Shown one piece after another: positions 1 to 48,940 of a DNA stretch of 48,940 nt. Source of the stretch: a virus; the IMG/VR virus record IMGVR_UViG_3300032893_000076, positions 1 through 48,940 of that record; one strand, given 5' to 3'. Made by a program: the position numbers and the translations under genes. The notes under the pieces were generated by a model. That model saw nothing but the letters and a program-made list of their open reading frames with translations, made no database searches and had not been told where the DNA came from. Within the stretch, counting starts at the first letter, position 1; the number at the start of each line of letters is the position of its first letter.

Positions 1-127
1 ATACGAGCAACAACTTAATTCTTATGCTGCCCTTCTTCGTCATAATAATCTTGTGGTTAATAAATTGGAGCTTGTTTGCATACTTCGTGATTGGTCTAAG
101 ACGAAAGCAAGACAAGACGAAACAATC
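1..127. repeat. Direct terminal overlap (left copy)
   Basis: These 127 bases are identical to the last 127 bases (48814-48940). An exact overlap of this length is typical of an assembler k-mer overlap on a circular or circularly permuted molecule. The nuclease gene reads in one frame across the join, which supports circular closure rather than a biological terminal repeat at this spot. Confidence 0.93.
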
Positions 128-472
128 CTGCAACAACAAGTTGTAAAACTTGACGTACCGCTTTGGAGTCCTGAAGAGGCATTGGAGTTTCTGACTGAGC
201 GTGTTAAAATACATAAGGCAGCTAATTATAAACTTCCATTATGTTCTGATGAAGATCGTTGGGCAACGCCCGATAAATATGCAGTCATGCCTAAAAAAGG
301 CGCGCCTAGGAGTCTCAAGAATTACGACTTGAAAGAAGAAGCCGAAGCGCACGCGAAAAGAGTTCCTGGAGCGTTTGTAGAGCTTCGTCCAGGAGAGAAT
401 AAACGTTGTCAGGATTATTGTCCAGTTTCTAAGTACTGTACTCAATATCAAAAACTAAAGGAGAAGAAATGA
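1..472 (+). CDS. PD-(D/E)XK nuclease with Fe-S-type Cys cluster, C-terminal part (gene continues from 48443)
   Basis: C-terminal half of a 280-residue protein whose N-terminus lies at 48443-48940. The first complete codon here starts at base 2. Numbered in the joined protein, C205 stands in an LPLC motif and C260, C264 and C270 form a CxxxCx5C cluster near the end. Four such cysteines are the layout of the iron-sulphur cluster of Cas4 and AddB-type nucleases. The active-site residues are in the other half. The stop overlaps the start of the SSB-like gene (ATGA-type overlap at 469-472). Likely role: DNA end processing in phage recombination or replication. Family confident; the cluster is inferred from spacing. 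Confidence 0.88.
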   Translation, partial: YEQQLNSYAALLRHNNLVVNKLELVCILRDWSKTKARQDETILQQQVVKLDVPLWSPEEALEFLTERVKIHKAANYKLPLCSDEDRWATPDKYAVMPKKGAPRSLKNYDLKEEAEAHAKRVPGAFVELRPGENKRCQDYCPVSKYCTQYQKLKEKK

Positions 473-921
473 AACGTAAGTTGTCTAGTTCTGCTTCAGG
501 TTTCGAGAAGAAACCAATTAATGTCTACTACCAAATGAATAAGCCCGAGAAAGCACATCCTAAGGTTAAAGTTCTTACTAAAAATCAGAAGATCATTGGA
601 AAGTATCAAGCGACTTTTCATAATGAGGAATATGATACATATACTCATCTTCTCGATACTCAGGAAGAAGGACAGATTACGATTAAAGGTTGTAAAATCT
701 TGAATGACGCATTTCGTGGCCTTAAACGCGGCACGCTTGTTGAGATTATTTATCTCGGAAAAGGCAAGCCTAAGAAAGGTCAGCGTCCACCGTATCTTTT
801 CGATGTTTATGATCTGACGAATGAAGTATCTGATGACGAAGCGGCAGATACCGACGGACTCTCAGAAGAAACGGATGAAGAAGAGCAAGTTGCATCCGAA
901 TCAGATCCTTTGCCTTGGTAG
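469..921 (+). CDS. SSB-like single-stranded DNA-binding protein
   Basis: 150 residues. A basic N-terminal region leads into a beta-rich central segment (about residues 40-115) that fits an OB fold, then an acidic tail (residues 120-150, rich in D/E) ending in the tip DPLPW. An acidic tail closed by an aromatic residue is the hallmark of SSB (DDDIPF) and T7 gp2.5, where it docks partner replication proteins. The position between the nuclease and the RecA-fold ATPase supports this role. I do not recognise it by strong sequence identity; the call rests on architecture and neighbours. It overlaps the upstream gene by 4 bases with the Shine-Dalgarno AAGGAG just before the start. Confidence 0.7.
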   Translation: MKRKLSSSASGFEKKPINVYYQMNKPEKAHPKVKVLTKNQKIIGKYQATFHNEEYDTYTHLLDTQEEGQITIKGCKILNDAFRGLKRGTLVEIIYLGKGKPKKGQRPPYLFDVYDLTNEVSDDEAADTDGLSEETDEEEQVASESDPLPW

Positions 922-944
922 TTCCTCCTCCCCCTACCTGTGTG

Positions 945-979
945 GTCCCGAGCAGGTTCGCTTACCGTGACATCGGGAC
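945..979 (+). promoter_or_regulatory. Hairpin in the leader of the 996 gene
   Basis: GTCCCGA (945-951) pairs perfectly with TCGGGAC (973-979), with a smaller GGT/ACC pair inside. It lies between the end of the SSB-like gene and a GTG at 996 that has AGAGG four bases upstream. It may control translation of the next gene, and it argues that 922-995 is leader rather than coding. Confidence 0.45.
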
Positions 980-995
980 ATACTTCAGAGGTTAT

Positions 996-1214
996 GTGTC
1001 AGCTTTTAGAGACAAATCACAAGGGTTTGGATTCATATTTCCTGAAAAGGAAATCATGTTCAATACAGTTCTCAGGCATGCTTATTCACCTCAATTAGAA
1101 GATGTTGAACGTGCGATGACAGATTTCTTCGAATTGATAGAAATAGGCGACAGAGAGTTTGATGACTGTCTTGAGATGCTAATTGAAGACTTAAAGGCGA
1201 TTCGTGAAAAATGA
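996..1214 (+). CDS. Hypothetical acidic protein
   Basis: 72 residues from the GTG at 996, preceded by AGAGG. A TTG at 915 would give 99 residues, but the extra stretch is a proline run over a strong hairpin and that start has no ribosome site, so I prefer 996. The C-terminal half (about residues 35-72) is a predicted acidic helix with repeated D/E/L. No family recognised. It sits between the SSB-like and RecA-fold genes and overlaps the latter by four bases (ATGA), so it is probably co-translated with the DNA module. Confidence 0.6.
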   Translation: MSAFRDKSQGFGFIFPEKEIMFNTVLRHAYSPQLEDVERAMTDFFELIEIGDREFDDCLEMLIEDLKAIREK

Positions 1215-2056
1215 AACCGCTTCTCGAAGCAAAACTCAGTTCCAAGTGGAACGATTACCGCGAGTTCATGCAGCGTAAGTCTCGAGGAGTCAATACTGGC
1301 ATTAAATGTTTGGATGAATATCTTCTAGGTCTTGGTGGATTAGTGAATATACAAGGAGAAACAAGTTCGTGTAAGTCTTCCCTAGCGCTACAGATAGCGC
1401 ACTATAACATGCGGCAGGGTATGCCGTGCATCATGATTGACAAAGAGAATGGTGAAGGTCGGGTTATTACCCGCATGCTTTGTCAAGGTAATCGCATTTC
1501 AGAAGCACAACTTAAGAAGGCGTCAGCTAAAGATAAGTCTACGTATCAATCAACAGTGAATACCCTGCCGCTATACCTGTATACGGAATCTGTTCGTAAG
1601 ATGGAATACTTAGATGAACGTGTTAAAGAATGTATTGAGGCTCACAAGGCACCTGTAATGCTTCTCTTTGATTCAATCCAGGCGTGCGACAGACTCTCAG
1701 ATGATCAACGCGTTAATCTTGAGACTTGGGTTTATTATCTAGATTCTTTGAAGTTAAAGTACCAAGCGAATCTTACGATTATCTTTGTTTCTGAGAAGAA
1801 TCGAAGTAGCTACGGACAATCTGGCATAGGCGGCGGCAAAGGCAGTAATATCCTAGACTACAAACCTGAGACCGTACTTGATATCAAATGGGACGAACCA
1901 ACTGATAAGTTTTGGGTGAAGGTATCCAAGCATAGAGACGGTATTCGAGGAGCTCAGTTCGAACTTCAGAAAGTATTCTCTGTGTCAGAAGATAAGCGTA
2001 GTTTTTGCTTCTTGCTTGAAGAGGCAGATTCAATGAAAGAAGAGGCAGCTATATGA
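1211..2056 (+). CDS. RecA-fold ATPase (DnaB/Sak4-like) of the replication-recombination module
   Basis: 281 residues. Walker A is at residues 49-56, but the glycine before the catalytic lysine is cysteine (GETSSCKS; Cys54, Lys55). Walker B is in PVMLLFDS (about 150-157), and a later strand carries a KNR motif followed by a Gly-rich loop like the DnaB H4 region. It resembles the C-terminal motor of replicative helicases and phage Sak4/RadA-like recombination ATPases. There is no N-terminal primase-binding domain and no primase was seen in the window. It lies directly after the SSB-like gene, as Sak4-type genes often do. Helicase versus recombinase cannot be settled from sequence alone. Confidence 0.82.
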   Translation: MKPLLEAKLSSKWNDYREFMQRKSRGVNTGIKCLDEYLLGLGGLVNIQGETSSCKSSLALQIAHYNMRQGMPCIMIDKENGEGRVITRMLCQGNRISEAQLKKASAKDKSTYQSTVNTLPLYLYTESVRKMEYLDERVKECIEAHKAPVMLLFDSIQACDRLSDDQRVNLETWVYYLDSLKLKYQANLTIIFVSEKNRSSYGQSGIGGGKGSNILDYKPETVLDIKWDEPTDKFWVKVSKHRDGIRGAQFELQKVFSVSEDKRSFCFLLEEADSMKEEAAI

Positions 2057-2163
2057 TTTGGGTTTATCTAGCGGCAGGTTGTTATTTCATTAGCCAATAT
2101 ACGATCCATTACAGACTTACAGAACTCGAGAAACGAATGTTCAACCAGGAGACAAAGGAATGA
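2053..2163 (+). CDS. Small membrane peptide
   Basis: 36 residues starting MIWVYLAAGC. One short hydrophobic N-terminal segment (residues 2-16) is followed by a charged helix. The start overlaps the stop of the ATPase gene (ATGA) and the end overlaps the next small gene, so the chain of overlaps supports translation. Function unknown. Confidence 0.55.
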   Translation: MIWVYLAAGCYFISQYTIHYRLTELEKRMFNQETKE

Positions 2164-2306
2164 ATGTCGTTGGATTAATTTTTTTGATTGCGTTTACGAA
2201 TCTTGTGACTTTCGTCATCGCCTATATTCAAGGGCAGAAAAAAGGCATCCGGGCAGGCGTAGTCTTTGGTGTTAATAACGCAAAGAGGTTGAAAAAGACA
2301 TTATGA
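2160..2306 (+). CDS. Small membrane protein
   Basis: 48 residues with one transmembrane segment (about residues 3-23) and a basic C-terminus (KKGIRAG, KRLKKTL). AAAGG precedes the ATG. It overlaps both neighbours by four bases. Function unknown; the basic tail would face the cytoplasm if the N-terminus is outside. Confidence 0.55.
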   Translation: MNVVGLIFLIAFTNLVTFVIAYIQGQKKGIRAGVVFGVNNAKRLKKTL

Positions 2307-2527
2307 AAATAGGACAGATTAGATCGCAAATCTTGAAAGACAACGGAAAGTTCACAGGAATTAAATTAACCGCAGCTTATCTTGAGGATACGACTCAAAG
2401 AGTTAGGGAAATTTCGTTTGTCTACAACGCTTTCACATTGAACTTCCAAGGCCTAATTGAGAGCGTGCTGTCGTCGGTATCTAACAATAAACCTTTACCG
2501 GATTTTGTTTCAGAAGTTTCATTTTAG
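2303..2527 (+). CDS. Hypothetical protein
   Basis: 74 residues starting MKIGQIRSQI, mixed alpha/beta, no cysteines, no membrane segment. It is translationally coupled to the upstream membrane peptide by an ATGA overlap and precedes the methyltransferase. No family recognised. Confidence 0.65.
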   Translation: MKIGQIRSQILKDNGKFTGIKLTAAYLEDTTQRVREISFVYNAFTLNFQGLIESVLSSVSNNKPLPDFVSEVSF

Positions 2528-2547
2528 TAAAACATGGTTGGTGGTAC

Positions 2548-3702
2548 GTGAAATTGTTTAATTCTGATTGTCTAGCTTTGCTTAAAAAAGCCCGAAGTAA
2601 TTCCATAGACGCGTTAGTCACAGACCCTCCTGCCGGTATCTCCTTCATGAATAAGGAATGGGATGACGACAAGGGCGGACGTGACGGTTGGATAGCGTGG
2701 ATGACTGACGTTATGAAAGAATGCTACCGGGTTATGAAGCCTGGAGCACACGGACTAGTTTGGGCAATTCCTAGAACGTCGCATTGGACTGCTACAGCTT
2801 TAGAGAATGCAGGGTTTGAAGTAAGAGATGTTGTTACGCACCTGTTCGGGACAGGATTTCCAAAGTCGCTAAATGTGGGTAAGCAAACAGGTCGACCAGA
2901 ACATCAAGGGACAGGAACCGCGCTGAAACCTGCGTCCGAGCATTGGATATTAGTTCGAAAACCCATTTCGGAAAAAACCGTCGCGGCGAACATGCTTAAG
3001 TGGGGAGTGGGCGGGCTGAATATTGATGCGTGTCGGGTTGAAGCAGTCGATCAAGATAAATTTTCTAAGAATTGGGATCGAGAGAAGATTACAGATATTC
3101 GTGGAAATAAATATAATGCCGCCAGCGGGCACGTTGCTAATACAACCAAAGCTCCGCAAGGACGTTTTCCCGCGAACCTAGTCCTCGATGAAGAAGCCGC
3201 GAAGATATTAGACGCGCAAAGCGGTGAATTAAAAGGTCCTTGGGGTAAAAACAGTAAAGATCATAAAAATCCAATAGATGACGGTATTATTTACGGTAAA
3301 GGTTTGGGCGGAGTCGGTTCTCAAAATGAACTGCGAAGTAAAGAAACCGTCGGTGCTTCCAGATTTTTCTACGTAGCAAAGGCCTCGACAAGCGAAAAAA
3401 ACATCGGACTGGAAGAAATGCCGGATACTATTGTTTCGGACGGCAGACAAACGACTATAGACAACTCCTATCTTCGGGGTGAGACAAAGCGCAAGAACAC
3501 GCATCCGACTGTCAAGTCTATAAAATTAATGGAATATCTCATCAAGCTGATTACTCCGCCAGGCGGTAAGATTCTAGATCCTTTTATGGGAAGCGGCAGT
3601 ACGGGGGTAGCGGCTAAGAATCTCGGCTTCGAATTCATAGGCATTGAGAAAGAATTAGAATACTTCGAAATTGCTAAAGCAAGAATCAATGCCAAAGCAT
3701 AA
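2548..3702 (+). CDS. DNA methyltransferase (N4-cytosine/N6-adenine, beta-type order)
   Basis: 384 residues. Catalytic motif IV comes early (TDPPAG, residues 25-30) and the AdoMet-binding motif I comes late (DPFMGSGSTG, about residues 340-350), which is the beta-class order of N6-adenine/N4-cytosine methylases. The residue after DPP is Ala, not the usual Tyr/Phe/Trp. It starts with GTG. No restriction endonuclease is adjacent, so it is a solitary phage methylase, plausibly protecting phage DNA from host restriction. Target sequence cannot be read from the protein. It overlaps the polymerase gene by 14 bases. Confidence 0.92.
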   Translation: MKLFNSDCLALLKKARSNSIDALVTDPPAGISFMNKEWDDDKGGRDGWIAWMTDVMKECYRVMKPGAHGLVWAIPRTSHWTATALENAGFEVRDVVTHLFGTGFPKSLNVGKQTGRPEHQGTGTALKPASEHWILVRKPISEKTVAANMLKWGVGGLNIDACRVEAVDQDKFSKNWDREKITDIRGNKYNAASGHVANTTKAPQGRFPANLVLDEEAAKILDAQSGELKGPWGKNSKDHKNPIDDGIIYGKGLGGVGSQNELRSKETVGASRFFYVAKASTSEKNIGLEEMPDTIVSDGRQTTIDNSYLRGETKRKNTHPTVKSIKLMEYLIKLITPPGGKILDPFMGSGSTGVAAKNLGFEFIGIEKELEYFEIAKARINAKA

Positions 3703-5776
3703 GTACATTGTAGTTGACGTAGAAACAACGTCTAAGGATTGGTACACAGCAAAGCTTCACGGCATCGGTGTGGGCTACTCAGAAGACGACATCCAGTATT
3801 ATCCAGCGTGGGATGTCCCGGACAACATACGACAAGACCTAGCTAATCCAAAGATAGCCAAAATCGGACACAACTTTCATGGCTATGACGGCAAAGTTTT
3901 GCGTAAAGCCGGGTTCGAAGTCAAAGGTCCTATAGATGACACGATGATTACAGAGAACTTAATCGATCCTGACCAACCTTTAGGGTTGAAATATTTAGCC
4001 GAGAAGTATTTCGGTCCTGAGAGTATCGAGAAAAAGAAACGTCTTGATAAGTATATTTCAGATGTCAAAGCCGGACATATTGGCGGCCTGTGTGCGCTTG
4101 ATTTACTAGACGAAAATCATCCGCATCTTGAGATAATCGCTGAGTACTGTAAAGAAGACGTCCTTAATACTCTTAGAATATTCTTTCGTGGTATCGAGAA
4201 GTTGAAGGAGATGGATAAGACTCTAAAGAGTTCTAAGTTTGGGTTTAAGAAGTCTCCATTAGATTGTTATATAGAAGAATGCCGCCCACTTGAATCTGTT
4301 CTATTCGAGATGGAATACCGAGGAATTCGGGTAAACATCGAAGAGATAGATAGAATTAAATCTGCCGCTGTAGTAGAAATGGATAGGATTTCAGACAGGC
4401 TTAATAAAATCTTAATCAACCGGATTCATTCCGCAGAACTGGAGATATATGAAGCGAAGTGTGCTAAAGCTCCTTCCGAAAGAGCCCGAGCCAAACTTGG
4501 ACTTGGTGTTGGTCCTTGTCGATTTTCGTGGACAAACAACAACCACGTCGGGCTACTCCTATACAAATACTGCGGGCTCGATGAAAGAAGTATTTTCACG
4601 ACGGAAAAAGGTAAGTTCAGAACAGACAAAGCAGCTATTGGAAGTCTACAAGCAATTCTGCCAAAAGAGCACAGACTCCAAGAAGTCTTAGCCTTATTCT
4701 TAGAATACAAGCGGCATATGAAAATCGTCTCTACTTATACAGGGACGAATAAAAAGGGAATAATGTCAAAGGTTAGGGAAGTTTCTCCGGGACATTATAG
4801 AATCTTTCCTAGTTACAGACAAACAACGGGTACTGGAAGGCTTGCCGCTAGTAATCCTAATATGCAGAATCTAAAACAGGATTCTGAGGTAAAGAAATTC
4901 TTCATACCTGACAACTCTGGCGAGGTATTTGATGACGCGGATTATTCACAGATTGAACTTAGGACTGGTGCGCATCTGTCTCAAGATCCGACCCTTTGCT
5001 CCGCGTATGTCGCTGGAGATGATGTGCATTTGCTTACGGCTTCGAGATTATTTGGACGGGAAATCACAAAAAAAGACTACAGCGAACGACAAGCGGGAAA
5101 ACGGACTAACTTCCTGACAATTTTCGACGGAAAATGGCCAAGACTTCAAGCTAGCCTTAAAGCGGGCACGGGCAAGGACTTCTCAGAACGTCAATGTAAA
5201 GAGTTTATCCGAGCTTGGTTTGACCTATACTCAGGAGTAAGAGATTACTTAGATTCTCAACTTGAGGTCTTTAGACAGTATAAATTCTGTATCTCAGAAA
5301 CTGGACGAATTAGAAGACTTCCAGACATTATATACGGACAATACGTAGAATGGGTACCGAATGGTGACGGCAGCAGGGATCCTAAGTTTACCGGTCCTCA
5401 ACACTTACTAACTGAATTGATTAAAGAAATTAGACATAAACAGCCTAAGTATGCCAAACGAGAGATTCCTGAAGCCGTAATAGGATTGACAGCTTATCGT
5501 AAGTATAGTCACGCAGTTAAAATGGGCTATAACATGCCTATTCAAGGATTAGCTGCGAGCATGACTAAGCGGGCTATGATACAATTACACAAGGCTGGCC
5601 GCACTATAGTCAATCAAGTGCATGACAGCTTAGTGGTCTCGAGAAAACGAGGAGATTCAATAGCTAAACAGCAAGTGATTGATTTAATGGAAAAAACATA
5701 CTCACTGTCAATCCCTGTGTTAGTTGATGTAAAAACGATTTCGACATTTCATCCTGAAGATATAGTTAAGGAGTAA
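3689..5776 (+). CDS. Family A DNA polymerase with 3'-5' exonuclease domain
   Basis: 695 residues from the ATG at 3689; an upstream TTG at 3671 would add six. Exonuclease motifs: DVE at residues 10-12, an NFHGYD motif near 60, and YCKED near 155. Polymerase motif A is DYSQIELR, motif B is RQAGKRTNFLTIFDG, and motif C is VHDS. In motif B the usual Tyr-Gly is Phe-Asp-Gly, and in motif C the usual Glu after HD is Ser. The Phe in NF is the residue that normally discriminates against dideoxynucleotides. It is the likely replicative polymerase of the phage, ending the DNA-replication operon. Confidence 0.96.
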   Translation: MPKHKYIVVDVETTSKDWYTAKLHGIGVGYSEDDIQYYPAWDVPDNIRQDLANPKIAKIGHNFHGYDGKVLRKAGFEVKGPIDDTMITENLIDPDQPLGLKYLAEKYFGPESIEKKKRLDKYISDVKAGHIGGLCALDLLDENHPHLEIIAEYCKEDVLNTLRIFFRGIEKLKEMDKTLKSSKFGFKKSPLDCYIEECRPLESVLFEMEYRGIRVNIEEIDRIKSAAVVEMDRISDRLNKILINRIHSAELEIYEAKCAKAPSERARAKLGLGVGPCRFSWTNNNHVGLLLYKYCGLDERSIFTTEKGKFRTDKAAIGSLQAILPKEHRLQEVLALFLEYKRHMKIVSTYTGTNKKGIMSKVREVSPGHYRIFPSYRQTTGTGRLAASNPNMQNLKQDSEVKKFFIPDNSGEVFDDADYSQIELRTGAHLSQDPTLCSAYVAGDDVHLLTASRLFGREITKKDYSERQAGKRTNFLTIFDGKWPRLQASLKAGTGKDFSERQCKEFIRAWFDLYSGVRDYLDSQLEVFRQYKFCISETGRIRRLPDIIYGQYVEWVPNGDGSRDPKFTGPQHLLTELIKEIRHKQPKYAKREIPEAVIGLTAYRKYSHAVKMGYNMPIQGLAASMTKRAMIQLHKAGRTIVNQVHDSLVVSRKRGDSIAKQQVIDLMEKTYSLSIPVLVDVKTISTFHPEDIVKE

Positions 5777-5778
5777 TC

Positions 5779-6126
5779 GTGGGATATAATAAACAATTCA
5801 TAGATAATCAGGCATTGAGTGCGAGTTTTAACTCGTCTGCGTTGCAGGTAGGTCAAACTGGGCTTATCGCCTCTGTATACTCAATTCAAGCTGCTTTTAC
5901 AGGCGCTACTTGCAGTTTCTCGGCTAAAATTCAAGTGTCAAATGATTCAGTTAGCCCTGAAAATTGGGACGATCTTGAGAATTCAAGTCAAACATTTACT
6001 GAGGCCGGTACATTTACCTGGAATGTAAGTGAAGTTGGTTACATGTGGATTCGTTTGGTTATAACTGACAATTCCTCCGGCACTAATGACGGCAATTTAT
6101 CGGCTACTATTAACGTCAATCCCTAG
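5779..6126 (+). CDS. Probable virion beta-sandwich protein
   Basis: 115 residues, GTG start with AAGGAG six bases upstream. Composition is rich in S/T/N/G with alternating hydrophobics, typical of a jelly-roll or Ig-like beta sandwich; lines such as WNVSEVGYMWIRLVITDNSSG look like exposed strands. It is the first gene of the plus-strand fibre block. Exact role (decoration or fibre base) not determined. Confidence 0.6.
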   Translation: MGYNKQFIDNQALSASFNSSALQVGQTGLIASVYSIQAAFTGATCSFSAKIQVSNDSVSPENWDDLENSSQTFTEAGTFTWNVSEVGYMWIRLVITDNSSGTNDGNLSATINVNP

Positions 6127-6133
6127 GTGAAGT

Positions 6134-6961
6134 ATGGCGAATGGAAGTATTAATCTGCCGGTTATTATCGAAGGCAGTAGCGGAGTTAATACCCTTAATT
6201 CTTTGACTGGCAGTCTTAGTATTGCCGCAGGTAATGACATCACAGTCACCCCGAGTGGTGTAAGTATTACTATTGATTCTTTAGCCGCTTCCGCTACTTT
6301 GAGCAATCTGTCCGCTCCGACGGTAATTAATCAAGATCTGCTGCCCGTATCGGATGATACGTATAATCTCGGTTGGGATTCTGATAACGACGTCGGGGAT
6401 TCAAATCTTCGCTGGGCGTATGGATGTTTTTCCGAAGGCATTTTTGTAGCTTGTCTCGGAAATGGAGATGCGCAGAATGGCATCACTATCTATGGCGGTA
6501 ATGGAGGTTTACAAGTTTTAGACGGTGGCGGCGCAGAAGTTGACGGTGGCTTGGAGATTACTGGAGGAAGGCTTTCTGTACCTATAGCAAGCGGGGCTGC
6601 AATAGGTTTTGGAAATGCACCTAATAATACAGGTTCAATTGGCGGCAAAATAGGAAGTAGTTACTATAATCCCATGAATATGTATAACTGGGGTTATTAT
6701 TCTGGTTCACATATAGCAACTCCTAGTTTTCCTGCACACGATTCCCAAGGTAATGTAACTATTTTATACGCAAAATCTGACGGCAATTGGTATGCCTATC
6801 CTGAAAGCGGATCTGAATCTCAGATGATTAGTGCTGTTGCAGGCACTCCAGATGTTGGTGCAGGAACTCTGACTAATCTTCCTTCTGGTAAATCTGGTGA
6901 CCCGACTGGATATCTTCAAGCGAAATTAGGTTCTACAACAATCTATATTCCTTATTGGTAA
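6134..6961 (+). CDS. Tail fibre-like protein
   Basis: 275 residues. It begins MANGSINLPV, matching the start of the next gene (MSNGFINLPV), so both probably share an attachment segment. Residues 20-50 carry the alternating SLSIAAGNDITVTPSG pattern common in trimeric phage fibres, followed by a Gly-rich shaft and an aromatic C-terminal head. Probably a host-binding fibre. Unusually, it lies on the plus strand after the DNA polymerase, far from the minus-strand tail genes. Confidence 0.7.
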   Translation: MANGSINLPVIIEGSSGVNTLNSLTGSLSIAAGNDITVTPSGVSITIDSLAASATLSNLSAPTVINQDLLPVSDDTYNLGWDSDNDVGDSNLRWAYGCFSEGIFVACLGNGDAQNGITIYGGNGGLQVLDGGGAEVDGGLEITGGRLSVPIASGAAIGFGNAPNNTGSIGGKIGSSYYNPMNMYNWGYYSGSHIATPSFPAHDSQGNVTILYAKSDGNWYAYPESGSESQMISAVAGTPDVGAGTLTNLPSGKSGDPTGYLQAKLGSTTIYIPYW

Positions 6962-6973
6962 GTTAGGACAAAA

Positions 6974-8866
6974 TTGAGTAATGGATTTATAAATCTACCT
7001 GTTACGGGCGGAGGAATCGAGAGTATTAACGGAGACTCGACCGCAGCCCAAGTCATAGCCGCGGGTTCTGGAATTTCTGTAAGCTCGTCTGACGGCACAA
7101 CAACGATTACGAATACGGGAGCAGCAAGCGATAGTTTTACAATCATCCAGCCAGACCACGGAACTAGTCCTACTGCATCTTCTTCTACTGACACGCTAAC
7201 TTTAACAAGTTCTGATGGATCAGTATATATTGACGGTAATTCGACGACAAAGACGATTGATTTTACGTCTGTCGCTTTACCGAATATGTATTACGTTAAT
7301 CCGGGTATCGGAAGTGATACAACTGGCACGGGCGCGATTGATGCTCCGTTTGCAACAATAAGCCATGTAGCGACATTAATAGGCTCTGCCGCAAATAACT
7401 CTGAATTCAATGATGCGACAAAGACTTATTATTTTGTAAATTGTGTAGGTTCGTTTACTGAAAATCCAACCTTTGGCACGCGTCCTTTTATTTGTCTGGA
7501 TATGACGAATGCCGTACTTAACGGTAATTTGACTGTCCAGTTTAATCAAGGCGCTATTTACGGAAGCGGTTATCAAACCCCAAAATTCATCGTTAGATCA
7601 GACGATCTTCGAGCGGGCTATGTTTCTTCTGCGTTTCCGCCTATCGGTGTTAATGGCAATATAGCCATGCAGACTGTCGGATCTGGCAGTTCTCTCGTTT
7701 GGATGCTAGAACTGATTAACACTGGAGTAACCGGTAATATCACCCTGTCTGAAGGATCTGGTGGCGGATCGAGTACTCTTGATTTGTTCATTACGCACTC
7801 TATTGTCGCCGGTACGATTAATGGCGGCAGCGGTGTTGGAACAATAGTCTTATATGCTGATTTATGTGATACGAGCGGCAGCTATGCCTTGGGCGCTGTC
7901 TCAGGAACCGTCTTCTTGTATGTCTTGCGGCATGTCCGTTTTGATGGAATAGTAGCCCCAGGAAGCGGAAGTAACAACGCTTCCCGATGGATTGATGTTC
8001 AGTTTAAATCAGGATTAGCACATGATTTTTCGTCAGCAGGAAGTTTTACTGTCCCTGCAGACAGTGTGTCATTTGCTAATTTTAAAGCAAACGTACCGAC
8101 CCCAGGAAGTGTAAGTTTTACTCTCATAGATAACGTCAGCGGCGTTGCTTATACGCCTACGACAAGCGGTGATTGGAATTCTGCGCCCTCTACTGCCCTA
8201 GCCGGACTGGACACGCTTGCTACTAGCGGGATTGTAAAGTCTCAATCAGCGAATAAGTTCTTAGCTAGTCCTAATGGTAGTTCTGGTGTACCGAGTTTTC
8301 GTTCGATTGTTGCGGCAGACGTACCAACACTGAACCAAAATACTACAGGAACTGCCGCGGGCTTGTCGTCGACTCTGGCTGTCGGTTCTGGTGGAACAAA
8401 TTCGGCGGCAGCTTTGAATAATAATCGCTTTATGGTGTCCTCTGGCAGTGCGATTGTCGAAGCTTCTGCTGTCACTGCTAGCAGGGTTGTAGTCTCTGAT
8501 TCAAATGGTTTGCCGACAGCTTCGAGTATTACTACAACACAGATTAATAATAGCCTAGTTGATCAGATTGACGGGGAGATCGCTAGTCCTAGTAACGCGA
8601 CTTATACGCTGTGTTTTTATGCATATTTCGGATTTACGATAAACAGTCTTTCAATTGGAACAGACTCTGGAACATGTACCGTCGCTATTCAGATTAACGG
8701 AACGAATGTTACTAGTTTGAGTGCAGTGTCCGTCTCGTCGACGCCTTCGACTACGTCTGCAACAGGGGCTAATACGGTTACCTCTGGGCAGAAAGTAACA
8801 TTAGTCGTTTCATCGAATTCTTCTTCAGTTAATTTAGCTTTTAGTCTTGAAATCACGAGGACGTAA
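6974..8866 (+). CDS. Large tail fibre/spike-like protein with beta-helix segment
   Basis: 630 residues from a TTG at 6974; the match of its N-terminus with that of the 6134 gene and an AGGAC site support this start. About residues 95-125 contain NPGIGSDTTGTGAIDAPFA, the usual entry to a right-handed beta-helix as in pectate-lyase-type tailspikes. The C-terminal third is a Ser/Thr/Gly-rich fibre. Probably a receptor-binding protein or depolymerase-like spike; no catalytic residues can be named. Confidence 0.72.
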   Translation: MSNGFINLPVTGGGIESINGDSTAAQVIAAGSGISVSSSDGTTTITNTGAASDSFTIIQPDHGTSPTASSSTDTLTLTSSDGSVYIDGNSTTKTIDFTSVALPNMYYVNPGIGSDTTGTGAIDAPFATISHVATLIGSAANNSEFNDATKTYYFVNCVGSFTENPTFGTRPFICLDMTNAVLNGNLTVQFNQGAIYGSGYQTPKFIVRSDDLRAGYVSSAFPPIGVNGNIAMQTVGSGSSLVWMLELINTGVTGNITLSEGSGGGSSTLDLFITHSIVAGTINGGSGVGTIVLYADLCDTSGSYALGAVSGTVFLYVLRHVRFDGIVAPGSGSNNASRWIDVQFKSGLAHDFSSAGSFTVPADSVSFANFKANVPTPGSVSFTLIDNVSGVAYTPTTSGDWNSAPSTALAGLDTLATSGIVKSQSANKFLASPNGSSGVPSFRSIVAADVPTLNQNTTGTAAGLSSTLAVGSGGTNSAAALNNNRFMVSSGSAIVEASAVTASRVVVSDSNGLPTASSITTTQINNSLVDQIDGEIASPSNATYTLCFYAYFGFTINSLSIGTDSGTCTVAIQINGTNVTSLSAVSVSSTPSTTSATGANTVTSGQKVTLVVSSNSSSVNLAFSLEITRT

Positions 8867-9616
8867 GTGCGTAGAGGTTGGCTATATTTTCCTGGCGCTA
8901 GCTTTGTGCCTACAAACATCTCAGGCTGTATATTATGGCTTGATGGAACAGATCCTGCCGGAAATGGCTCGCCACCGTCTGACGGGACTTCTATTTCAAC
9001 ATGGGTTGACAAAAGCGGACAAGGGAATAATTTTACTCAAGGTACTAGCGCTAGACAGCCGGTATTTAAAACGGGAGTTGTTAATAGTGCGGCATCAATC
9101 AAATTTGTCCGCGCGAATAATAATTATTTAATACAAAGTGGAACGACGTTTTTAACATCCGGCGCTTCGTTTTATATGGCTTGGATATTAACCCCGACGG
9201 CTATCTCAAGCTCATCGTATTTCTTTTTTCAAGGGAAATTAAATTCTCATCCCCCAGTACTAGGCTTATCTAGTACTACAGTCCAAGTCGCAGCAGATGC
9301 CGCCTCTTGGTCTAATGGGCTTTATGGTACAACGATATCTGCAAATAGTACAATTCTTCTCGAATATACCTATAACGGCAGCGGCGCTACAACTAACGGA
9401 AATTTTACTGTCTCAGTCAATGGGTCATCTTTAACCAGAACGGGTAATAACTCTGGGTGGGGAAGCGGCAATAATGCATTAGGCGGGGATAATAATGCAG
9501 ATCCTACATTATCTTTCGACGGATATAAGTCAGAAGTTGTATTCTATAACAACATTCCTAGCGGCTCCAATTTAACCTTACTAAGAAATTATTTTCTTAG
9601 TCGGTGGAATTATTAG
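8867..9616 (+). CDS. LamG/concanavalin-like fibre or lectin protein
   Basis: 249 residues, GTG start with GAGGAC upstream. The opening ISGCILWLDGTDPAGNG, then STWVDKSGQGNNFTQ and a C-terminal GYKSEVVFYN segment, follow the pattern of LamG-like (concanavalin A-type) jelly rolls that bind carbohydrates. It follows two fibre genes, so it is likely a sugar-binding tip or an accessory of the fibre. Confidence 0.68.
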   Translation: MRRGWLYFPGASFVPTNISGCILWLDGTDPAGNGSPPSDGTSISTWVDKSGQGNNFTQGTSARQPVFKTGVVNSAASIKFVRANNNYLIQSGTTFLTSGASFYMAWILTPTAISSSSYFFFQGKLNSHPPVLGLSSTTVQVAADAASWSNGLYGTTISANSTILLEYTYNGSGATTNGNFTVSVNGSSLTRTGNNSGWGSGNNALGGDNNADPTLSFDGYKSEVVFYNNIPSGSNLTLLRNYFLSRWNY

Positions 9617-9624
9617 AGGACAGG

Positions 9625-9897
9625 ATGAGAGTCTTAGTTTTTGATAATCTGACAGATTATAATTCAACTTTATCGGAAATAAACGCGGCATTAGGTTTTC
9701 CAAACGCGGACGCGTCTACTTACGATACGCCATATTTTAATTACACGGACAAGACTCAATGTTTTATGACGGTGACAGACGACGCTTATGTTGTACTTTC
9801 ATCTGTCCAACAATCTCAAGTTGTGGATGTTATGACTTTAGATAATACGTGGTGGAGTCCTTTAACTCTTGCTATAAGGAGCGAAAATGGAGCATAG
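9625..9897 (+). CDS. Small protein of the fibre operon
   Basis: 90 residues from the ATG at 9625, which has GAGGACAGG just upstream; a GTG at 9604 would add seven residues. Aromatic-rich, acidic, no membrane segment. Its place after three fibre genes would suit a fibre chaperone or small virion protein, but nothing in the sequence proves it. It overlaps the next gene by 11 bases. Confidence 0.6.
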   Translation: MRVLVFDNLTDYNSTLSEINAALGFPNADASTYDTPYFNYTDKTQCFMTVTDDAYVVLSSVQQSQVVDVMTLDNTWWSPLTLAIRSENGA

Positions 9898-10225
9898 AGC
9901 CGTAATCTTTGGAAATGATGGAATGGTTAAAATCCTACATGGAATTGATCCTAAGGATTTTGCGGGCAAGGCTAACGTTTTAATTGACCCTGTTATTCCT
10001 AGAGGAATACCGCCGCATGAATGGAAATTAGAAAATGGAAAGATTGTCTCTAAAATAGACCAGCAAGCATTTAAATCTGCAGTCAAGACAATTAATACAC
10101 TATATAATGTCAATTCAGAATCGAAAGTGTTGTCAAAAAACAAGTCATTTGTTGTTTTAGCTGTCAGTATTCTGTGTAGTGTAATTTCCATCGCGTCGTG
10201 TATAATTATATTATTTCGTAAGTAG
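9887..10225 (+). CDS. Tail-anchored membrane protein
   Basis: 112 residues. A soluble N-terminal domain (with IPRGIPPHEWKLENGKIVSK) is followed by one C-terminal transmembrane segment (about residues 87-109) ending FRK. The topology suggests an inner-membrane anchor with a cytoplasmic domain. Function unknown. Confidence 0.65.
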   Translation: MEHRAVIFGNDGMVKILHGIDPKDFAGKANVLIDPVIPRGIPPHEWKLENGKIVSKIDQQAFKSAVKTINTLYNVNSESKVLSKNKSFVVLAVSILCSVISIASCIIILFRK

Positions 10226-10242
10226 TTTTTCTGGAGGTACGT

Positions 10243-10407
10243 ATGTTGTTATTAATCCCGAAAGAAACTGCGGATAAGATTGCTAGTTACTTAGCCCGCC
10301 GGCCTTATATCGAAGTTCGAGACTTAATGGACGCAATGTTCCAGTTAAAGCCGCATGTCGAATCTAACGAAAAAACAGAAAGCGAGAAATTACCAACTCA
10401 AGAGTAA
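10243..10407 (+). CDS. Small hypothetical protein
   Basis: 54 residues starting MLLLIPKETA, with CTGGAGGTAC before the ATG. A predicted helical protein with an acidic C-terminal tail. The endonuclease VII gene begins inside its 3' end (53-base overlap). Function unknown. Confidence 0.6.
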   Translation: MLLLIPKETADKIASYLARRPYIEVRDLMDAMFQLKPHVESNEKTESEKLPTQE

Positions 10408-10741
10408 GTACGGTATTGACTTAGCTGAGTATGAAGCTAAGCTTGCGGCACAAAATTATGCTTGTGATATCTGTAAAAAACCGGCATCAAATTTTAAAAA
10501 AGCCTTGGCTATTGATCACAATCACAAGACCGGACAAATACGCGGAATCTTATGTATGTACTGTAATAAATACCGTGTAGGCCGGAATAATAATAAGACG
10601 ATTACTGAGCTTTATAACTACATCATTAAATACGAGGGACCGTATAATGAATCGATTGGACAACTCCCCACAACAGATTCTAAAGACGTTCAAAGAAATA
10701 TTAAAAGAAGCGGCAGACGTATACGAAAAACCTCTGGCTAA
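10355..10741 (+). CDS. Endonuclease VII-like HNH nuclease
   Basis: 128 residues. Two zinc CxxC pairs (C37/C40 and C67/C70) flank a DHNH core (residues 54-57), the layout of T4 endonuclease VII, which resolves Holliday junctions and branched DNA before packaging. The frame overlaps the upstream gene by 53 bases and the downstream gene by 95 bases, so its last 30 or so residues are read over another gene. This is either a compact arrangement or the trace of a mobile HNH gene. Family call is firm; biological role is inferred from family. Confidence 0.88.
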   Translation: MSNLTKKQKARNYQLKSKYGIDLAEYEAKLAAQNYACDICKKPASNFKKALAIDHNHKTGQIRGILCMYCNKYRVGRNNNKTITELYNYIIKYEGPYNESIGQLPTTDSKDVQRNIKRSGRRIRKTSG

Positions 10742-10901
10742 GATCACTGAACTTGAATTCAGTGCCGTCTCTAACGGTCGGCTTGGGGTAAAAAGATTAG
10801 TCCGTTGTGGAGGTTTTCGCAAACTTCGAGAATACGTAGCTCCAGGAAAGAAAAATCCTTCGACCGTCGAATTCATTAAAAGGGTGATTTCGCGTGCGTA
10901 A
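10647..10901 (+). CDS. Hypothetical basic protein upstream of DEDD exonuclease
   Basis: 84 residues, basic and helical, with a segment LVRCGGFRKLREY that could be a DNA-binding helix pair. It overlaps endonuclease VII by 95 bases and the exonuclease by 8 bases. From memory, related phages carry a similar short module just before this type of exonuclease, so it may be a DNA-binding partner; that is inference. Confidence 0.6.
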   Translation: MNRLDNSPQQILKTFKEILKEAADVYEKPLAKITELEFSAVSNGRLGVKRLVRCGGFRKLREYVAPGKKNPSTVEFIKRVISRA

Positions 10902-11673
10902 AAAACGAGAACCCAAGATTCTTTTTTATGATGTAGAAACACTCCCGAATATTATTTATTCATGGGGAATTTACGATCAAACGGCATTGGATATTGTCGA
11001 AGAATGGAAACTTTTATGTTTTGCATATAAATGGTTTGGTGAAAAGAAAGTCACTTGTGTTTCACGTAGACATTTTAAAGATAATACTGAAGGCGCGGTT
11101 GTAAGAGAACTTCATAGAATCTTAGAACAGGCGGATATTGTTGTTACCCATAATGGGATTTCTTTTGATAATAAGAAAGCGAATGCTAAGTTTGCTGAAT
11201 GGGGACTGCCGCCTGTAAAGCCAGCTCAACAGGTTGATACTAAAGTACTAGCTTCAGGACACTTTGCCTTCACGAGTAACAAACTTGATAATCTAGGACG
11301 AACGCTTAAAGTCGGACGAAAAGTCAAGAAGATGGATTTTTCTGTATGGTTAGGTTGCATGAACTATTTGAAGAATCGCAGACTTCCTGTTTCAGATTTC
11401 GTTCAGATGGAAAAATACAACAAACAAGACGTTTTGTTACTAGAAAAAGTTTATCTAAAATTGCGTCCTTGGTCAGTGCGTCATCCTAATGTTGCCCAGA
11501 TTTCCGAAAAGCTTGCATCCTGCCCTAAATGCGGCGGCAGTAAACTCAAATCTAAAGGATTTAAATATACTACTAGGTGTGTTTATCGACAATATCAATG
11601 TTCAGATTGCGGCGGGTATTGCAAGGGCGAGAGTCTTTCTGTTCCTAAGAATAAATTTAGTTCTCTGACATAG
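10894..11673 (+). CDS. DEDDy 3'-5' exonuclease with C-terminal zinc ribbon
   Basis: 259 residues, GTG start. RNase H-like fold: D13 and E15 (YDVET), N87 and D92 (THNGISFD), Y175 and D179 (KYNKQD) give the DEDDy active site. The C-terminus has C210, C213, C236 and C239, a four-Cys zinc ribbon likely to bind nucleic acid. The protein stands apart from the polymerase, which has its own exonuclease, so it probably acts in recombination, repair or host DNA breakdown. Confidence 0.87.
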   Translation: MRKKREPKILFYDVETLPNIIYSWGIYDQTALDIVEEWKLLCFAYKWFGEKKVTCVSRRHFKDNTEGAVVRELHRILEQADIVVTHNGISFDNKKANAKFAEWGLPPVKPAQQVDTKVLASGHFAFTSNKLDNLGRTLKVGRKVKKMDFSVWLGCMNYLKNRRLPVSDFVQMEKYNKQDVLLLEKVYLKLRPWSVRHPNVAQISEKLASCPKCGGSKLKSKGFKYTTRCVYRQYQCSDCGGYCKGESLSVPKNKFSSLT

Positions 11674-11681
11674 GAGCGCGT

Positions 11682-11921
11682 ATGCGGTACGTAAGTCTAT
11701 TTCTTATAATGTGGTGTGCGTCTTGTACAGACACTCTTCCTACGGAAGAAGTTCATTATCTAGATAAAGTCACGGTTGTTTGCGGATTTAATCAAGGACG
11801 CGAAGGCTGTGTAATTCAAAAAGAGAATAACGGATACAGAATCCGTGAAGAAGAGACGTTGCTATACTCAACATTCTTTGTGAATGCTGAATGTGTTCAT
11901 GTCATCGGGAGCTGTAAATGA
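11682..11921 (+). CDS. Probable small exported lipoprotein
   Basis: 79 residues, AGGAG site upstream. The N-terminus MRYVSLFLIMWCASC is a short signal sequence with Cys15 in a lipobox-like setting (CAS before C is weak). Later cysteines could form disulphides. Its end overlaps the pyrophosphohydrolase start. Function unknown. Confidence 0.6.
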   Translation: MRYVSLFLIMWCASCTDTLPTEEVHYLDKVTVVCGFNQGREGCVIQKENNGYRIREEETLLYSTFFVNAECVHVIGSCK

Positions 11922-12283
11922 ACTGTAAAGACGGAATGTGTACAGTTTGTGCACAATGCTGCGCGCTGGCGATAGGAAGTCCGGTAGATAGTTTTGGTAA
12001 GGGCAAAGGCGGAGTAAAGGACGACAAAGACAAACTCCGCTGGGATTTGGCCCCGTGGAAGGCTTTAACGGGTTTAATTAAGGTACTGACGTTTGGAGCT
12101 AAGAAATATGCACCTAACGGTTGGCGGATAGTTCCTGACGCGAAATCGAGATACGAAGCGGCACTCTTAAGGCATCTGGCGGCAAGAGCTCAAGGCGAAG
12201 TCTATGATCAGGATAGCGGACTTCGACACATAGACCACATTCTTACTAATGCGGCATTCTTAGCTGAATTGGACGACGAATGA
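11918..12283 (+). CDS. dATP/dGTP diphosphohydrolase-like protein
   Basis: 121 residues. The core DDKDKLRWDLAPWKAL, GAKKYAPNGWR, RYEAALLRHLAA and GLRHIDHILTNAAFL matches the dNTP pyrophosphohydrolase family often found in phages (the DUF5664/MazZ-like group, helical with metal-binding E/D/H). It would hydrolyse dNTPs to dNMP and adjust the nucleotide pool. The N-terminus has an extra cluster of five cysteines (C3, C8, C11, C14, C15) that is not part of the core and could bind metal. No purZ- or datZ-like gene was seen, so a 2-aminoadenine genome is not indicated. Confidence 0.78.
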   Translation: MNCKDGMCTVCAQCCALAIGSPVDSFGKGKGGVKDDKDKLRWDLAPWKALTGLIKVLTFGAKKYAPNGWRIVPDAKSRYEAALLRHLAARAQGEVYDQDSGLRHIDHILTNAAFLAELDDE

Positions 12284-12510
12284 AACTTTACAGGAAGCCG
12301 GTTGTACATATCACTTTCTGGGACCACACTAGCGGCGGCATCGAATACGCTAAGCCATATTATTGTGAAGTTTTTGGCGTGCTCTATGAAGAAGATGAAT
12401 TAGCATATTATGTCGCAAGCTGGGTGAGCGAGAGAAATTTAAAAGATTCGAATAATGAAGTATACACAATTCTTAAATCTTGTGTGATTAAGAAGAGGAT
12501 ACTTAAATGA
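12280..12510 (+). CDS. Hypothetical protein
   Basis: 76 residues, aromatic-rich (many Tyr/Trp), no signal peptide. Overlaps the genes on both sides by four bases, so it is coupled to them. The mostly beta pattern suggests a small soluble domain. No family recognised. Confidence 0.62.
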   Translation: MKLYRKPVVHITFWDHTSGGIEYAKPYYCEVFGVLYEEDELAYYVASWVSERNLKDSNNEVYTILKSCVIKKRILK

Positions 12511-12938
12511 AAAAATACTATGTATTGGTAGTTTTTCTTGTTGGCTGCCAGCAACAACAGCCCATCAATACCCATTCGGATATAGAAAGTTGTACTGCCG
12601 CGACTGTCTCAGGAGGAGTAGAGATTACCTGTCCTGATGGAAGTAACGGATTTGTTTCTAACGGGGCAGCTGGTCCTTCGGGACCGCAAGGTAGCCCGGG
12701 ACCTACAGGCGCTCCAGGAACTTCGGTAACTGTAGTTCAGTTCTGTAATAAATGTACTCCAATATATCCTTCTGACTTTCCAGAAATAGGGCTTTGCCTT
12801 GGCGGCAATCTTTACGCCGTTTATTCGGAGAATGACGGATTTCTGACTCTAGTGACTCCAGGAAATTATTACAGCAACGGTATTAACTGTAGCTGTAATT
12901 TTACTGTCAAATCTAACTGCGAGGTTATACATGACTGA
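12507..12938 (+). CDS. Collagen-like lipoprotein
   Basis: 143 residues. Signal peptide with lipobox LVGC (Cys14). After a Cys-bearing segment come Gly-X-Y triplets (GPSGPQGSPGPTGAPG, about residues 54-70), then a globular C-terminal domain with six cysteines and the pattern YPSDFPEIGLCLGG, LYAVYS, GFLTLVTPGNYYS. I recall this C-terminal module with collagen triplets from secreted proteins of Bdellovibrionota, which is the main reason for my host guess. It would sit in the envelope of the infected host and could alter its surface. It is a likely host-derived accessory gene. Confidence 0.75.
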   Translation: MKKYYVLVVFLVGCQQQQPINTHSDIESCTAATVSGGVEITCPDGSNGFVSNGAAGPSGPQGSPGPTGAPGTSVTVVQFCNKCTPIYPSDFPEIGLCLGGNLYAVYSENDGFLTLVTPGNYYSNGINCSCNFTVKSNCEVIHD

Positions 12939-13335
12939 ATCTTTAGAGCTCCGCCTTGTTAAAGAATTTCCTAGTCATTTTCGTGATTACAAGGGAGATC
13001 CGTTCCAGACATGTATGGCATTCGGGTGTGAACATGGCGACGGCTGGTTTACCTTATTCTACGAGTTGAATAAGAGGATTGCTTTTTATTTAGAGAATAT
13101 CAATCCGAACGTGAAACCCGATTTTTATTGGACTCAAGTTAAAGAGAAATTTGGAACTGCCCGCTGGTACTATAATGGCGGGGATGATATTATTTCTGAT
13201 CTCGTAGATTATTACGAGAATCAAACTTCGTACACATGCGAAACATGTGGTGATCTAGGAAAACTTCGCGGCAACGGTTGGTTTTATACTTCCTGCGATG
13301 ACCATGCTAAACCAGAAGACCGAGGCGAGGAATGA
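12931..13335 (+). CDS. Hypothetical protein with zinc-binding C-terminus
   Basis: 134 residues. A conserved-looking KEKFGTARWYYNG segment is followed by TCETCGDLGK and a later C/H pair (SCDDH), a probable zinc site. Proteins with this arrangement are common in phages but uncharacterised. Overlaps both neighbours. Confidence 0.72.
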   Translation: MTESLELRLVKEFPSHFRDYKGDPFQTCMAFGCEHGDGWFTLFYELNKRIAFYLENINPNVKPDFYWTQVKEKFGTARWYYNGGDDIISDLVDYYENQTSYTCETCGDLGKLRGNGWFYTSCDDHAKPEDRGEE

Positions 13336-13664
13336 AATACATACTTTTACTAGGTTTATTAATTTCTGCTACGTGTTTCAGTTACGAACCTGAAGATGCC
13401 GCTCTTCATACAGGCGTAGCATATGCCGCTAGTACCATAGGGTATGGAATGATTAAAACATTGTGTAAGGACAACTATAGCCCTTTCTGTCTGAGCAAGA
13501 CTGCGCAAGTCGTAACATCCGCAGGCTTAGCCTTTATTGGTGGGACTGCTGAAGAAATCTTACATGCACGGTCAGTAGGCGTTCCGGCCGATAAAAACGA
13601 CATTCTATGGTACGGCGTCGGTAGTGCGCTGTCTGTTGGAGTCGTTCTTACTTTTGACTTTTAA
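13332..13664 (+). CDS. Exported membrane protein (YfiM/DUF2279-like pattern)
   Basis: 110 residues. N-terminal signal sequence (residues 1-17), then HTGVAYAASTIGYG, AGLAFIGGTAEEILHARSVG and a C-terminal hydrophobic segment VGSALSVGVVLTF. The H...G...EE order with two hydrophobic stretches resembles small periplasmic/outer-membrane YfiM-type proteins. Function unknown; assignment by pattern only. Confidence 0.6.
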   Translation: MKYILLLGLLISATCFSYEPEDAALHTGVAYAASTIGYGMIKTLCKDNYSPFCLSKTAQVVTSAGLAFIGGTAEEILHARSVGVPADKNDILWYGVGSALSVGVVLTFDF

Positions 13665-13686
13665 CGGTAGCGCACAGGAGTTGGGA

Positions 13687-13902
13687 ATGAAGACGAAATA
13701 CAAAAAACACTTCGGTCGGGAAAAGGCTGCGTGTGGTGCCGCGTACGTAAATTATCTGACCCGAAACTGGAAAGAGGTAACTTGCAGACGTTGTCGGCAC
13801 GCCAGTCCAAATGAGGCCCAATACAGAGCTGCCGGGTATGCAGCAGAACATACGCGGTTGCGTAAATTGTTACGTGGCGGAGCGGTAGTCTTTGGTCGGT
13901 AG
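13687..13902 (+). CDS. Small basic zinc-finger-like protein
   Basis: 71 residues from the ATG at 13687, with CAGGAGTTGGGA upstream; a start at 13624 would lie inside the previous gene without a ribosome site. Contains C18 and CRRC with a following H, likely a zinc knuckle; many Arg/Lys suggest nucleic acid binding. Function unknown. Confidence 0.6.
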   Translation: MKTKYKKHFGREKAACGAAYVNYLTRNWKEVTCRRCRHASPNEAQYRAAGYAAEHTRLRKLLRGGAVVFGR

Positions 13903-13917
13903 AGCAAGGGAATTGAG

Positions 13918-14100
13918 ATGAAGAAAATTCATAAGCAAGGCTGTTTTTCTCGTTTCACTGGTTTGGGGAACATCACCGTGTTCACGCCATTATGCCAGGG
14001 TTATATGGGTAATACCCAAGCTCCTACTACCTATAACGACAAAGAAGTCACCTGTAAGAGCTGTCTGCGCATCATTGATAGAACGAAGGCCGGCAGCTAA
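13918..14100 (+). CDS. Small zinc-ribbon-like protein
   Basis: 60 residues. Basic N-terminus with C9 and C26, then EVTCKSCLRII, close in form to the EVTCRRCRHA of the preceding gene. The two may be diverged members of one small zinc-binding family. Its stop codon lies in the loop region of a 7-bp hairpin. Confidence 0.58.
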   Translation: MKKIHKQGCFSRFTGLGNITVFTPLCQGYMGNTQAPTTYNDKEVTCKSCLRIIDRTKAGS

Positions 14101-14108
14101 GGCTGCCG
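14091..14108 (+). other. 7-bp hairpin at gene end
   Basis: CGGCAGC (14091-14097) and GCTGCCG (14102-14108) form a perfect stem with loop TAAG that holds the stop codon of the 13918 gene. No T tract follows, so it is more likely an mRNA stabiliser or attenuator than a full terminator. Confidence 0.45.
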
Positions 14109-14129
14109 AAATCCCGTTAGGAGTGAAGA

Positions 14130-14324
14130 ATGGAGAAGTCTACCGCGAAAAATAAGGCCATAGCCTTAAAGCTATATTCCGAGAATAAGGTTATAGCCTT
14201 TAGGTTATTGCAGGAAGCTAAAAAAATTGTTGACGCGGATCGGCAATTTGGAGTAAAAACATCCCTGCATTTAGTCTATGCCGCCTTAATTCGACTCATA
14301 CCTGTCGGTTATTATAGGCATTAA
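14130..14324 (+). CDS. Hypothetical helical protein
   Basis: 64 residues with TTAGGAG upstream. Lys/Ala-rich and helical, with no recognised motif. It ends seven bases before a predicted promoter element, so it may be the last gene of its transcript. Confidence 0.55.
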   Translation: MEKSTAKNKAIALKLYSENKVIAFRLLQEAKKIVDADRQFGVKTSLHLVYAALIRLIPVGYYRH

Positions 14325-14330
14325 CTAAGT

Positions 14331-14361
14331 ACATAATTCCTGCATAATTAATACGTAATAT
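14331..14361 (+). promoter_or_regulatory. Phage promoter element, copy A
   Basis: ACATAATTCCTGCATAAT gives two CATAAT half-sites 11 bp apart. A -10-like TAATAT follows at 14356-14361, leaving 17 bp between the first ATAATT and this box. The same spacing recurs at 18887, 40185, 42485, 33977 and 44923. It lies just upstream of the 14368/integrase operon. Confidence 0.7.
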
Positions 14362-14367
14362 AAAGGA

Positions 14368-14562
14368 ATGAAAAGGCTTTCACAAAAAGGCGTTAAGGCG
14401 ATAATCGACGCGTACAAAGCCCTACAGTCTTCGGACTTTATTCCAAACATTATCACGATGCCTGTGAATAATGTTAGAAAATTCTGCAAAGCCGCCGGAT
14501 TAACTCCTGAAGAAACCGAACAGTTTATTTTAGACCATACGATCTCTTTTGAGGACGAATGA
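14368..14562 (+). CDS. Small possible DNA-binding protein before the integrase
   Basis: 64 residues; helical, with VRKFCKAAGLTPEETEQFI resembling a small helix-turn-helix. It is driven by promoter copy A and overlaps the integrase start by four bases, so it could be a recombination directionality factor or regulator of it. Function inferred from context only. Confidence 0.62.
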   Translation: MKRLSQKGVKAIIDAYKALQSSDFIPNIITMPVNNVRKFCKAAGLTPEETEQFILDHTISFEDE

Positions 14563-15629
14563 AAGAGTACTTCATAAAATCTCCCACCGTTCGCAATAAG
14601 CGAAAAACGTTCGCAATCGTCGAGCGTACGACTGACGAGAATGGTGTACATAAAAACCGTACACTAAATGATGACAGGATTAATACTATTAACAAATCCT
14701 TGTTATCAGGCGAACATACTACTGTTTATCTTCGCGCTCAACTAAAAGATTTAGTTAATGAGTTTAGAGGACAAGCTTATCCTGAAAAAATCACAGCTAA
14801 CAATCCAGAAAATCTAAAGATTTTCGATAGGTTCTGGGCGGAGGAATACGAACACCGAAGGATTGTAGACAAGACCTCAGCGAAGAATGAGTTCCTGCGC
14901 GCCGTGAGGATTCTAGGGAATTTGTCTTTAATGACGGCTGATAGCAACTCCCTGCAGCGGCAGATAAACTCACTAGTCAAAGGACCTAAACAAAGACGTA
15001 CGGTTGCCGCCATTCGAACTATCCTCAGATATTTAGGCAGGGCGGATGTGAAGTTGACTTTAGATAATAAGACCTATCCCGAGATTAAGTACTTATCTGA
15101 AGCTGACTTAAACAAAGTCATAACTAAACTTCCCTGGTTTGATGCTCTGTTAGCCAGGGCGGCATTCTATTCGGGCGGTAGATTAGGTGAGCTCTTTGCC
15201 TTAGAATCGATTAACTTCTCAGGCTATCAACTTCAGATTAACTCCCAGATTAAGCTGACGGGTGATAAAGCCCTCCCTAAGCGCCAGAAGCGCCGTAGAG
15301 CGTATGTTCCTGCCCCAGGCAGGGAATGGGTATCTGCATGGTGTTCTATCCCTTTAGATGAGAAGCTAGCTATGCGTAAGCGTGAATATTCACGGATTAT
15401 TCAAAAAGCGTGCAGAGAAGCTTTTCCTACTATTCCTAGTAAACATGTTTCGTTTCATGACTTGCGGCATAGCTACGCGATTTATTGCTTGAGTAACGAA
15501 GTCAACCTGTCTCTCGTAGCTCAGTCTTTGGGGAATGGTGAGAAGGTGTGTCAGGACCATTATTCAGGATATTCGGCTAATGACGCTACCCTAGCCGCCA
15601 TGGATGCTATCTTTCAGAGAAGAAAATGA
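14559..15629 (+). CDS. int: Tyrosine recombinase/integrase
   Basis: 356 residues. An N-terminal arm and core-binding domain (about 80-165) precede the catalytic domain. Catalytic residues: R208 (GGRLGE), H300 and R303 (HDLRH), Y335 (DHY). The usual His/Trp after LG is Asn326 (SLGNG). This is a lambda-type integrase layout, so the phage may be temperate or use the enzyme to resolve multimers. I found no recognisable CI-type repressor and no tRNA or clear att core next to it. Confidence 0.88.
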   Translation: MKEYFIKSPTVRNKRKTFAIVERTTDENGVHKNRTLNDDRINTINKSLLSGEHTTVYLRAQLKDLVNEFRGQAYPEKITANNPENLKIFDRFWAEEYEHRRIVDKTSAKNEFLRAVRILGNLSLMTADSNSLQRQINSLVKGPKQRRTVAAIRTILRYLGRADVKLTLDNKTYPEIKYLSEADLNKVITKLPWFDALLARAAFYSGGRLGELFALESINFSGYQLQINSQIKLTGDKALPKRQKRRRAYVPAPGREWVSAWCSIPLDEKLAMRKREYSRIIQKACREAFPTIPSKHVSFHDLRHSYAIYCLSNEVNLSLVAQSLGNGEKVCQDHYSGYSANDATLAAMDAIFQRRK

Positions 15630-15799
15630 AATATTTCATTATAGGTTCTGAAAAACTAGAGATTATTAAGATAGGTCCTAGGAACGAGTTAACTCCGCTT
15701 CCCGGTGTTAACTTAATAGGGAACGCAGTAATTTGCAAGGAATTAGACGGTAGTTTGTCTGCCTTCTGTGAATGGGACGGAGAAATCGTTGAAGAATAA
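15626..15799 (+). CDS. Small hypothetical protein
   Basis: 57 residues, beta-rich and acidic at the C-terminus, starting MKYFIIGSEK. It overlaps the integrase stop by four bases. The following gene starts inside its 3' end. Function unknown. Confidence 0.55.
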   Translation: MKYFIIGSEKLEIIKIGPRNELTPLPGVNLIGNAVICKELDGSLSAFCEWDGEIVEE

Positions 15800-15959
15800 G
15801 CCTGTGTTGCCTTGCGAAGTTTGTGGAAAAGAAGTTCATGATCATTGGCAGTTTTATTCATATAGATGTCATTGGGAATGTATTAAACGAAGAGAAAAAA
15901 TATCGGATGAAGAAAAAGAACGGGATAAAATAGACATATCCCTTTTGGAGGATAAATGA
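15789..15959 (+). CDS. Small zinc-binding protein
   Basis: 56 residues from a TTG at 15789 with GGAG six bases before; a GTG at 15768 would give seven more residues. CEVCGKEVHDH and a later CHWEC give a likely zinc site. Charged helical tail. Overlaps both neighbours. Confidence 0.55.
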   Translation: MKNKPVLPCEVCGKEVHDHWQFYSYRCHWECIKRREKISDEEKERDKIDISLLEDK

Positions 15960-16207
15960 CACGTAACGACAAGAAACGGATCGAGGAGATTAAAACTTCG
16001 CAGTTTGCCATAGCGTGTGCAACAGATGGAGCTTTGCTTAGGGATTATTATGCTATTGAATTTCTTCTTGCCAAACTCGATGAAGCGCGCCAGGCTTTAT
16101 TGAAGATCAAGTACTATGCGGAAAGCGGGTGTGATGAATGCGATGATTGGAAAGATGAATGTGAGCATATAGTAGAAATAGCGAGCAAAGCGCTGGGGGA
16201 GGAATGA
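15956..16207 (+). CDS. Hypothetical acidic helical protein
   Basis: 83 residues, mostly helical, with a CDECDDWKDEC cluster near residues 58-68. Small phage proteins of this shape are common but uncharacterised. Overlaps the oxygenase gene by four bases. Confidence 0.62.
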   Translation: MTRNDKKRIEEIKTSQFAIACATDGALLRDYYAIEFLLAKLDEARQALLKIKYYAESGCDECDDWKDECEHIVEIASKALGEE

Positions 16208-16767
16208 TAGCTCTGCCGCCTAAAATCAACGACAAACTGGCCACCTATGCCGTTTTCAAAGATGTTGTCTCCCCAGAAGGCTGTAAACAAATAATCGAAT
16301 TATCTAAGTATTACCAGAAAGAAGAAGGCAAACAATTTTCTAATCCTGAGAAACGTTCGAGTGATGTTTATTGGTTGCAATACTCATCTGATTTAGCGGA
16401 GCTTTTTCAGCGATTATCAGACGTAGTCGTAAAAGCGAATAATGAAATCTGGGACTTCAATCTATCAGGATTCTTAGAACCACTACAACTAACTCACTAC
16501 CGAGCTACTAAGAACGGTCACTATGATTGGCATATGGATAATGCGGATCATGGAATTCTTCAATGTAGAAAGCTATCAGGAAGTCTCATCCTAAACGAAG
16601 GATTTCATGGCGGTAATCTAGAATTCCATTCTGCAAAAGATATAGGTAAGATATCTCCTGGAACCTTAGTTATATTCCCTAGTTATCATCAACACAGAGT
16701 AACCCCGATTACAAAAGGTGAACGTTGGAGCCTTGTGTTTTGGGTTACCGGACCAAGTTGGAGATAA
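16204..16767 (+). CDS. 2-oxoglutarate/Fe(II) oxygenase (prolyl-hydroxylase type)
   Basis: 187 residues, the usual size for a single double-stranded beta-helix oxygenase. Iron ligands: H110 and D112 (WHMD) and H164 (YHQHRV); the 2-oxoglutarate-binding Arg is R174 (KGER). FPSYHQHRVTPITKG is typical of the P4H/PKHD group. Substrate is not shown by sequence: protein prolines or nucleobases are both possible. The phage also encodes a collagen-like protein (12507), a possible substrate. It is the last plus-strand gene, ending base to base against the convergent holin-like gene. Confidence 0.87.
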   Translation: MIALPPKINDKLATYAVFKDVVSPEGCKQIIELSKYYQKEEGKQFSNPEKRSSDVYWLQYSSDLAELFQRLSDVVVKANNEIWDFNLSGFLEPLQLTHYRATKNGHYDWHMDNADHGILQCRKLSGSLILNEGFHGGNLEFHSAKDIGKISPGTLVIFPSYHQHRVTPITKGERWSLVFWVTGPSWR

Positions 16768-16992
16768 TTATTTCTTGAGTTTGTCTAAGACACTAGATAC
16801 AAGATCAGATTTTCGTCTGCCGAAATAAAGTCCTACCGACACTAAGAAAAATTCATCAAGAAGTACTGTGCTTTTCAAAGCTTGAAATCCTTCTAGTATG
16901 ATAAAACTCACCATAAGAAGAATAGCAATACACAACATCGTAAGGCTTACGCTATGCTGTTTAGTCTTAGGATCTTTAACCCAGAATATCAA
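16768..16992 (-). CDS. Holin-like protein with two membrane segments
   Basis: 74 residues. Two hydrophobic segments (about residues 17-35 and 44-57) and a charged C-terminus (GRRKSDLVSSVLDKLKK) fit a class II holin or related membrane lysis protein. It is the last gene of the lysis region on this strand and overlaps the upstream gene by four bases. Confidence 0.62.
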   Translation of the reverse strand: MIFWVKDPKTKQHSVSLTMLCIAILLMVSFIILEGFQALKSTVLLDEFFLVSVGLYFGRRKSDLVSSVLDKLKK

Positions 16993-17465
16993 AATGTAAT
17001 CCCCAAGCTCACGCCAACGGTTTTGTCTGTCAAAACCATGCCGCCGACTGTAAAAGGACCCAGGATTCGATACTGAACATGGGCTCCGTAAGCTATTTCT
17101 GCAGATGAAACATTAGCCGGCCTGTCCACAGCCAAAGCTGAAATAGACCAGCGCTGAGTATTGTAAGTAACTTCTTTCGAAGATTTTGAGTCTTTATTAT
17201 CTTGTTCGGATATTTTTGTATTAGATTGCTGGGTTGAGTCGTCTTTAATCGTAGTCGTTTTAGTCACAGTTCCGTCAGGTTTCTTGGTCTCGACTATAGT
17301 CACGATCTTGTGGTCTTGCTTATTACTGTCAGTTTGTGACAGTTTCTTGTCGACTTCGACCGTCTCAGTTTTTGTCACAACCTTAGCAGGTAGAGAAAAT
17401 CTGCCTATAGCCACTCCTATGACTGCGGCAATACATATGGATATTACGGCATGTTTAGTAGACAT
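16989..17465 (-). CDS. Membrane-anchored lysis-region protein (spanin-like?)
   Basis: 158 residues. N-terminal membrane anchor (residues 6-22), a long hydrophilic Lys/Thr/Asp-rich stretch likely to be coiled or extended, then a beta C-terminal segment (GAHVQYRILGPFTVGG). An inner-membrane anchor with a periplasmic stalk next to an endolysin suggests an inner spanin, but the beta C-terminus is unusual for that role. Call by position and topology. Confidence 0.58.
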   Translation of the reverse strand: MSTKHAVISICIAAVIGVAIGRFSLPAKVVTKTETVEVDKKLSQTDSNKQDHKIVTIVETKKPDGTVTKTTTIKDDSTQQSNTKISEQDNKDSKSSKEVTYNTQRWSISALAVDRPANVSSAEIAYGAHVQYRILGPFTVGGMVLTDKTVGVSLGITF

Positions 17466-17477
17466 TAGTCCCCCAAA

Positions 17478-18065
17478 TTAATATACCGACAGGAATTCTT
17501 GGATGTCTTTCAAAGGAACACACAAAGCGCGGTTATCAATAATTGCACCAGAAGCAAATACTACGCCTATGACGTCACCTTCTGAATTAAGCACAGGACT
17601 GCCACTATTCCCGGGTAATATGTGCGCCGTGCAATAATCAGGATGTTCAACATACAAAACCGTATCACTATAGGGACCGACATACTCACCTAAAGAGCGC
17701 GTCAAAGGCTGTAAATGCCCATATCCCCATACGAAGATGTCTTCATGCGGCATAATTGGAGTTTGAGACACAGTAAGCGCCTCTCTTCCAGTCAAAGGCT
17801 CTAAAAGGCACAAATCAGTTTTATTCGAGATATCTATGATTCTTAGAGGGACTAGTCTATGGTCTACTACAGCATTATTTGCCAAAGCTTCGCAAACATG
17901 TCTATTAGTCAGTGTGTAGATTTTGCCTGATGGAGCTATGACTTCAAACCCAGTACCTCCGCCGCCAAACACATTCTCCAGCATGATAACAGACGCTTCT
18001 GGAGATACTGGTTTGTGACAACCAAAAACAAACAAAAGGACTAAGGCCAATAATACATACTTCAA
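17478..18065 (-). CDS. Exported trypsin-like serine protease lipoprotein
   Basis: 195 residues. Signal peptide with lipobox FGC (Cys16), then a chymotrypsin-fold protease with H56 (TNRHVC), D84 (KTDLCLLE) and S154 (GNSGSP). The triad is complete and evenly spaced, with Gly-rich strands around. As a lipoprotein it would be tethered to a membrane facing the periplasm. Its 3' neighbour is the membrane-anchored protein and its 5' neighbour the endolysin, whose stop it overlaps. A protease in a lysis cassette is uncommon; it could cleave envelope proteins during lysis or act at the surface. Confidence 0.85.
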   Translation of the reverse strand: MKYVLLALVLLFVFGCHKPVSPEASVIMLENVFGGGGTGFEVIAPSGKIYTLTNRHVCEALANNAVVDHRLVPLRIIDISNKTDLCLLEPLTGREALTVSQTPIMPHEDIFVWGYGHLQPLTRSLGEYVGPYSDTVLYVEHPDYCTAHILPGNSGSPVLNSEGDVIGVVFASGAIIDNRALCVPLKDIQEFLSVY

Positions 18066-18520
18066 GCGACACCTTCTAGGAATAGATCTTTTTCTTTATT
18101 ACGTCGGAAAAATAGTTCCTGATTCACGGTATGATTTACATGATCCCAGTCTACGAAATGTTCAGCAGCGCCTTTGTAATCTCCGGCATTGAGTTTTGTC
18201 AGTAACTCCGAGCCTGCTAAATGACCCGTGTTGTATTCGAACGAAGTCAGGGCGGCAATTTGATTGTCAGTTATAGGAACTTTAACTAACAATAAAACTG
18301 CATCCATAAACTTAGCTACGAAGAAATCTGAAAGAGAATCTGCTTGGTCTTGAGTCAATGGGGGATCTTTAAGAGTTACCGCTCTTCCATCTTCATATTC
18401 AGTATTTCCCCAACCGATTGTAGGCTTGTCTAATTTACCATTGATTGTATTTTGATAGGGATAAAGGCGGCATTTCTCAAAACTTCGGATTAACTGGGAG
18501 GCGAGTTTTAAGGCTGTCAC
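18062..18520 (-). CDS. Endolysin, T4 lysozyme-like (GH24)
   Basis: 152 residues from the GTG at 18520; a longer frame from 18601 overlaps the upstream gene heavily. Catalytic Glu15 (RSFEKCRLYPY), then TIGWGN and the helical lysozyme body. GH24 enzymes cut the N-acetylmuramic acid-N-acetylglucosamine bond. The length fits the family. No signal peptide is seen, so a holin is needed for release. It overlaps the zinc-ribbon gene upstream and the protease gene downstream. Confidence 0.86.
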   Translation of the reverse strand: MTALKLASQLIRSFEKCRLYPYQNTINGKLDKPTIGWGNTEYEDGRAVTLKDPPLTQDQADSLSDFFVAKFMDAVLLLVKVPITDNQIAALTSFEYNTGHLAGSELLTKLNAGDYKGAAEHFVDWDHVNHTVNQELFFRRNKEKDLFLEGVA

Positions 18521-18692
18521 TAGTAGATTTCTCTGTAAATCCGCACAATTCACACTTCTGAAACTGCGGATATTCGTGGTGTGGCCGAAATACACCAACA
18601 TGGCACTTAGAACAAATCAGTGCGTTGATTCGTCTATCTTTCTTAGCCACAAGCTCTAGGATTTGAACAGTAGTAAGACCGCTGCGAGACAC
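18477..18692 (-). CDS. Small zinc-ribbon protein
   Basis: 71 residues, GTG start. CSKCHVG (about 27-33) and CELCGF (about 47-52) form a four-Cys zinc ribbon, with a basic C-terminus. It overlaps the endolysin by 44 bases and the upstream gene by 37. Function unknown. Confidence 0.55.
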   Translation of the reverse strand: MSRSGLTTVQILELVAKKDRRINALICSKCHVGVFRPHHEYPQFQKCELCGFTEKSTSDSLKTRLPVNPKF

Positions 18693-18874
18693 GAGATTAT
18701 ACCTATTACGCCTGCGCCTATTTTAACTACAGTCTTAACTCCTGTTACATGATCGAATATGGGCTGGAGTTTTTCGTCTAAATCACGAAGAGATTCAGAA
18801 TGTTGCGCAGTTAAGACCTTAATCGCACTGACGTCCTCGATTAGCTTGCTTAACTTATCGTCAACGGACGCCAT
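18656..18874 (-). CDS. Holin-associated coiled-coil membrane protein (XhlA-like)
   Basis: 72 residues. Heptad-like N-terminal helix (residues 3-45), then one transmembrane segment (about 50-70). This N-coiled-coil/C-anchor plan matches XhlA-type holin-associated proteins. It is the first gene of the lysis operon; promoter element copy D lies upstream between it and a divergent plus-strand gene. Confidence 0.62.
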   Translation of the reverse strand: MASVDDKLSKLIEDVSAIKVLTAQHSESLRDLDEKLQPIFDHVTGVKTVVKIGAGVIGIISCLAAVLLLFKS

Positions 18875-18886
18875 AATTCTATCCTA

Positions 18887-18917
18887 ACATAATTGCTTAA
18901 CAATTTGAAGTTAGCAT
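18887..18917 (+). promoter_or_regulatory. Phage promoter element, copy D
   Basis: ACATAATTGCTTAACAATTT has two half-sites, ATAATT and ACAATT, 11 bp apart, and TAGCAT at 18912-18917. It lies 18 bp before the plus-strand gene at 18935. The reverse strand of the same site contains TATGTT, so it may also serve the minus-strand lysis operon. Confidence 0.65.
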
Positions 18918-18934
18918 GAATATAGGAGTTAATC

Positions 18935-19045
18935 GTGAAATTATTGATTAAATTGACGCTTGCGGGAGTCTTATTTTATTGCTCTTGGCCTATAGGGACT
19001 ATCTATAGTATGTGGTTATTTGCTAATTTTATTAATAAAAATTAA
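18935..19045 (+). CDS. Small membrane peptide, plus-strand island gene
   Basis: 36 residues, GTG start with AGGAG seven bases upstream. Two hydrophobic stretches (about 9-16 and 19-31) separated by a Pro-Gly turn. It is a lone plus-strand gene between minus-strand lysis and tail genes with its own promoter element. Its stop overlaps the convergent stop of the fibre gene. It may be a membrane-acting early peptide or a lysis regulator; nothing proves either. Confidence 0.55.
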   Translation: MKLLIKLTLAGVLFYCSWPIGTIYSMWLFANFINKN

Positions 19046-20091
19046 TTAAATACGGCTTCCACGACAATAATTCCAGCCGAACCGGCACCGCCAGTAACCG
19101 TTCCCGTACCGCCGGCTGCAGAAGCACCTACGCTGTAGGAGTAACTACTAGTTGGAGATAAAATAATACCCTCAAGAAAACCGCCGGCACCGCCGCCTCC
19201 GCCGCCATTAGAGTTAGTGCTTGTGTTACCGCCATACCCGCCGCCGCCAGAGCCAGTATTTGCAGACGCGTTACCTCCATTAGCACTAGGAGCTCCGCCG
19301 CCCCCTTCTCCGCCAAAAGGCGAGGCTGCACCATTGCCGCCGGCAATAAAAATACCAGTAGTACCTACGCCGCTGCCAACAGAGGCTCCTTGTCCCCCGG
19401 TTAAGCCCACACCTTGAAAAATACCATTAGTTCCAGAGCCTGTCGTAGTTACTCCTCCCCCCGCACCGCCATCGTTAGTACTTCCAGCAGATCCTCCGGA
19501 ACAAGTAATACTAAGTCCCGAAGCTGCGTGGAACGTAGTGTCATTTCCTGCTGTACCAGGATTTGATAGCCCGGCACCGCCGCCGCCGCCCCCTATCATT
19601 TTAATTCTTAAATAAAGACAGCCCGCCGGAACAGAATAGGTACCGCTACCGGATTGATATACGGTTATTGCAGGAGCGGTTCTTTTATAAGAAAAAATCG
19701 CCCAGTCACTAGGATTACTTGATGGAGTATGTCCCGTATTTGCATCAATAAGACTTTGGTAGACGATACCGCCAGATTGACAGAGGTCATTTGTATTATA
19801 GGTCTGCGTTGATAGATATTCCGGTATACCGCGCTCCATTAAATAAGCCAACTGATAACTAAATAAATAAAAAAGACTATTGTGATCTTGAATTGGAGGA
19901 GATCCGTTACCTATTACGCTGCCGTCCATTCCAGATTCATAATTTGATAGCGCCTGAACTAAATCTGGGGTAATAGTGCTGCCGCTATAAGTTGCGGGAG
20001 AACCTGCCTGAAGGCTTCCGAATTCACTCATCCGCCCGTTAGCTGCAGATGATCCAAAAATTGTTTGTAAATATCTAGTAAGACCTGCCAT
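19042..20091 (-). CDS. Tail fibre protein with Gly-rich C-terminus
   Basis: 349 residues. N-terminal attachment domain starting MAGLTRYLQTIFGSS, related to that of the 21162 gene (both with LTRY, FGS and a QLAYLM motif). A short carbohydrate-binding-like segment (YNTNDLCQSGGIVYQSL) follows. The C-terminal half is extremely Gly-rich (GGGGGG runs), like glycine-rich phage adhesin tips. Probably one of two alternative or paired host-range fibres. Confidence 0.75.
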   Translation of the reverse strand: MAGLTRYLQTIFGSSAANGRMSEFGSLQAGSPATYSGSTITPDLVQALSNYESGMDGSVIGNGSPPIQDHNSLFYLFSYQLAYLMERGIPEYLSTQTYNTNDLCQSGGIVYQSLIDANTGHTPSSNPSDWAIFSYKRTAPAITVYQSGSGTYSVPAGCLYLRIKMIGGGGGGAGLSNPGTAGNDTTFHAASGLSITCSGGSAGSTNDGGAGGGVTTTGSGTNGIFQGVGLTGGQGASVGSGVGTTGIFIAGGNGAASPFGGEGGGGAPSANGGNASANTGSGGGGYGGNTSTNSNGGGGGGAGGFLEGIILSPTSSYSYSVGASAAGGTGTVTGGAGSAGIIVVEAVFN

Positions 20092-20103
20092 TATTAACTC
20101 CCG

Positions 20104-21159
20104 TTATATAGTAATTGAATTTGAATAATCTAAATATAACCAATCGGTGTTGTAATCCCCAGAAGTATATGAGGAAAAACAATTATACGGTTCAGAATTG
20201 TTTGTATTTGGCTGTGTTGGGGTAGCTGTAACGTAGTCACAATATCCAAAAAAATTATCGATTACCGGCGCGGCAATTATAGATACACCAACACCCATCG
20301 GCTGTGGAAGAAGACCTTCAGCTATGAATGCCTGAAGAAGAATCTCACTAGTCACTGATGTATTAATGAAATAACTCATGCTCATCGGACTCGTATTTGC
20401 ATAGTCAAAAACAAAAATTTGATTAGGAAAATATCGATACAATCCATTAACGATAGTCGCTAAATCTGATTTTTCTTGATTGCGTAGAATTGCTAATTGT
20501 ATTAACTGTAAAAATTCATCATCTGCTAAACTAATAGGACCGTTTGATCCTACAGTATTTCTAGAAACGCCAACATATTTTCCTAGTATGTCTAATTGTA
20601 CGCCGACAGCTTGATTTGTACTTGTGGATATTGTGATCGGAGAGGAACTCGAATCTTCTAGCGTATTTGAAGACACGGATAAAAGCAAAGGAACTTGATT
20701 AATCTGCCAAGAAAAGACAAGATTTCTTCTGGTAATACTTCCAGAAACTATAACTTGTCCTACTCCTAGTAAATTATTTGCCTGCAGCTGAATGTCAGAA
20801 AGATCCGCGTCCCATGAAATACTGCCTGAGTTATTTCCATTATAGGTCAAGACAAAAGAACCGGATGCCGCTACATCCGAGAAGCTCAGAGTTTGAATCG
20901 TAGGATTGAGATTAAAGCCATTTTGGACCTGCAGCGGCAATTGATCCATTAAGATAGGTGAAACTAAGGCTTGAATAGCGCTTACGTTCTGTTGGCTCTG
21001 TTTATATTGTAATCTTAATAAATTGCTATAGTATTGCAACAACTCAGATGGTTGATAATACGAAAACCAAGGCCAGTTAATATCATATTCAGCATATGAA
21101 TTAAACGGGTAGCCTGTTTCCCCGGGTTCGGCATAACTTATGTAAGAAAAAAACGGCAT
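20104..21159 (-). CDS. Baseplate protein (DUF2612-like) with inserted beta domain
   Basis: 351 residues. The C-terminal half (LADDEFLQLIQLAILRNQ, FPNQIFVFDY) fits the DUF2612 baseplate/tail family. Residues about 90-185 form a separate beta domain (TLSFSDVAASGSFVL ... SSNTLEDSSSSPITI) that is also present in the tail sheath gene at 30204. It lies between the fibre genes and the baseplate-J gene, so it probably links fibres to the baseplate. Confidence 0.75.
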   Translation of the reverse strand: MPFFSYISYAEPGETGYPFNSYAEYDINWPWFSYYQPSELLQYYSNLLRLQYKQSQQNVSAIQALVSPILMDQLPLQVQNGFNLNPTIQTLSFSDVAASGSFVLTYNGNNSGSISWDADLSDIQLQANNLLGVGQVIVSGSITRRNLVFSWQINQVPLLLSVSSNTLEDSSSSPITISTSTNQAVGVQLDILGKYVGVSRNTVGSNGPISLADDEFLQLIQLAILRNQEKSDLATIVNGLYRYFPNQIFVFDYANTSPMSMSYFINTSVTSEILLQAFIAEGLLPQPMGVGVSIIAAPVIDNFFGYCDYVTATPTQPNTNNSEPYNCFSSYTSGDYNTDWLYLDYSNSITI

Positions 21160-21161
21160 AC

Positions 21162-22958
21162 TTAGATTGCAGACATCAGAGTGAGATAAAAGTTATCGCT
21201 ACTGCCAGTAAGATTCTGAACGGTAATAGTCCCGCCACTACTTACGGTTACGTTTGCTTTTCCTCCAGTATTATTAACCGCTGAATAAAAGCTAGAATCA
21301 CTTCCCGTCATCATTGTAATCGTAGAACCGTAATATAAGAAAAATGCCGCATTCCCGTTATTACCGTCTAGTATCATTATCATTCCTGCACTATACGCAC
21401 CTAATGCATACGTAGCAGAACTGGAATCGGCGATAACTTGAGAAGAGGCTTTATTTTGTAACCAGCCTAAATCAGTAACCGAGGACTGAAAGCCAACGCC
21501 GCCGTTAGCCTGTATTTGGTTCGTAAAACTGAGTTGCCCTACTGAAACAACTCCGTTACTGATTTTTACGTTACTATTATCAGGAAGATTGGTGAAGGTT
21601 TGTGCACCAGGCTCATTATTATTTAACCAAAGATTTCCAGTCGCGGCACTGTGGAAATCAACATTCTTGGCAGTCGAGAAGTAATTACCTTGAGCAAATC
21701 CGCCGTTAGCACCTGATTGATAATCGATATTCCCAGAGTTACCCTCAAACCAGTTATTCCTAATTTGTGTGCCATTACCCGAACTAACTGCCATAGCATT
21801 CGAGTTACTCTCAAATTCACAACCTTCGATCACAAGGTCAGATGAATTTAAAGCATCTACACACGTACTAAAACCAGAGGAGGAATAAAACCAACAATTT
21901 TTAATTGTTACAATATTAGGATTATAACTAGAACCTTGAGATAAGTTTGTACATAGAATGCCTGTGGAAGTACTGCTGTTATTGTGGGCAGTAACGGCAT
22001 CAAAGACACAATTTTGAATCACGATTCCATAACAAACATAAGGATAAGCACTTAACTGAATTCCTGTTTTCCAGAAGTTGTAATTAGAACCGTCATATCC
22101 GTTTGTAAAATTAATACGATCGATTGTTGCAGACCTAAACCCAGATAGATTGATTGCGCAGCCCGTGCTTCCTGAGGTATATGCTTGAATCGTAAAATTA
22201 CCAATATAGGCGCCTTCTACTACCCCATTAGTTTGGACTTTTTGAAACATGACGGTATTAGAACTTCCCGATATAAGTACAGTCTGTCCGCCACCCGCTC
22301 CGGTAAAATAAAAGCCGAAACTTACTCCTGAAGATACAGCAGAATCATTTGGAACGTTTATCGTCGAGTTCAGAAGATATTTTCCAGGAGGAGCCCATAC
22401 GCCTCTGCCGCTATTAAATGCCGCTTGAAAAGCTGAACTAGAATCACTGCCGCCTGTCGGGTCCGCACCGAAAGCTATGACGTTTGCTAGATTGGAAGTT
22501 GAAATCCAGGAGCTACCGTCGCTGACTAAAATATTTCCTTGTGATCCTGGGGAAGTAAATCCATTACCGCCATAGGCTTTCCAATACGACGAGGAAGGTC
22601 CTGGAGTATGGTTTAAATTATTATCGCCAGCAGACACATAAATAGTTCCGCTATAATTAACTAAACTATTTTCATAATACGTAGTTCCGGAATCCCATTC
22701 TGCAATCCCGGCTTGCATCAAATATGCAAGTTGATAGGCATATAAATAATGAAGAGCGTTCATGTCTTCGATTGCGGGCGCGGCACCGTTTACTACCGCG
22801 GCAAACCAACCGTCTAGATAATTTGATAGCGCCTGAATAGTAGCGGGATTTGTGCTATACGCAGGAATACCGGAAGCGTAACTTCCAAACTGCGCTATTT
22901 GATCCGTACCCGCCGTGCTTCCAAAAACTTGTTGTGTATATCTAGTTAATTTACTCAT
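21162..22958 (-). CDS. Tailspike with pectate-lyase-type beta-helix
   Basis: 598 residues. Same attachment domain as the 19042 protein at residues 1-130. Then VIAFGADPTGGSDSSSAFQ and VWAPPGKYLL, the typical start of the pectate-lyase-3/GH28-like right-handed beta-helix of phage tailspikes, and a long helix to about residue 470. Likely degrades or binds a host surface polysaccharide. No catalytic residue can be stated firmly. Confidence 0.83.
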   Translation of the reverse strand: MSKLTRYTQQVFGSTAGTDQIAQFGSYASGIPAYSTNPATIQALSNYLDGWFAAVVNGAAPAIEDMNALHYLYAYQLAYLMQAGIAEWDSGTTYYENSLVNYSGTIYVSAGDNNLNHTPGPSSSYWKAYGGNGFTSPGSQGNILVSDGSSWISTSNLANVIAFGADPTGGSDSSSAFQAAFNSGRGVWAPPGKYLLNSTINVPNDSAVSSGVSFGFYFTGAGGGQTVLISGSSNTVMFQKVQTNGVVEGAYIGNFTIQAYTSGSTGCAINLSGFRSATIDRINFTNGYDGSNYNFWKTGIQLSAYPYVCYGIVIQNCVFDAVTAHNNSSTSTGILCTNLSQGSSYNPNIVTIKNCWFYSSSGFSTCVDALNSSDLVIEGCEFESNSNAMAVSSGNGTQIRNNWFEGNSGNIDYQSGANGGFAQGNYFSTAKNVDFHSAATGNLWLNNNEPGAQTFTNLPDNSNVKISNGVVSVGQLSFTNQIQANGGVGFQSSVTDLGWLQNKASSQVIADSSSATYALGAYSAGMIMILDGNNGNAAFFLYYGSTITMMTGSDSSFYSAVNNTGGKANVTVSSGGTITVQNLTGSSDNFYLTLMSAI

Positions 22959-24427
22959 TATGTCACCGTAATCGTAATTGTTGCGTAATTAGGTCCTGAA
23001 GGATCGCTGTCTGTTACCCTGACGACGTCTGTTCCGGCAGAGCCCGCAACATACGCTCCGGTACTAGAATTAATCGTACTTCCTGACGAACCGTGAGAAT
23101 CAAAACTCCAAGTCATAGTTCCATATCCACCATTGGATGCAAATTGTTGTGTTCCGGAGGCCGCGATTGCAAGAGTCGCTGTGATTGTACTTCCGGATAT
23201 CGCAAGAACAGTATTAATCGAAGAAATATACATTGGGGTTATGATTATGTCTGCCGCTGAAACAATAAACTGATAATTCTTTTGAGACGGGGTAAGTGTG
23301 GCCGTATAACTGCCGCCGACTGTCGTACTGAATCCAGAGTTCGTAACAAGAGTATTTGGATCAATACTCTGAACGAGAGTTGATAATTGGTTGATGTTGA
23401 CTTCGGCTGCAGGACCTGGAGTAAATATTCCGGGCAGTCCAGTAGTTGAATTAAGTATTGCCGAAATATTAGGCGCACTTGTTTGATTCAAACTCGTTAC
23501 TTCAAATCGGATAAACAAATTCTGGGTAGTAACATCTGACCAATAAACTGTGAAAAGACTTCCATCAACCTGAGTTATCGTATAGCTGCTAGCACCGCTA
23601 GGAGCGTACATACCACAACCAGCATTACGTTTGGTGTAGATAGCCTGTGCGATAGAGCTAGCCGCGCCACTACCAGCGACGATAACCCATATGCTATGAC
23701 CAGGAACCCCATCTCCATTAGTCGTTCCTGTATTATTCTCTTCAACATACGCGTATGTTACCCCATTGATGTTTTCCAAAGCCGCCTCTAAACCTTGGAA
23801 GTATCCTTGACTAGGCAAAGAAACAGAAATCTGACGTCGGATTTTTAGAGCGGCATCTGATTCTTCGTTTACTCCTAATGTCGTATAAGTAGTAGGATTA
23901 TTAATAGACGTAACGCCAAGAACGATTGTGACAGGTACAGTTATTGAATTAGGAACTGGAGTAATTGCTCCGGGAATTGCCGCCTGAAAAGCATAAACAA
24001 CGGTTCCGGGTCCGACGCCTAATTGGGTTGTCTGAAGTTGATATTGATTGCCAGCATTATCGGCTACCGTAAACACGGATTGAGTAGTCTGATCTAATCC
24101 ATATAAATTCACTGATTGAGACAAAACAAGGGTAATATTTGTGACAGTAAAAGTACCTGCCTGCCGCTGGATACCGTTAAGGGCAACTCGTTGATCTAGA
24201 ATCGTACCTATCGCATTATCCGGATCAAAAGTATTGTAGGTAGTCATCAACAATTCTTCTAAATCTAATGCCGCCTGTATAGGTATATTGATGATTTGGC
24301 CGTCTGGAGTCTCAGGACCAATATTGATATTCGGTCCGTAAATAGTTTTAAAAGCTGTTTGGGCGCTCTCTTGCAACTCAGATTGAGTCGCGATTGTTAA
24401 CCCGGTACTTGTCAATGAATTAGGCAC
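22958..24427 (-). CDS. Baseplate J-like protein with C-terminal Ig-like domain
   Basis: 489 residues. IGPETPDGQIINIPIQAALD and the following wedge region match the baseplate J (Mu gp47/P2 J) family that forms the baseplate wedge. The last 75 residues form an Ig-like domain with INSSTGAYVAG, close to INSSTGEYTAG in the 31737 protein. The Ig domain probably sits on the baseplate surface. Overlaps the fibre and gp25-like genes by one base each. Confidence 0.88.
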   Translation of the reverse strand: MPNSLTSTGLTIATQSELQESAQTAFKTIYGPNINIGPETPDGQIINIPIQAALDLEELLMTTYNTFDPDNAIGTILDQRVALNGIQRQAGTFTVTNITLVLSQSVNLYGLDQTTQSVFTVADNAGNQYQLQTTQLGVGPGTVVYAFQAAIPGAITPVPNSITVPVTIVLGVTSINNPTTYTTLGVNEESDAALKIRRQISVSLPSQGYFQGLEAALENINGVTYAYVEENNTGTTNGDGVPGHSIWVIVAGSGAASSIAQAIYTKRNAGCGMYAPSGASSYTITQVDGSLFTVYWSDVTTQNLFIRFEVTSLNQTSAPNISAILNSTTGLPGIFTPGPAAEVNINQLSTLVQSIDPNTLVTNSGFSTTVGGSYTATLTPSQKNYQFIVSAADIIITPMYISSINTVLAISGSTITATLAIAASGTQQFASNGGYGTMTWSFDSHGSSGSTINSSTGAYVAGSAGTDVVRVTDSDPSGPNYATITITVT

Positions 24428-24810
24428 TAACTACCTGCCGGTCCTAAGGCAAACACATAGCTACTTTGAAGAACGCTATAGATTGTCTGCACTTGATAAT
24501 TGATACTAAGACTTCTATCTTCATTCAAAACGATGCTTGTTTGAAGAAGACCAGTTACTCCTTGAGTCCCTAATATAGCGGCATTAACCGCGAGGGTGAT
24601 CGCAAGTTCGTTTTTCCCACCAAGAAGATTCATCCAATTAATTCCGTTATCTACAGCAAAAAAGCAATCCCCTAAGAAGGATTGTAAATTCATTTGAATA
24701 TCTAATGCTACAGCAGATAGATTAGCGGCATAATTATTAAGCCCGCTGCCGAACGTCCAACTGCCTGTTCCTGGCTCGATATTGCGCACTATGTAGTTAT
24801 TAGTTGCCAT
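24427..24810 (-). CDS. Baseplate wedge protein (gp25/lysozyme-like or DUF2634 type)
   Basis: 127 residues. Placed directly before the baseplate J gene, as gp25-like wedge proteins are. Sequence segments GDCFFAVDNGINWMNLLGGKN and INYQVQTIYSVLQ fit the gpW/gp25 or DUF2634 pattern. Acts in wedge assembly. Confidence 0.72.
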   Translation of the reverse strand: MATNNYIVRNIEPGTGSWTFGSGLNNYAANLSAVALDIQMNLQSFLGDCFFAVDNGINWMNLLGGKNELAITLAVNAAILGTQGVTGLLQTSIVLNEDRSLSINYQVQTIYSVLQSSYVFALGPAGS

Positions 24811-25533
24811 TTATTCTAATAATGAGTTTAGTGAGGTAGCTACATTAGTCAGAGCTAGATTAGCTACGCCGGAAGGCCCTGTAGGACCGCCTCCGATTGT
24901 CGCGGCTACGTTACTCGGCGTAGCTCCCTCCATTGAAGTAAGCAATGTCTGAAGGGCGGTAATTAATTGTATCAGAATTGTGCCTAATGTTGTACTGTCG
25001 TTAGCTATTCGCACTAATCCATTGTCTGCTCCGATGCCTAACTCAGCATTACCATTAGTTAACAATGCGTGCGCGTCATCATACGCTGAAACCTGCTGAA
25101 AGCCTATTAGAGCTATCCCATCAGAAAAACTATGCATTCTAGCCGATGCCACAGGACCGGATCTGGCTCCGGCGAACCAATTATTAAGATCTCGGTCATT
25201 AAACAGAATCAAACATTGATCCCCTGCCTGTACCGGGAAGGTCAGGGCAGTACTTCCGCCGCCTAAAATAATAGCAGGACAGTCCACAAGAGTGGGATAA
25301 TTAACTAATTTCGGTGTGTAACTGCCGTCAGGGTTTTGTTGCCAATACGTCTTTGAATAATTCATCGTCGCATTAACAGTAAAAAGACCATTGGAATTCT
25401 GCGTGAAAGATTGGACTGTGGCTACCGCATGGCAGTTTAATTGCTGCATTACGTTTGTAATAACCGCATTCATCAAGTCTGATAGCTTGGGTGTTGCGGC
25501 ATTTACATTCAAAGGAATAGTAGGTTGACTCAT
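24811..25533 (-). CDS. Baseplate central spike (gp138/gpV-like)
   Basis: 240 residues. N-terminal OB-like domain (CHAVATVQSF ... PVQAGDQCLILFNDRDLNNWF, about residues 35-120) as in the gp138/gpV spike family. The rest is a beta-helical tail ending in a small-residue region. The spike pierces the outer membrane. Confidence 0.82.
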   Translation of the reverse strand: MSQPTIPLNVNAATPKLSDLMNAVITNVMQQLNCHAVATVQSFTQNSNGLFTVNATMNYSKTYWQQNPDGSYTPKLVNYPTLVDCPAIILGGGSTALTFPVQAGDQCLILFNDRDLNNWFAGARSGPVASARMHSFSDGIALIGFQQVSAYDDAHALLTNGNAELGIGADNGLVRIANDSTTLGTILIQLITALQTLLTSMEGATPSNVAATIGGGPTGPSGVANLALTNVATSLNSLLE

Positions 25534-26420
25534 CCGGCTACTCCTCCTGCTTGAAGGACTGTATTAAAGCTTCCCGATGCCGCCTCGAGTTCTGTCACGG
25601 CTTCTCCGCTAACAACCTGAGAGATAATACCTCTATGATGAAAGCCTACGATTTTATACACGCCGTTATAGACTGTGACAGTTGACGCCTGGATATTAAC
25701 CGTACTGCCGCAAACTAATCTAGGCTCAAACAGCATGTTAAACGTGACTAATCGGTTCTGTTTCAAAGGAGTATTTAAAAGTCCGCTCAGTCCATTGATT
25801 AAGACTTGGTTGCCGCCTATTGCATCATTCGCCATAAGTACGTTGGCTTTTAGATTATCTATAAAGAAATTACCGTTAGTAACTTGACGGAGTATATCGA
25901 CTGTCTGACCAGAATAAGATGCACCTTTGGAAAGGGTTCCTGCAAGGTTTGTAACCGCGCCTACAGACACTCCGTAAGGAGCTAAATCATTAATCAAGGT
26001 TTCGACTACGACTTGTTGAGATTCCCCGGCACCGAAGTTTACTGTACTGACAGCATTCTGATAAGCAACTCCGCCGTCAAAACATTCAAGCACACTTAAA
26101 AAATCTGTTCCCTGACGATAACTCCATCCGCGCGATACTTGTCCAGAGAAGATAAGCGGCCACTGCGGCCCGTCACCATATCCGGCGTACAATCGAATTG
26201 TGATGTAATTAAAGACGTCATAAGTATCCTGGTCATACCATAGAAGATTTCTATGATATGCTGAAAGATTATAGAGTGTGATCTTAGCAGTATTGACCCC
26301 CGCTAGAGTATCTCTTTGAATATCAAACTCAAGGGTAAAGGGAAGTTGAATTTCAAGCGGACCTGCCCACGAATTTCTAGAGGCTACGAATCTATAATGT
26401 CTGCCAAATTTAATCGCCAT
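25530..26420 (-). CDS. Baseplate hub protein (gp27/gp44-like)
   Basis: 296 residues. Opening FTLEFDIQRDTLAGVNTAKITLYNL is typical of hub proteins, and VFNYITIRLYAGYGDGPQWPLIFSGQV continues the two hub barrels. Adjacent to the spike gene and overlapping it by four bases. It makes the trimeric base on which the spike sits. Confidence 0.8.
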   Translation of the reverse strand: MAIKFGRHYRFVASRNSWAGPLEIQLPFTLEFDIQRDTLAGVNTAKITLYNLSAYHRNLLWYDQDTYDVFNYITIRLYAGYGDGPQWPLIFSGQVSRGWSYRQGTDFLSVLECFDGGVAYQNAVSTVNFGAGESQQVVVETLINDLAPYGVSVGAVTNLAGTLSKGASYSGQTVDILRQVTNGNFFIDNLKANVLMANDAIGGNQVLINGLSGLLNTPLKQNRLVTFNMLFEPRLVCGSTVNIQASTVTVYNGVYKIVGFHHRGIISQVVSGEAVTELEAASGSFNTVLQAGGVAG

Positions 26421-26422
26421 AA

Positions 26423-26782
26423 CTAACTTGGGAAAGTACCGCCGTTATGCAAAAACTCGGTGTACTGTTGGACTTCTGCCTGTGTGAGGACGTATAGTTG
26501 AAACAGTCCAGAGGAAAAATCTTGGAGTTGTGTTGGTTCTCTGTTAGCTGTAGTGACGCAAGCTAGTCCTATGGGAATAAGATTCTTCCATTGATAAAGC
26601 ATATCTGGGTTTACTGTAATCCTGAGCCCGTTTAGTTCAAACGTTCCGTAAGTTAGATTCAAAAAATACCAACCGTATTGTTGTTGGGAATAGTACATCT
26701 GAATCGTCAAACTCGTTCCATCAGGTAGAACTATTGTCTGAGTCTGATTAGTGTCATTCGTTATGTTTTGAATCTGGTAGAT
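26423..26782 (-). CDS. Baseplate plug-like small protein (non-ATG start)
   Basis: The open frame continues upstream of the only standard start (TTG at 26710) with clearly protein-like residues (IYQIQNITNDTNQTQTI, LPDGTSLTI). These match, from memory, the N-terminus of the small baseplate plug family (DUF6983). No ATG, GTG or TTG lies in that stretch; GAGG stands five bases before an ATC at 26782, which I take as the likely start (119 residues). If the TTG at 26710 is used, the protein has 95 residues and loses conserved sequence. The upstream gene stops at 26790. Confidence 0.68.
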   Translation of the reverse strand: MYQIQNITNDTNQTQTIVLPDGTSLTIQMYYSQQQYGWYFLNLTYGTFELNGLRITVNPDMLYQWKNLIPIGLACVTTANREPTQLQDFSSGLFQLYVLTQAEVQQYTEFLHNGGTFPS

Positions 26783-26789
26783 AAAAACC

Positions 26790-27641
26790 TCACTTCACAG
26801 TCGATGCAAAAGAAGTAGGACTAGGGGTTGCGGCGAACGTGCCTAGATTATTTGTTGCCGCGGCCTGTCCCGCCAGGATTGACGCAAAAGCGGCGGTGTT
26901 AGAATAAAGCTGAGCTTCCGTCACAACCTGAGCATAATTAATTTGTTTAAAAGTAACTTCAAAATCTGTAATCATCCTAGTTTCAGCAGATTGAATGGCT
27001 TTCAGGGATTTGATTGCCATATTCTCGAATACAGCCCACGGAGTTTGAACGGTGAATAGTGTCCGTTCTGTCCAATATCCAAAGAATAATTGAAAATATT
27101 GCTGTTGTTGCGTCTGCGCAGGCTCTTTCGTTAAGTTATTACCGATGATAAAACTCTCGCCACTGCCGCCGCCAATAGCTCCAGAAATACTAGAATAAGC
27201 GGAGATTGCATTATTAGCCAGGTTTAATGCTGTACTGTAAGCAAATACAGCTTCATTATATGCAATCAAAGCCGATGTACTTAATCCCGGAGCGTATGCA
27301 GAAACGCCCGTAAGTTTGTTAGCAATCTGTTGTAAAGTAGCAAAAACAGCATTAGGCGGCACATTATTCAATTCGCCAATAAATCCTTGTGTAGTTATAA
27401 CAACCGGTTTTAATGCTATCTGATCCTGAATGCTTGAGTTAATCTCTGTCCAATGATCGGTAATATCTGATTCTAAAGAGACAGTATTCTCACCTTCATA
27501 GTTGAATAATAGGGCGGGCTGAGTGAAACTCCCGTCAGAATTTTGTGGTTGATATCCTACAGTATTATTAGGAGTGACTAATAGAAGATTACCTAGTGCT
27601 GTTGCCGCTGTAGTAATTGCCGCGACAGGAGAAGTACCCAT
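26790..27641 (-). CDS. Dit-like baseplate/tail hub adaptor
   Basis: 283 residues. SDITDHWTEINSSIQDQIALKPVVITTQGFIGEL resembles the N-terminal domain of Dit-like tail proteins that join tube to hub. The middle is Ala/Ser-rich helical; the C-terminal domain (KSLKAIQSAETRMITDFEVTFKQI) is a second fold. Placed between the tape measure and hub genes as expected. Confidence 0.75.
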   Translation of the reverse strand: MGTSPVAAITTAATALGNLLLVTPNNTVGYQPQNSDGSFTQPALLFNYEGENTVSLESDITDHWTEINSSIQDQIALKPVVITTQGFIGELNNVPPNAVFATLQQIANKLTGVSAYAPGLSTSALIAYNEAVFAYSTALNLANNAISAYSSISGAIGGGSGESFIIGNNLTKEPAQTQQQQYFQLFFGYWTERTLFTVQTPWAVFENMAIKSLKAIQSAETRMITDFEVTFKQINYAQVVTEAQLYSNTAAFASILAGQAAATNNLGTFAATPSPTSFASTVK

Positions 27642-28744
27642 TACACGCCCCCGCCTTGTGAGCCTGCCTGCGGCATTTGTCTAAATGCCTGTTGGATATG
27701 GAGATTAATTGCTTCCGCGACTTCTGAAGGATCGCCTTCTGCCTGAACATGGATGGTTACATTATTCGTGGTCGTAGCTGTGCTGCCGCCACCAGAAGAG
27801 AAAGGATTAATAGATTGTAATAAATCTTTGCCTACATATTTTAATGTCTCGACTGAAGGAAGGATCTTATTTTGTTTATTCTTGCCGCTCATATCATCCG
27901 CAACGTCTCCGACTGCAGAAAAGAGCTTTGTCCAGCCATCAAAGACTTTACCTATTTGTTTTATCAACTGAAGCTTCTCAGCCAACACGCCAAACGCATC
28001 AATCATTTTGAAGATCGCAGGGATGAGTTTTTCAATATCCTTAAGTAATGTAGGACCGAACTTAATATTTAATCGTCCAATTCCATGCTGAATTTTGTCT
28101 ATCAATTCAGACCAGCGAACACTTAGATTATTCAGAGTCTTAATTTGACTATCTGAATACATCCTAGTTTTGTCCGCCTTATTTAGGTCAAAAGTCGATG
28201 TTCTAAGGGCTCCGATTGTTTTATCACTCAACCCAAACGAAGCCAGCATTTTATTAGCAATATCAGGATTTGCTGCGGTCAGTTTGGCATACTCCCTGAG
28301 CTTTGCCATTACTCCGAAAGTATCTCGGGCATTGAAAGTATTAATCCCCTCTTTTCCTGCCCGTTGAAGGGCGATATTGACAGCTTGGATGTACTCAGGG
28401 AATTTTCCTTTGAGTACGGTATCCGTCATCGCACTCTGGACATTTTTGATATCGCCTGTAATTTCTTCAGCCGACTCCCCAAATCGCATTGCAAGTTGTT
28501 GCCAACGTTGAAGTTGATCGGCAGATAGTCCTGTAATGTCTTTAAACTGACTAAGACCTAATCCTGTCTGATTAGATTGATCTGTAATCTTTTTAAATCC
28601 GTACAATAAGGCTGTAACTGCGGCAGTAGCTTTCAAAGCATCAGAAGCTACGTCCCGCATCGTCTTTGCAGTAGTCTCAAGTCCTCGGGCAGTCGCGTCC
28701 GCCCCTTTGAGACCGAGCTCTATAAAAAGTTCACCGACTTTCAT
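27641..28744 (-). CDS. Tail tape measure protein (short)
   Basis: 367 residues. Helical, with LELGLKGADATARGL at the start, repeated helices, a hydrophobic segment near 270-300 and a Gly-rich tail. As the only protein of this kind it sets tail length: at the usual 0.15 nm per residue, about 55 nm, so a short contractile tail. It is much shorter than the roughly 700-1000 residues common for P2- or Mu-type tape measures. Confidence 0.83.
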   Translation of the reverse strand: MKVGELFIELGLKGADATARGLETTAKTMRDVASDALKATAAVTALLYGFKKITDQSNQTGLGLSQFKDITGLSADQLQRWQQLAMRFGESAEEITGDIKNVQSAMTDTVLKGKFPEYIQAVNIALQRAGKEGINTFNARDTFGVMAKLREYAKLTAANPDIANKMLASFGLSDKTIGALRTSTFDLNKADKTRMYSDSQIKTLNNLSVRWSELIDKIQHGIGRLNIKFGPTLLKDIEKLIPAIFKMIDAFGVLAEKLQLIKQIGKVFDGWTKLFSAVGDVADDMSGKNKQNKILPSVETLKYVGKDLLQSINPFSSGGGSTATTTNNVTIHVQAEGDPSEVAEAINLHIQQAFRQMPQAGSQGGGV

Positions 28745-28944
28745 TTACACTTCTCGCATTCCGGCATCCAAGGAGCATAGACAGAATGACACTTAGGACA
28801 TTCCCATCCCTGTGGAGGAAATAAATGCCACGACGAATTATTAGTGGCGGTTGTTTCAATCTGAGAATTAGGATAACAAACTGGACACATCCCCCATCCA
28901 CTATGGTCATGCACAAAACAATTATGACTCATTACTTGCAACAT
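28741..28944 (-). CDS. Small zinc-ribbon protein between tape measure and chaperone
   Basis: 67 residues. CPVC (about 20-23), CPKC (about 49-52) and CEKC (about 63-66) give a zinc ribbon of six cysteines. Its ATG overlaps the stop of the frameshifted chaperone extension (taATG), which supports that extension as real. Role unknown. Confidence 0.62.
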   Translation of the reverse strand: MLQVMSHNCFVHDHSGWGMCPVCYPNSQIETTATNNSSWHLFPPQGWECPKCHSVYAPWMPECEKCK

Positions 28945-29119
28945 TAACTTTCCTTATTCAGTTCAATATAACTACTCTCGTAGTCACTTAAAAACGAATC
29001 ATATGCCAAAGCCTGCAGTACAGTCCTTGCGTCCAATTCCTGTACCTCTTTAAGTGTTCCGTATCCCTTTTTAACCAACCGGAAGTAAATCAGAAGATTG
29101 TCTTCTTTGACTTCTACTT
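28944..29119 (-). CDS. Tail assembly chaperone, -1 frameshift extension (gpT-like)
   Basis: About 57 residues in the -1 frame after the slip at the C run (29120-29124): it reads VEVKEDNLLIYFRLVKKGYG and ends at 28944. The segment with LDARTVLQALAYDSFLSDYE looks like the acidic helical tail of gpG-T/gpE' chaperones. It has no own start codon with a ribosome site. A stop-start overlap with the next gene supports expression. Confidence 0.75.
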
Positions 29120-29671
29120 GGGGGAGTTTGCCAGTTTCTCCGCGATACGATTTAACTCTGCAAAGAGGTTTTTCGTAAAAGGGCGGAGATTAGCGAGTGC
29201 GACCTCCAGGCACACCGTGACATAATCCTGTCTAGCGTCTTCCGGTTCAAAAGTATCTTCTGTCAGCTTCACGCCATTATACGTACAGCGTTTCGTGCAT
29301 TCTTGAAGAGCGGCATCAATCTTCTTACTAGAAAATCCTGTGCAGAATAAATTCTTCATCAAATCTAGATCTATCTCTGCCTGAGGATCAAGTCGCATGT
29401 CTTTGGCTTCTGCGGATACTGCTTCTAATAGTGCTTTTGATACGGCAAATGGCGATAGGGTTATTTTAAGAGTTGCTCCACTAGGTAACTTGATGTCTTG
29501 CATGTTGATTCCGTTGTAGTTGGTTATAAAGAATTTTGCCGCTGGCCAGGCTTGATTCTGGCTCCTGTCTGATTTAAACCTCAGACCGTCATCTTGGAAG
29601 AGATGCGAAACTGTTGCGTGTCCTCGGGCAACCCACTTCTGGGTCTTTACGCTTCCGAATTGCACGGCCAA
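29114..29671 (-). CDS. Tail assembly chaperone (gpG-like, short form)
   Basis: 185 residues, TTG start with AAGGG upstream. Lies just before the tape measure with one zinc-ribbon gene between, the standard place for lambda gpG/P2 gpE-type chaperones. The long form is made by a -1 shift near the stop (C run at 29120-29124). It probably guides tube subunits onto the tape measure and is absent from mature particles. Confidence 0.78.
   Translation of the reverse strand: MAVQFGSVKTQKWVARGHATVSHLFQDDGLRFKSDRSQNQAWPAAKFFITNYNGINMQDIKLPSGATLKITLSPFAVSKALLEAVSAEAKDMRLDPQAEIDLDLMKNLFCTGFSSKKIDAALQECTKRCTYNGVKLTEDTFEPEDARQDYVTVCLEVALANLRPFTKNLFAELNRIAEKLANSPK
29120..29124 (-). other. Programmed -1 frameshift site (C run)
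   Basis: On the coding strand the last zero-frame codons read AAC TCC CCC AAG TAG. A peptidyl-tRNA can slip back one base on the run of five C and continue CCC CAA GTA GAA. This is not the common lambda-type heptamer, so the slip rate is unknown. The extended frame is open for about 57 codons and is coupled to the next gene. Confidence 0.6.
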
Positions 29672-29733
29672 TCACCCTTCGCTACCCGCTACATGCACTT
29701 CACGGGTCCGCTCCACGCCGCAACGGCAAACTT

Positions 29734-30195
29734 TTAAGTCAGGGCGCGTATTGCAGGATTATTCGCAAACCGGATCATGTACTCAGATACAGACTGAAGA
29801 GCATCGCCTTCGACGTTCGTCTTAGCTTCAACGGCCTTCGCGAACACCCCACCAGACATGATATAGGTATCGTTCTGGACATTTCCAGCACCGTCACCAA
29901 TCAGCTTTACGAATTCCCCAATCATTACAGGAAAACCAGAGAAATTCAGTTGCTGTTGCGTCAAAAGATTATTCAGGAATTTGTCATCAGCCGAGCCACG
30001 GATAACGCGAATTTTAACTTCCGACATCTGTCCAGTCGTATTCAATCCGTAAATCGCATTCCCGTTCTTTCCGATTTTAACGGACGCGATTTCATTCGGA
30101 AAACTGAGAACTACACAGTCTCCGTCAGCTAAATCAGTCAACACTTGGTTGTTGATTTGAATCGTATCATTTCCTGACATTGCTACTGAAGCCAT
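29734..30195 (-). CDS. Tail tube protein
   Basis: 153 residues, beta-rich. VNIQ-like start (VAMSGNDTIQINNQVLTDLADGD), KVGKNGN and VKIRVIRGSADDKF fit the tail tube family of small myophages (DUF3277-like). It lies directly after the sheath gene, as tubes do. Confidence 0.8.
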   Translation of the reverse strand: MASVAMSGNDTIQINNQVLTDLADGDCVVLSFPNEIASVKIGKNGNAIYGLNTTGQMSEVKIRVIRGSADDKFLNNLLTQQQLNFSGFPVMIGEFVKLIGDGAGNVQNDTYIMSGGVFAKAVEAKTNVEGDALQSVSEYMIRFANNPAIRALT

Positions 30196-30203
30196 AGTTA
30201 TCC

Positions 30204-31649
30204 TTAAGCGTTAACGTAGATTACTACAGAAGATTCTTGGATTGCACCTGCTTGTTTAAGAGCAATTTGTACAAGAGGCGCTTGTCGAGCCGCTCTATTA
30301 GCCTGAGACTGCTGGCTAATCGGTTGAGAATAAATGTAATACCCAAATTGAGATATATTTGATAAGAAGTCGACCTGATTTCCAAACGTAGTCGAACTAT
30401 TCCAACTTCCTGGAGCTAAATATTGGTTAGCTACGCCTTGCTGACAGACTGCGCGATAAGCACCTTTGAGTCCAGTCATTCCCGCTTCGGTCTGCGGCAC
30501 TTTAGTAGAAGACTGAGCTAAGTAATTAAATCCAGCCACCTGCAGCGCTCCCACAATCCAAAGAAGATTGTAGACTTGGTCGAAATATTGATTCTGCCCG
30601 GAGGTAAATACTGCAGGAACACCTTGAAGAGAAACGTAACAATCGGCTCCTGCAAGACCTGCAAGATTTAAAATCGATTGTGTCATCGTAGGATCAGGCG
30701 ATACTCCGATAAGCTGTTTGAGATGCATCGTCTCAGTCGTGTTGCTTCCATTGAAATTCGTAGACAATGCTCTACCCGCGTATGCCGCCATGTAACCAAG
30801 ACTGTTAGCGACGCCGTCATCACTAGTATCGCCGTAATACAAACCTCTCGTCTGAGAATATTCATCGGACGTAGCGGTATAAATAATCCCACCCATTTCG
30901 ATGTCAGACTCTTGGTTAGATACGACAAACAGAATATTACTCTGTGCTTGAACGGTGGCTGCCGCGGCTAGAACGTCACCAGAGGTCAAAGTCTGAGCCA
31001 ACGACGTAGCCATGATACCGAAGTATTGAATCAATCCCGTTGTACGGACGATAGCGGCACTCAATGTCTCATACGCTCGGGTCTGAGTAACCATGATCGT
31101 AATCGAAGCCGATCCCGAATCTTCCAACGTATTACTAGAAATAGTAAGGGCTGTGGGTTTGTAAATTCCCCACATTGTGAACTCAAGACTTTGCGAAGCA
31201 ATACTGCCAGAAACTGCAACTTGCGACAACACAGGATCAAGAGCACGAAGATTAGCTTGAATAGTCGCGGCACTGTCATTCCAGTTAACCACAATGTGCT
31301 CAGAGCCATAATTCAGATGAAAAGTTCCGCTCGCCGCGACTGCAGAAAACCCTAAAGTCTGTTCATTAGGAAGAAAGGGAATAACTGCTAGATATCCGCC
31401 GCCAGCTAGAATATTAGGTTGCTGCGAGAATACGGCATTCGCCATTGCATATGTTTCAGATGCAGTCCCAAAGTCAATACCTACTTGCGAAGGATCCAAA
31501 TACAACTGATAGCCAAGACTACCAAAACTTTCGGCATAAGAATCATTCGTAAATATAGCTAAGTTATTAACGTTATATTCACCCAAGCCAAGCTGAGCCT
31601 GAGAAACGGAAATATTGACTACGTTAGCTATAGATAATTGATTTCCCAC
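30204..31649 (-). CDS. Tail sheath protein with inserted beta domain
   Basis: 481 residues, GTG start with TAGGAG upstream. DUF3383-type sheath: opening NVVNISVSQAQLGLGEYN and later domains (TTETMHLKQLIGVSPDPTM). About residues 110-205 form an insert (LGFSAVAASGTFHLNY ... ISSNTLEDSGSASITI) that matches the insert in the 20104 baseplate protein. The insert probably faces outward on the contractile tail. Confidence 0.86.
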   Translation of the reverse strand: MGNQLSIANVVNISVSQAQLGLGEYNVNNLAIFTNDSYAESFGSLGYQLYLDPSQVGIDFGTASETYAMANAVFSQQPNILAGGGYLAVIPFLPNEQTLGFSAVAASGTFHLNYGSEHIVVNWNDSAATIQANLRALDPVLSQVAVSGSIASQSLEFTMWGIYKPTALTISSNTLEDSGSASITIMVTQTRAYETLSAAIVRTTGLIQYFGIMATSLAQTLTSGDVLAAAATVQAQSNILFVVSNQESDIEMGGIIYTATSDEYSQTRGLYYGDTSDDGVANSLGYMAAYAGRALSTNFNGSNTTETMHLKQLIGVSPDPTMTQSILNLAGLAGADCYVSLQGVPAVFTSGQNQYFDQVYNLLWIVGALQVAGFNYLAQSSTKVPQTEAGMTGLKGAYRAVCQQGVANQYLAPGSWNSSTTFGNQVDFLSNISQFGYYIYSQPISQQSQANRAARQAPLVQIALKQAGAIQESSVVIYVNA

Positions 31650-31700
31650 TAGAATCTCCTAGGTAGCTATAAACATAGGATAAGCTACACAATCATCATA

Positions 31701-31729
31701 ATTATACTCTGCGTTACGTCATTAAGCTA
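31701..31729 (-). promoter_or_regulatory. Minus-strand late promoter before sheath/tube
   Basis: TAGCTT (complement 31724-31729), a 17-bp spacer, and TATAAT (complement 31701-31706). It reads toward the sheath gene at 31649. The same TAGCTT-spacer-TATAAT plan recurs at 37446 and 43209. Confidence 0.6.
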
Positions 31730-31736
31730 GCGTAAG

Positions 31737-32465
31737 CTAAGCTTCGGTGACTACTGTAGGCGGATTCGTGAAAGTATCGTAGTATGGAGGATTAGAGACA
31801 TTAGTAACAAAATATTGTAACGATACTGAAATGTTATATCTATAGGGAATGGCAGATCCGTCGATCTCAGATAGATTAACAAAATTCGTAGACAATGGCG
31901 CAACAAAAAATGAGTTTAATTCCATCTGCGATTCAGCATACGGACTGTGTAAAGCTAAAAGAATAAGTTCCTTATTATCCCGTGCCGCAGGTCCTCTGGA
32001 TAAGATATCTATCGATACAGTATCTAAAACGTTAATACTTTGTACTGCCTGAAAACTATCTTCTGTTCCAACATAAGCCGTAGTACTTCCAAAAGGCTTA
32101 CTAGCGATTGCGGCAACGGCTACATATAGCTGACTATCTATAGGAATGTTTATCTTCTGATCCCACAGCCAAACTTGTCCTTGGGACAATCCTGCTGCCG
32201 TCTGGATTATGTCACAGACGAGCATCAAGGGGGTACAAACTTGGATGGTGAAATTAGCCGTAGCCGCGACATTGTCAGTCACAGTGATAATGTCAACTCC
32301 AATATCAGGACCGGCGGTATATTCTCCGGTACTAGAATTGATTACTCCTCCAGAATTATTCGTCGATATAGACCAGGTATAAGGAGTCGAACCGCCGGTA
32401 GCACCAAATGGAATTTGAGTTCCCGGGCGCAGAGCGTGGACAGTTTGTAAAATCGAAAGACTCAT
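31737..32465 (-). CDS. Neck/tail-completion protein with N-terminal Ig-like domain
   Basis: 242 residues. Residues 1-80 are an Ig-like domain with PYTWSISTNNSGG and INSSTGEYTAG, like the C-terminus of baseplate J. The rest (SQGQVWLWDQKINIPIDSQLYVAV ... ALHSPYAESQM) resembles tail terminator/neck proteins that cap the tail. Position between head-tail genes and sheath fits. Confidence 0.68.
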   Translation of the reverse strand: MSLSILQTVHALRPGTQIPFGATGGSTPYTWSISTNNSGGVINSSTGEYTAGPDIGVDIITVTDNVAATANFTIQVCTPLMLVCDIIQTAAGLSQGQVWLWDQKINIPIDSQLYVAVAAIASKPFGSTTAYVGTEDSFQAVQSINVLDTVSIDILSRGPAARDNKELILLALHSPYAESQMELNSFFVAPLSTNFVNLSEIDGSAIPYRYNISVSLQYFVTNVSNPPYYDTFTNPPTVVTEA

Positions 32466-32894
32466 TTATCCGCCTGTTGGAGAACTGCCAGTGTAATCCT
32501 CAAGTAATTCGTACATCATATATCCGTACTGCTTAAAATCTACAGACGCGCCTACTCGGTATTGCACATTCTCATATTTAACAATATCGTCAGGAGCGAC
32601 AAGTACCGTCGGAAGACAGTACAGCATTTTTACTTTCCAGAGACGCTGTCCGTTGGGCATCATTCTAAGAGTTCGTTTAGGCTCAGTCGTAACAACTCCC
32701 TGAAATTGTATTGGCGTAGTCGTTTCTACTAACTGAAAATTCACGGTTGTCTTAGTGATCTTTTCCATCACAAGCAACTGGAAATAATTCATGACTGTGT
32801 CTGCCATATTCGGCAGAGTTCCTGGCTGTTGCTGTAAAGGAACGTCTTTTCCATTGTGAATCGGCTGCGTTGGCCAAATAGTATTAAAAGACAT
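32466..32894 (-). CDS. Head-tail joining protein
   Basis: 142 residues; beta-rich and acidic at the end. Position between the gp10-like and terminator-like genes suggests a neck protein. Not recognised by motif. Confidence 0.65.
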   Translation of the reverse strand: MSFNTIWPTQPIHNGKDVPLQQQPGTLPNMADTVMNYFQLLVMEKITKTTVNFQLVETTTPIQFQGVVTTEPKRTLRMMPNGQRLWKVKMLYCLPTVLVAPDDIVKYENVQYRVGASVDFKQYGYMMYELLEDYTGSSPTGG

Positions 32895-33352
32895 TATTTC
32901 ACTTCACTCGAAATCGAGTCCCGTAACTGAGCCGTGTCAACTAGAAGTTGCCCAGAGTTGTTCTTATAGTTCGGATTCTTCCATCTAGCCCACTTTCCGA
33001 ACCCGCCAGTTGAGAACGCCTGTGATACGACTGCTTCTGCCGCTTTCGCTATTCTCTTCATAAAGCGTACGATCGACTTCGTCTTGATGACTTCTTTCAG
33101 ATAGTCTTCTTTCTTTAAGTCTGACTTATCGAGCTCAGAATCAAGCTTCTCAATCAAAGGCATTCTAAGAAAGCTTCTCTGGGGGATAGTGCTAGTCCCA
33201 AACTCGTGCGCCGCGCCTATTTCAGCATTAGTCTTCCCGTCAGACCTAGTATCCTTACCTAATACCCCTATCCTGACTACCGGAAGCTTATTTTTAAATG
33301 CCTTTGCTATGCTCTCTAGACCGTCTAGTTTGATTACAACCTTAACCGCCAT
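32894..33352 (-). CDS. HK97 gp10-like/virion morphogenesis protein
   Basis: 152 residues. VRIGVLGKDTRSDGKTNAEIGAAHEFG and IPQRSFLR match the HK97 gp10/Mu gpG-type tail completion family. It probably closes the tail-head joint. Overlaps its neighbours. Confidence 0.8.
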   Translation of the reverse strand: MAVKVVIKLDGLESIAKAFKNKLPVVRIGVLGKDTRSDGKTNAEIGAAHEFGTSTIPQRSFLRMPLIEKLDSELDKSDLKKEDYLKEVIKTKSIVRFMKRIAKAAEAVVSQAFSTGGFGKWARWKNPNYKNNSGQLLVDTAQLRDSISSEVK

Positions 33353-33422
33353 ATCTAGCCCACAGCCAGTCTAGGACAAGCGCTCCTATCCCCATTCCTA
33401 TGAGAAATAACAGCATTTCCAT
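33342..33422 (-). CDS. Tiny membrane peptide
   Basis: 26 residues starting MEMLLFLIGM, with one hydrophobic helix and ending LWARYGG. Its start overlaps the stop of the connector gene (taATG) and its end overlaps the gp10-like start by 11 bases. Could be real by coupling; low certainty because of size. Confidence 0.4.
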   Translation of the reverse strand: MEMLLFLIGMGIGALVLDWLWARYGG

Positions 33423-33919
33423 TAAAGCGTACCTGTTCCCCAAGGACCTAAGGAACCATATAGTCCAAAAGCACCGAAACCTCCGCCAATAGTCGCGCCT
33501 TCGACAGTGAACATCTGTCCGGTTAACAAAGGCAGAATGAGATATAGGTACTGAACGCCGTAATAGGTACTGGTCAAAATCGCTAACTCTGGATTCTCTA
33601 GGATTCTGTCAGGAATTTGAAAGCTTGCGCCCACAGGACCGACATTCTTCCCAGTATTCAACCATTCGTACTTCCCGGCGATACCCTGAGAACTAGCCCT
33701 GAGGTTCTGGACTAGGAAGTGTGCCGCGAGTAGCTGCGCGCCCTGCGTATATAGATTCTGGTTAGGAAATAGGAACTGTGGTATAAGGTTCTGTTGTTGA
33801 GTCTGGGCTTTAGCTATGTCGGCATCCTGGACTGTAGTCAAGTCGCTGTTTCCATAAGGGAAATCGCGGTTAAAATATGCTTTGAACGCGGCTACGTCTG
33901 GATTAGTATAGGCTGCCAT
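33422..33919 (-). CDS. Head-tail connector (DUF4054-like)
   Basis: 165 residues. FKAYFNRDFPYG ... VQDADIAKAQTQQQ and a Gly-rich tail fit DUF4054-type connector proteins. First gene of the neck operon; promoter copy E lies just upstream. Confidence 0.78.
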   Translation of the reverse strand: MAAYTNPDVAAFKAYFNRDFPYGNSDLTTVQDADIAKAQTQQQNLIPQFLFPNQNLYTQGAQLLAAHFLVQNLRASSQGIAGKYEWLNTGKNVGPVGASFQIPDRILENPELAILTSTYYGVQYLYLILPLLTGQMFTVEGATIGGGFGAFGLYGSLGPWGTGTL

Positions 33920-33934
33920 AGTAGCTTAAGGATA

Positions 33935-33964
33935 ACATATTTGCTTAAGTAGCGCAGCTACGCA
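33935..33964 (+). promoter_or_regulatory. Phage promoter element, weak copy E
   Basis: ACATATTTGCTTAAG matches the first half-site well, but the second is poor and the TACGCA box is one base off the usual place. It sits 42 bp before the stronger copy C. It may instead act on the reverse strand (TATGTT) for the connector operon. Confidence 0.4.
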
Positions 33965-33976
33965 CGGGAATTACCG

Positions 33977-34007
33977 ACACAATTCCCTCACAATTACTTG
34001 TTACGAT
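33977..34007 (+). promoter_or_regulatory. Phage promoter element, copy C
   Basis: ACACAATTCCCTCACAATT has two CACAATT half-sites 11 bp apart and TACGAT at 34002-34007. Both half-sites carry C where copies A and B carry T, so the two halves vary together. It is 17 bp before the plus-strand gene at 34024. Confidence 0.65.
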
Positions 34008-34023
34008 GGCTTAGAGGTAGTTA

Positions 34024-34224
34024 ATGAAGATTGAACTTACAGGAGAAGCCGAGTCCTTAAAAGCACTAGGAAACTTATTAAGAGAGATCTGGTCTCAGAG
34101 AATCGTGGCTAACGACGGCACCGTATTACAGGCCTGGTCTTATAACTTAATGCCAGACGGAACAGGTAAAGCTACGATTGTTTTACAAAAACTGCGCCGG
34201 ATAGAAAAAGAAAAACCCCAGTGA
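34024..34224 (+). CDS. Small plus-strand island protein
   Basis: 66 residues, mixed alpha/beta: MKIELTGEAESLKALGNLL then a beta stretch GTVLQAWSYNLM and ATIVLQKLRRIE. A compact ferredoxin-like or arc-like fold is possible. It lies between minus-strand neck and capsid genes with its own promoter element and a terminator at its end. Function unknown. Confidence 0.65.
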   Translation: MKIELTGEAESLKALGNLLREIWSQRIVANDGTVLQAWSYNLMPDGTGKATIVLQKLRRIEKEKPQ

Positions 34225-34240
34225 TTTCTCACCAGGGTTT
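34213..34240 (-). terminator. Bidirectional intrinsic terminator
   Basis: AAACCC, CA, GTGA, loop TTTC, TCAC, CA, GGGTTT: a 10-bp stem with one CA/CA mismatch. On the minus strand it is followed by TTTTCTTTTTC, a good U tract, so it ends transcription from the capsid operon. On the plus strand only TTTCTCT follows. The stop codon of the 34024 gene is inside the stem. Confidence 0.8.
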
Positions 34241-34285
34241 CTCTAAGGTCACCCGCGGGCAACCAAGTTGGGGGAGGTACGAAGA

Positions 34286-35404
34286 TTATCCAGGATACGA
34301 GATATACATCATTTCAGCCGGACGATAGGGTTGAACGCCCGTAAACTGTCCGTAGGCTGCGTTCTGGAATGAGAAGTTGTTCAAGCTGTTAGCAAGAGTG
34401 TTCGTATAATCCACTGGGATATCCATACGAAGAGACTCTTCAGCATAGTTATACAGAACGTAGATAGGATTACTGGCTTGCTGTCCGCCATTCGCTACGG
34501 TATCGGCATAACGGCAAGGAAGAATCTTGAAGCTTTTGTTGTTCGTCATCGTCTGAAGCGTTTCTTGCATGTATTGCAGAATCGACTTCAAGGGGAACGA
34601 AGGACTAGAAGCTGTCGCAAGACCTAAGTAATCGCTTTCCGGCACCAAAAGATGCGTAGGCCAGGCAGATGATTTACAGTTCTGACGATAGACATCAAGA
34701 ATTGCCGCCAGAAACGCACTCAAGTTAGCGGGGGTTGCGGCGAGTGAGCTAATCGGCGCAGTTAATAGGCTGTTGTAATTCAAGTAAACTTGATTTCCAG
34801 AAGGCGAAGCCGCGGACGGCTGGTTCAAGAGACCGAGAACCGCACTGTTTCCAGGGACGCCTAGAAAAGCCGTTCTTTGGATACCAAGATCCCAGTTACG
34901 CTTACGGGCTTTTTCTTTCGCAGAAACGATATCCCAGTTACCCGATCTAGAAGCTTCTTCCAGAAGGATAATGTTCCAGGAGATCGACTTAGCCCAAGAG
35001 TTAATCGGCACCGACACGCTGTCAACACCAGCATCAGCAGAAGACAATCGAGTATTGTCAGTTCCGATGTTCAGAATACCTTGGGAGAAATCTCCGGCAA
35101 GGTCATACGAACGATAGGTCAAGAGGTTCGTATTGAACGCTCCATTACCCATGACAATCGGCACAAAGTCCGCAGGAGCAATCTCGAAGAATTTCTGTTC
35201 GGTGATTTTCTTAACGATAGTGGTCAGAGTCGTAATCAAACGCTCGAAACCAACGCCGCTAGTAACCGACAGCGAGTTCATCCGTTTACGCATGCTGTTG
35301 TACTGCGCCTGAATCTCTTCGGCGTGGTACTTCTCTTCAGGCGTGAGAGTTACAGGAAGAGGCTTCCCGTTCTCATCAGTAAGTGTGTTATAAAACAACT
35401 TCAT
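34286..35404 (-). CDS. Major capsid protein (DUF2184-like)
   Basis: 372 residues. DUF2184-type HK97-fold capsid: VTPEEKYHAEEIQ then long E-loop region, VSVPINSWAKSISWNIILLEEA and the C-terminal YAEESLRMDIPVDYTN. Follows the cement protein. Forms the shell. Confidence 0.88.
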   Translation of the reverse strand: MKLFYNTLTDENGKPLPVTLTPEEKYHAEEIQAQYNSMRKRMNSLSVTSGVGFERLITTLTTIVKKITEQKFFEIAPADFVPIVMGNGAFNTNLLTYRSYDLAGDFSQGILNIGTDNTRLSSADAGVDSVSVPINSWAKSISWNIILLEEASRSGNWDIVSAKEKARKRNWDLGIQRTAFLGVPGNSAVLGLLNQPSAASPSGNQVYLNYNSLLTAPISSLAATPANLSAFLAAILDVYRQNCKSSAWPTHLLVPESDYLGLATASSPSFPLKSILQYMQETLQTMTNNKSFKILPCRYADTVANGGQQASNPIYVLYNYAEESLRMDIPVDYTNTLANSLNNFSFQNAAYGQFTGVQPYRPAEMMYISYPG

Positions 35405-35421
35405 TTTTACTCCTAAATTAA

Positions 35422-36222
35422 CTAGTCAATCTGGTAAGAAGCTTGAGGCGCCATAATCATAACGCGACAAAGCTGTCCGGCAGACACCGTGTCCAAGCTA
35501 TAGCCAACAATCGGAAGACCCGAACTACCCGTCACAGGTATAACTCCACCGTTAGCTCCGCCCGGGGCAGCTGCAGGAAGAGAAGTCAAAAACTGTCCGC
35601 GGCTAATCGAAGCCTGCGCTTGAAGGAATTTGATATTTCCGCCAAGAGAGACTTCCAACTGATCGCCAGGTCCGAAAGATACCGATTTCAAGTTGTAATC
35701 TACGAATCCCGCACAACCGTCAGAGGCGGCCGTACACGGAACAACCAGAGGCTGACTGCCAGAAATGAAATTACCAGCAGGAGCGGATCCAACTGAGAAC
35801 TTCACAGCGGCCCCAGGAACCAAACTTCCAGAACCCGCAGGATCAAATTGCACAGAAATGCTGTTTCCGTTGAAAGGAAGTTCATTCATTCCAAGGAAAG
35901 GCGCCTGAGCATATTGGTTCGGTACAGGACCAAGAGAAGTCGTAAGCACTAATGTGGCAGACGAACTCGCAGTCGCCGGAGACGGAGACGCACTGTCTGT
36001 GACAGTAATCTTGTAGTAATAAGTCGTTCCAGGAAGAAGACCTGAATTACTGAGCGACAATGAAGTCGCCCCGGCTATATCAGAATATCCCGAACCGGAT
36101 TGTAGCGACCGACTCCATTGATACGAATACGGAGCCGTTCCACCCGAAGCTGCCGTACTAACCAACGACGCTGTCGTGGTTCCTACGGACACAATGCTAA
36201 CTGAACCTGCTGCTAGAGACAT
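35422..36222 (-). CDS. Head decoration/cement protein with N-terminal Ig-like domain
   Basis: 266 residues. Residues 1-90 form an Ig/fibronectin-like domain (TAPYSYQWSRSLQ, TYYYKITVTDSASP). The rest (NQYAQAPFLGMNEL ... GDQLEVSLGG) fits the structural cement/DUF2190-like group. Placed before the capsid gene. The Ig domain would stand out on the capsid surface. Confidence 0.78.
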   Translation of the reverse strand: MSLAAGSVSIVSVGTTTASLVSTAASGGTAPYSYQWSRSLQSGSGYSDIAGATSLSLSNSGLLPGTTYYYKITVTDSASPSPATASSSATLVLTTSLGPVPNQYAQAPFLGMNELPFNGNSISVQFDPAGSGSLVPGAAVKFSVGSAPAGNFISGSQPLVVPCTAASDGCAGFVDYNLKSVSFGPGDQLEVSLGGNIKFLQAQASISRGQFLTSLPAAAPGGANGGVIPVTGSSGLPIVGYSLDTVSAGQLCRVMIMAPQASYQID

Positions 36223-36238
36223 TAGTTACTCCTTAAAA

Positions 36239-37438
36239 TTATTTTCCCGAACCGTATTTAGCTTTACCTTTTAAAACCCCATCAAGATTCGGAACAATTC
36301 CGGAATCAAATTCCACGAGGTCTGCGGCATTTTTGAGTTTATCGAAATGAGAATTTCTTTTCGTCTTATCTTCTTCTTTTTCTTGTTTCTCGGCTTCTTT
36401 TTCACCGGAATCTAAATCAGCATTACGCTTAGTAAGATCAGCTTCCGCGGCTTTCTCAGCGTCTTTTTCTCCACCGTCTTCAGAAACATTCTTCTTCATC
36501 ATGTCGGCGTGGTGCATGGCCAAAGCATTCATGCAATCTTCCATCGACTTATGTTTCGCCATTAAGTCTCTAACGGACATCGTTCCGTTACCCATACGAA
36601 CATGGTGATCTTCATTCGCCATTTGAGGCGCAGCACCTGGCTCTTCTTTTTTACGGCCTTGTTTTTCTTGTTCTTCTTTATTCTCGCCGCCGTCTTTATG
36701 TTCTGCGTGTTTTTCCACTTTATCGTGCTCTTTCTCAGAATCGCCTTCTTTATCCAGAGGACCTTTTTCAACGTTCTGGATAGTGTCCGCGTTCTTAATC
36801 AAATCTTTAATACTAATTTCTTTACCCGTGTTAGGAAGTTTCACAATCGTCTCTTCTAGTTCTGCATTTTCAACTTTTGTCTTTTTGAAGAAATCGAACA
36901 TGCTCCGCTTCTCCGATGATTTAGAGTTAGCTACGCGTTTAAGCTCCGTTAGCTTAGAGTTATTATACTCTTTAAACTCTTCAGGTGACAACACTTTTGA
37001 CTCATTGTATCGAGGATCGTTAACTAAAGCCAAGTGTTCGTATTCTGCCGCAGTGATTTCTTTAGTATATTCAAGACCATTCCACATGCCACTTGGTCCG
37101 TAGGATTTTGGCAAATAAGCATTACTTAATTTAAATCCATTACGAATTGCTTCGTGTCCTTTGTCACTAACAACTATAAACTGTACCCAATGCTTCCCGT
37201 CAGCCTCGTTGTAGAACGATTTAACTACGTACCCGTCAGCTTCGGTTTGAAGATTCTTCAGATCAACTTCTTCAACATGGCGAACAAACACAGGACGTCC
37301 GGCAAAAGTAGGATCCATGTCTCGGAGTGTATTTTCATTAAGAAATACGCGTAATGGAGCTTGGCCTTCTTCACGATATTCTGCAATACCCGGATAGAAA
37401 TGCAAACCATACCATATCTGCGGCAACTGCTTAGCCAT
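36239..37438 (-). CDS. Prohead protease fused to scaffold (DUF2213-like)
   Basis: 399 residues. N-terminal domain (1-155) fits DUF2213-type capsid maturation proteases (KLSNAYLPKSYGP, AAEYEHLALVNDPRY). The rest is a highly charged E/K/D region (180-350) like a scaffold, ending in a hydrophobic patch. Protease-scaffold fusions work inside the prohead and are digested. Its start codon lies seven bases after a TATAAT. Confidence 0.82.
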   Translation of the reverse strand: MAKQLPQIWYGLHFYPGIAEYREEGQAPLRVFLNENTLRDMDPTFAGRPVFVRHVEEVDLKNLQTEADGYVVKSFYNEADGKHWVQFIVVSDKGHEAIRNGFKLSNAYLPKSYGPSGMWNGLEYTKEITAAEYEHLALVNDPRYNESKVLSPEEFKEYNNSKLTELKRVANSKSSEKRSMFDFFKKTKVENAELEETIVKLPNTGKEISIKDLIKNADTIQNVEKGPLDKEGDSEKEHDKVEKHAEHKDGGENKEEQEKQGRKKEEPGAAPQMANEDHHVRMGNGTMSVRDLMAKHKSMEDCMNALAMHHADMMKKNVSEDGGEKDAEKAAEADLTKRNADLDSGEKEAEKQEKEEDKTKRNSHFDKLKNAADLVEFDSGIVPNLDGVLKGKAKYGSGK

Positions 37439-37445
37439 TCGACTT

Positions 37446-37474
37446 ATTATAACGGAGTTAACTTAATTAAGCTA
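37446..37474 (-). promoter_or_regulatory. Minus-strand promoter before the protease/capsid genes
   Basis: TAGCTT (complement 37469-37474), 17-bp spacer, TATAAT (complement 37446-37451). The ATG at 37438 is seven bases after the -10 box with no ribosome site, so transcripts would be leaderless. Confidence 0.6.
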
Positions 37475-38435
37475 TTTTCACTATTGGTATAGCTACACAG
37501 CGGCAATTATAATCTTCGCCAGGATTGTTTCTCTTCCCTTGTGGATTAGTTACGGGAGGCCGCGAAAATTTCTGTTTTGTCTTATCTAATGCTTTATGCA
37601 TGTCTCGAACAGGATGTGCTTCCGTACCGACAACTGTTCTCCATTCGTAGTCATCAACTCCGGCTTCGGCATATCTTTGTTCTTTCAGTTTGGCAGTCAA
37701 AAGATTCGTTTCCTGCCGAGCCAGGAACTTAGCTTTTCGCTTCCCGACTCCGAAGCTCGCTTCGATCATCTTCGCGATCTCTTTATGCCGGTTTCCAGCA
37801 AAGACGTGCGATTCGATTTGTTTCCTAAGACGGATAATCTCTTCATCCGTGAAATTCTTAATCCCTAGTTTAAGATTCTCAGTATAGGACAACTTTAAGT
37901 TGTCTTTCGCCTCTTTTGATAAACTAGGGGAGATAGTTACTGCTTCAACAGCACTTTTAAAGCTTTTAGTAATATCAGAATTGACTTTAGCCTCAGTTCG
38001 ATTGAAGTACTTCCCAGGTTTTACTGCTTTGGCAGTATTTTCAGTGTTTTTCTGAAGATTATCTAAAATATTTCCGAAGTTTTTTTTCAATTCTTCATCT
38101 TTCTTAGCTTGTGTCGCAATCGCGCGCTGTAAATCTGCAGGTAATTGTTCGGTGGGAATTACCCACTTTCCCACTTCCCATTTGGCTCCCAGGTCTTTCA
38201 AGGCTTTTGATGTTTTAGCTGTAAACGCACCAGTAAATCCTTGTACAGTATATCGTATAGTTCCGGTCTCGATTGCCGCAAGCAGATCTGAAAATGAATT
38301 GCGGATTATATCATGGATTTGTAGTTCTCTAGCTATTGGAGAATACAAGTATTTTCGTAAGATAAATAAAAGATAAACCTCAAGCTCTTGAACTTGCTTC
38401 AAAGGTTCTGTTACTGGACGAAGACGGATTTCCAT
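37467..38435 (-). CDS. Phage head morphogenesis protein (Mu F/SPP1 gp7-like)
   Basis: 322 residues. C-terminal FARQET-like (FLARQETNLLTAKLKEQRYAEAG) and YEWRTVVGTEAHPVRDMHKALD ending NCRCVAIPI are the Mu F/gp7 signature with the usual His and Cys. Acts in head assembly, possibly with portal. Confidence 0.87.
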   Translation of the reverse strand: MEIRLRPVTEPLKQVQELEVYLLFILRKYLYSPIARELQIHDIIRNSFSDLLAAIETGTIRYTVQGFTGAFTAKTSKALKDLGAKWEVGKWVIPTEQLPADLQRAIATQAKKDEELKKNFGNILDNLQKNTENTAKAVKPGKYFNRTEAKVNSDITKSFKSAVEAVTISPSLSKEAKDNLKLSYTENLKLGIKNFTDEEIIRLRKQIESHVFAGNRHKEIAKMIEASFGVGKRKAKFLARQETNLLTAKLKEQRYAEAGVDDYEWRTVVGTEAHPVRDMHKALDKTKQKFSRPPVTNPQGKRNNPGEDYNCRCVAIPIVKIA

Positions 38436-40156
38436 TACTCCGCCTTTCGATGAAATGTCCCGCCCATTTTCTTATAGAGATATGAAACCAAAGCCCATTT
38501 ACGGGTACCGCCAGTTGATTTATCGGCTGCCTTTTTAGCCTCTTCCCATTTACCTTCGTCTACATCCCCTGGGTTTTCTATTTTTTCCTCAGATTCTGCA
38601 TTATGCGCTTTAATATCTTCGGCTAAAGAATTCTTAGTAGTTTGTCCAGGAGACGACGTCGTAGGTTGACTTCCCGCAGGCATGCTAGAAGCATCTGATT
38701 CTTCTCCGCCTTCTTTGTCCGCTTGAGATTCCTCTTCTTGAGCGCCCGGAATATTACCAATTTCGTCTGCGCCGTCTGGTAAAGCCTCGTTGTCTAACTG
38801 AATCCCTAGTAAATCTTCCTTGTTTACTGCGTCTCTATATTCCTCAAGACTAATTAATCCTGCCTGTGCCGCGGCAATAAGTCGATTATGCTGACTCTCT
38901 TTAACTTTTTCGTTGGCTTCCGCACTAAGCACTCTAAGCGGTTCAAATTCAATCGAAAGATCATCTGGCACGAAACCAAATAATTGCTGGCATCTGAGTT
39001 CCGCCATTTTCAAGATATGTTTCTTGGCAGGCGTACGAATCGTAGACTCAATCATTCCGTTATAGACTTCAAGATCCGCTTCACCAGAGTTAAAGCCGTT
39101 TGCACTCTCACCAAAGAGCTTCGTCCTGGGCATTCGAAGATCGGCCGCGACCTGAATCCGGATTTGCTCCATTACATCGGCCAATCCAGAGAATGTCAGC
39201 GTCTTTTGCTCGTATTTGTCTTCAGCATCCATCACAATCGCGTGTTGGAAGTCTTTCGCTTGATTTGCTATCTGAATACGCTGACGAACTGCCATAGCGC
39301 CTTGTGGAGCCAAGAGAGTACTCGTCAGATTCTTAATCGCAAAAACGTCGATCTTCGCTTCGTCTACAAGTTCATAGATAAGACTTGTGCCTTCGAGGTA
39401 TTGATTCAAACTTCTGACTAAAGTCTCAACGACAGAAAATCCCCAGCCGCGCAGGCGTGGACGTAAATACGCCGGAGCCTTCTCACCGATCTGTCTAAGA
39501 ACTCTAGATCTGTGAAGCTTAATCCCGTAATAATCGAAGAACTCAATCCTATCTAAAGGCTGCATTCTTTCAAATCCGGAATAAGCGGCATCAGTATTCT
39601 GAAGATTAAAGAACAATTCCCACAGATCGAAATCTCGGAATTCTAGCGTGTCTCCTTGTTTAAGTGAAGATACGTCAAACGGAGTCTCAGGATCTTGGTC
39701 AGTCATAATGATGACTCCCCCTCCCCCATATAATCGCATCCACTTAAACCCGTCGGTCATTCTCGACATATCATCTTGGCGGATCATTGTGTCTCTAAGC
39801 AGATTCAAATCTGAAGGCTGAAGTTGTTTAGATAAGATTTCTATGCCGCCTCTAAAGGCATCTAAAACAGGGATGTCTACCAGAGTCTTGACTAAAGCTA
39901 GCTCCACATAAGCTTCACTAAGAACCTGCAAGAAGTTACTTAGGAAATACCAACGAAGCTGTCCAAAGATTTCATTAACCTGTGATACGTTCTGATTACC
40001 GGGACCAGAAGGAAAGCCGCTGCCTGGAAAGCCGTTACTTCCGAACAGTACTCCTTGGAGCCCGTTTGCAAGGATCTGTTCTCGCATGGCATCTGCCATT
40101 TCGTTTTTAATTTTCTCTAGTTGCTTATTAGTAAACTTGGCAGGTTTTTTAGGCAT
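38435..40156 (-). CDS. Portal protein (DUF1073-like)
   Basis: 573 residues. DUF1073-type portal: FLSNFLQVLSEAYVELALVKTLVDIPVLDAFRGG, RDFDLWELFFN, and a long acidic C-terminal tail. The last 40 residues (KWALVSYLYKKMGG) form a small extra domain. Forms the dodecameric channel. Begins the head operon. Confidence 0.88.
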   Translation of the reverse strand: MPKKPAKFTNKQLEKIKNEMADAMREQILANGLQGVLFGSNGFPGSGFPSGPGNQNVSQVNEIFGQLRWYFLSNFLQVLSEAYVELALVKTLVDIPVLDAFRGGIEILSKQLQPSDLNLLRDTMIRQDDMSRMTDGFKWMRLYGGGGVIIMTDQDPETPFDVSSLKQGDTLEFRDFDLWELFFNLQNTDAAYSGFERMQPLDRIEFFDYYGIKLHRSRVLRQIGEKAPAYLRPRLRGWGFSVVETLVRSLNQYLEGTSLIYELVDEAKIDVFAIKNLTSTLLAPQGAMAVRQRIQIANQAKDFQHAIVMDAEDKYEQKTLTFSGLADVMEQIRIQVAADLRMPRTKLFGESANGFNSGEADLEVYNGMIESTIRTPAKKHILKMAELRCQQLFGFVPDDLSIEFEPLRVLSAEANEKVKESQHNRLIAAAQAGLISLEEYRDAVNKEDLLGIQLDNEALPDGADEIGNIPGAQEEESQADKEGGEESDASSMPAGSQPTTSSPGQTTKNSLAEDIKAHNAESEEKIENPGDVDEGKWEEAKKAADKSTGGTRKWALVSYLYKKMGGTFHRKAE

Positions 40157-40184
40157 AAATCTCCACTTAGCTACCGTAAGTTTA

Positions 40185-40215
40185 ACATATTTGCTTCACA
40201 GTTTAATTTTAAACT
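40185..40215 (+). promoter_or_regulatory. Phage promoter element, copy F
   Basis: ACATATTTGCTTCACAGTT: two half-sites 11 bp apart, and TAAACT at 40210-40215. It overlaps the left arm of the three-way fold. The next plus-strand gene is 425 bp away, so a long leader or noncoding RNA would be made. On the other strand it holds TATGTT facing the portal gene. Confidence 0.6.
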
Positions 40216-40275
40216 ACTTTAAGTACTTCGTTACGTACTTGTTGGTCCGGACCAACGTAGTTTGACAAAATTAAA
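40202..40275. other. Three-way-junction inverted repeat
   Basis: Outer stem: 40202-40217 pairs with 40257-40275 (16 bp with a three-base bulge at 40264-40266). Inside, AAGTAC/GTACTT (40221-40226/40235-40240) forms a hairpin, and GTTGGTCCGGACCAAC (40241-40256) is a perfect palindrome. The two inner hairpins abut each other and the outer stem, so the fold is a clean Y. No T tract follows, so it is not a plain terminator. It could be a site for a DNA-binding protein, a packaging or recombination site, or the start of a structured RNA. Confidence 0.65.
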
Positions 40276-40634
40276 AAGTTTGATATTTCATAGGAGATAT
40301 CCAAGTACTTGAGTACCTATTAGCCCGCCAGAGGCGGTGTCTAGTAGGAATAATACTCGAGGAAAACGGACGTTAGCCTGGGTGAGATTGAATATCGAGG
40401 ACAATTCTAGCGGGACTAACGACGGGTACCTCCAAGCACAGTTTAATCTGACCCCATGATTTGATCCTGTTTGCTGTCGCAGCACAGGACACCGAATTAT
40501 GGCGCTAAGATCTCTCAATCGTTCGCACAGTAATTTTTCGATGTAGGAACCGGCATGTATTCTGTCTGCTTCATTTCTTTTAGAACTCCGTCTTTGACAC
40601 GGATTAGACTTTGCATGCAAATACAACTAGGGAG
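40276..40634 (+). ncRNA. Candidate structured noncoding RNA or leader
   Basis: No convincing gene on either strand. Strong hairpins: 40316-40323 with 40341-40348 enclosing CCGCC/GGCGG (13 pairs); CGTTAG with CTAACG enclosing a smaller stem (about 40370-40423); TCCTG..TGCTG with CAGCA..CAGGA (40463-40488); TCCGT/ACGGA near 40590-40606; TTTGCATGCAAA at 40611-40622. The 11-mer CACAGTTTAAT occurs here (40438) and at the promoter (40197). It could be a noncoding RNA or a 5' leader of the 40640 gene. Class not recognised. Confidence 0.45.
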
Positions 40635-40639
40635 CACCA

Positions 40640-40972
40640 ATGCTGCTAGTCAAGCAAATGTCTACTGACGAGGATATCCTTGATGAAGAGTTGGGCGAAG
40701 CAATTCTAGGAGTTCGAGGCGCCCTAGAGTGGATTGAGCAAGCCGCCGCAGTAAAAAATTCATATTTACTGTGGAAAGGGCGCTGTCTCCTTTATGACCG
40801 GATTCAAGTCTTGAGAAAATCGTTACTGACGGCGCCCGACAAAAGTCCGAAAGAGCAAATTTTAGTAGGTACAGCTAAGCTTGACCTCGCAGCTTCGGAA
40901 GAAGCTCTGCGAACTGCGTCTCTGCAGCTTTCTTTGATTCTGTCGGCCGTTCGAGCTGATGCCAAATCCTAA
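40640..40972 (+). CDS. Plus-strand island protein
   Basis: 110 residues, mostly helical with two long amphipathic helices (SVEEL-type start DEDILDEELGEAILGVRGALEWIEQ, then KLDLAASEEALRTASLQLSL). AGGGAG precedes the ATG. It lies alone between terminase and portal with a structured leader. A helical regulator or early host-takeover protein is possible; no family recognised. Confidence 0.65.
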   Translation: MLLVKQMSTDEDILDEELGEAILGVRGALEWIEQAAAVKNSYLLWKGRCLLYDRIQVLRKSLLTAPDKSPKEQILVGTAKLDLAASEEALRTASLQLSLILSAVRADAKS

Positions 40973-41015
40973 AAATCTTGTCTTCAACTTTTTTCTTGGT
41001 GGCCTGGGCTACTGC

Positions 41016-42464
41016 CTATCTAAACAATCCAGGAAGCCCGTAGATTGCGGGATCAAGTGGGTCCTCGTCTTGCCCTCTATTCAACCCCATCGCCGCTCCT
41101 AGGGCGGGCAGAACGCTTAAAATCCCTGTTCCTTGAGCGAGCTCGTTAAATGCTCCTGACAACGCATCGACTTGGTCATCGTGTGCACCTTCGGGGAAGT
41201 TTTCGAGTTCTTGCAAGAAGGCATCATTCCAGGTTGCTTTCAAGACAAGCACGTTCCCTGCCTCAGCCTGCGCACTGCAGGCCTTCGCTCTTGTGATTTT
41301 ATCTTTCGTAGGCTTACGAATACGAACATCAAAGCCGCCTAGATACTGGGTCATGTGAGAAACATCGGCTATTCCTGCACTTCCAGGGTCTTGTTCGAGG
41401 ATTATAGGGACATGATGTCCGTCTTGATATCCAATGTTTCTAATCATCTCCTGGACTTTTTTAGGACTCTCTCGCATACGGATGACGTCTAGAACTACCC
41501 ACACCCCGGAATTAAGTTTTGTCATCTTAAGCCCGACCGTGTAATCAGGATCAGGGTTTGTTTCCCCAGGAACTGTTGCCGCTCTGTCCCAGTAACGGAC
41601 CGTGTGATACATCTGCTGTTGGTTACAAGCTTCGATAACTGGAAAATAACTACGACGAAAGAACATTCCGGCACTTGGCCGGACATTCCAGTTCCCGTTA
41701 AGCAACCGTTCACGTTCAACTCGATCCAAAGCCATTAAGTTCCCGAGATATCCCGGGTCTTTTTCCATCAAGATTTTATTATCCGTAAGCAAAGCTGAGA
41801 TAAAGGTCACTGATTTAGGTTCTTGATAAACGCCGTATCGCGCTATAAGTTCTTCTTTCGTATCCGCCCAGATGATATCTTCTCCTAATCTGATAAACCA
41901 ACGAAGCTTGCCGCTCCGCTCTTTAATCGGGAAACCCGACTTTGGATCAATCCACCAATCTAAGAATTTACGTACCCAAGAATCAGCGTCGGGGTTTGTC
42001 GTAGCCCGGACATATGGACGAACCCCCGAGGTGCTTCGATTACGCGAGAGCATGTAAAAAAACTGTTTCTGGGTGAAGTGCGTGAGTTCGTCAAACCCCA
42101 AATAAGTTATCTGCGAACCCTGCCAGTCTAGATAAGTCGTTTCATGCTCTAGGTGAGCGAACTTAAGACTCATGCCAGAGGGAAAATGCCATTCCAAAGC
42201 CATTTCTCTGGGGGTTGCCTTTACGTGTGGGTAAAGTAAGTGAGACTCGTCCCACAACCCTCCAGGGTTACGAACCTGAGTTGCGTTACGACGGAATATC
42301 GCTCCTGTTACTTTCCCGTTTTCGTGATGTCTTATTGGCTCAAGTAACAGCGCGAAACTCTTACCAGATCCGGCAGAACCGCCAAAGATAGCAATATCAG
42401 CACTTGTTTGAAAGAATTCGGTCTGGGGCCCGGGTTGCGGTTTAATCTCTATTCGTTCTTGCAC
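41016..42464 (-). CDS. terL: Terminase large subunit
   Basis: 482 residues, GTG start. Walker A at 29-36 (GSAGSGKS), Walker B ITYLGFDELTHF near residue 115, and a nuclease domain with QDPGSAGIADV and EGAHDDQVDALSG at the C-terminus. Packaging motor. The start codon is six bases after TAAAAT with no ribosome site, so its mRNA may be leaderless. Confidence 0.95.
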   Translation of the reverse strand: MQERIEIKPQPGPQTEFFQTSADIAIFGGSAGSGKSFALLLEPIRHHENGKVTGAIFRRNATQVRNPGGLWDESHLLYPHVKATPREMALEWHFPSGMSLKFAHLEHETTYLDWQGSQITYLGFDELTHFTQKQFFYMLSRNRSTSGVRPYVRATTNPDADSWVRKFLDWWIDPKSGFPIKERSGKLRWFIRLGEDIIWADTKEELIARYGVYQEPKSVTFISALLTDNKILMEKDPGYLGNLMALDRVERERLLNGNWNVRPSAGMFFRRSYFPVIEACNQQQMYHTVRYWDRAATVPGETNPDPDYTVGLKMTKLNSGVWVVLDVIRMRESPKKVQEMIRNIGYQDGHHVPIILEQDPGSAGIADVSHMTQYLGGFDVRIRKPTKDKITRAKACSAQAEAGNVLVLKATWNDAFLQELENFPEGAHDDQVDALSGAFNELAQGTGILSVLPALGAAMGLNRGQDEDPLDPAIYGLPGLFR

Positions 42465-42470
42465 TGTGTT

Positions 42471-42476
42471 ATTTTA
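42471..42476 (-). promoter_or_regulatory. -10 box for large terminase (leaderless)
   Basis: TAAAAT on the minus strand preceded by CCGTGG; only six bases separate it from the GTG at 42464. The same CCGTGG-TATAAT form precedes the 44349 gene. Confidence 0.5.
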
Positions 42477-42484
42477 CCACGGCT

Positions 42485-42515
42485 TCATAATTACTTAGCA
42501 ATCTGAAGCTAAAAT
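42485..42515 (+). promoter_or_regulatory. Phage promoter element, copy G
   Basis: TCATAATTACTTAGCAAT: two half-sites 11 bp apart, TAAAAT at 42510-42515. Reads toward the plus-strand gene at 42538. It lies in the divergent space opposite the large terminase. Confidence 0.65.
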
Positions 42516-42537
42516 AAGCTATGGAATGCTATAAATC

Positions 42538-42996
42538 ATGAAATGTTATAAACGTTATATCGTAGGCTTACTTCTGGGTGTTTCTGGATATTCATACGGA
42601 TATTTCTTCTGCGCCGAAGGCGGATCAGAAATCCGGGGGAATATCTACGAAGTCTGCGGAACAGGTTATGGAGTGACTAAGCGGCAGGGTATAGAAGATT
42701 CTTTAGTAGCTTGTTACAAGGAATTCGATAAGTTGTGTGATAAAGATGCAAATTGTGAAGGACACGAGATTCTAGTCTCCCCCAAGCGGGTTGTGTGCTC
42801 AAAGCCTGGATTGTATTTCTGCCAACGTCTTGTGGAGATTGAAGTATTACCGAGTGTTACGAAGCGAGAGGCGGCAATGAGACAGATACCTAGTAACAAA
42901 TGGGCATGTGCTCAACAGAATCCGTTTGTATATACGATTGCATTAACACTACGAACTGTTCTTCCAGTGAAGTCTAACCCCTGCTATCCGTGGTAA
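42538..42996 (+). CDS. Secreted Cys-rich protein, plus-strand island
   Basis: 152 residues. Signal peptide (about 1-22, GLLLGVSGYSYG), then nine further cysteines likely paired in the periplasm. The GTGYGVTKRQGIEDSLVACY segment resembles LPP20-type exported proteins. It has its own promoter (copy G). Its end overlaps the convergent 43202 gene by 13 bases. Likely an accessory (moron) gene that changes the host envelope. Confidence 0.7.
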   Translation: MKCYKRYIVGLLLGVSGYSYGYFFCAEGGSEIRGNIYEVCGTGYGVTKRQGIEDSLVACYKEFDKLCDKDANCEGHEILVSPKRVVCSKPGLYFCQRLVEIEVLPSVTKREAAMRQIPSNKWACAQQNPFVYTIALTLRTVLPVKSNPCYPW

Positions 42997-43202
42997 GAAC
43001 AATATTTTCCAGATCGTATGAATGTAGTGCACCAAAGAACTTGGCAAGGAACCATACCAGGTATGTTTTGACGTCTTTTAGCCTGAATCTCTGGAGTAAT
43101 AAACTTTTTGTTACTGCCTGCGTACTTACCCACGTAAAGACTTTCTGAATTTTTAGCTATTTTGTTGTATTCAACGATTTTATGCCAATTCATTTTAGCC
43201 AT
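42984..43202 (-). CDS. Small basic protein with Cys/His C-terminus
   Basis: 72 residues, Lys-rich. C-terminal CQVLWC and CSYHG could bind zinc. Start codon six bases after TATAAT, so leaderless. Overlaps the Cys-rich gene on the other strand. Function unknown. Confidence 0.6.
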   Translation of the reverse strand: MAKMNWHKIVEYNKIAKNSESLYVGKYAGSNKKFITPEIQAKRRQNIPGMVPCQVLWCTTFIRSGKYCSYHG

Positions 43203-43208
43203 AAGATA

Positions 43209-43236
43209 ATTATACCATGCGGCGGCATAAAAGCTA
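43209..43236 (-). promoter_or_regulatory. Minus-strand promoter before the 43202 gene
   Basis: TAGCTT (complement 43231-43236), 16-bp spacer, TGGTATAAT (extended -10, complement 43209-43217). Six bases then lead to the ATG. Confidence 0.62.
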
Positions 43237-43237
43237 A

Positions 43238-43268
43238 AGACAAAACCTAGATTGTGATAAAATTATGT
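43238..43268 (-). promoter_or_regulatory. Phage element, minus-strand copy I
   Basis: On the minus strand ACATAATTTTATCACAAT carries CATAATT and CACAAT 11 bp apart. The box at the usual -10 place reads TTGTCT, poor for a promoter, so this copy may be an operator above the 43209 promoter. Confidence 0.45.
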
Positions 43269-43507
43269 TTACTCGGGACCGTGAAATAGTGGGCTAACCC
43301 CCGACTAGGCAGACTCCCATAAGCTATGAAGCTTTGCTGCAATGCTACTGCACTTACTCCAGATAGGGAACTACGGGTAAGCGGAAGGCCTGAGTAACCA
43401 TACCATATGCCTCTAGATGAAACTTGTTTGTAATCTAGTGGATACTAACTAGGTAATATTACCTAGTAAACTATCCCTACGCCTTTTAATATTAAATATT
43501 TTTTTCT
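43269..43507 (+). ncRNA. Candidate structured noncoding RNA with terminator-like end
   Basis: TTACTCGGG (43269-43277) pairs with CCTGAGTAA (43389-43397), closing a domain with inner stems such as GGG/CCC and AAGC/GCTT. Next a hairpin CTAGAT/ATCTAG, then GGATA/TATCC enclosing a perfect 20-bp palindrome (43448-43467), and a T-rich run from 43499. This is the layout of a stand-alone RNA with an intrinsic terminator. No coding frame is seen. Strings such as GGCCTGAGTA occur in the T4 td intron, but the group I core is absent. Confidence 0.45.
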
Positions 43508-43509
43508 TT

Positions 43510-44007
43510 TACTAAATACTAGTTATTTAGGTTTTCTTTTTAGGATAATAATATTAAGTTTATATAGTAGTCCCGGCCGGAACGGGAGTGAAGGCCGCGG
43601 ACAAGGTTATATCCGTACTAATGCCGCATACCTACCGGATTAAAATAGTCTAAATAATAGAAATAATTTGACATTTATACTAATTCATGTATATATCCGC
43701 AATAAGATCTTCAATAAAATCAAATAATTATATAATAATTTTAGATTGATTTTTTTAAAATTTTTACTAACGATATTCTAAAAATCGTATTTTTGGAGGT
43801 CTCTCTCTGATTGGCCTGGAATCATATATGGGACCCGTTTTGAGGTTGCGGCATACCTAGTGGCATTATTCTTCTTAAACAAACTCAATACCTACACGCA
43901 TTGATATAGCATAGGATTAGATATCCTTTGTTATACCGTGCATAGGTATACAGTGTATGTTGTTGATTGGTGTTATAGCTGACTAATGAATACTCAAATG
44001 AATACTA
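43510..44007. other. AT-rich gene-free region, possible origin or packaging site
   Basis: No gene found. AT-rich tracts (43510-43565 and 43660-43795) flank a GC-rich block (43570-43650) with TCCCG/CGGGA and ATCCG/CGGAT stems. Then hairpins AGGAT/ATCCT and TATACC/GGTATA (43912-43948) and the repeat AATGAATACT twice near 43985-44007. The place beside the small-terminase gene suits an origin or pac/cos site, but none is proven. Confidence 0.3.
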
Positions 44008-44349
44008 TTATGTTTTGGAAGGAAGTACGTGCACAGTATTGGATGTATTAAGCTCACCAATAGGCTTTGATTCACGTCCGTTGCTCGGGAGTGTGATTTG
44101 AACCAAAGGTTGAGACAGTTGGTGTTCAATTGTTCCTGACACCTCTGTAGCTCGTTGTTGGGGGTATAAATACGGCATTAGTCCCATACACGTCTTGATG
44201 CGGTCCTTAGGGGACAGCTCGTCTAATTCGCGAAGTACGATCTTAAGTACGTCTACGCCTTCTTTCTCACACAGCTCTCGTACAGTTAGTCTAGCTTTCT
44301 TGCCGCCCTTAGTCCTTCCCCCGGTCTTATTGTGTCCCTTAACGAACAT
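44008..44349 (-). CDS. terS: Probable terminase small subunit
   Basis: 113 residues. Opens FVKGHNKTGGRTKGGKKARLTVREL, a pattern of small terminases and DUF5681-like proteins, and contains LMPYLYPQQRATE, which resembles the PYLYPKRKAVE motif of phage small terminases. It lies upstream of the large terminase on the same strand, but 1.5 kb and a gap separate them. Probably binds the pac site. Confidence 0.6.
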   Translation of the reverse strand: MFVKGHNKTGGRTKGGKKARLTVRELCEKEGVDVLKIVLRELDELSPKDRIKTCMGLMPYLYPQQRATEVSGTIEHQLSQPLVQITLPSNGRESKPIGELNTSNTVHVLPSKT

Positions 44350-44580
44350 AGTGTACTCCTAAATCATTATTATACCACGGTATTCTTGTGATTAACTACG
44401 CTACAGTGGCATTCTCTTATACAATATGTTAACTACAAGTTAACTAAAGAGTATTCAGGAATAGCTTAGGTATTGTTTAGCTTGTTAACGAATAACATAA
44501 TCCTATTAATCCTGATCCCTTTTCTCTACCGCTAGTTACATCTGCGGCATTCTGGCATTCTCCATGCAATATCTTTAATC
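44350..44580. other. Regulatory gap with repeated GGCATTCTC and GTTAAC
   Basis: Minus-strand extended -10 TGGTATAAT (complement 44369-44377) for the 44349 gene. GGCATTCTC occurs at 44408 and 44554, each followed by CAATAT and TT; a third GGCATTCT is at 44546. GTTAAC occurs at 44428, 44439 (11 bp apart) and 44484. These look like operators between divergent small terminase and the plus-strand early genes. Confidence 0.45.
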
Positions 44581-44673
44581 ATGAGCAACCTAAACAAATT
44601 CGATAAACTGGCAATCCTGGTGATGGAATTCAGCATGATTGCAATCGCTATCGTTTATCAAGTTAGATTCTAA
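44581..44673 (+). CDS. Tiny membrane peptide
   Basis: 30 residues starting MSNLNKFDKL, one hydrophobic helix. The ATG is eight bases after CAATAT with no ribosome site, so a leaderless start is possible. Low certainty. Confidence 0.38.
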   Translation: MSNLNKFDKLAILVMEFSMIAIAIVYQVRF

Positions 44674-44685
44674 TTAGGAGGACGT

Positions 44686-44910
44686 ATGGAAGCAAAGCTT
44701 GTGCGGTCACAAAGTGACCTAATGAAGTTAATCATAGTCATTTTGATATTACTAGGATTCGTAGCAACTGGGTGTTCAACACAAGAAGTAAAGACATATG
44801 ACATTTCAGTCGATAGGGCTATGCCACTATGTAGCTGGAATGGACCGTATACTGACATTTGTGCGTTACAGGTAATCAAAGCAAGTCTTGAGAATGAGGC
44901 GAGTGAATAA
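44686..44910 (+). CDS. Small lipoprotein
   Basis: 74 residues, TTAGGAGG upstream. Hydrophobic segment 14-27 ends in lipobox ATGC (about residue 30). The mature part is short with two Cys. First of three tiny lipoproteins in a row. May act in superinfection exclusion; inference only. Confidence 0.62.
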   Translation: MEAKLVRSQSDLMKLIIVILILLGFVATGCSTQEVKTYDISVDRAMPLCSWNGPYTDICALQVIKASLENEASE

Positions 44911-44922
44911 TCTAAACTATCG

Positions 44923-44953
44923 ACATAATTCCTGCATAATCCCAGCGTATTCT
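44923..44953 (+). promoter_or_regulatory. Phage promoter element, copy B
   Basis: ACATAATTCCTGCATAAT is identical to copy A over 18 bases; TATTCT at 44948-44953. It is 26 bp before the lipoprotein gene at 44980. Confidence 0.7.
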
Positions 44954-44979
44954 AAATTCAGATTCGAAAGGCGGAACAT

Positions 44980-45117
44980 ATGCAAGAGAATACTAAACAA
45001 ATCATTAAACTAGCTTGTCTGGCAATCTGGCTTGTAATAGCCGCGGCAGCTAGTAGCTGTGCCCATAAAGGGTACGATCCTCGTGCTGGATATGACCAGT
45101 TTATTCACGGACGTTAA
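44980..45117 (+). CDS. Tiny lipoprotein
   Basis: 45 residues, AAAGGCGG upstream. N-terminal helix with lipobox ASSC (Cys27) and a 18-residue mature part (AHKGYDPRAGYDQF). Expressed from promoter copy B. Function unknown. Confidence 0.6.
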   Translation: MQENTKQIIKLACLAIWLVIAAAASSCAHKGYDPRAGYDQFIHGR

Positions 45118-45149
45118 TCCATAACCATAACCATATTGTCGGAGGATGT

Positions 45150-45299
45150 ATGAGACTATCAGAGAAAATCTATGTCACAGTCATGCTCGTATGTTTCGGG
45201 ATGTTGTTAGTAGCTATTGTAGGCGGATGTTCTTCTGCGCCAGCTAAACACAACTGGCAATACTCAGGTCAGTATGATCGATACGACGTTTCACGATAA
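45150..45299 (+). CDS. Tiny lipoprotein
   Basis: 49 residues, GGAGG upstream. Lipobox VGGC (Cys27) and a mature part rich in Ser/Tyr. Similar size and layout to the 44980 gene, so the two may be diverged copies. Function unknown. Confidence 0.6.
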   Translation: MRLSEKIYVTVMLVCFGMLLVAIVGGCSSAPAKHNWQYSGQYDRYDVSR

Positions 45300-45309
45300 G
45301 GAGACGGCG

Positions 45310-46092
45310 ATGAATAAATATAAACTTAGATTAGATTTGAGCATTGATATTGGAGTTAAATTATATCGGATTGAACGGCTAGATAACGGTGAGCTTGGCG
45401 GTTATATTGGATCTGAAAAAAATTTGTCTCAAGAAGGAAATGCGTGGATATACGGAGATGCGCGGGTATACGGAAATGCGCAGGTATCCGGAGATGCGCA
45501 GATATACGGAGATGCGCGGGTATCCGGAGATGCGCGGGTATCCGGAAATGCGCGGGTATACGGAAATGCGTGGGTATCCGGAAATGCGTGGGTATACGGA
45601 GATGCGCGGGTATACGGAAATGCGTGGGTGTCCGGAGATGCGCAGATATACGGAGATGCGCGGGTATCCGGAGATGCGCGGGTATCCGGAAATGCGCGGG
45701 TATCCGGAAATGCGTGGGTATCCGGAGATGCGCGGGTATCCGGAGATGCGTGGGTATCCGGAAATGCGCGGGTATCCGGAGATGCGCGGGTATACGGAAA
45801 TGCGTGGGTATCCGGAGATGCGCGGATATCCGGAAATGCGTGGGTATCCGGAAATGCACAAATTAAATGCATTAGTGAAATTATTAATTTCGTAATTGGT
45901 TTTTCTTTTTCTATCACGATCACCCCAGATAATATTATGATTGGTTGCCAAGTTAAAAAACGTACGGAGTGGTTAAAAATTACGAAAGACGAAGCAAAAG
46001 AAATGGGACTTCCTGAACATTTATATCCGTATTACAGACAGCTTATTAAAACTGGAATGAAACTTGTCCCTAAAAGAAAGAAGGTAAAATGA
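45310..46092 (+). CDS. Hexapeptide-repeat solenoid protein
   Basis: 260 residues from the ATG at 45310 (AAGGAGACGGCG upstream). N-terminal domain 1-42 (LDNGELGGYIGS), then 24 hexapeptides of form G-(N/D)-A-(R/W/Q)-(V/I)-(S/Y), and a C-terminal domain (DEAKEMGLPEHLYPYYRQ) with a basic end. The repeat suggests a beta-solenoid (left-handed or flat) with changing surface residues R/W/Q and S/Y. I do not know its partner. Confidence 0.75.
   Translation: MNKYKLRLDLSIDIGVKLYRIERLDNGELGGYIGSEKNLSQEGNAWIYGDARVYGNAQVSGDAQIYGDARVSGDARVSGNARVYGNAWVSGNAWVYGDARVYGNAWVSGDAQIYGDARVSGDARVSGNARVSGNAWVSGDARVSGDAWVSGNARVSGDARVYGNAWVSGDARISGNAWVSGNAQIKCISEIINFVIGFSFSITITPDNIMIGCQVKKRTEWLKITKDEAKEMGLPEHLYPYYRQLIKTGMKLVPKRKKVK
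45436..45867 (+). repeat. 24 tandem 18-bp repeats in the solenoid gene
   Basis: Each unit begins GGA(A/G)ATGCG and codes one hexapeptide. Units differ by single bases in the codons for N/D, R/W/Q, V/I and S/Y. The high identity suggests recent expansion or homogenisation. It keeps all six frames open, so other long frames here are not genes. Confidence 0.95.
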
Positions 46093-46271
46093 AACCAAAT
46101 TATTTATACGTAACATCTGGTGATTATCATGGAGCAGGACTCGATTGCGGTGAAGAAGGTTGTCAGATTTGTTGTGCTCATCAAGAATTTGATCACAACA
46201 TCTGTCTGGATTGCGGGAAAGAATTTGATGTTCTGCCCGGCTATGATGAAGGTTATGGGGAAGACAGATGA
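46089..46271 (+). CDS. Small acidic Cys-rich protein
   Basis: 60 residues. GLDCGEEGCQICC and ICLDCGKEFD give a zinc- or iron-binding cluster. Acidic C-terminus. Overlaps the solenoid gene and the next gene by four bases each. Confidence 0.58.
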   Translation: MKPNYLYVTSGDYHGAGLDCGEEGCQICCAHQEFDHNICLDCGKEFDVLPGYDEGYGEDR

Positions 46272-46402
46272 AAAAGTTTATAGTCGAGAACGGCAATCGA
46301 TTAATAGGCTTTATATTCTTATCGATCGCAAGCTTTCTTTTATTTGGTAAATACGGATTGGCAGTCGTATTTATTATGTTCGCGATCGCGCAATTCTTAT
46401 AG
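46268..46402 (+). CDS. Small two-segment membrane protein
   Basis: 44 residues with two hydrophobic helices (about 12-27 and 30-44). Overlaps the Cys-rich gene by four bases. Function unknown. Confidence 0.5.
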   Translation: MKKFIVENGNRLIGFIFLSIASFLLFGKYGLAVVFIMFAIAQFL

Positions 46403-46412
46403 CGAGGATATG

Positions 46413-46625
46413 ATGAGAAAAAGTATCAACATTGAAGATTTGATTGAAGTATTAGAATCGCGGCAACGATTTTTAGAAAAAGTTAATACTGATGCGCCTA
46501 AATACGGGCTGAATACATATAGTGATTTCGTATTCGGTAGAACAACTGAAGTTGAATTCTTATTGGATTTGTTTAAAGACAAAGTTGCTAAAGCCGCTAA
46601 AAGCGGCAAGGCCCCAGTAATCTAA
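46413..46625 (+). CDS. Hypothetical helical protein
   Basis: 70 residues from the second of two adjacent ATGs (46410 and 46413), GAGG upstream. Acidic helices (IEDLIEVLESRQRFLEKV, EVEFLLDLFKDKVAK). GCCGC/GCGGC forms a hairpin near its end. Function unknown. Confidence 0.58.
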   Translation: MRKSINIEDLIEVLESRQRFLEKVNTDAPKYGLNTYSDFVFGRTTEVEFLLDLFKDKVAKAAKSGKAPVI

Positions 46626-46812
46626 CACGTCATCGACGGGACTACTGAGGCCTGAAAGTAAATATATTATCTCATGCACATCTCATCCTGTCAATGCGAC
46701 GAAAGTTAAGACAGCCTGTATACAAACTACACTATATTTCATAAGTCAGTCGTAATACAGAGCTTGAACAAAAAGGCATATTAGTTGCACCTTAACTAAA
46801 TGAGAGGTACGT

Positions 46813-47061
46813 ATGTGGAACGTAGATTATAAAGAAACTAGAAATCGATTGACTAGGATTGCCGCTGATATCCTAGTCTTTAAATATGAGGTAGCAAGCA
46901 GGAAATATAAAGCTACTACTGTCTCCGTCGCTTGTCCTCAAGCAACTTCCCACATTCTGAAACGAGCGCTGACTCGTCGAGGATTTCAAGTCTCTACTCA
47001 TCCCCATAAACAACCTAATAAAAGAACTTTAGTCTTATTCGTTGAGGGAGAATATGCGTAA
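46813..47061 (+). CDS. Small basic protein
   Basis: 82 residues, GAGAGG upstream after a 187-bp gap that holds no clear gene. Basic, with a beta stretch KATTVSVACPQATSH and a KRALTRRGFQVSTHPH region. Could bind nucleic acid. Function unknown. Confidence 0.58.
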   Translation: MWNVDYKETRNRLTRIAADILVFKYEVASRKYKATTVSVACPQATSHILKRALTRRGFQVSTHPHKQPNKRTLVLFVEGEYA

Positions 47062-47221
47062 ACAAACTCATCAACAAGCTGTCGATAAATTAAAACTAAA
47101 GATAAAAGATCTTGAGACAGAACTCTTACTTGCTAAAGAACGTGTTGCAATCCTTGAGAATGAACTTGAATCTTTAAATAAAGATGCCGAACTTGATGCC
47201 TTTCTGGAAGCCACACGATGA
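47054..47221 (+). CDS. Coiled-coil protein
   Basis: 55 residues with regular Leu heptads (LKLKIKDLETELLLAKERVAI). A leucine-zipper-like dimer is likely. Overlaps the neighbours at both ends. Confidence 0.55.
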   Translation: MRKQTHQQAVDKLKLKIKDLETELLLAKERVAILENELESLNKDAELDAFLEATR

Positions 47222-47427
47222 AACTATTACATGAAATAAGATTCCTAGTGGAAGTCACTATCGTAGAAACAATCGACGTGATTAAGTACTTCACTGAAGG
47301 CACTATTAATTTGTTGCGCCGCTTATTTGCCGCTGCAGTCAGAGCCGGTTCTTCTTTCTTCGATGATCCGTTTCGAGTAATGATGCTTGTGTGGACTATA
47401 GTATTCATACTTATGATGACACGGTAA
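47218..47427 (+). CDS. Tail-anchored membrane protein
   Basis: 69 residues with a C-terminal hydrophobic segment (about 53-67). An N-terminal amphipathic helix precedes it. Overlaps the coiled-coil gene, so they may work together. Function unknown. Confidence 0.55.
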   Translation: MKLLHEIRFLVEVTIVETIDVIKYFTEGTINLLRRLFAAAVRAGSSFFDDPFRVMMLVWTIVFILMMTR

Positions 47428-47429
47428 TT

Positions 47430-47648
47430 ATGTCAAAAGTACTTACAATCTATTCTGCGAATCGACGAGTTAATTCTACGATTACAAAGCTTCTGGCTAT
47501 AAACGGTCAAGAAGAACTTTGGGATGCTGTGAACAGATTCATAAGAGAACAAGCCACTGACTGGAGCGATAGCGATATTTGGGAATTATACAGAGCGGCT
47601 CGCTGGGTTTCTAACACTTTTAAAGATTACGGTCGAGGTTCCGCTTGA
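47430..47648 (+). CDS. Hypothetical protein
   Basis: 72 residues from the ATG at 47430; a GTG or other start at 47391 would overlap the previous gene. Helical with several Trp. Function unknown. Confidence 0.55.
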   Translation: MSKVLTIYSANRRVNSTITKLLAINGQEELWDAVNRFIREQATDWSDSDIWELYRAARWVSNTFKDYGRGSA

Positions 47649-47694
47649 GTCTAACTATTACTTTATGTGTTACTAAAGAGAGTCAAGGGATTTA

Positions 47695-47895
47695 GTGTCA
47701 AAGGAAAATACAATGAATATGTCGATTATCCTAACATCTGCAAATGGCAGGGAATTTGTTGTCGATGTTCGATTCGCCAGTGACGGGCTGTATATTCTCT
47801 ACCATGACGAAGCATATCATTTTAATGATTTAACTCGTGAGAATAAACAAAGAGTGTTGAGACATTTCATGAAACAAGCAGGAAAAGTAGCATGA
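47695..47895 (+). CDS. Hypothetical protein
   Basis: 66 residues, GTG start with AGGGA upstream (ATG at 47713 is an alternative after AAAGGA). Beta then helix layout (FVVDVRFASDGLYILYHDEAYHF, then RENKQRVLRHFMKQ). Coupled to the CYTH gene by ATGA. Confidence 0.58.
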   Translation: MSKENTMNMSIILTSANGREFVVDVRFASDGLYILYHDEAYHFNDLTRENKQRVLRHFMKQAGKVA

Positions 47896-48443
47896 CTAAC
47901 GGAAGAGAAATCGAGTTAAAGTTTCGTATTCATGGTTGGACGCTGGATAAATTGTATTACGACATACTTCAACAGCCTTTCATAAAACTTGAAAGAGCTC
48001 TGGCTACATGCAAGACACGAGATTATTACTTCCCTTGCCCTAAAGATTTGCAGATGCTGCGGCTAAGAGATTCTTATGGGACGGATGAACTTGGGTTTAG
48101 TAAACAGCTGCAAGAGTTGACTGTCAAACGTAAAGACACGGGAAGTAATTTCAACCGTCTTGAGACGAATGTAGAACTTAAATCTTGCAAGTCTATGTAT
48201 CAAGCTTTGGAATTATTATACGGCGAACCTTACGTTACAATCCATAAAGACGAACGAGTAATCTTCACACAAGATGGAATGATTATCTCACTTGCGATTG
48301 TTGAAGATGATCCGGATATATTCCTAGAGGTTGAAGGTCCGACGGAAGACAAAGTCAACCAATACGTTAGAGTTCTAGAGATCTGGTACAACATGCTGCC
48401 AGAACTTCGTAGTTTAATTGAGATATTCGGGGACGTGAACTAA
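47892..48443 (+). CDS. CYTH-domain phosphohydrolase (triphosphate tunnel enzyme)
   Basis: 183 residues. ExExK motif REIELK (E6, E8, K10), basic residues in MLRLRD, VKRKD and NRLETNVEL, and acidic FLEVEG near the end. These are the residues lining the tunnel of CYTH enzymes such as thiamine triphosphatase, inorganic triphosphatase and class IV adenylate cyclase. It lies beside the nuclease, SSB and ATPase genes. Substrate unknown; a nucleotide signal or triphosphate is likely. Confidence 0.8.
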   Translation: MTNGREIELKFRIHGWTLDKLYYDILQQPFIKLERALATCKTRDYYFPCPKDLQMLRLRDSYGTDELGFSKQLQELTVKRKDTGSNFNRLETNVELKSCKSMYQALELLYGEPYVTIHKDERVIFTQDGMIISLAIVEDDPDIFLEVEGPTEDKVNQYVRVLEIWYNMLPELRSLIEIFGDVN

Positions 48444-48940
48444 TGCGTTACACGAATAATCTTGGACTTCCAGAAGCAATCGTCGAAGCTGTTAAGAATG
48501 ATAAGTATTCGAAAGGTGACAGTCATATTTCGATTACAGGATTAATCGCTCCTCCGCGTATTCGAGTGTTGAAAAAGCTCCATGAGAAAGAACTTGAAGA
48601 AGACGTATCTGACAGAATTTGGAGTTTATTAGGACAGGTGACGCATGGAATACTTGAGCGGGCAAATAAACAAGCTTTATCTGAAGAAAGATTTTACATT
48701 GAAATCGACGGAGTCAAAGTCTCAGGTCAACTTGATGCGTATTATAATTCCGGACTCGTGCAAGACTACAAACTTGTGTCCCTATACCAGGTTAAAGACG
48801 GAGTCAAAAAAGAATACGAGCAACAACTTAATTCTTATGCTGCCCTTCTTCGTCATAATAATCTTGTGGTTAATAAATTGGAGCTTGTTTGCATACTTCG
48901 TGATTGGTCTAAGACGAAAGCAAGACAAGACGAAACAATC
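48443..48940 (+). CDS. PD-(D/E)XK nuclease, N-terminal part (continues at base 1)
   Basis: First 166 residues of the 280-residue nuclease. Helix with H68/E72 (QVTHGILE), then the active site D98 (GQLDAY) and D108-Y-K110 (VQDYK), the RecB/Cas4-type core. The gene overlaps the CYTH stop by one base. The rest, with the four-Cys cluster, is at 1-472. Confidence 0.88.
   Translation, partial: MRYTNNLGLPEAIVEAVKNDKYSKGDSHISITGLIAPPRIRVLKKLHEKELEEDVSDRIWSLLGQVTHGILERANKQALSEERFYIEIDGVKVSGQLDAYYNSGLVQDYKLVSLYQVKDGVKKEYEQQLNSYAALLRHNNLVVNKLELVCILRDWSKTKARQDETI
48814..48940. repeat. Direct terminal overlap (right copy)
   Basis: Exact copy of bases 1-127. Removing it gives a unique length of 48,813 bp and joins the two halves of the PD-(D/E)XK nuclease gene in frame. 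Confidence 0.93.

Follow-up and report, generated by a model that had tools for sequence, protein, structure and literature searches.

A 74-nt element at positions 40202-40275 of a phage genome folds as a three-way junction, here called the Y, at the left edge of an insertion of 859 bp that separates the genes of the terminase large subunit and the portal protein. We give an even chance to the reading in which the Y opens a structured plus-strand RNA, as its first domain, and this RNA acts as the leader of a 110-residue protein gene or as a separate RNA. The window, i.e., the whole stretch of 48,940 nt that was analyzed, is a complete circular phage genome of 48,813 bp, with an exact 127-bp direct repeat at positions 1-127 and 48814-48940. 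Family models recognize genes for a contractile tail (sheath, baseplate), a portal, a Terminase_6-type large subunit, an integrase (14559-15629) and an endonuclease VII. Among named phages, the portal is best matched by that of Bdellovibrio phage phi1422 (52% over 70%), a dwarf myovirus (PMC3391216).

The base pairs of the Y were checked letter by letter on the plus strand. The outer stem is composed of a distal part of 9 bp, A-T throughout (40202-40210 with 40267-40275), and an inner part of 7 bp (40211-40217 with 40257-40263), separated by a 3-nt GAC bulge at 40264-40266; the 16-bp stem of the preliminary description is therefore present, but interrupted. The stem encloses an unpaired TTT (40218-40220) and two abutting hairpins, neither of which is assigned to a strand. 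Hairpin A (40221-40240), AAGTAC-TTCGTTAC-GTACTT, has arms of 6 bp (40221-40226 and 40235-40240) and an 8-nt loop, and its pairing probability is 0.96-0.97 on both strands in every context tried. Hairpin B (40241-40256) consists of the palindrome GTTGGTCCGGACCAAC, unique in the window and folded into 6 bp with a 4-nt loop. This palindrome is indeed perfect, but what had been described as 16 bp is a length of 16 nt, with a hairpin arm of at most 8 bp. In total, 18 of the 74 bases are unpaired. No T tract follows the Y on either strand, as initially noted. Every pair is of the Watson-Crick type, with no G-U, and the Y alone thus cannot discriminate between the strands. Two repeats touch the element: an exact 11-nt direct repeat, CACAGTTTAAT, is found at 40197-40207 (the 5' edge of the Y) and at 40437-40447, and the shorter palindrome AAGTACTT occurs at 15087, 38005, 40221, 40303, 47284 and 47437, i.e., twice in the element and twice near 47.3 kb.

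The Y is more stable than its shuffled counterparts. With RNA energies it reaches -19.8 kcal/mol (z -3.4; one of 200 shuffles equally good) and with DNA energies -15.4 (z -4.6; none of 200), and its minus strand folds with z -3.9. In a genome-wide scan with DNA energies, the GC-corrected z of the Y was -5.7, compared to -5.5 for the best window obtained after block-shuffling the genome six times (6 x 6,998 windows, about 42,000 in total). The Y shape is real, as the preliminary description had proposed, and is unlikely to have arisen by chance. With RNA energies, the 74-nt Y does not figure among the top 15 loci of the genome for stability, but at 150 nt the plus-strand window beginning at 40201 takes second place out of 3,254, after a window within a GC-rich repeat gene (45274-46092). 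The latter gene, which has weak collagen-like and tail matches, forms the strongest fold of the genome at both 150 and 400 nt. The strongest 74-nt RNA fold lies on the minus strand at 46593-46653, where a small plus-strand ORF ends in two adjacent hairpins (14 bp and 6 bp).

Beyond the Y, the fold favors one strand. The segment 40276-40520, taken without the Y, has a z of -4.9 on the plus strand (none of 200 shuffles) versus -2.15 on the minus strand, and the larger segment 40180-40640 has -4.2 (none of 100 shuffles) versus -2.25. G-U pairs account for 11 of the 82 pairs of the plus-strand fold, and the complement is unable to form them. The predicted plus-strand units comprise a hairpin, P4 (40282-40301; 8 bp with one G-U, loop AUAG, probability 0.52-0.97), a long hairpin, P5 (40308-40361; 8+8+5 bp with two G-U pairs, probability 0.94-1.00 in every plus-strand context), and a multi-branch domain (40368-40513), whose arm P8 (40455-40501) is robust, in contrast to the context-dependent arm P7 and closing helix P6. 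The linkers between the helical units are exactly 6 nt long in all three cases (40276-40281, 40302-40307 and 40362-40367). When the plus strand was folded in five contexts of varied length, three units were retained throughout, namely the Y, the long hairpin and arm 40455-40501. Most of the plus-strand helices vanish on the minus strand, and there the inner part of the outer stem (7 bp) has a probability of 0.56-0.91, versus 0.97-0.99 on the plus strand. A closed domain of 445 nt, extending as far as the ribosome-binding site, appeared in one fold only and was lost in longer contexts, as was the pairing of 40192-40197 with the ribosome-binding-site region; this domain was rejected. Codon usage gives no coding signal in any of the six frames of 40288-40626, and the minus-strand ORF spanning these positions was rejected for this reason, which agrees with the earlier placement of the Y in a gene-free gap. 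Of the two roles suggested for the Y at the outset, that of a structured RNA domain is, by virtue of the plus-strand folds, the better supported; the other, a replication, packaging or recombination site, has gained no specific support.

Downstream of the folded stretch, an orphan ORF (40640-40972, plus strand) encodes a protein of 110 residues and is preceded by a ribosome-binding-site-like GGGAG box at 40630-40634. Its in-frame codon score is 0.122, compared to 0.168 +/- 0.057 in 25 phage genes; the codon usage is phage-like and the ORF coding-like. AlphaFold2, run on the single sequence, confidently models the protein as a three-helix bundle (mean pLDDT 86). A fold search of viral and PDB libraries with this model returned nothing at E below 0.001, and a match to a DGR retroelement complex (E 0.83) was discarded as a generic helical match. 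No homologue of the protein was found in the IMG/VR scan or in GTDB genome contigs.

We favor a plus-strand RNA because of the fold excess, the strand bias, the non-coding stretch, the insertion that relatives lack and the coding-like ORF; transcription, the start and end of the transcript and its regulation are what we infer from them. The RNA would extend from about 40202 to 40513, as part of a small moron-like cassette located between the terminase and portal genes and oriented against the late operon. Lying just upstream of the gene for the 110-residue helical protein, it would most likely be the long structured leader of this gene, protecting the transcript and controlling its translation; alternatively, it may be released as a separate molecule. 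Terminator-like matches in the region do not exceed chance, and none was found that would end the RNA before the ORF.

The 859-bp interval (40157-41015, with no strand assigned) is flanked by two minus-strand genes, those of the portal protein (38435-40156; Pfam Phage_portal_3, 1.1e-59), the neighbor named from the sequence alone and now confirmed by the family model, and of the terminase large subunit (41016-42464; Pfam Terminase_6N, 2.1e-28). In relatives whose terminase and portal are similar, the same gap measures 10 bp (L012), 9 bp (L013, whose contig covers only part of the terminase gene), 13 bp (L018), 4 bp (L019), 9 bp (L022) and 3 bp (L053), and in phage phi1422 the two genes overlap. 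The gap of 312 bp in L020 and L021 encodes a same-strand protein of about 96 residues. The near-zero gap of the relatives points to insertion of the cassette in the present genome; its loss from all other relatives would be the less simple alternative. The ends of 40157-41015 carry neither terminal inverted repeats nor a target duplication, and a transposable element or MITE was rejected for this reason.

The only other copy of the element was found in IMG/VR contig IMGVR_UViG_3300032829_000192 (L008), which is identical over the element region and differs from the window by one base in 7,963 overall. Provided that the assemblies were made independently, this copy speaks against a gross assembly error. 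When IMG/VR was scanned with the palindrome, with three other patterns and with the 110-residue protein, only L008 and chance 16-mers were recovered, and neither of the RNA models of the element (R1 and R2) recognizes these 16-mers. Searches of phage and plasmid DNA, also at E up to 10, gave chance matches only, and ORF and portal-alignment queries of GTDB genome contigs gave nothing. R1 and R2 matched nothing in 50 related records; this is a weak negative in a search with no positive control, and models of a single distinct sequence find only close copies. The window contains no gathering-level match to Rfam, and E up to 10 adds only a chance microRNA match; known families (GOLLD, ROOL, group I/II intron, pRNA, hammerhead and others) were rejected for want of a covariance-model match. 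The genome contains no tRNA or tmRNA.

The main rival, which we consider possible but rather unlikely, is a DNA control region, in which the palindromes would be operators bound by a dimeric repressor in front of a cassette promoter (TTTGACAAAAT, 40261-40271), and the structured RNA would begin just after these palindromes. The promoter-like TTGACA/TGACAAAAT sequence falls within the 3' arm of the Y. The palindromes are positioned as operators usually are relative to the promoter-like TTGACA and TGACAAAAT, the Y is purely Watson-Crick and most outstanding with DNA energies, and AAGTACTT has six genome copies versus 1.3 expected, two of them in this region. For operators, however, palindromes would suffice, without the 16-bp stem that encloses two of them here; the 16-nt palindrome has no second copy in the window, and the AAGTACTT copies at 15087 and 38005 fall within genes. 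The candidate sigma-70 promoter elements (40261-40288, plus strand) are weak and were chosen by eye: TTGACA at 40261 with TATTTC 16 nt on, or an extended -10, TGACAAAAT, at 40263. A consensus scan did not call them, and promoter-like matches in the region equal chance; both transcript starts are therefore putative. The plus-strand RNA is weakened as well: there is no convincing promoter upstream of 40202, and with the best promoter-like match (40261-40288), transcription would begin past the Y, which would remain in the promoter DNA.

The minus strand of the Y folds as well, as would suit a structure in the late mRNA, located between the terminase and portal cistrons, where a site of RNase III processing or a barrier to decay would set the relative yield of the two proteins. 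Another phage contig, L047, carries a different long hairpin in its terminase-portal gap, which also fits. Most relatives, however, are almost gapless at this place, the outer stem is weaker on the minus strand in longer contexts, and the plus strand gives the better fold for the remainder of the region, and we regard a late-message structure as improbable. The L047 hairpin is imperfect, about 106 nt long (5437-5542 of that contig) in a gap of 179 bp, with z of -5.2 and -4.5 on its two strands; it is matched by neither R1 nor R2.

It is equally doubtful, in our estimate, that the plus-strand RNA belongs to a new class, i.e., a free-standing, multi-domain RNA of about 310 nt that starts with a three-way junction and would act in trans during infection, for example with the flanking packaging proteins or the adjoining helical protein. 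A product of chance or of mutation (e.g., template switching at quasi-palindromes), devoid of function, would be in keeping with the occurrence in a single genome and with the other strong hairpins in the genome; it is a still poorer explanation of a value that was unreached in the shuffled genomes and of an independent neighboring segment that is also strongly folded.

That the Y works at the DNA level in replication, recombination or packaging, as an extruded cruciform or in single-stranded form, is very improbable: the Y is highly stable with DNA energies, and phage SPP1 offers a precedent in the segment with oriR and morons that interrupts its head-gene module (PMC6316719), but the Y is single-copy, distant from the integrase gene, matches no known-site motif and is situated within the late operon, with the minimum of the detrended GC skew (42405) about 2.1 kb away, and relatives that lack the element still replicate and package. 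The distance from the minimum and these relatives argue against an essential role in replication or packaging. The minimum itself coincides with the switch of gene direction. As for the endonuclease VII brought up in the preliminary description, the family model confirms the gene, the presence of which is no evidence that the enzyme has a target here. An ORF-poor, AT-rich region of about 800 bp (43215-44000), flanked by the late and the early genes that diverge from it, is likely to be a control region or origin; it displays back-to-back extended -10 promoter-like sites at 43217 (minus) and 43255 (plus), and its fold is unexceptional (43265-43500, z -1.3).

If the plus-strand RNA is transcribed, it would be a structured RNA of no established class, carried by a dwarf myovirus with a Bdellovibrio phage as its nearest named relative by portal sequence; it would show how a phage parks a gene against its late operon behind a folded leader, and would provide a small RNA-protein pair amenable to testing. 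If not, the locus is an unusual cluster of palindromes ahead of an accessory gene.

Among known systems, the packaging RNA (pRNA) of phage phi29 contains a three-way junction. The element resembles it in shape and place only, being located beside packaging genes; it differs in having no Rfam match and in the Terminase_6 type of the terminase, for which we know of no packaging RNA. Large structured RNAs of phages include GOLLD, ROOL and an ICP1 transcript of about 800 nt, which, like the present element, are orphan non-coding stretches of a phage genome with several helices; the RNA predicted here is shorter (about 310 nt), matches no Rfam family and belongs to a genome that lacks tRNAs (PMC7567579, PMC12286853). 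The cassette as a whole can be compared with phage morons, such as those of SPP1, whose head genes are interrupted by a segment containing oriR and ORFs 8-10 (PMC6316719). Unlike these, it is opposed to the late operon and contains a long structured non-coding part, and for the promoter and terminator of its own that the strict, original definition of a moron includes, there are only chance-level matches, none of them clear. Like them, it places a small extra gene in a conserved structural module: the insertion is missing at the same place in the relatives (859 bp versus 3-13 bp in six of them), and its own coding sequence, the ORF at 40640-40972, is indicated by both codon use and the fold model.
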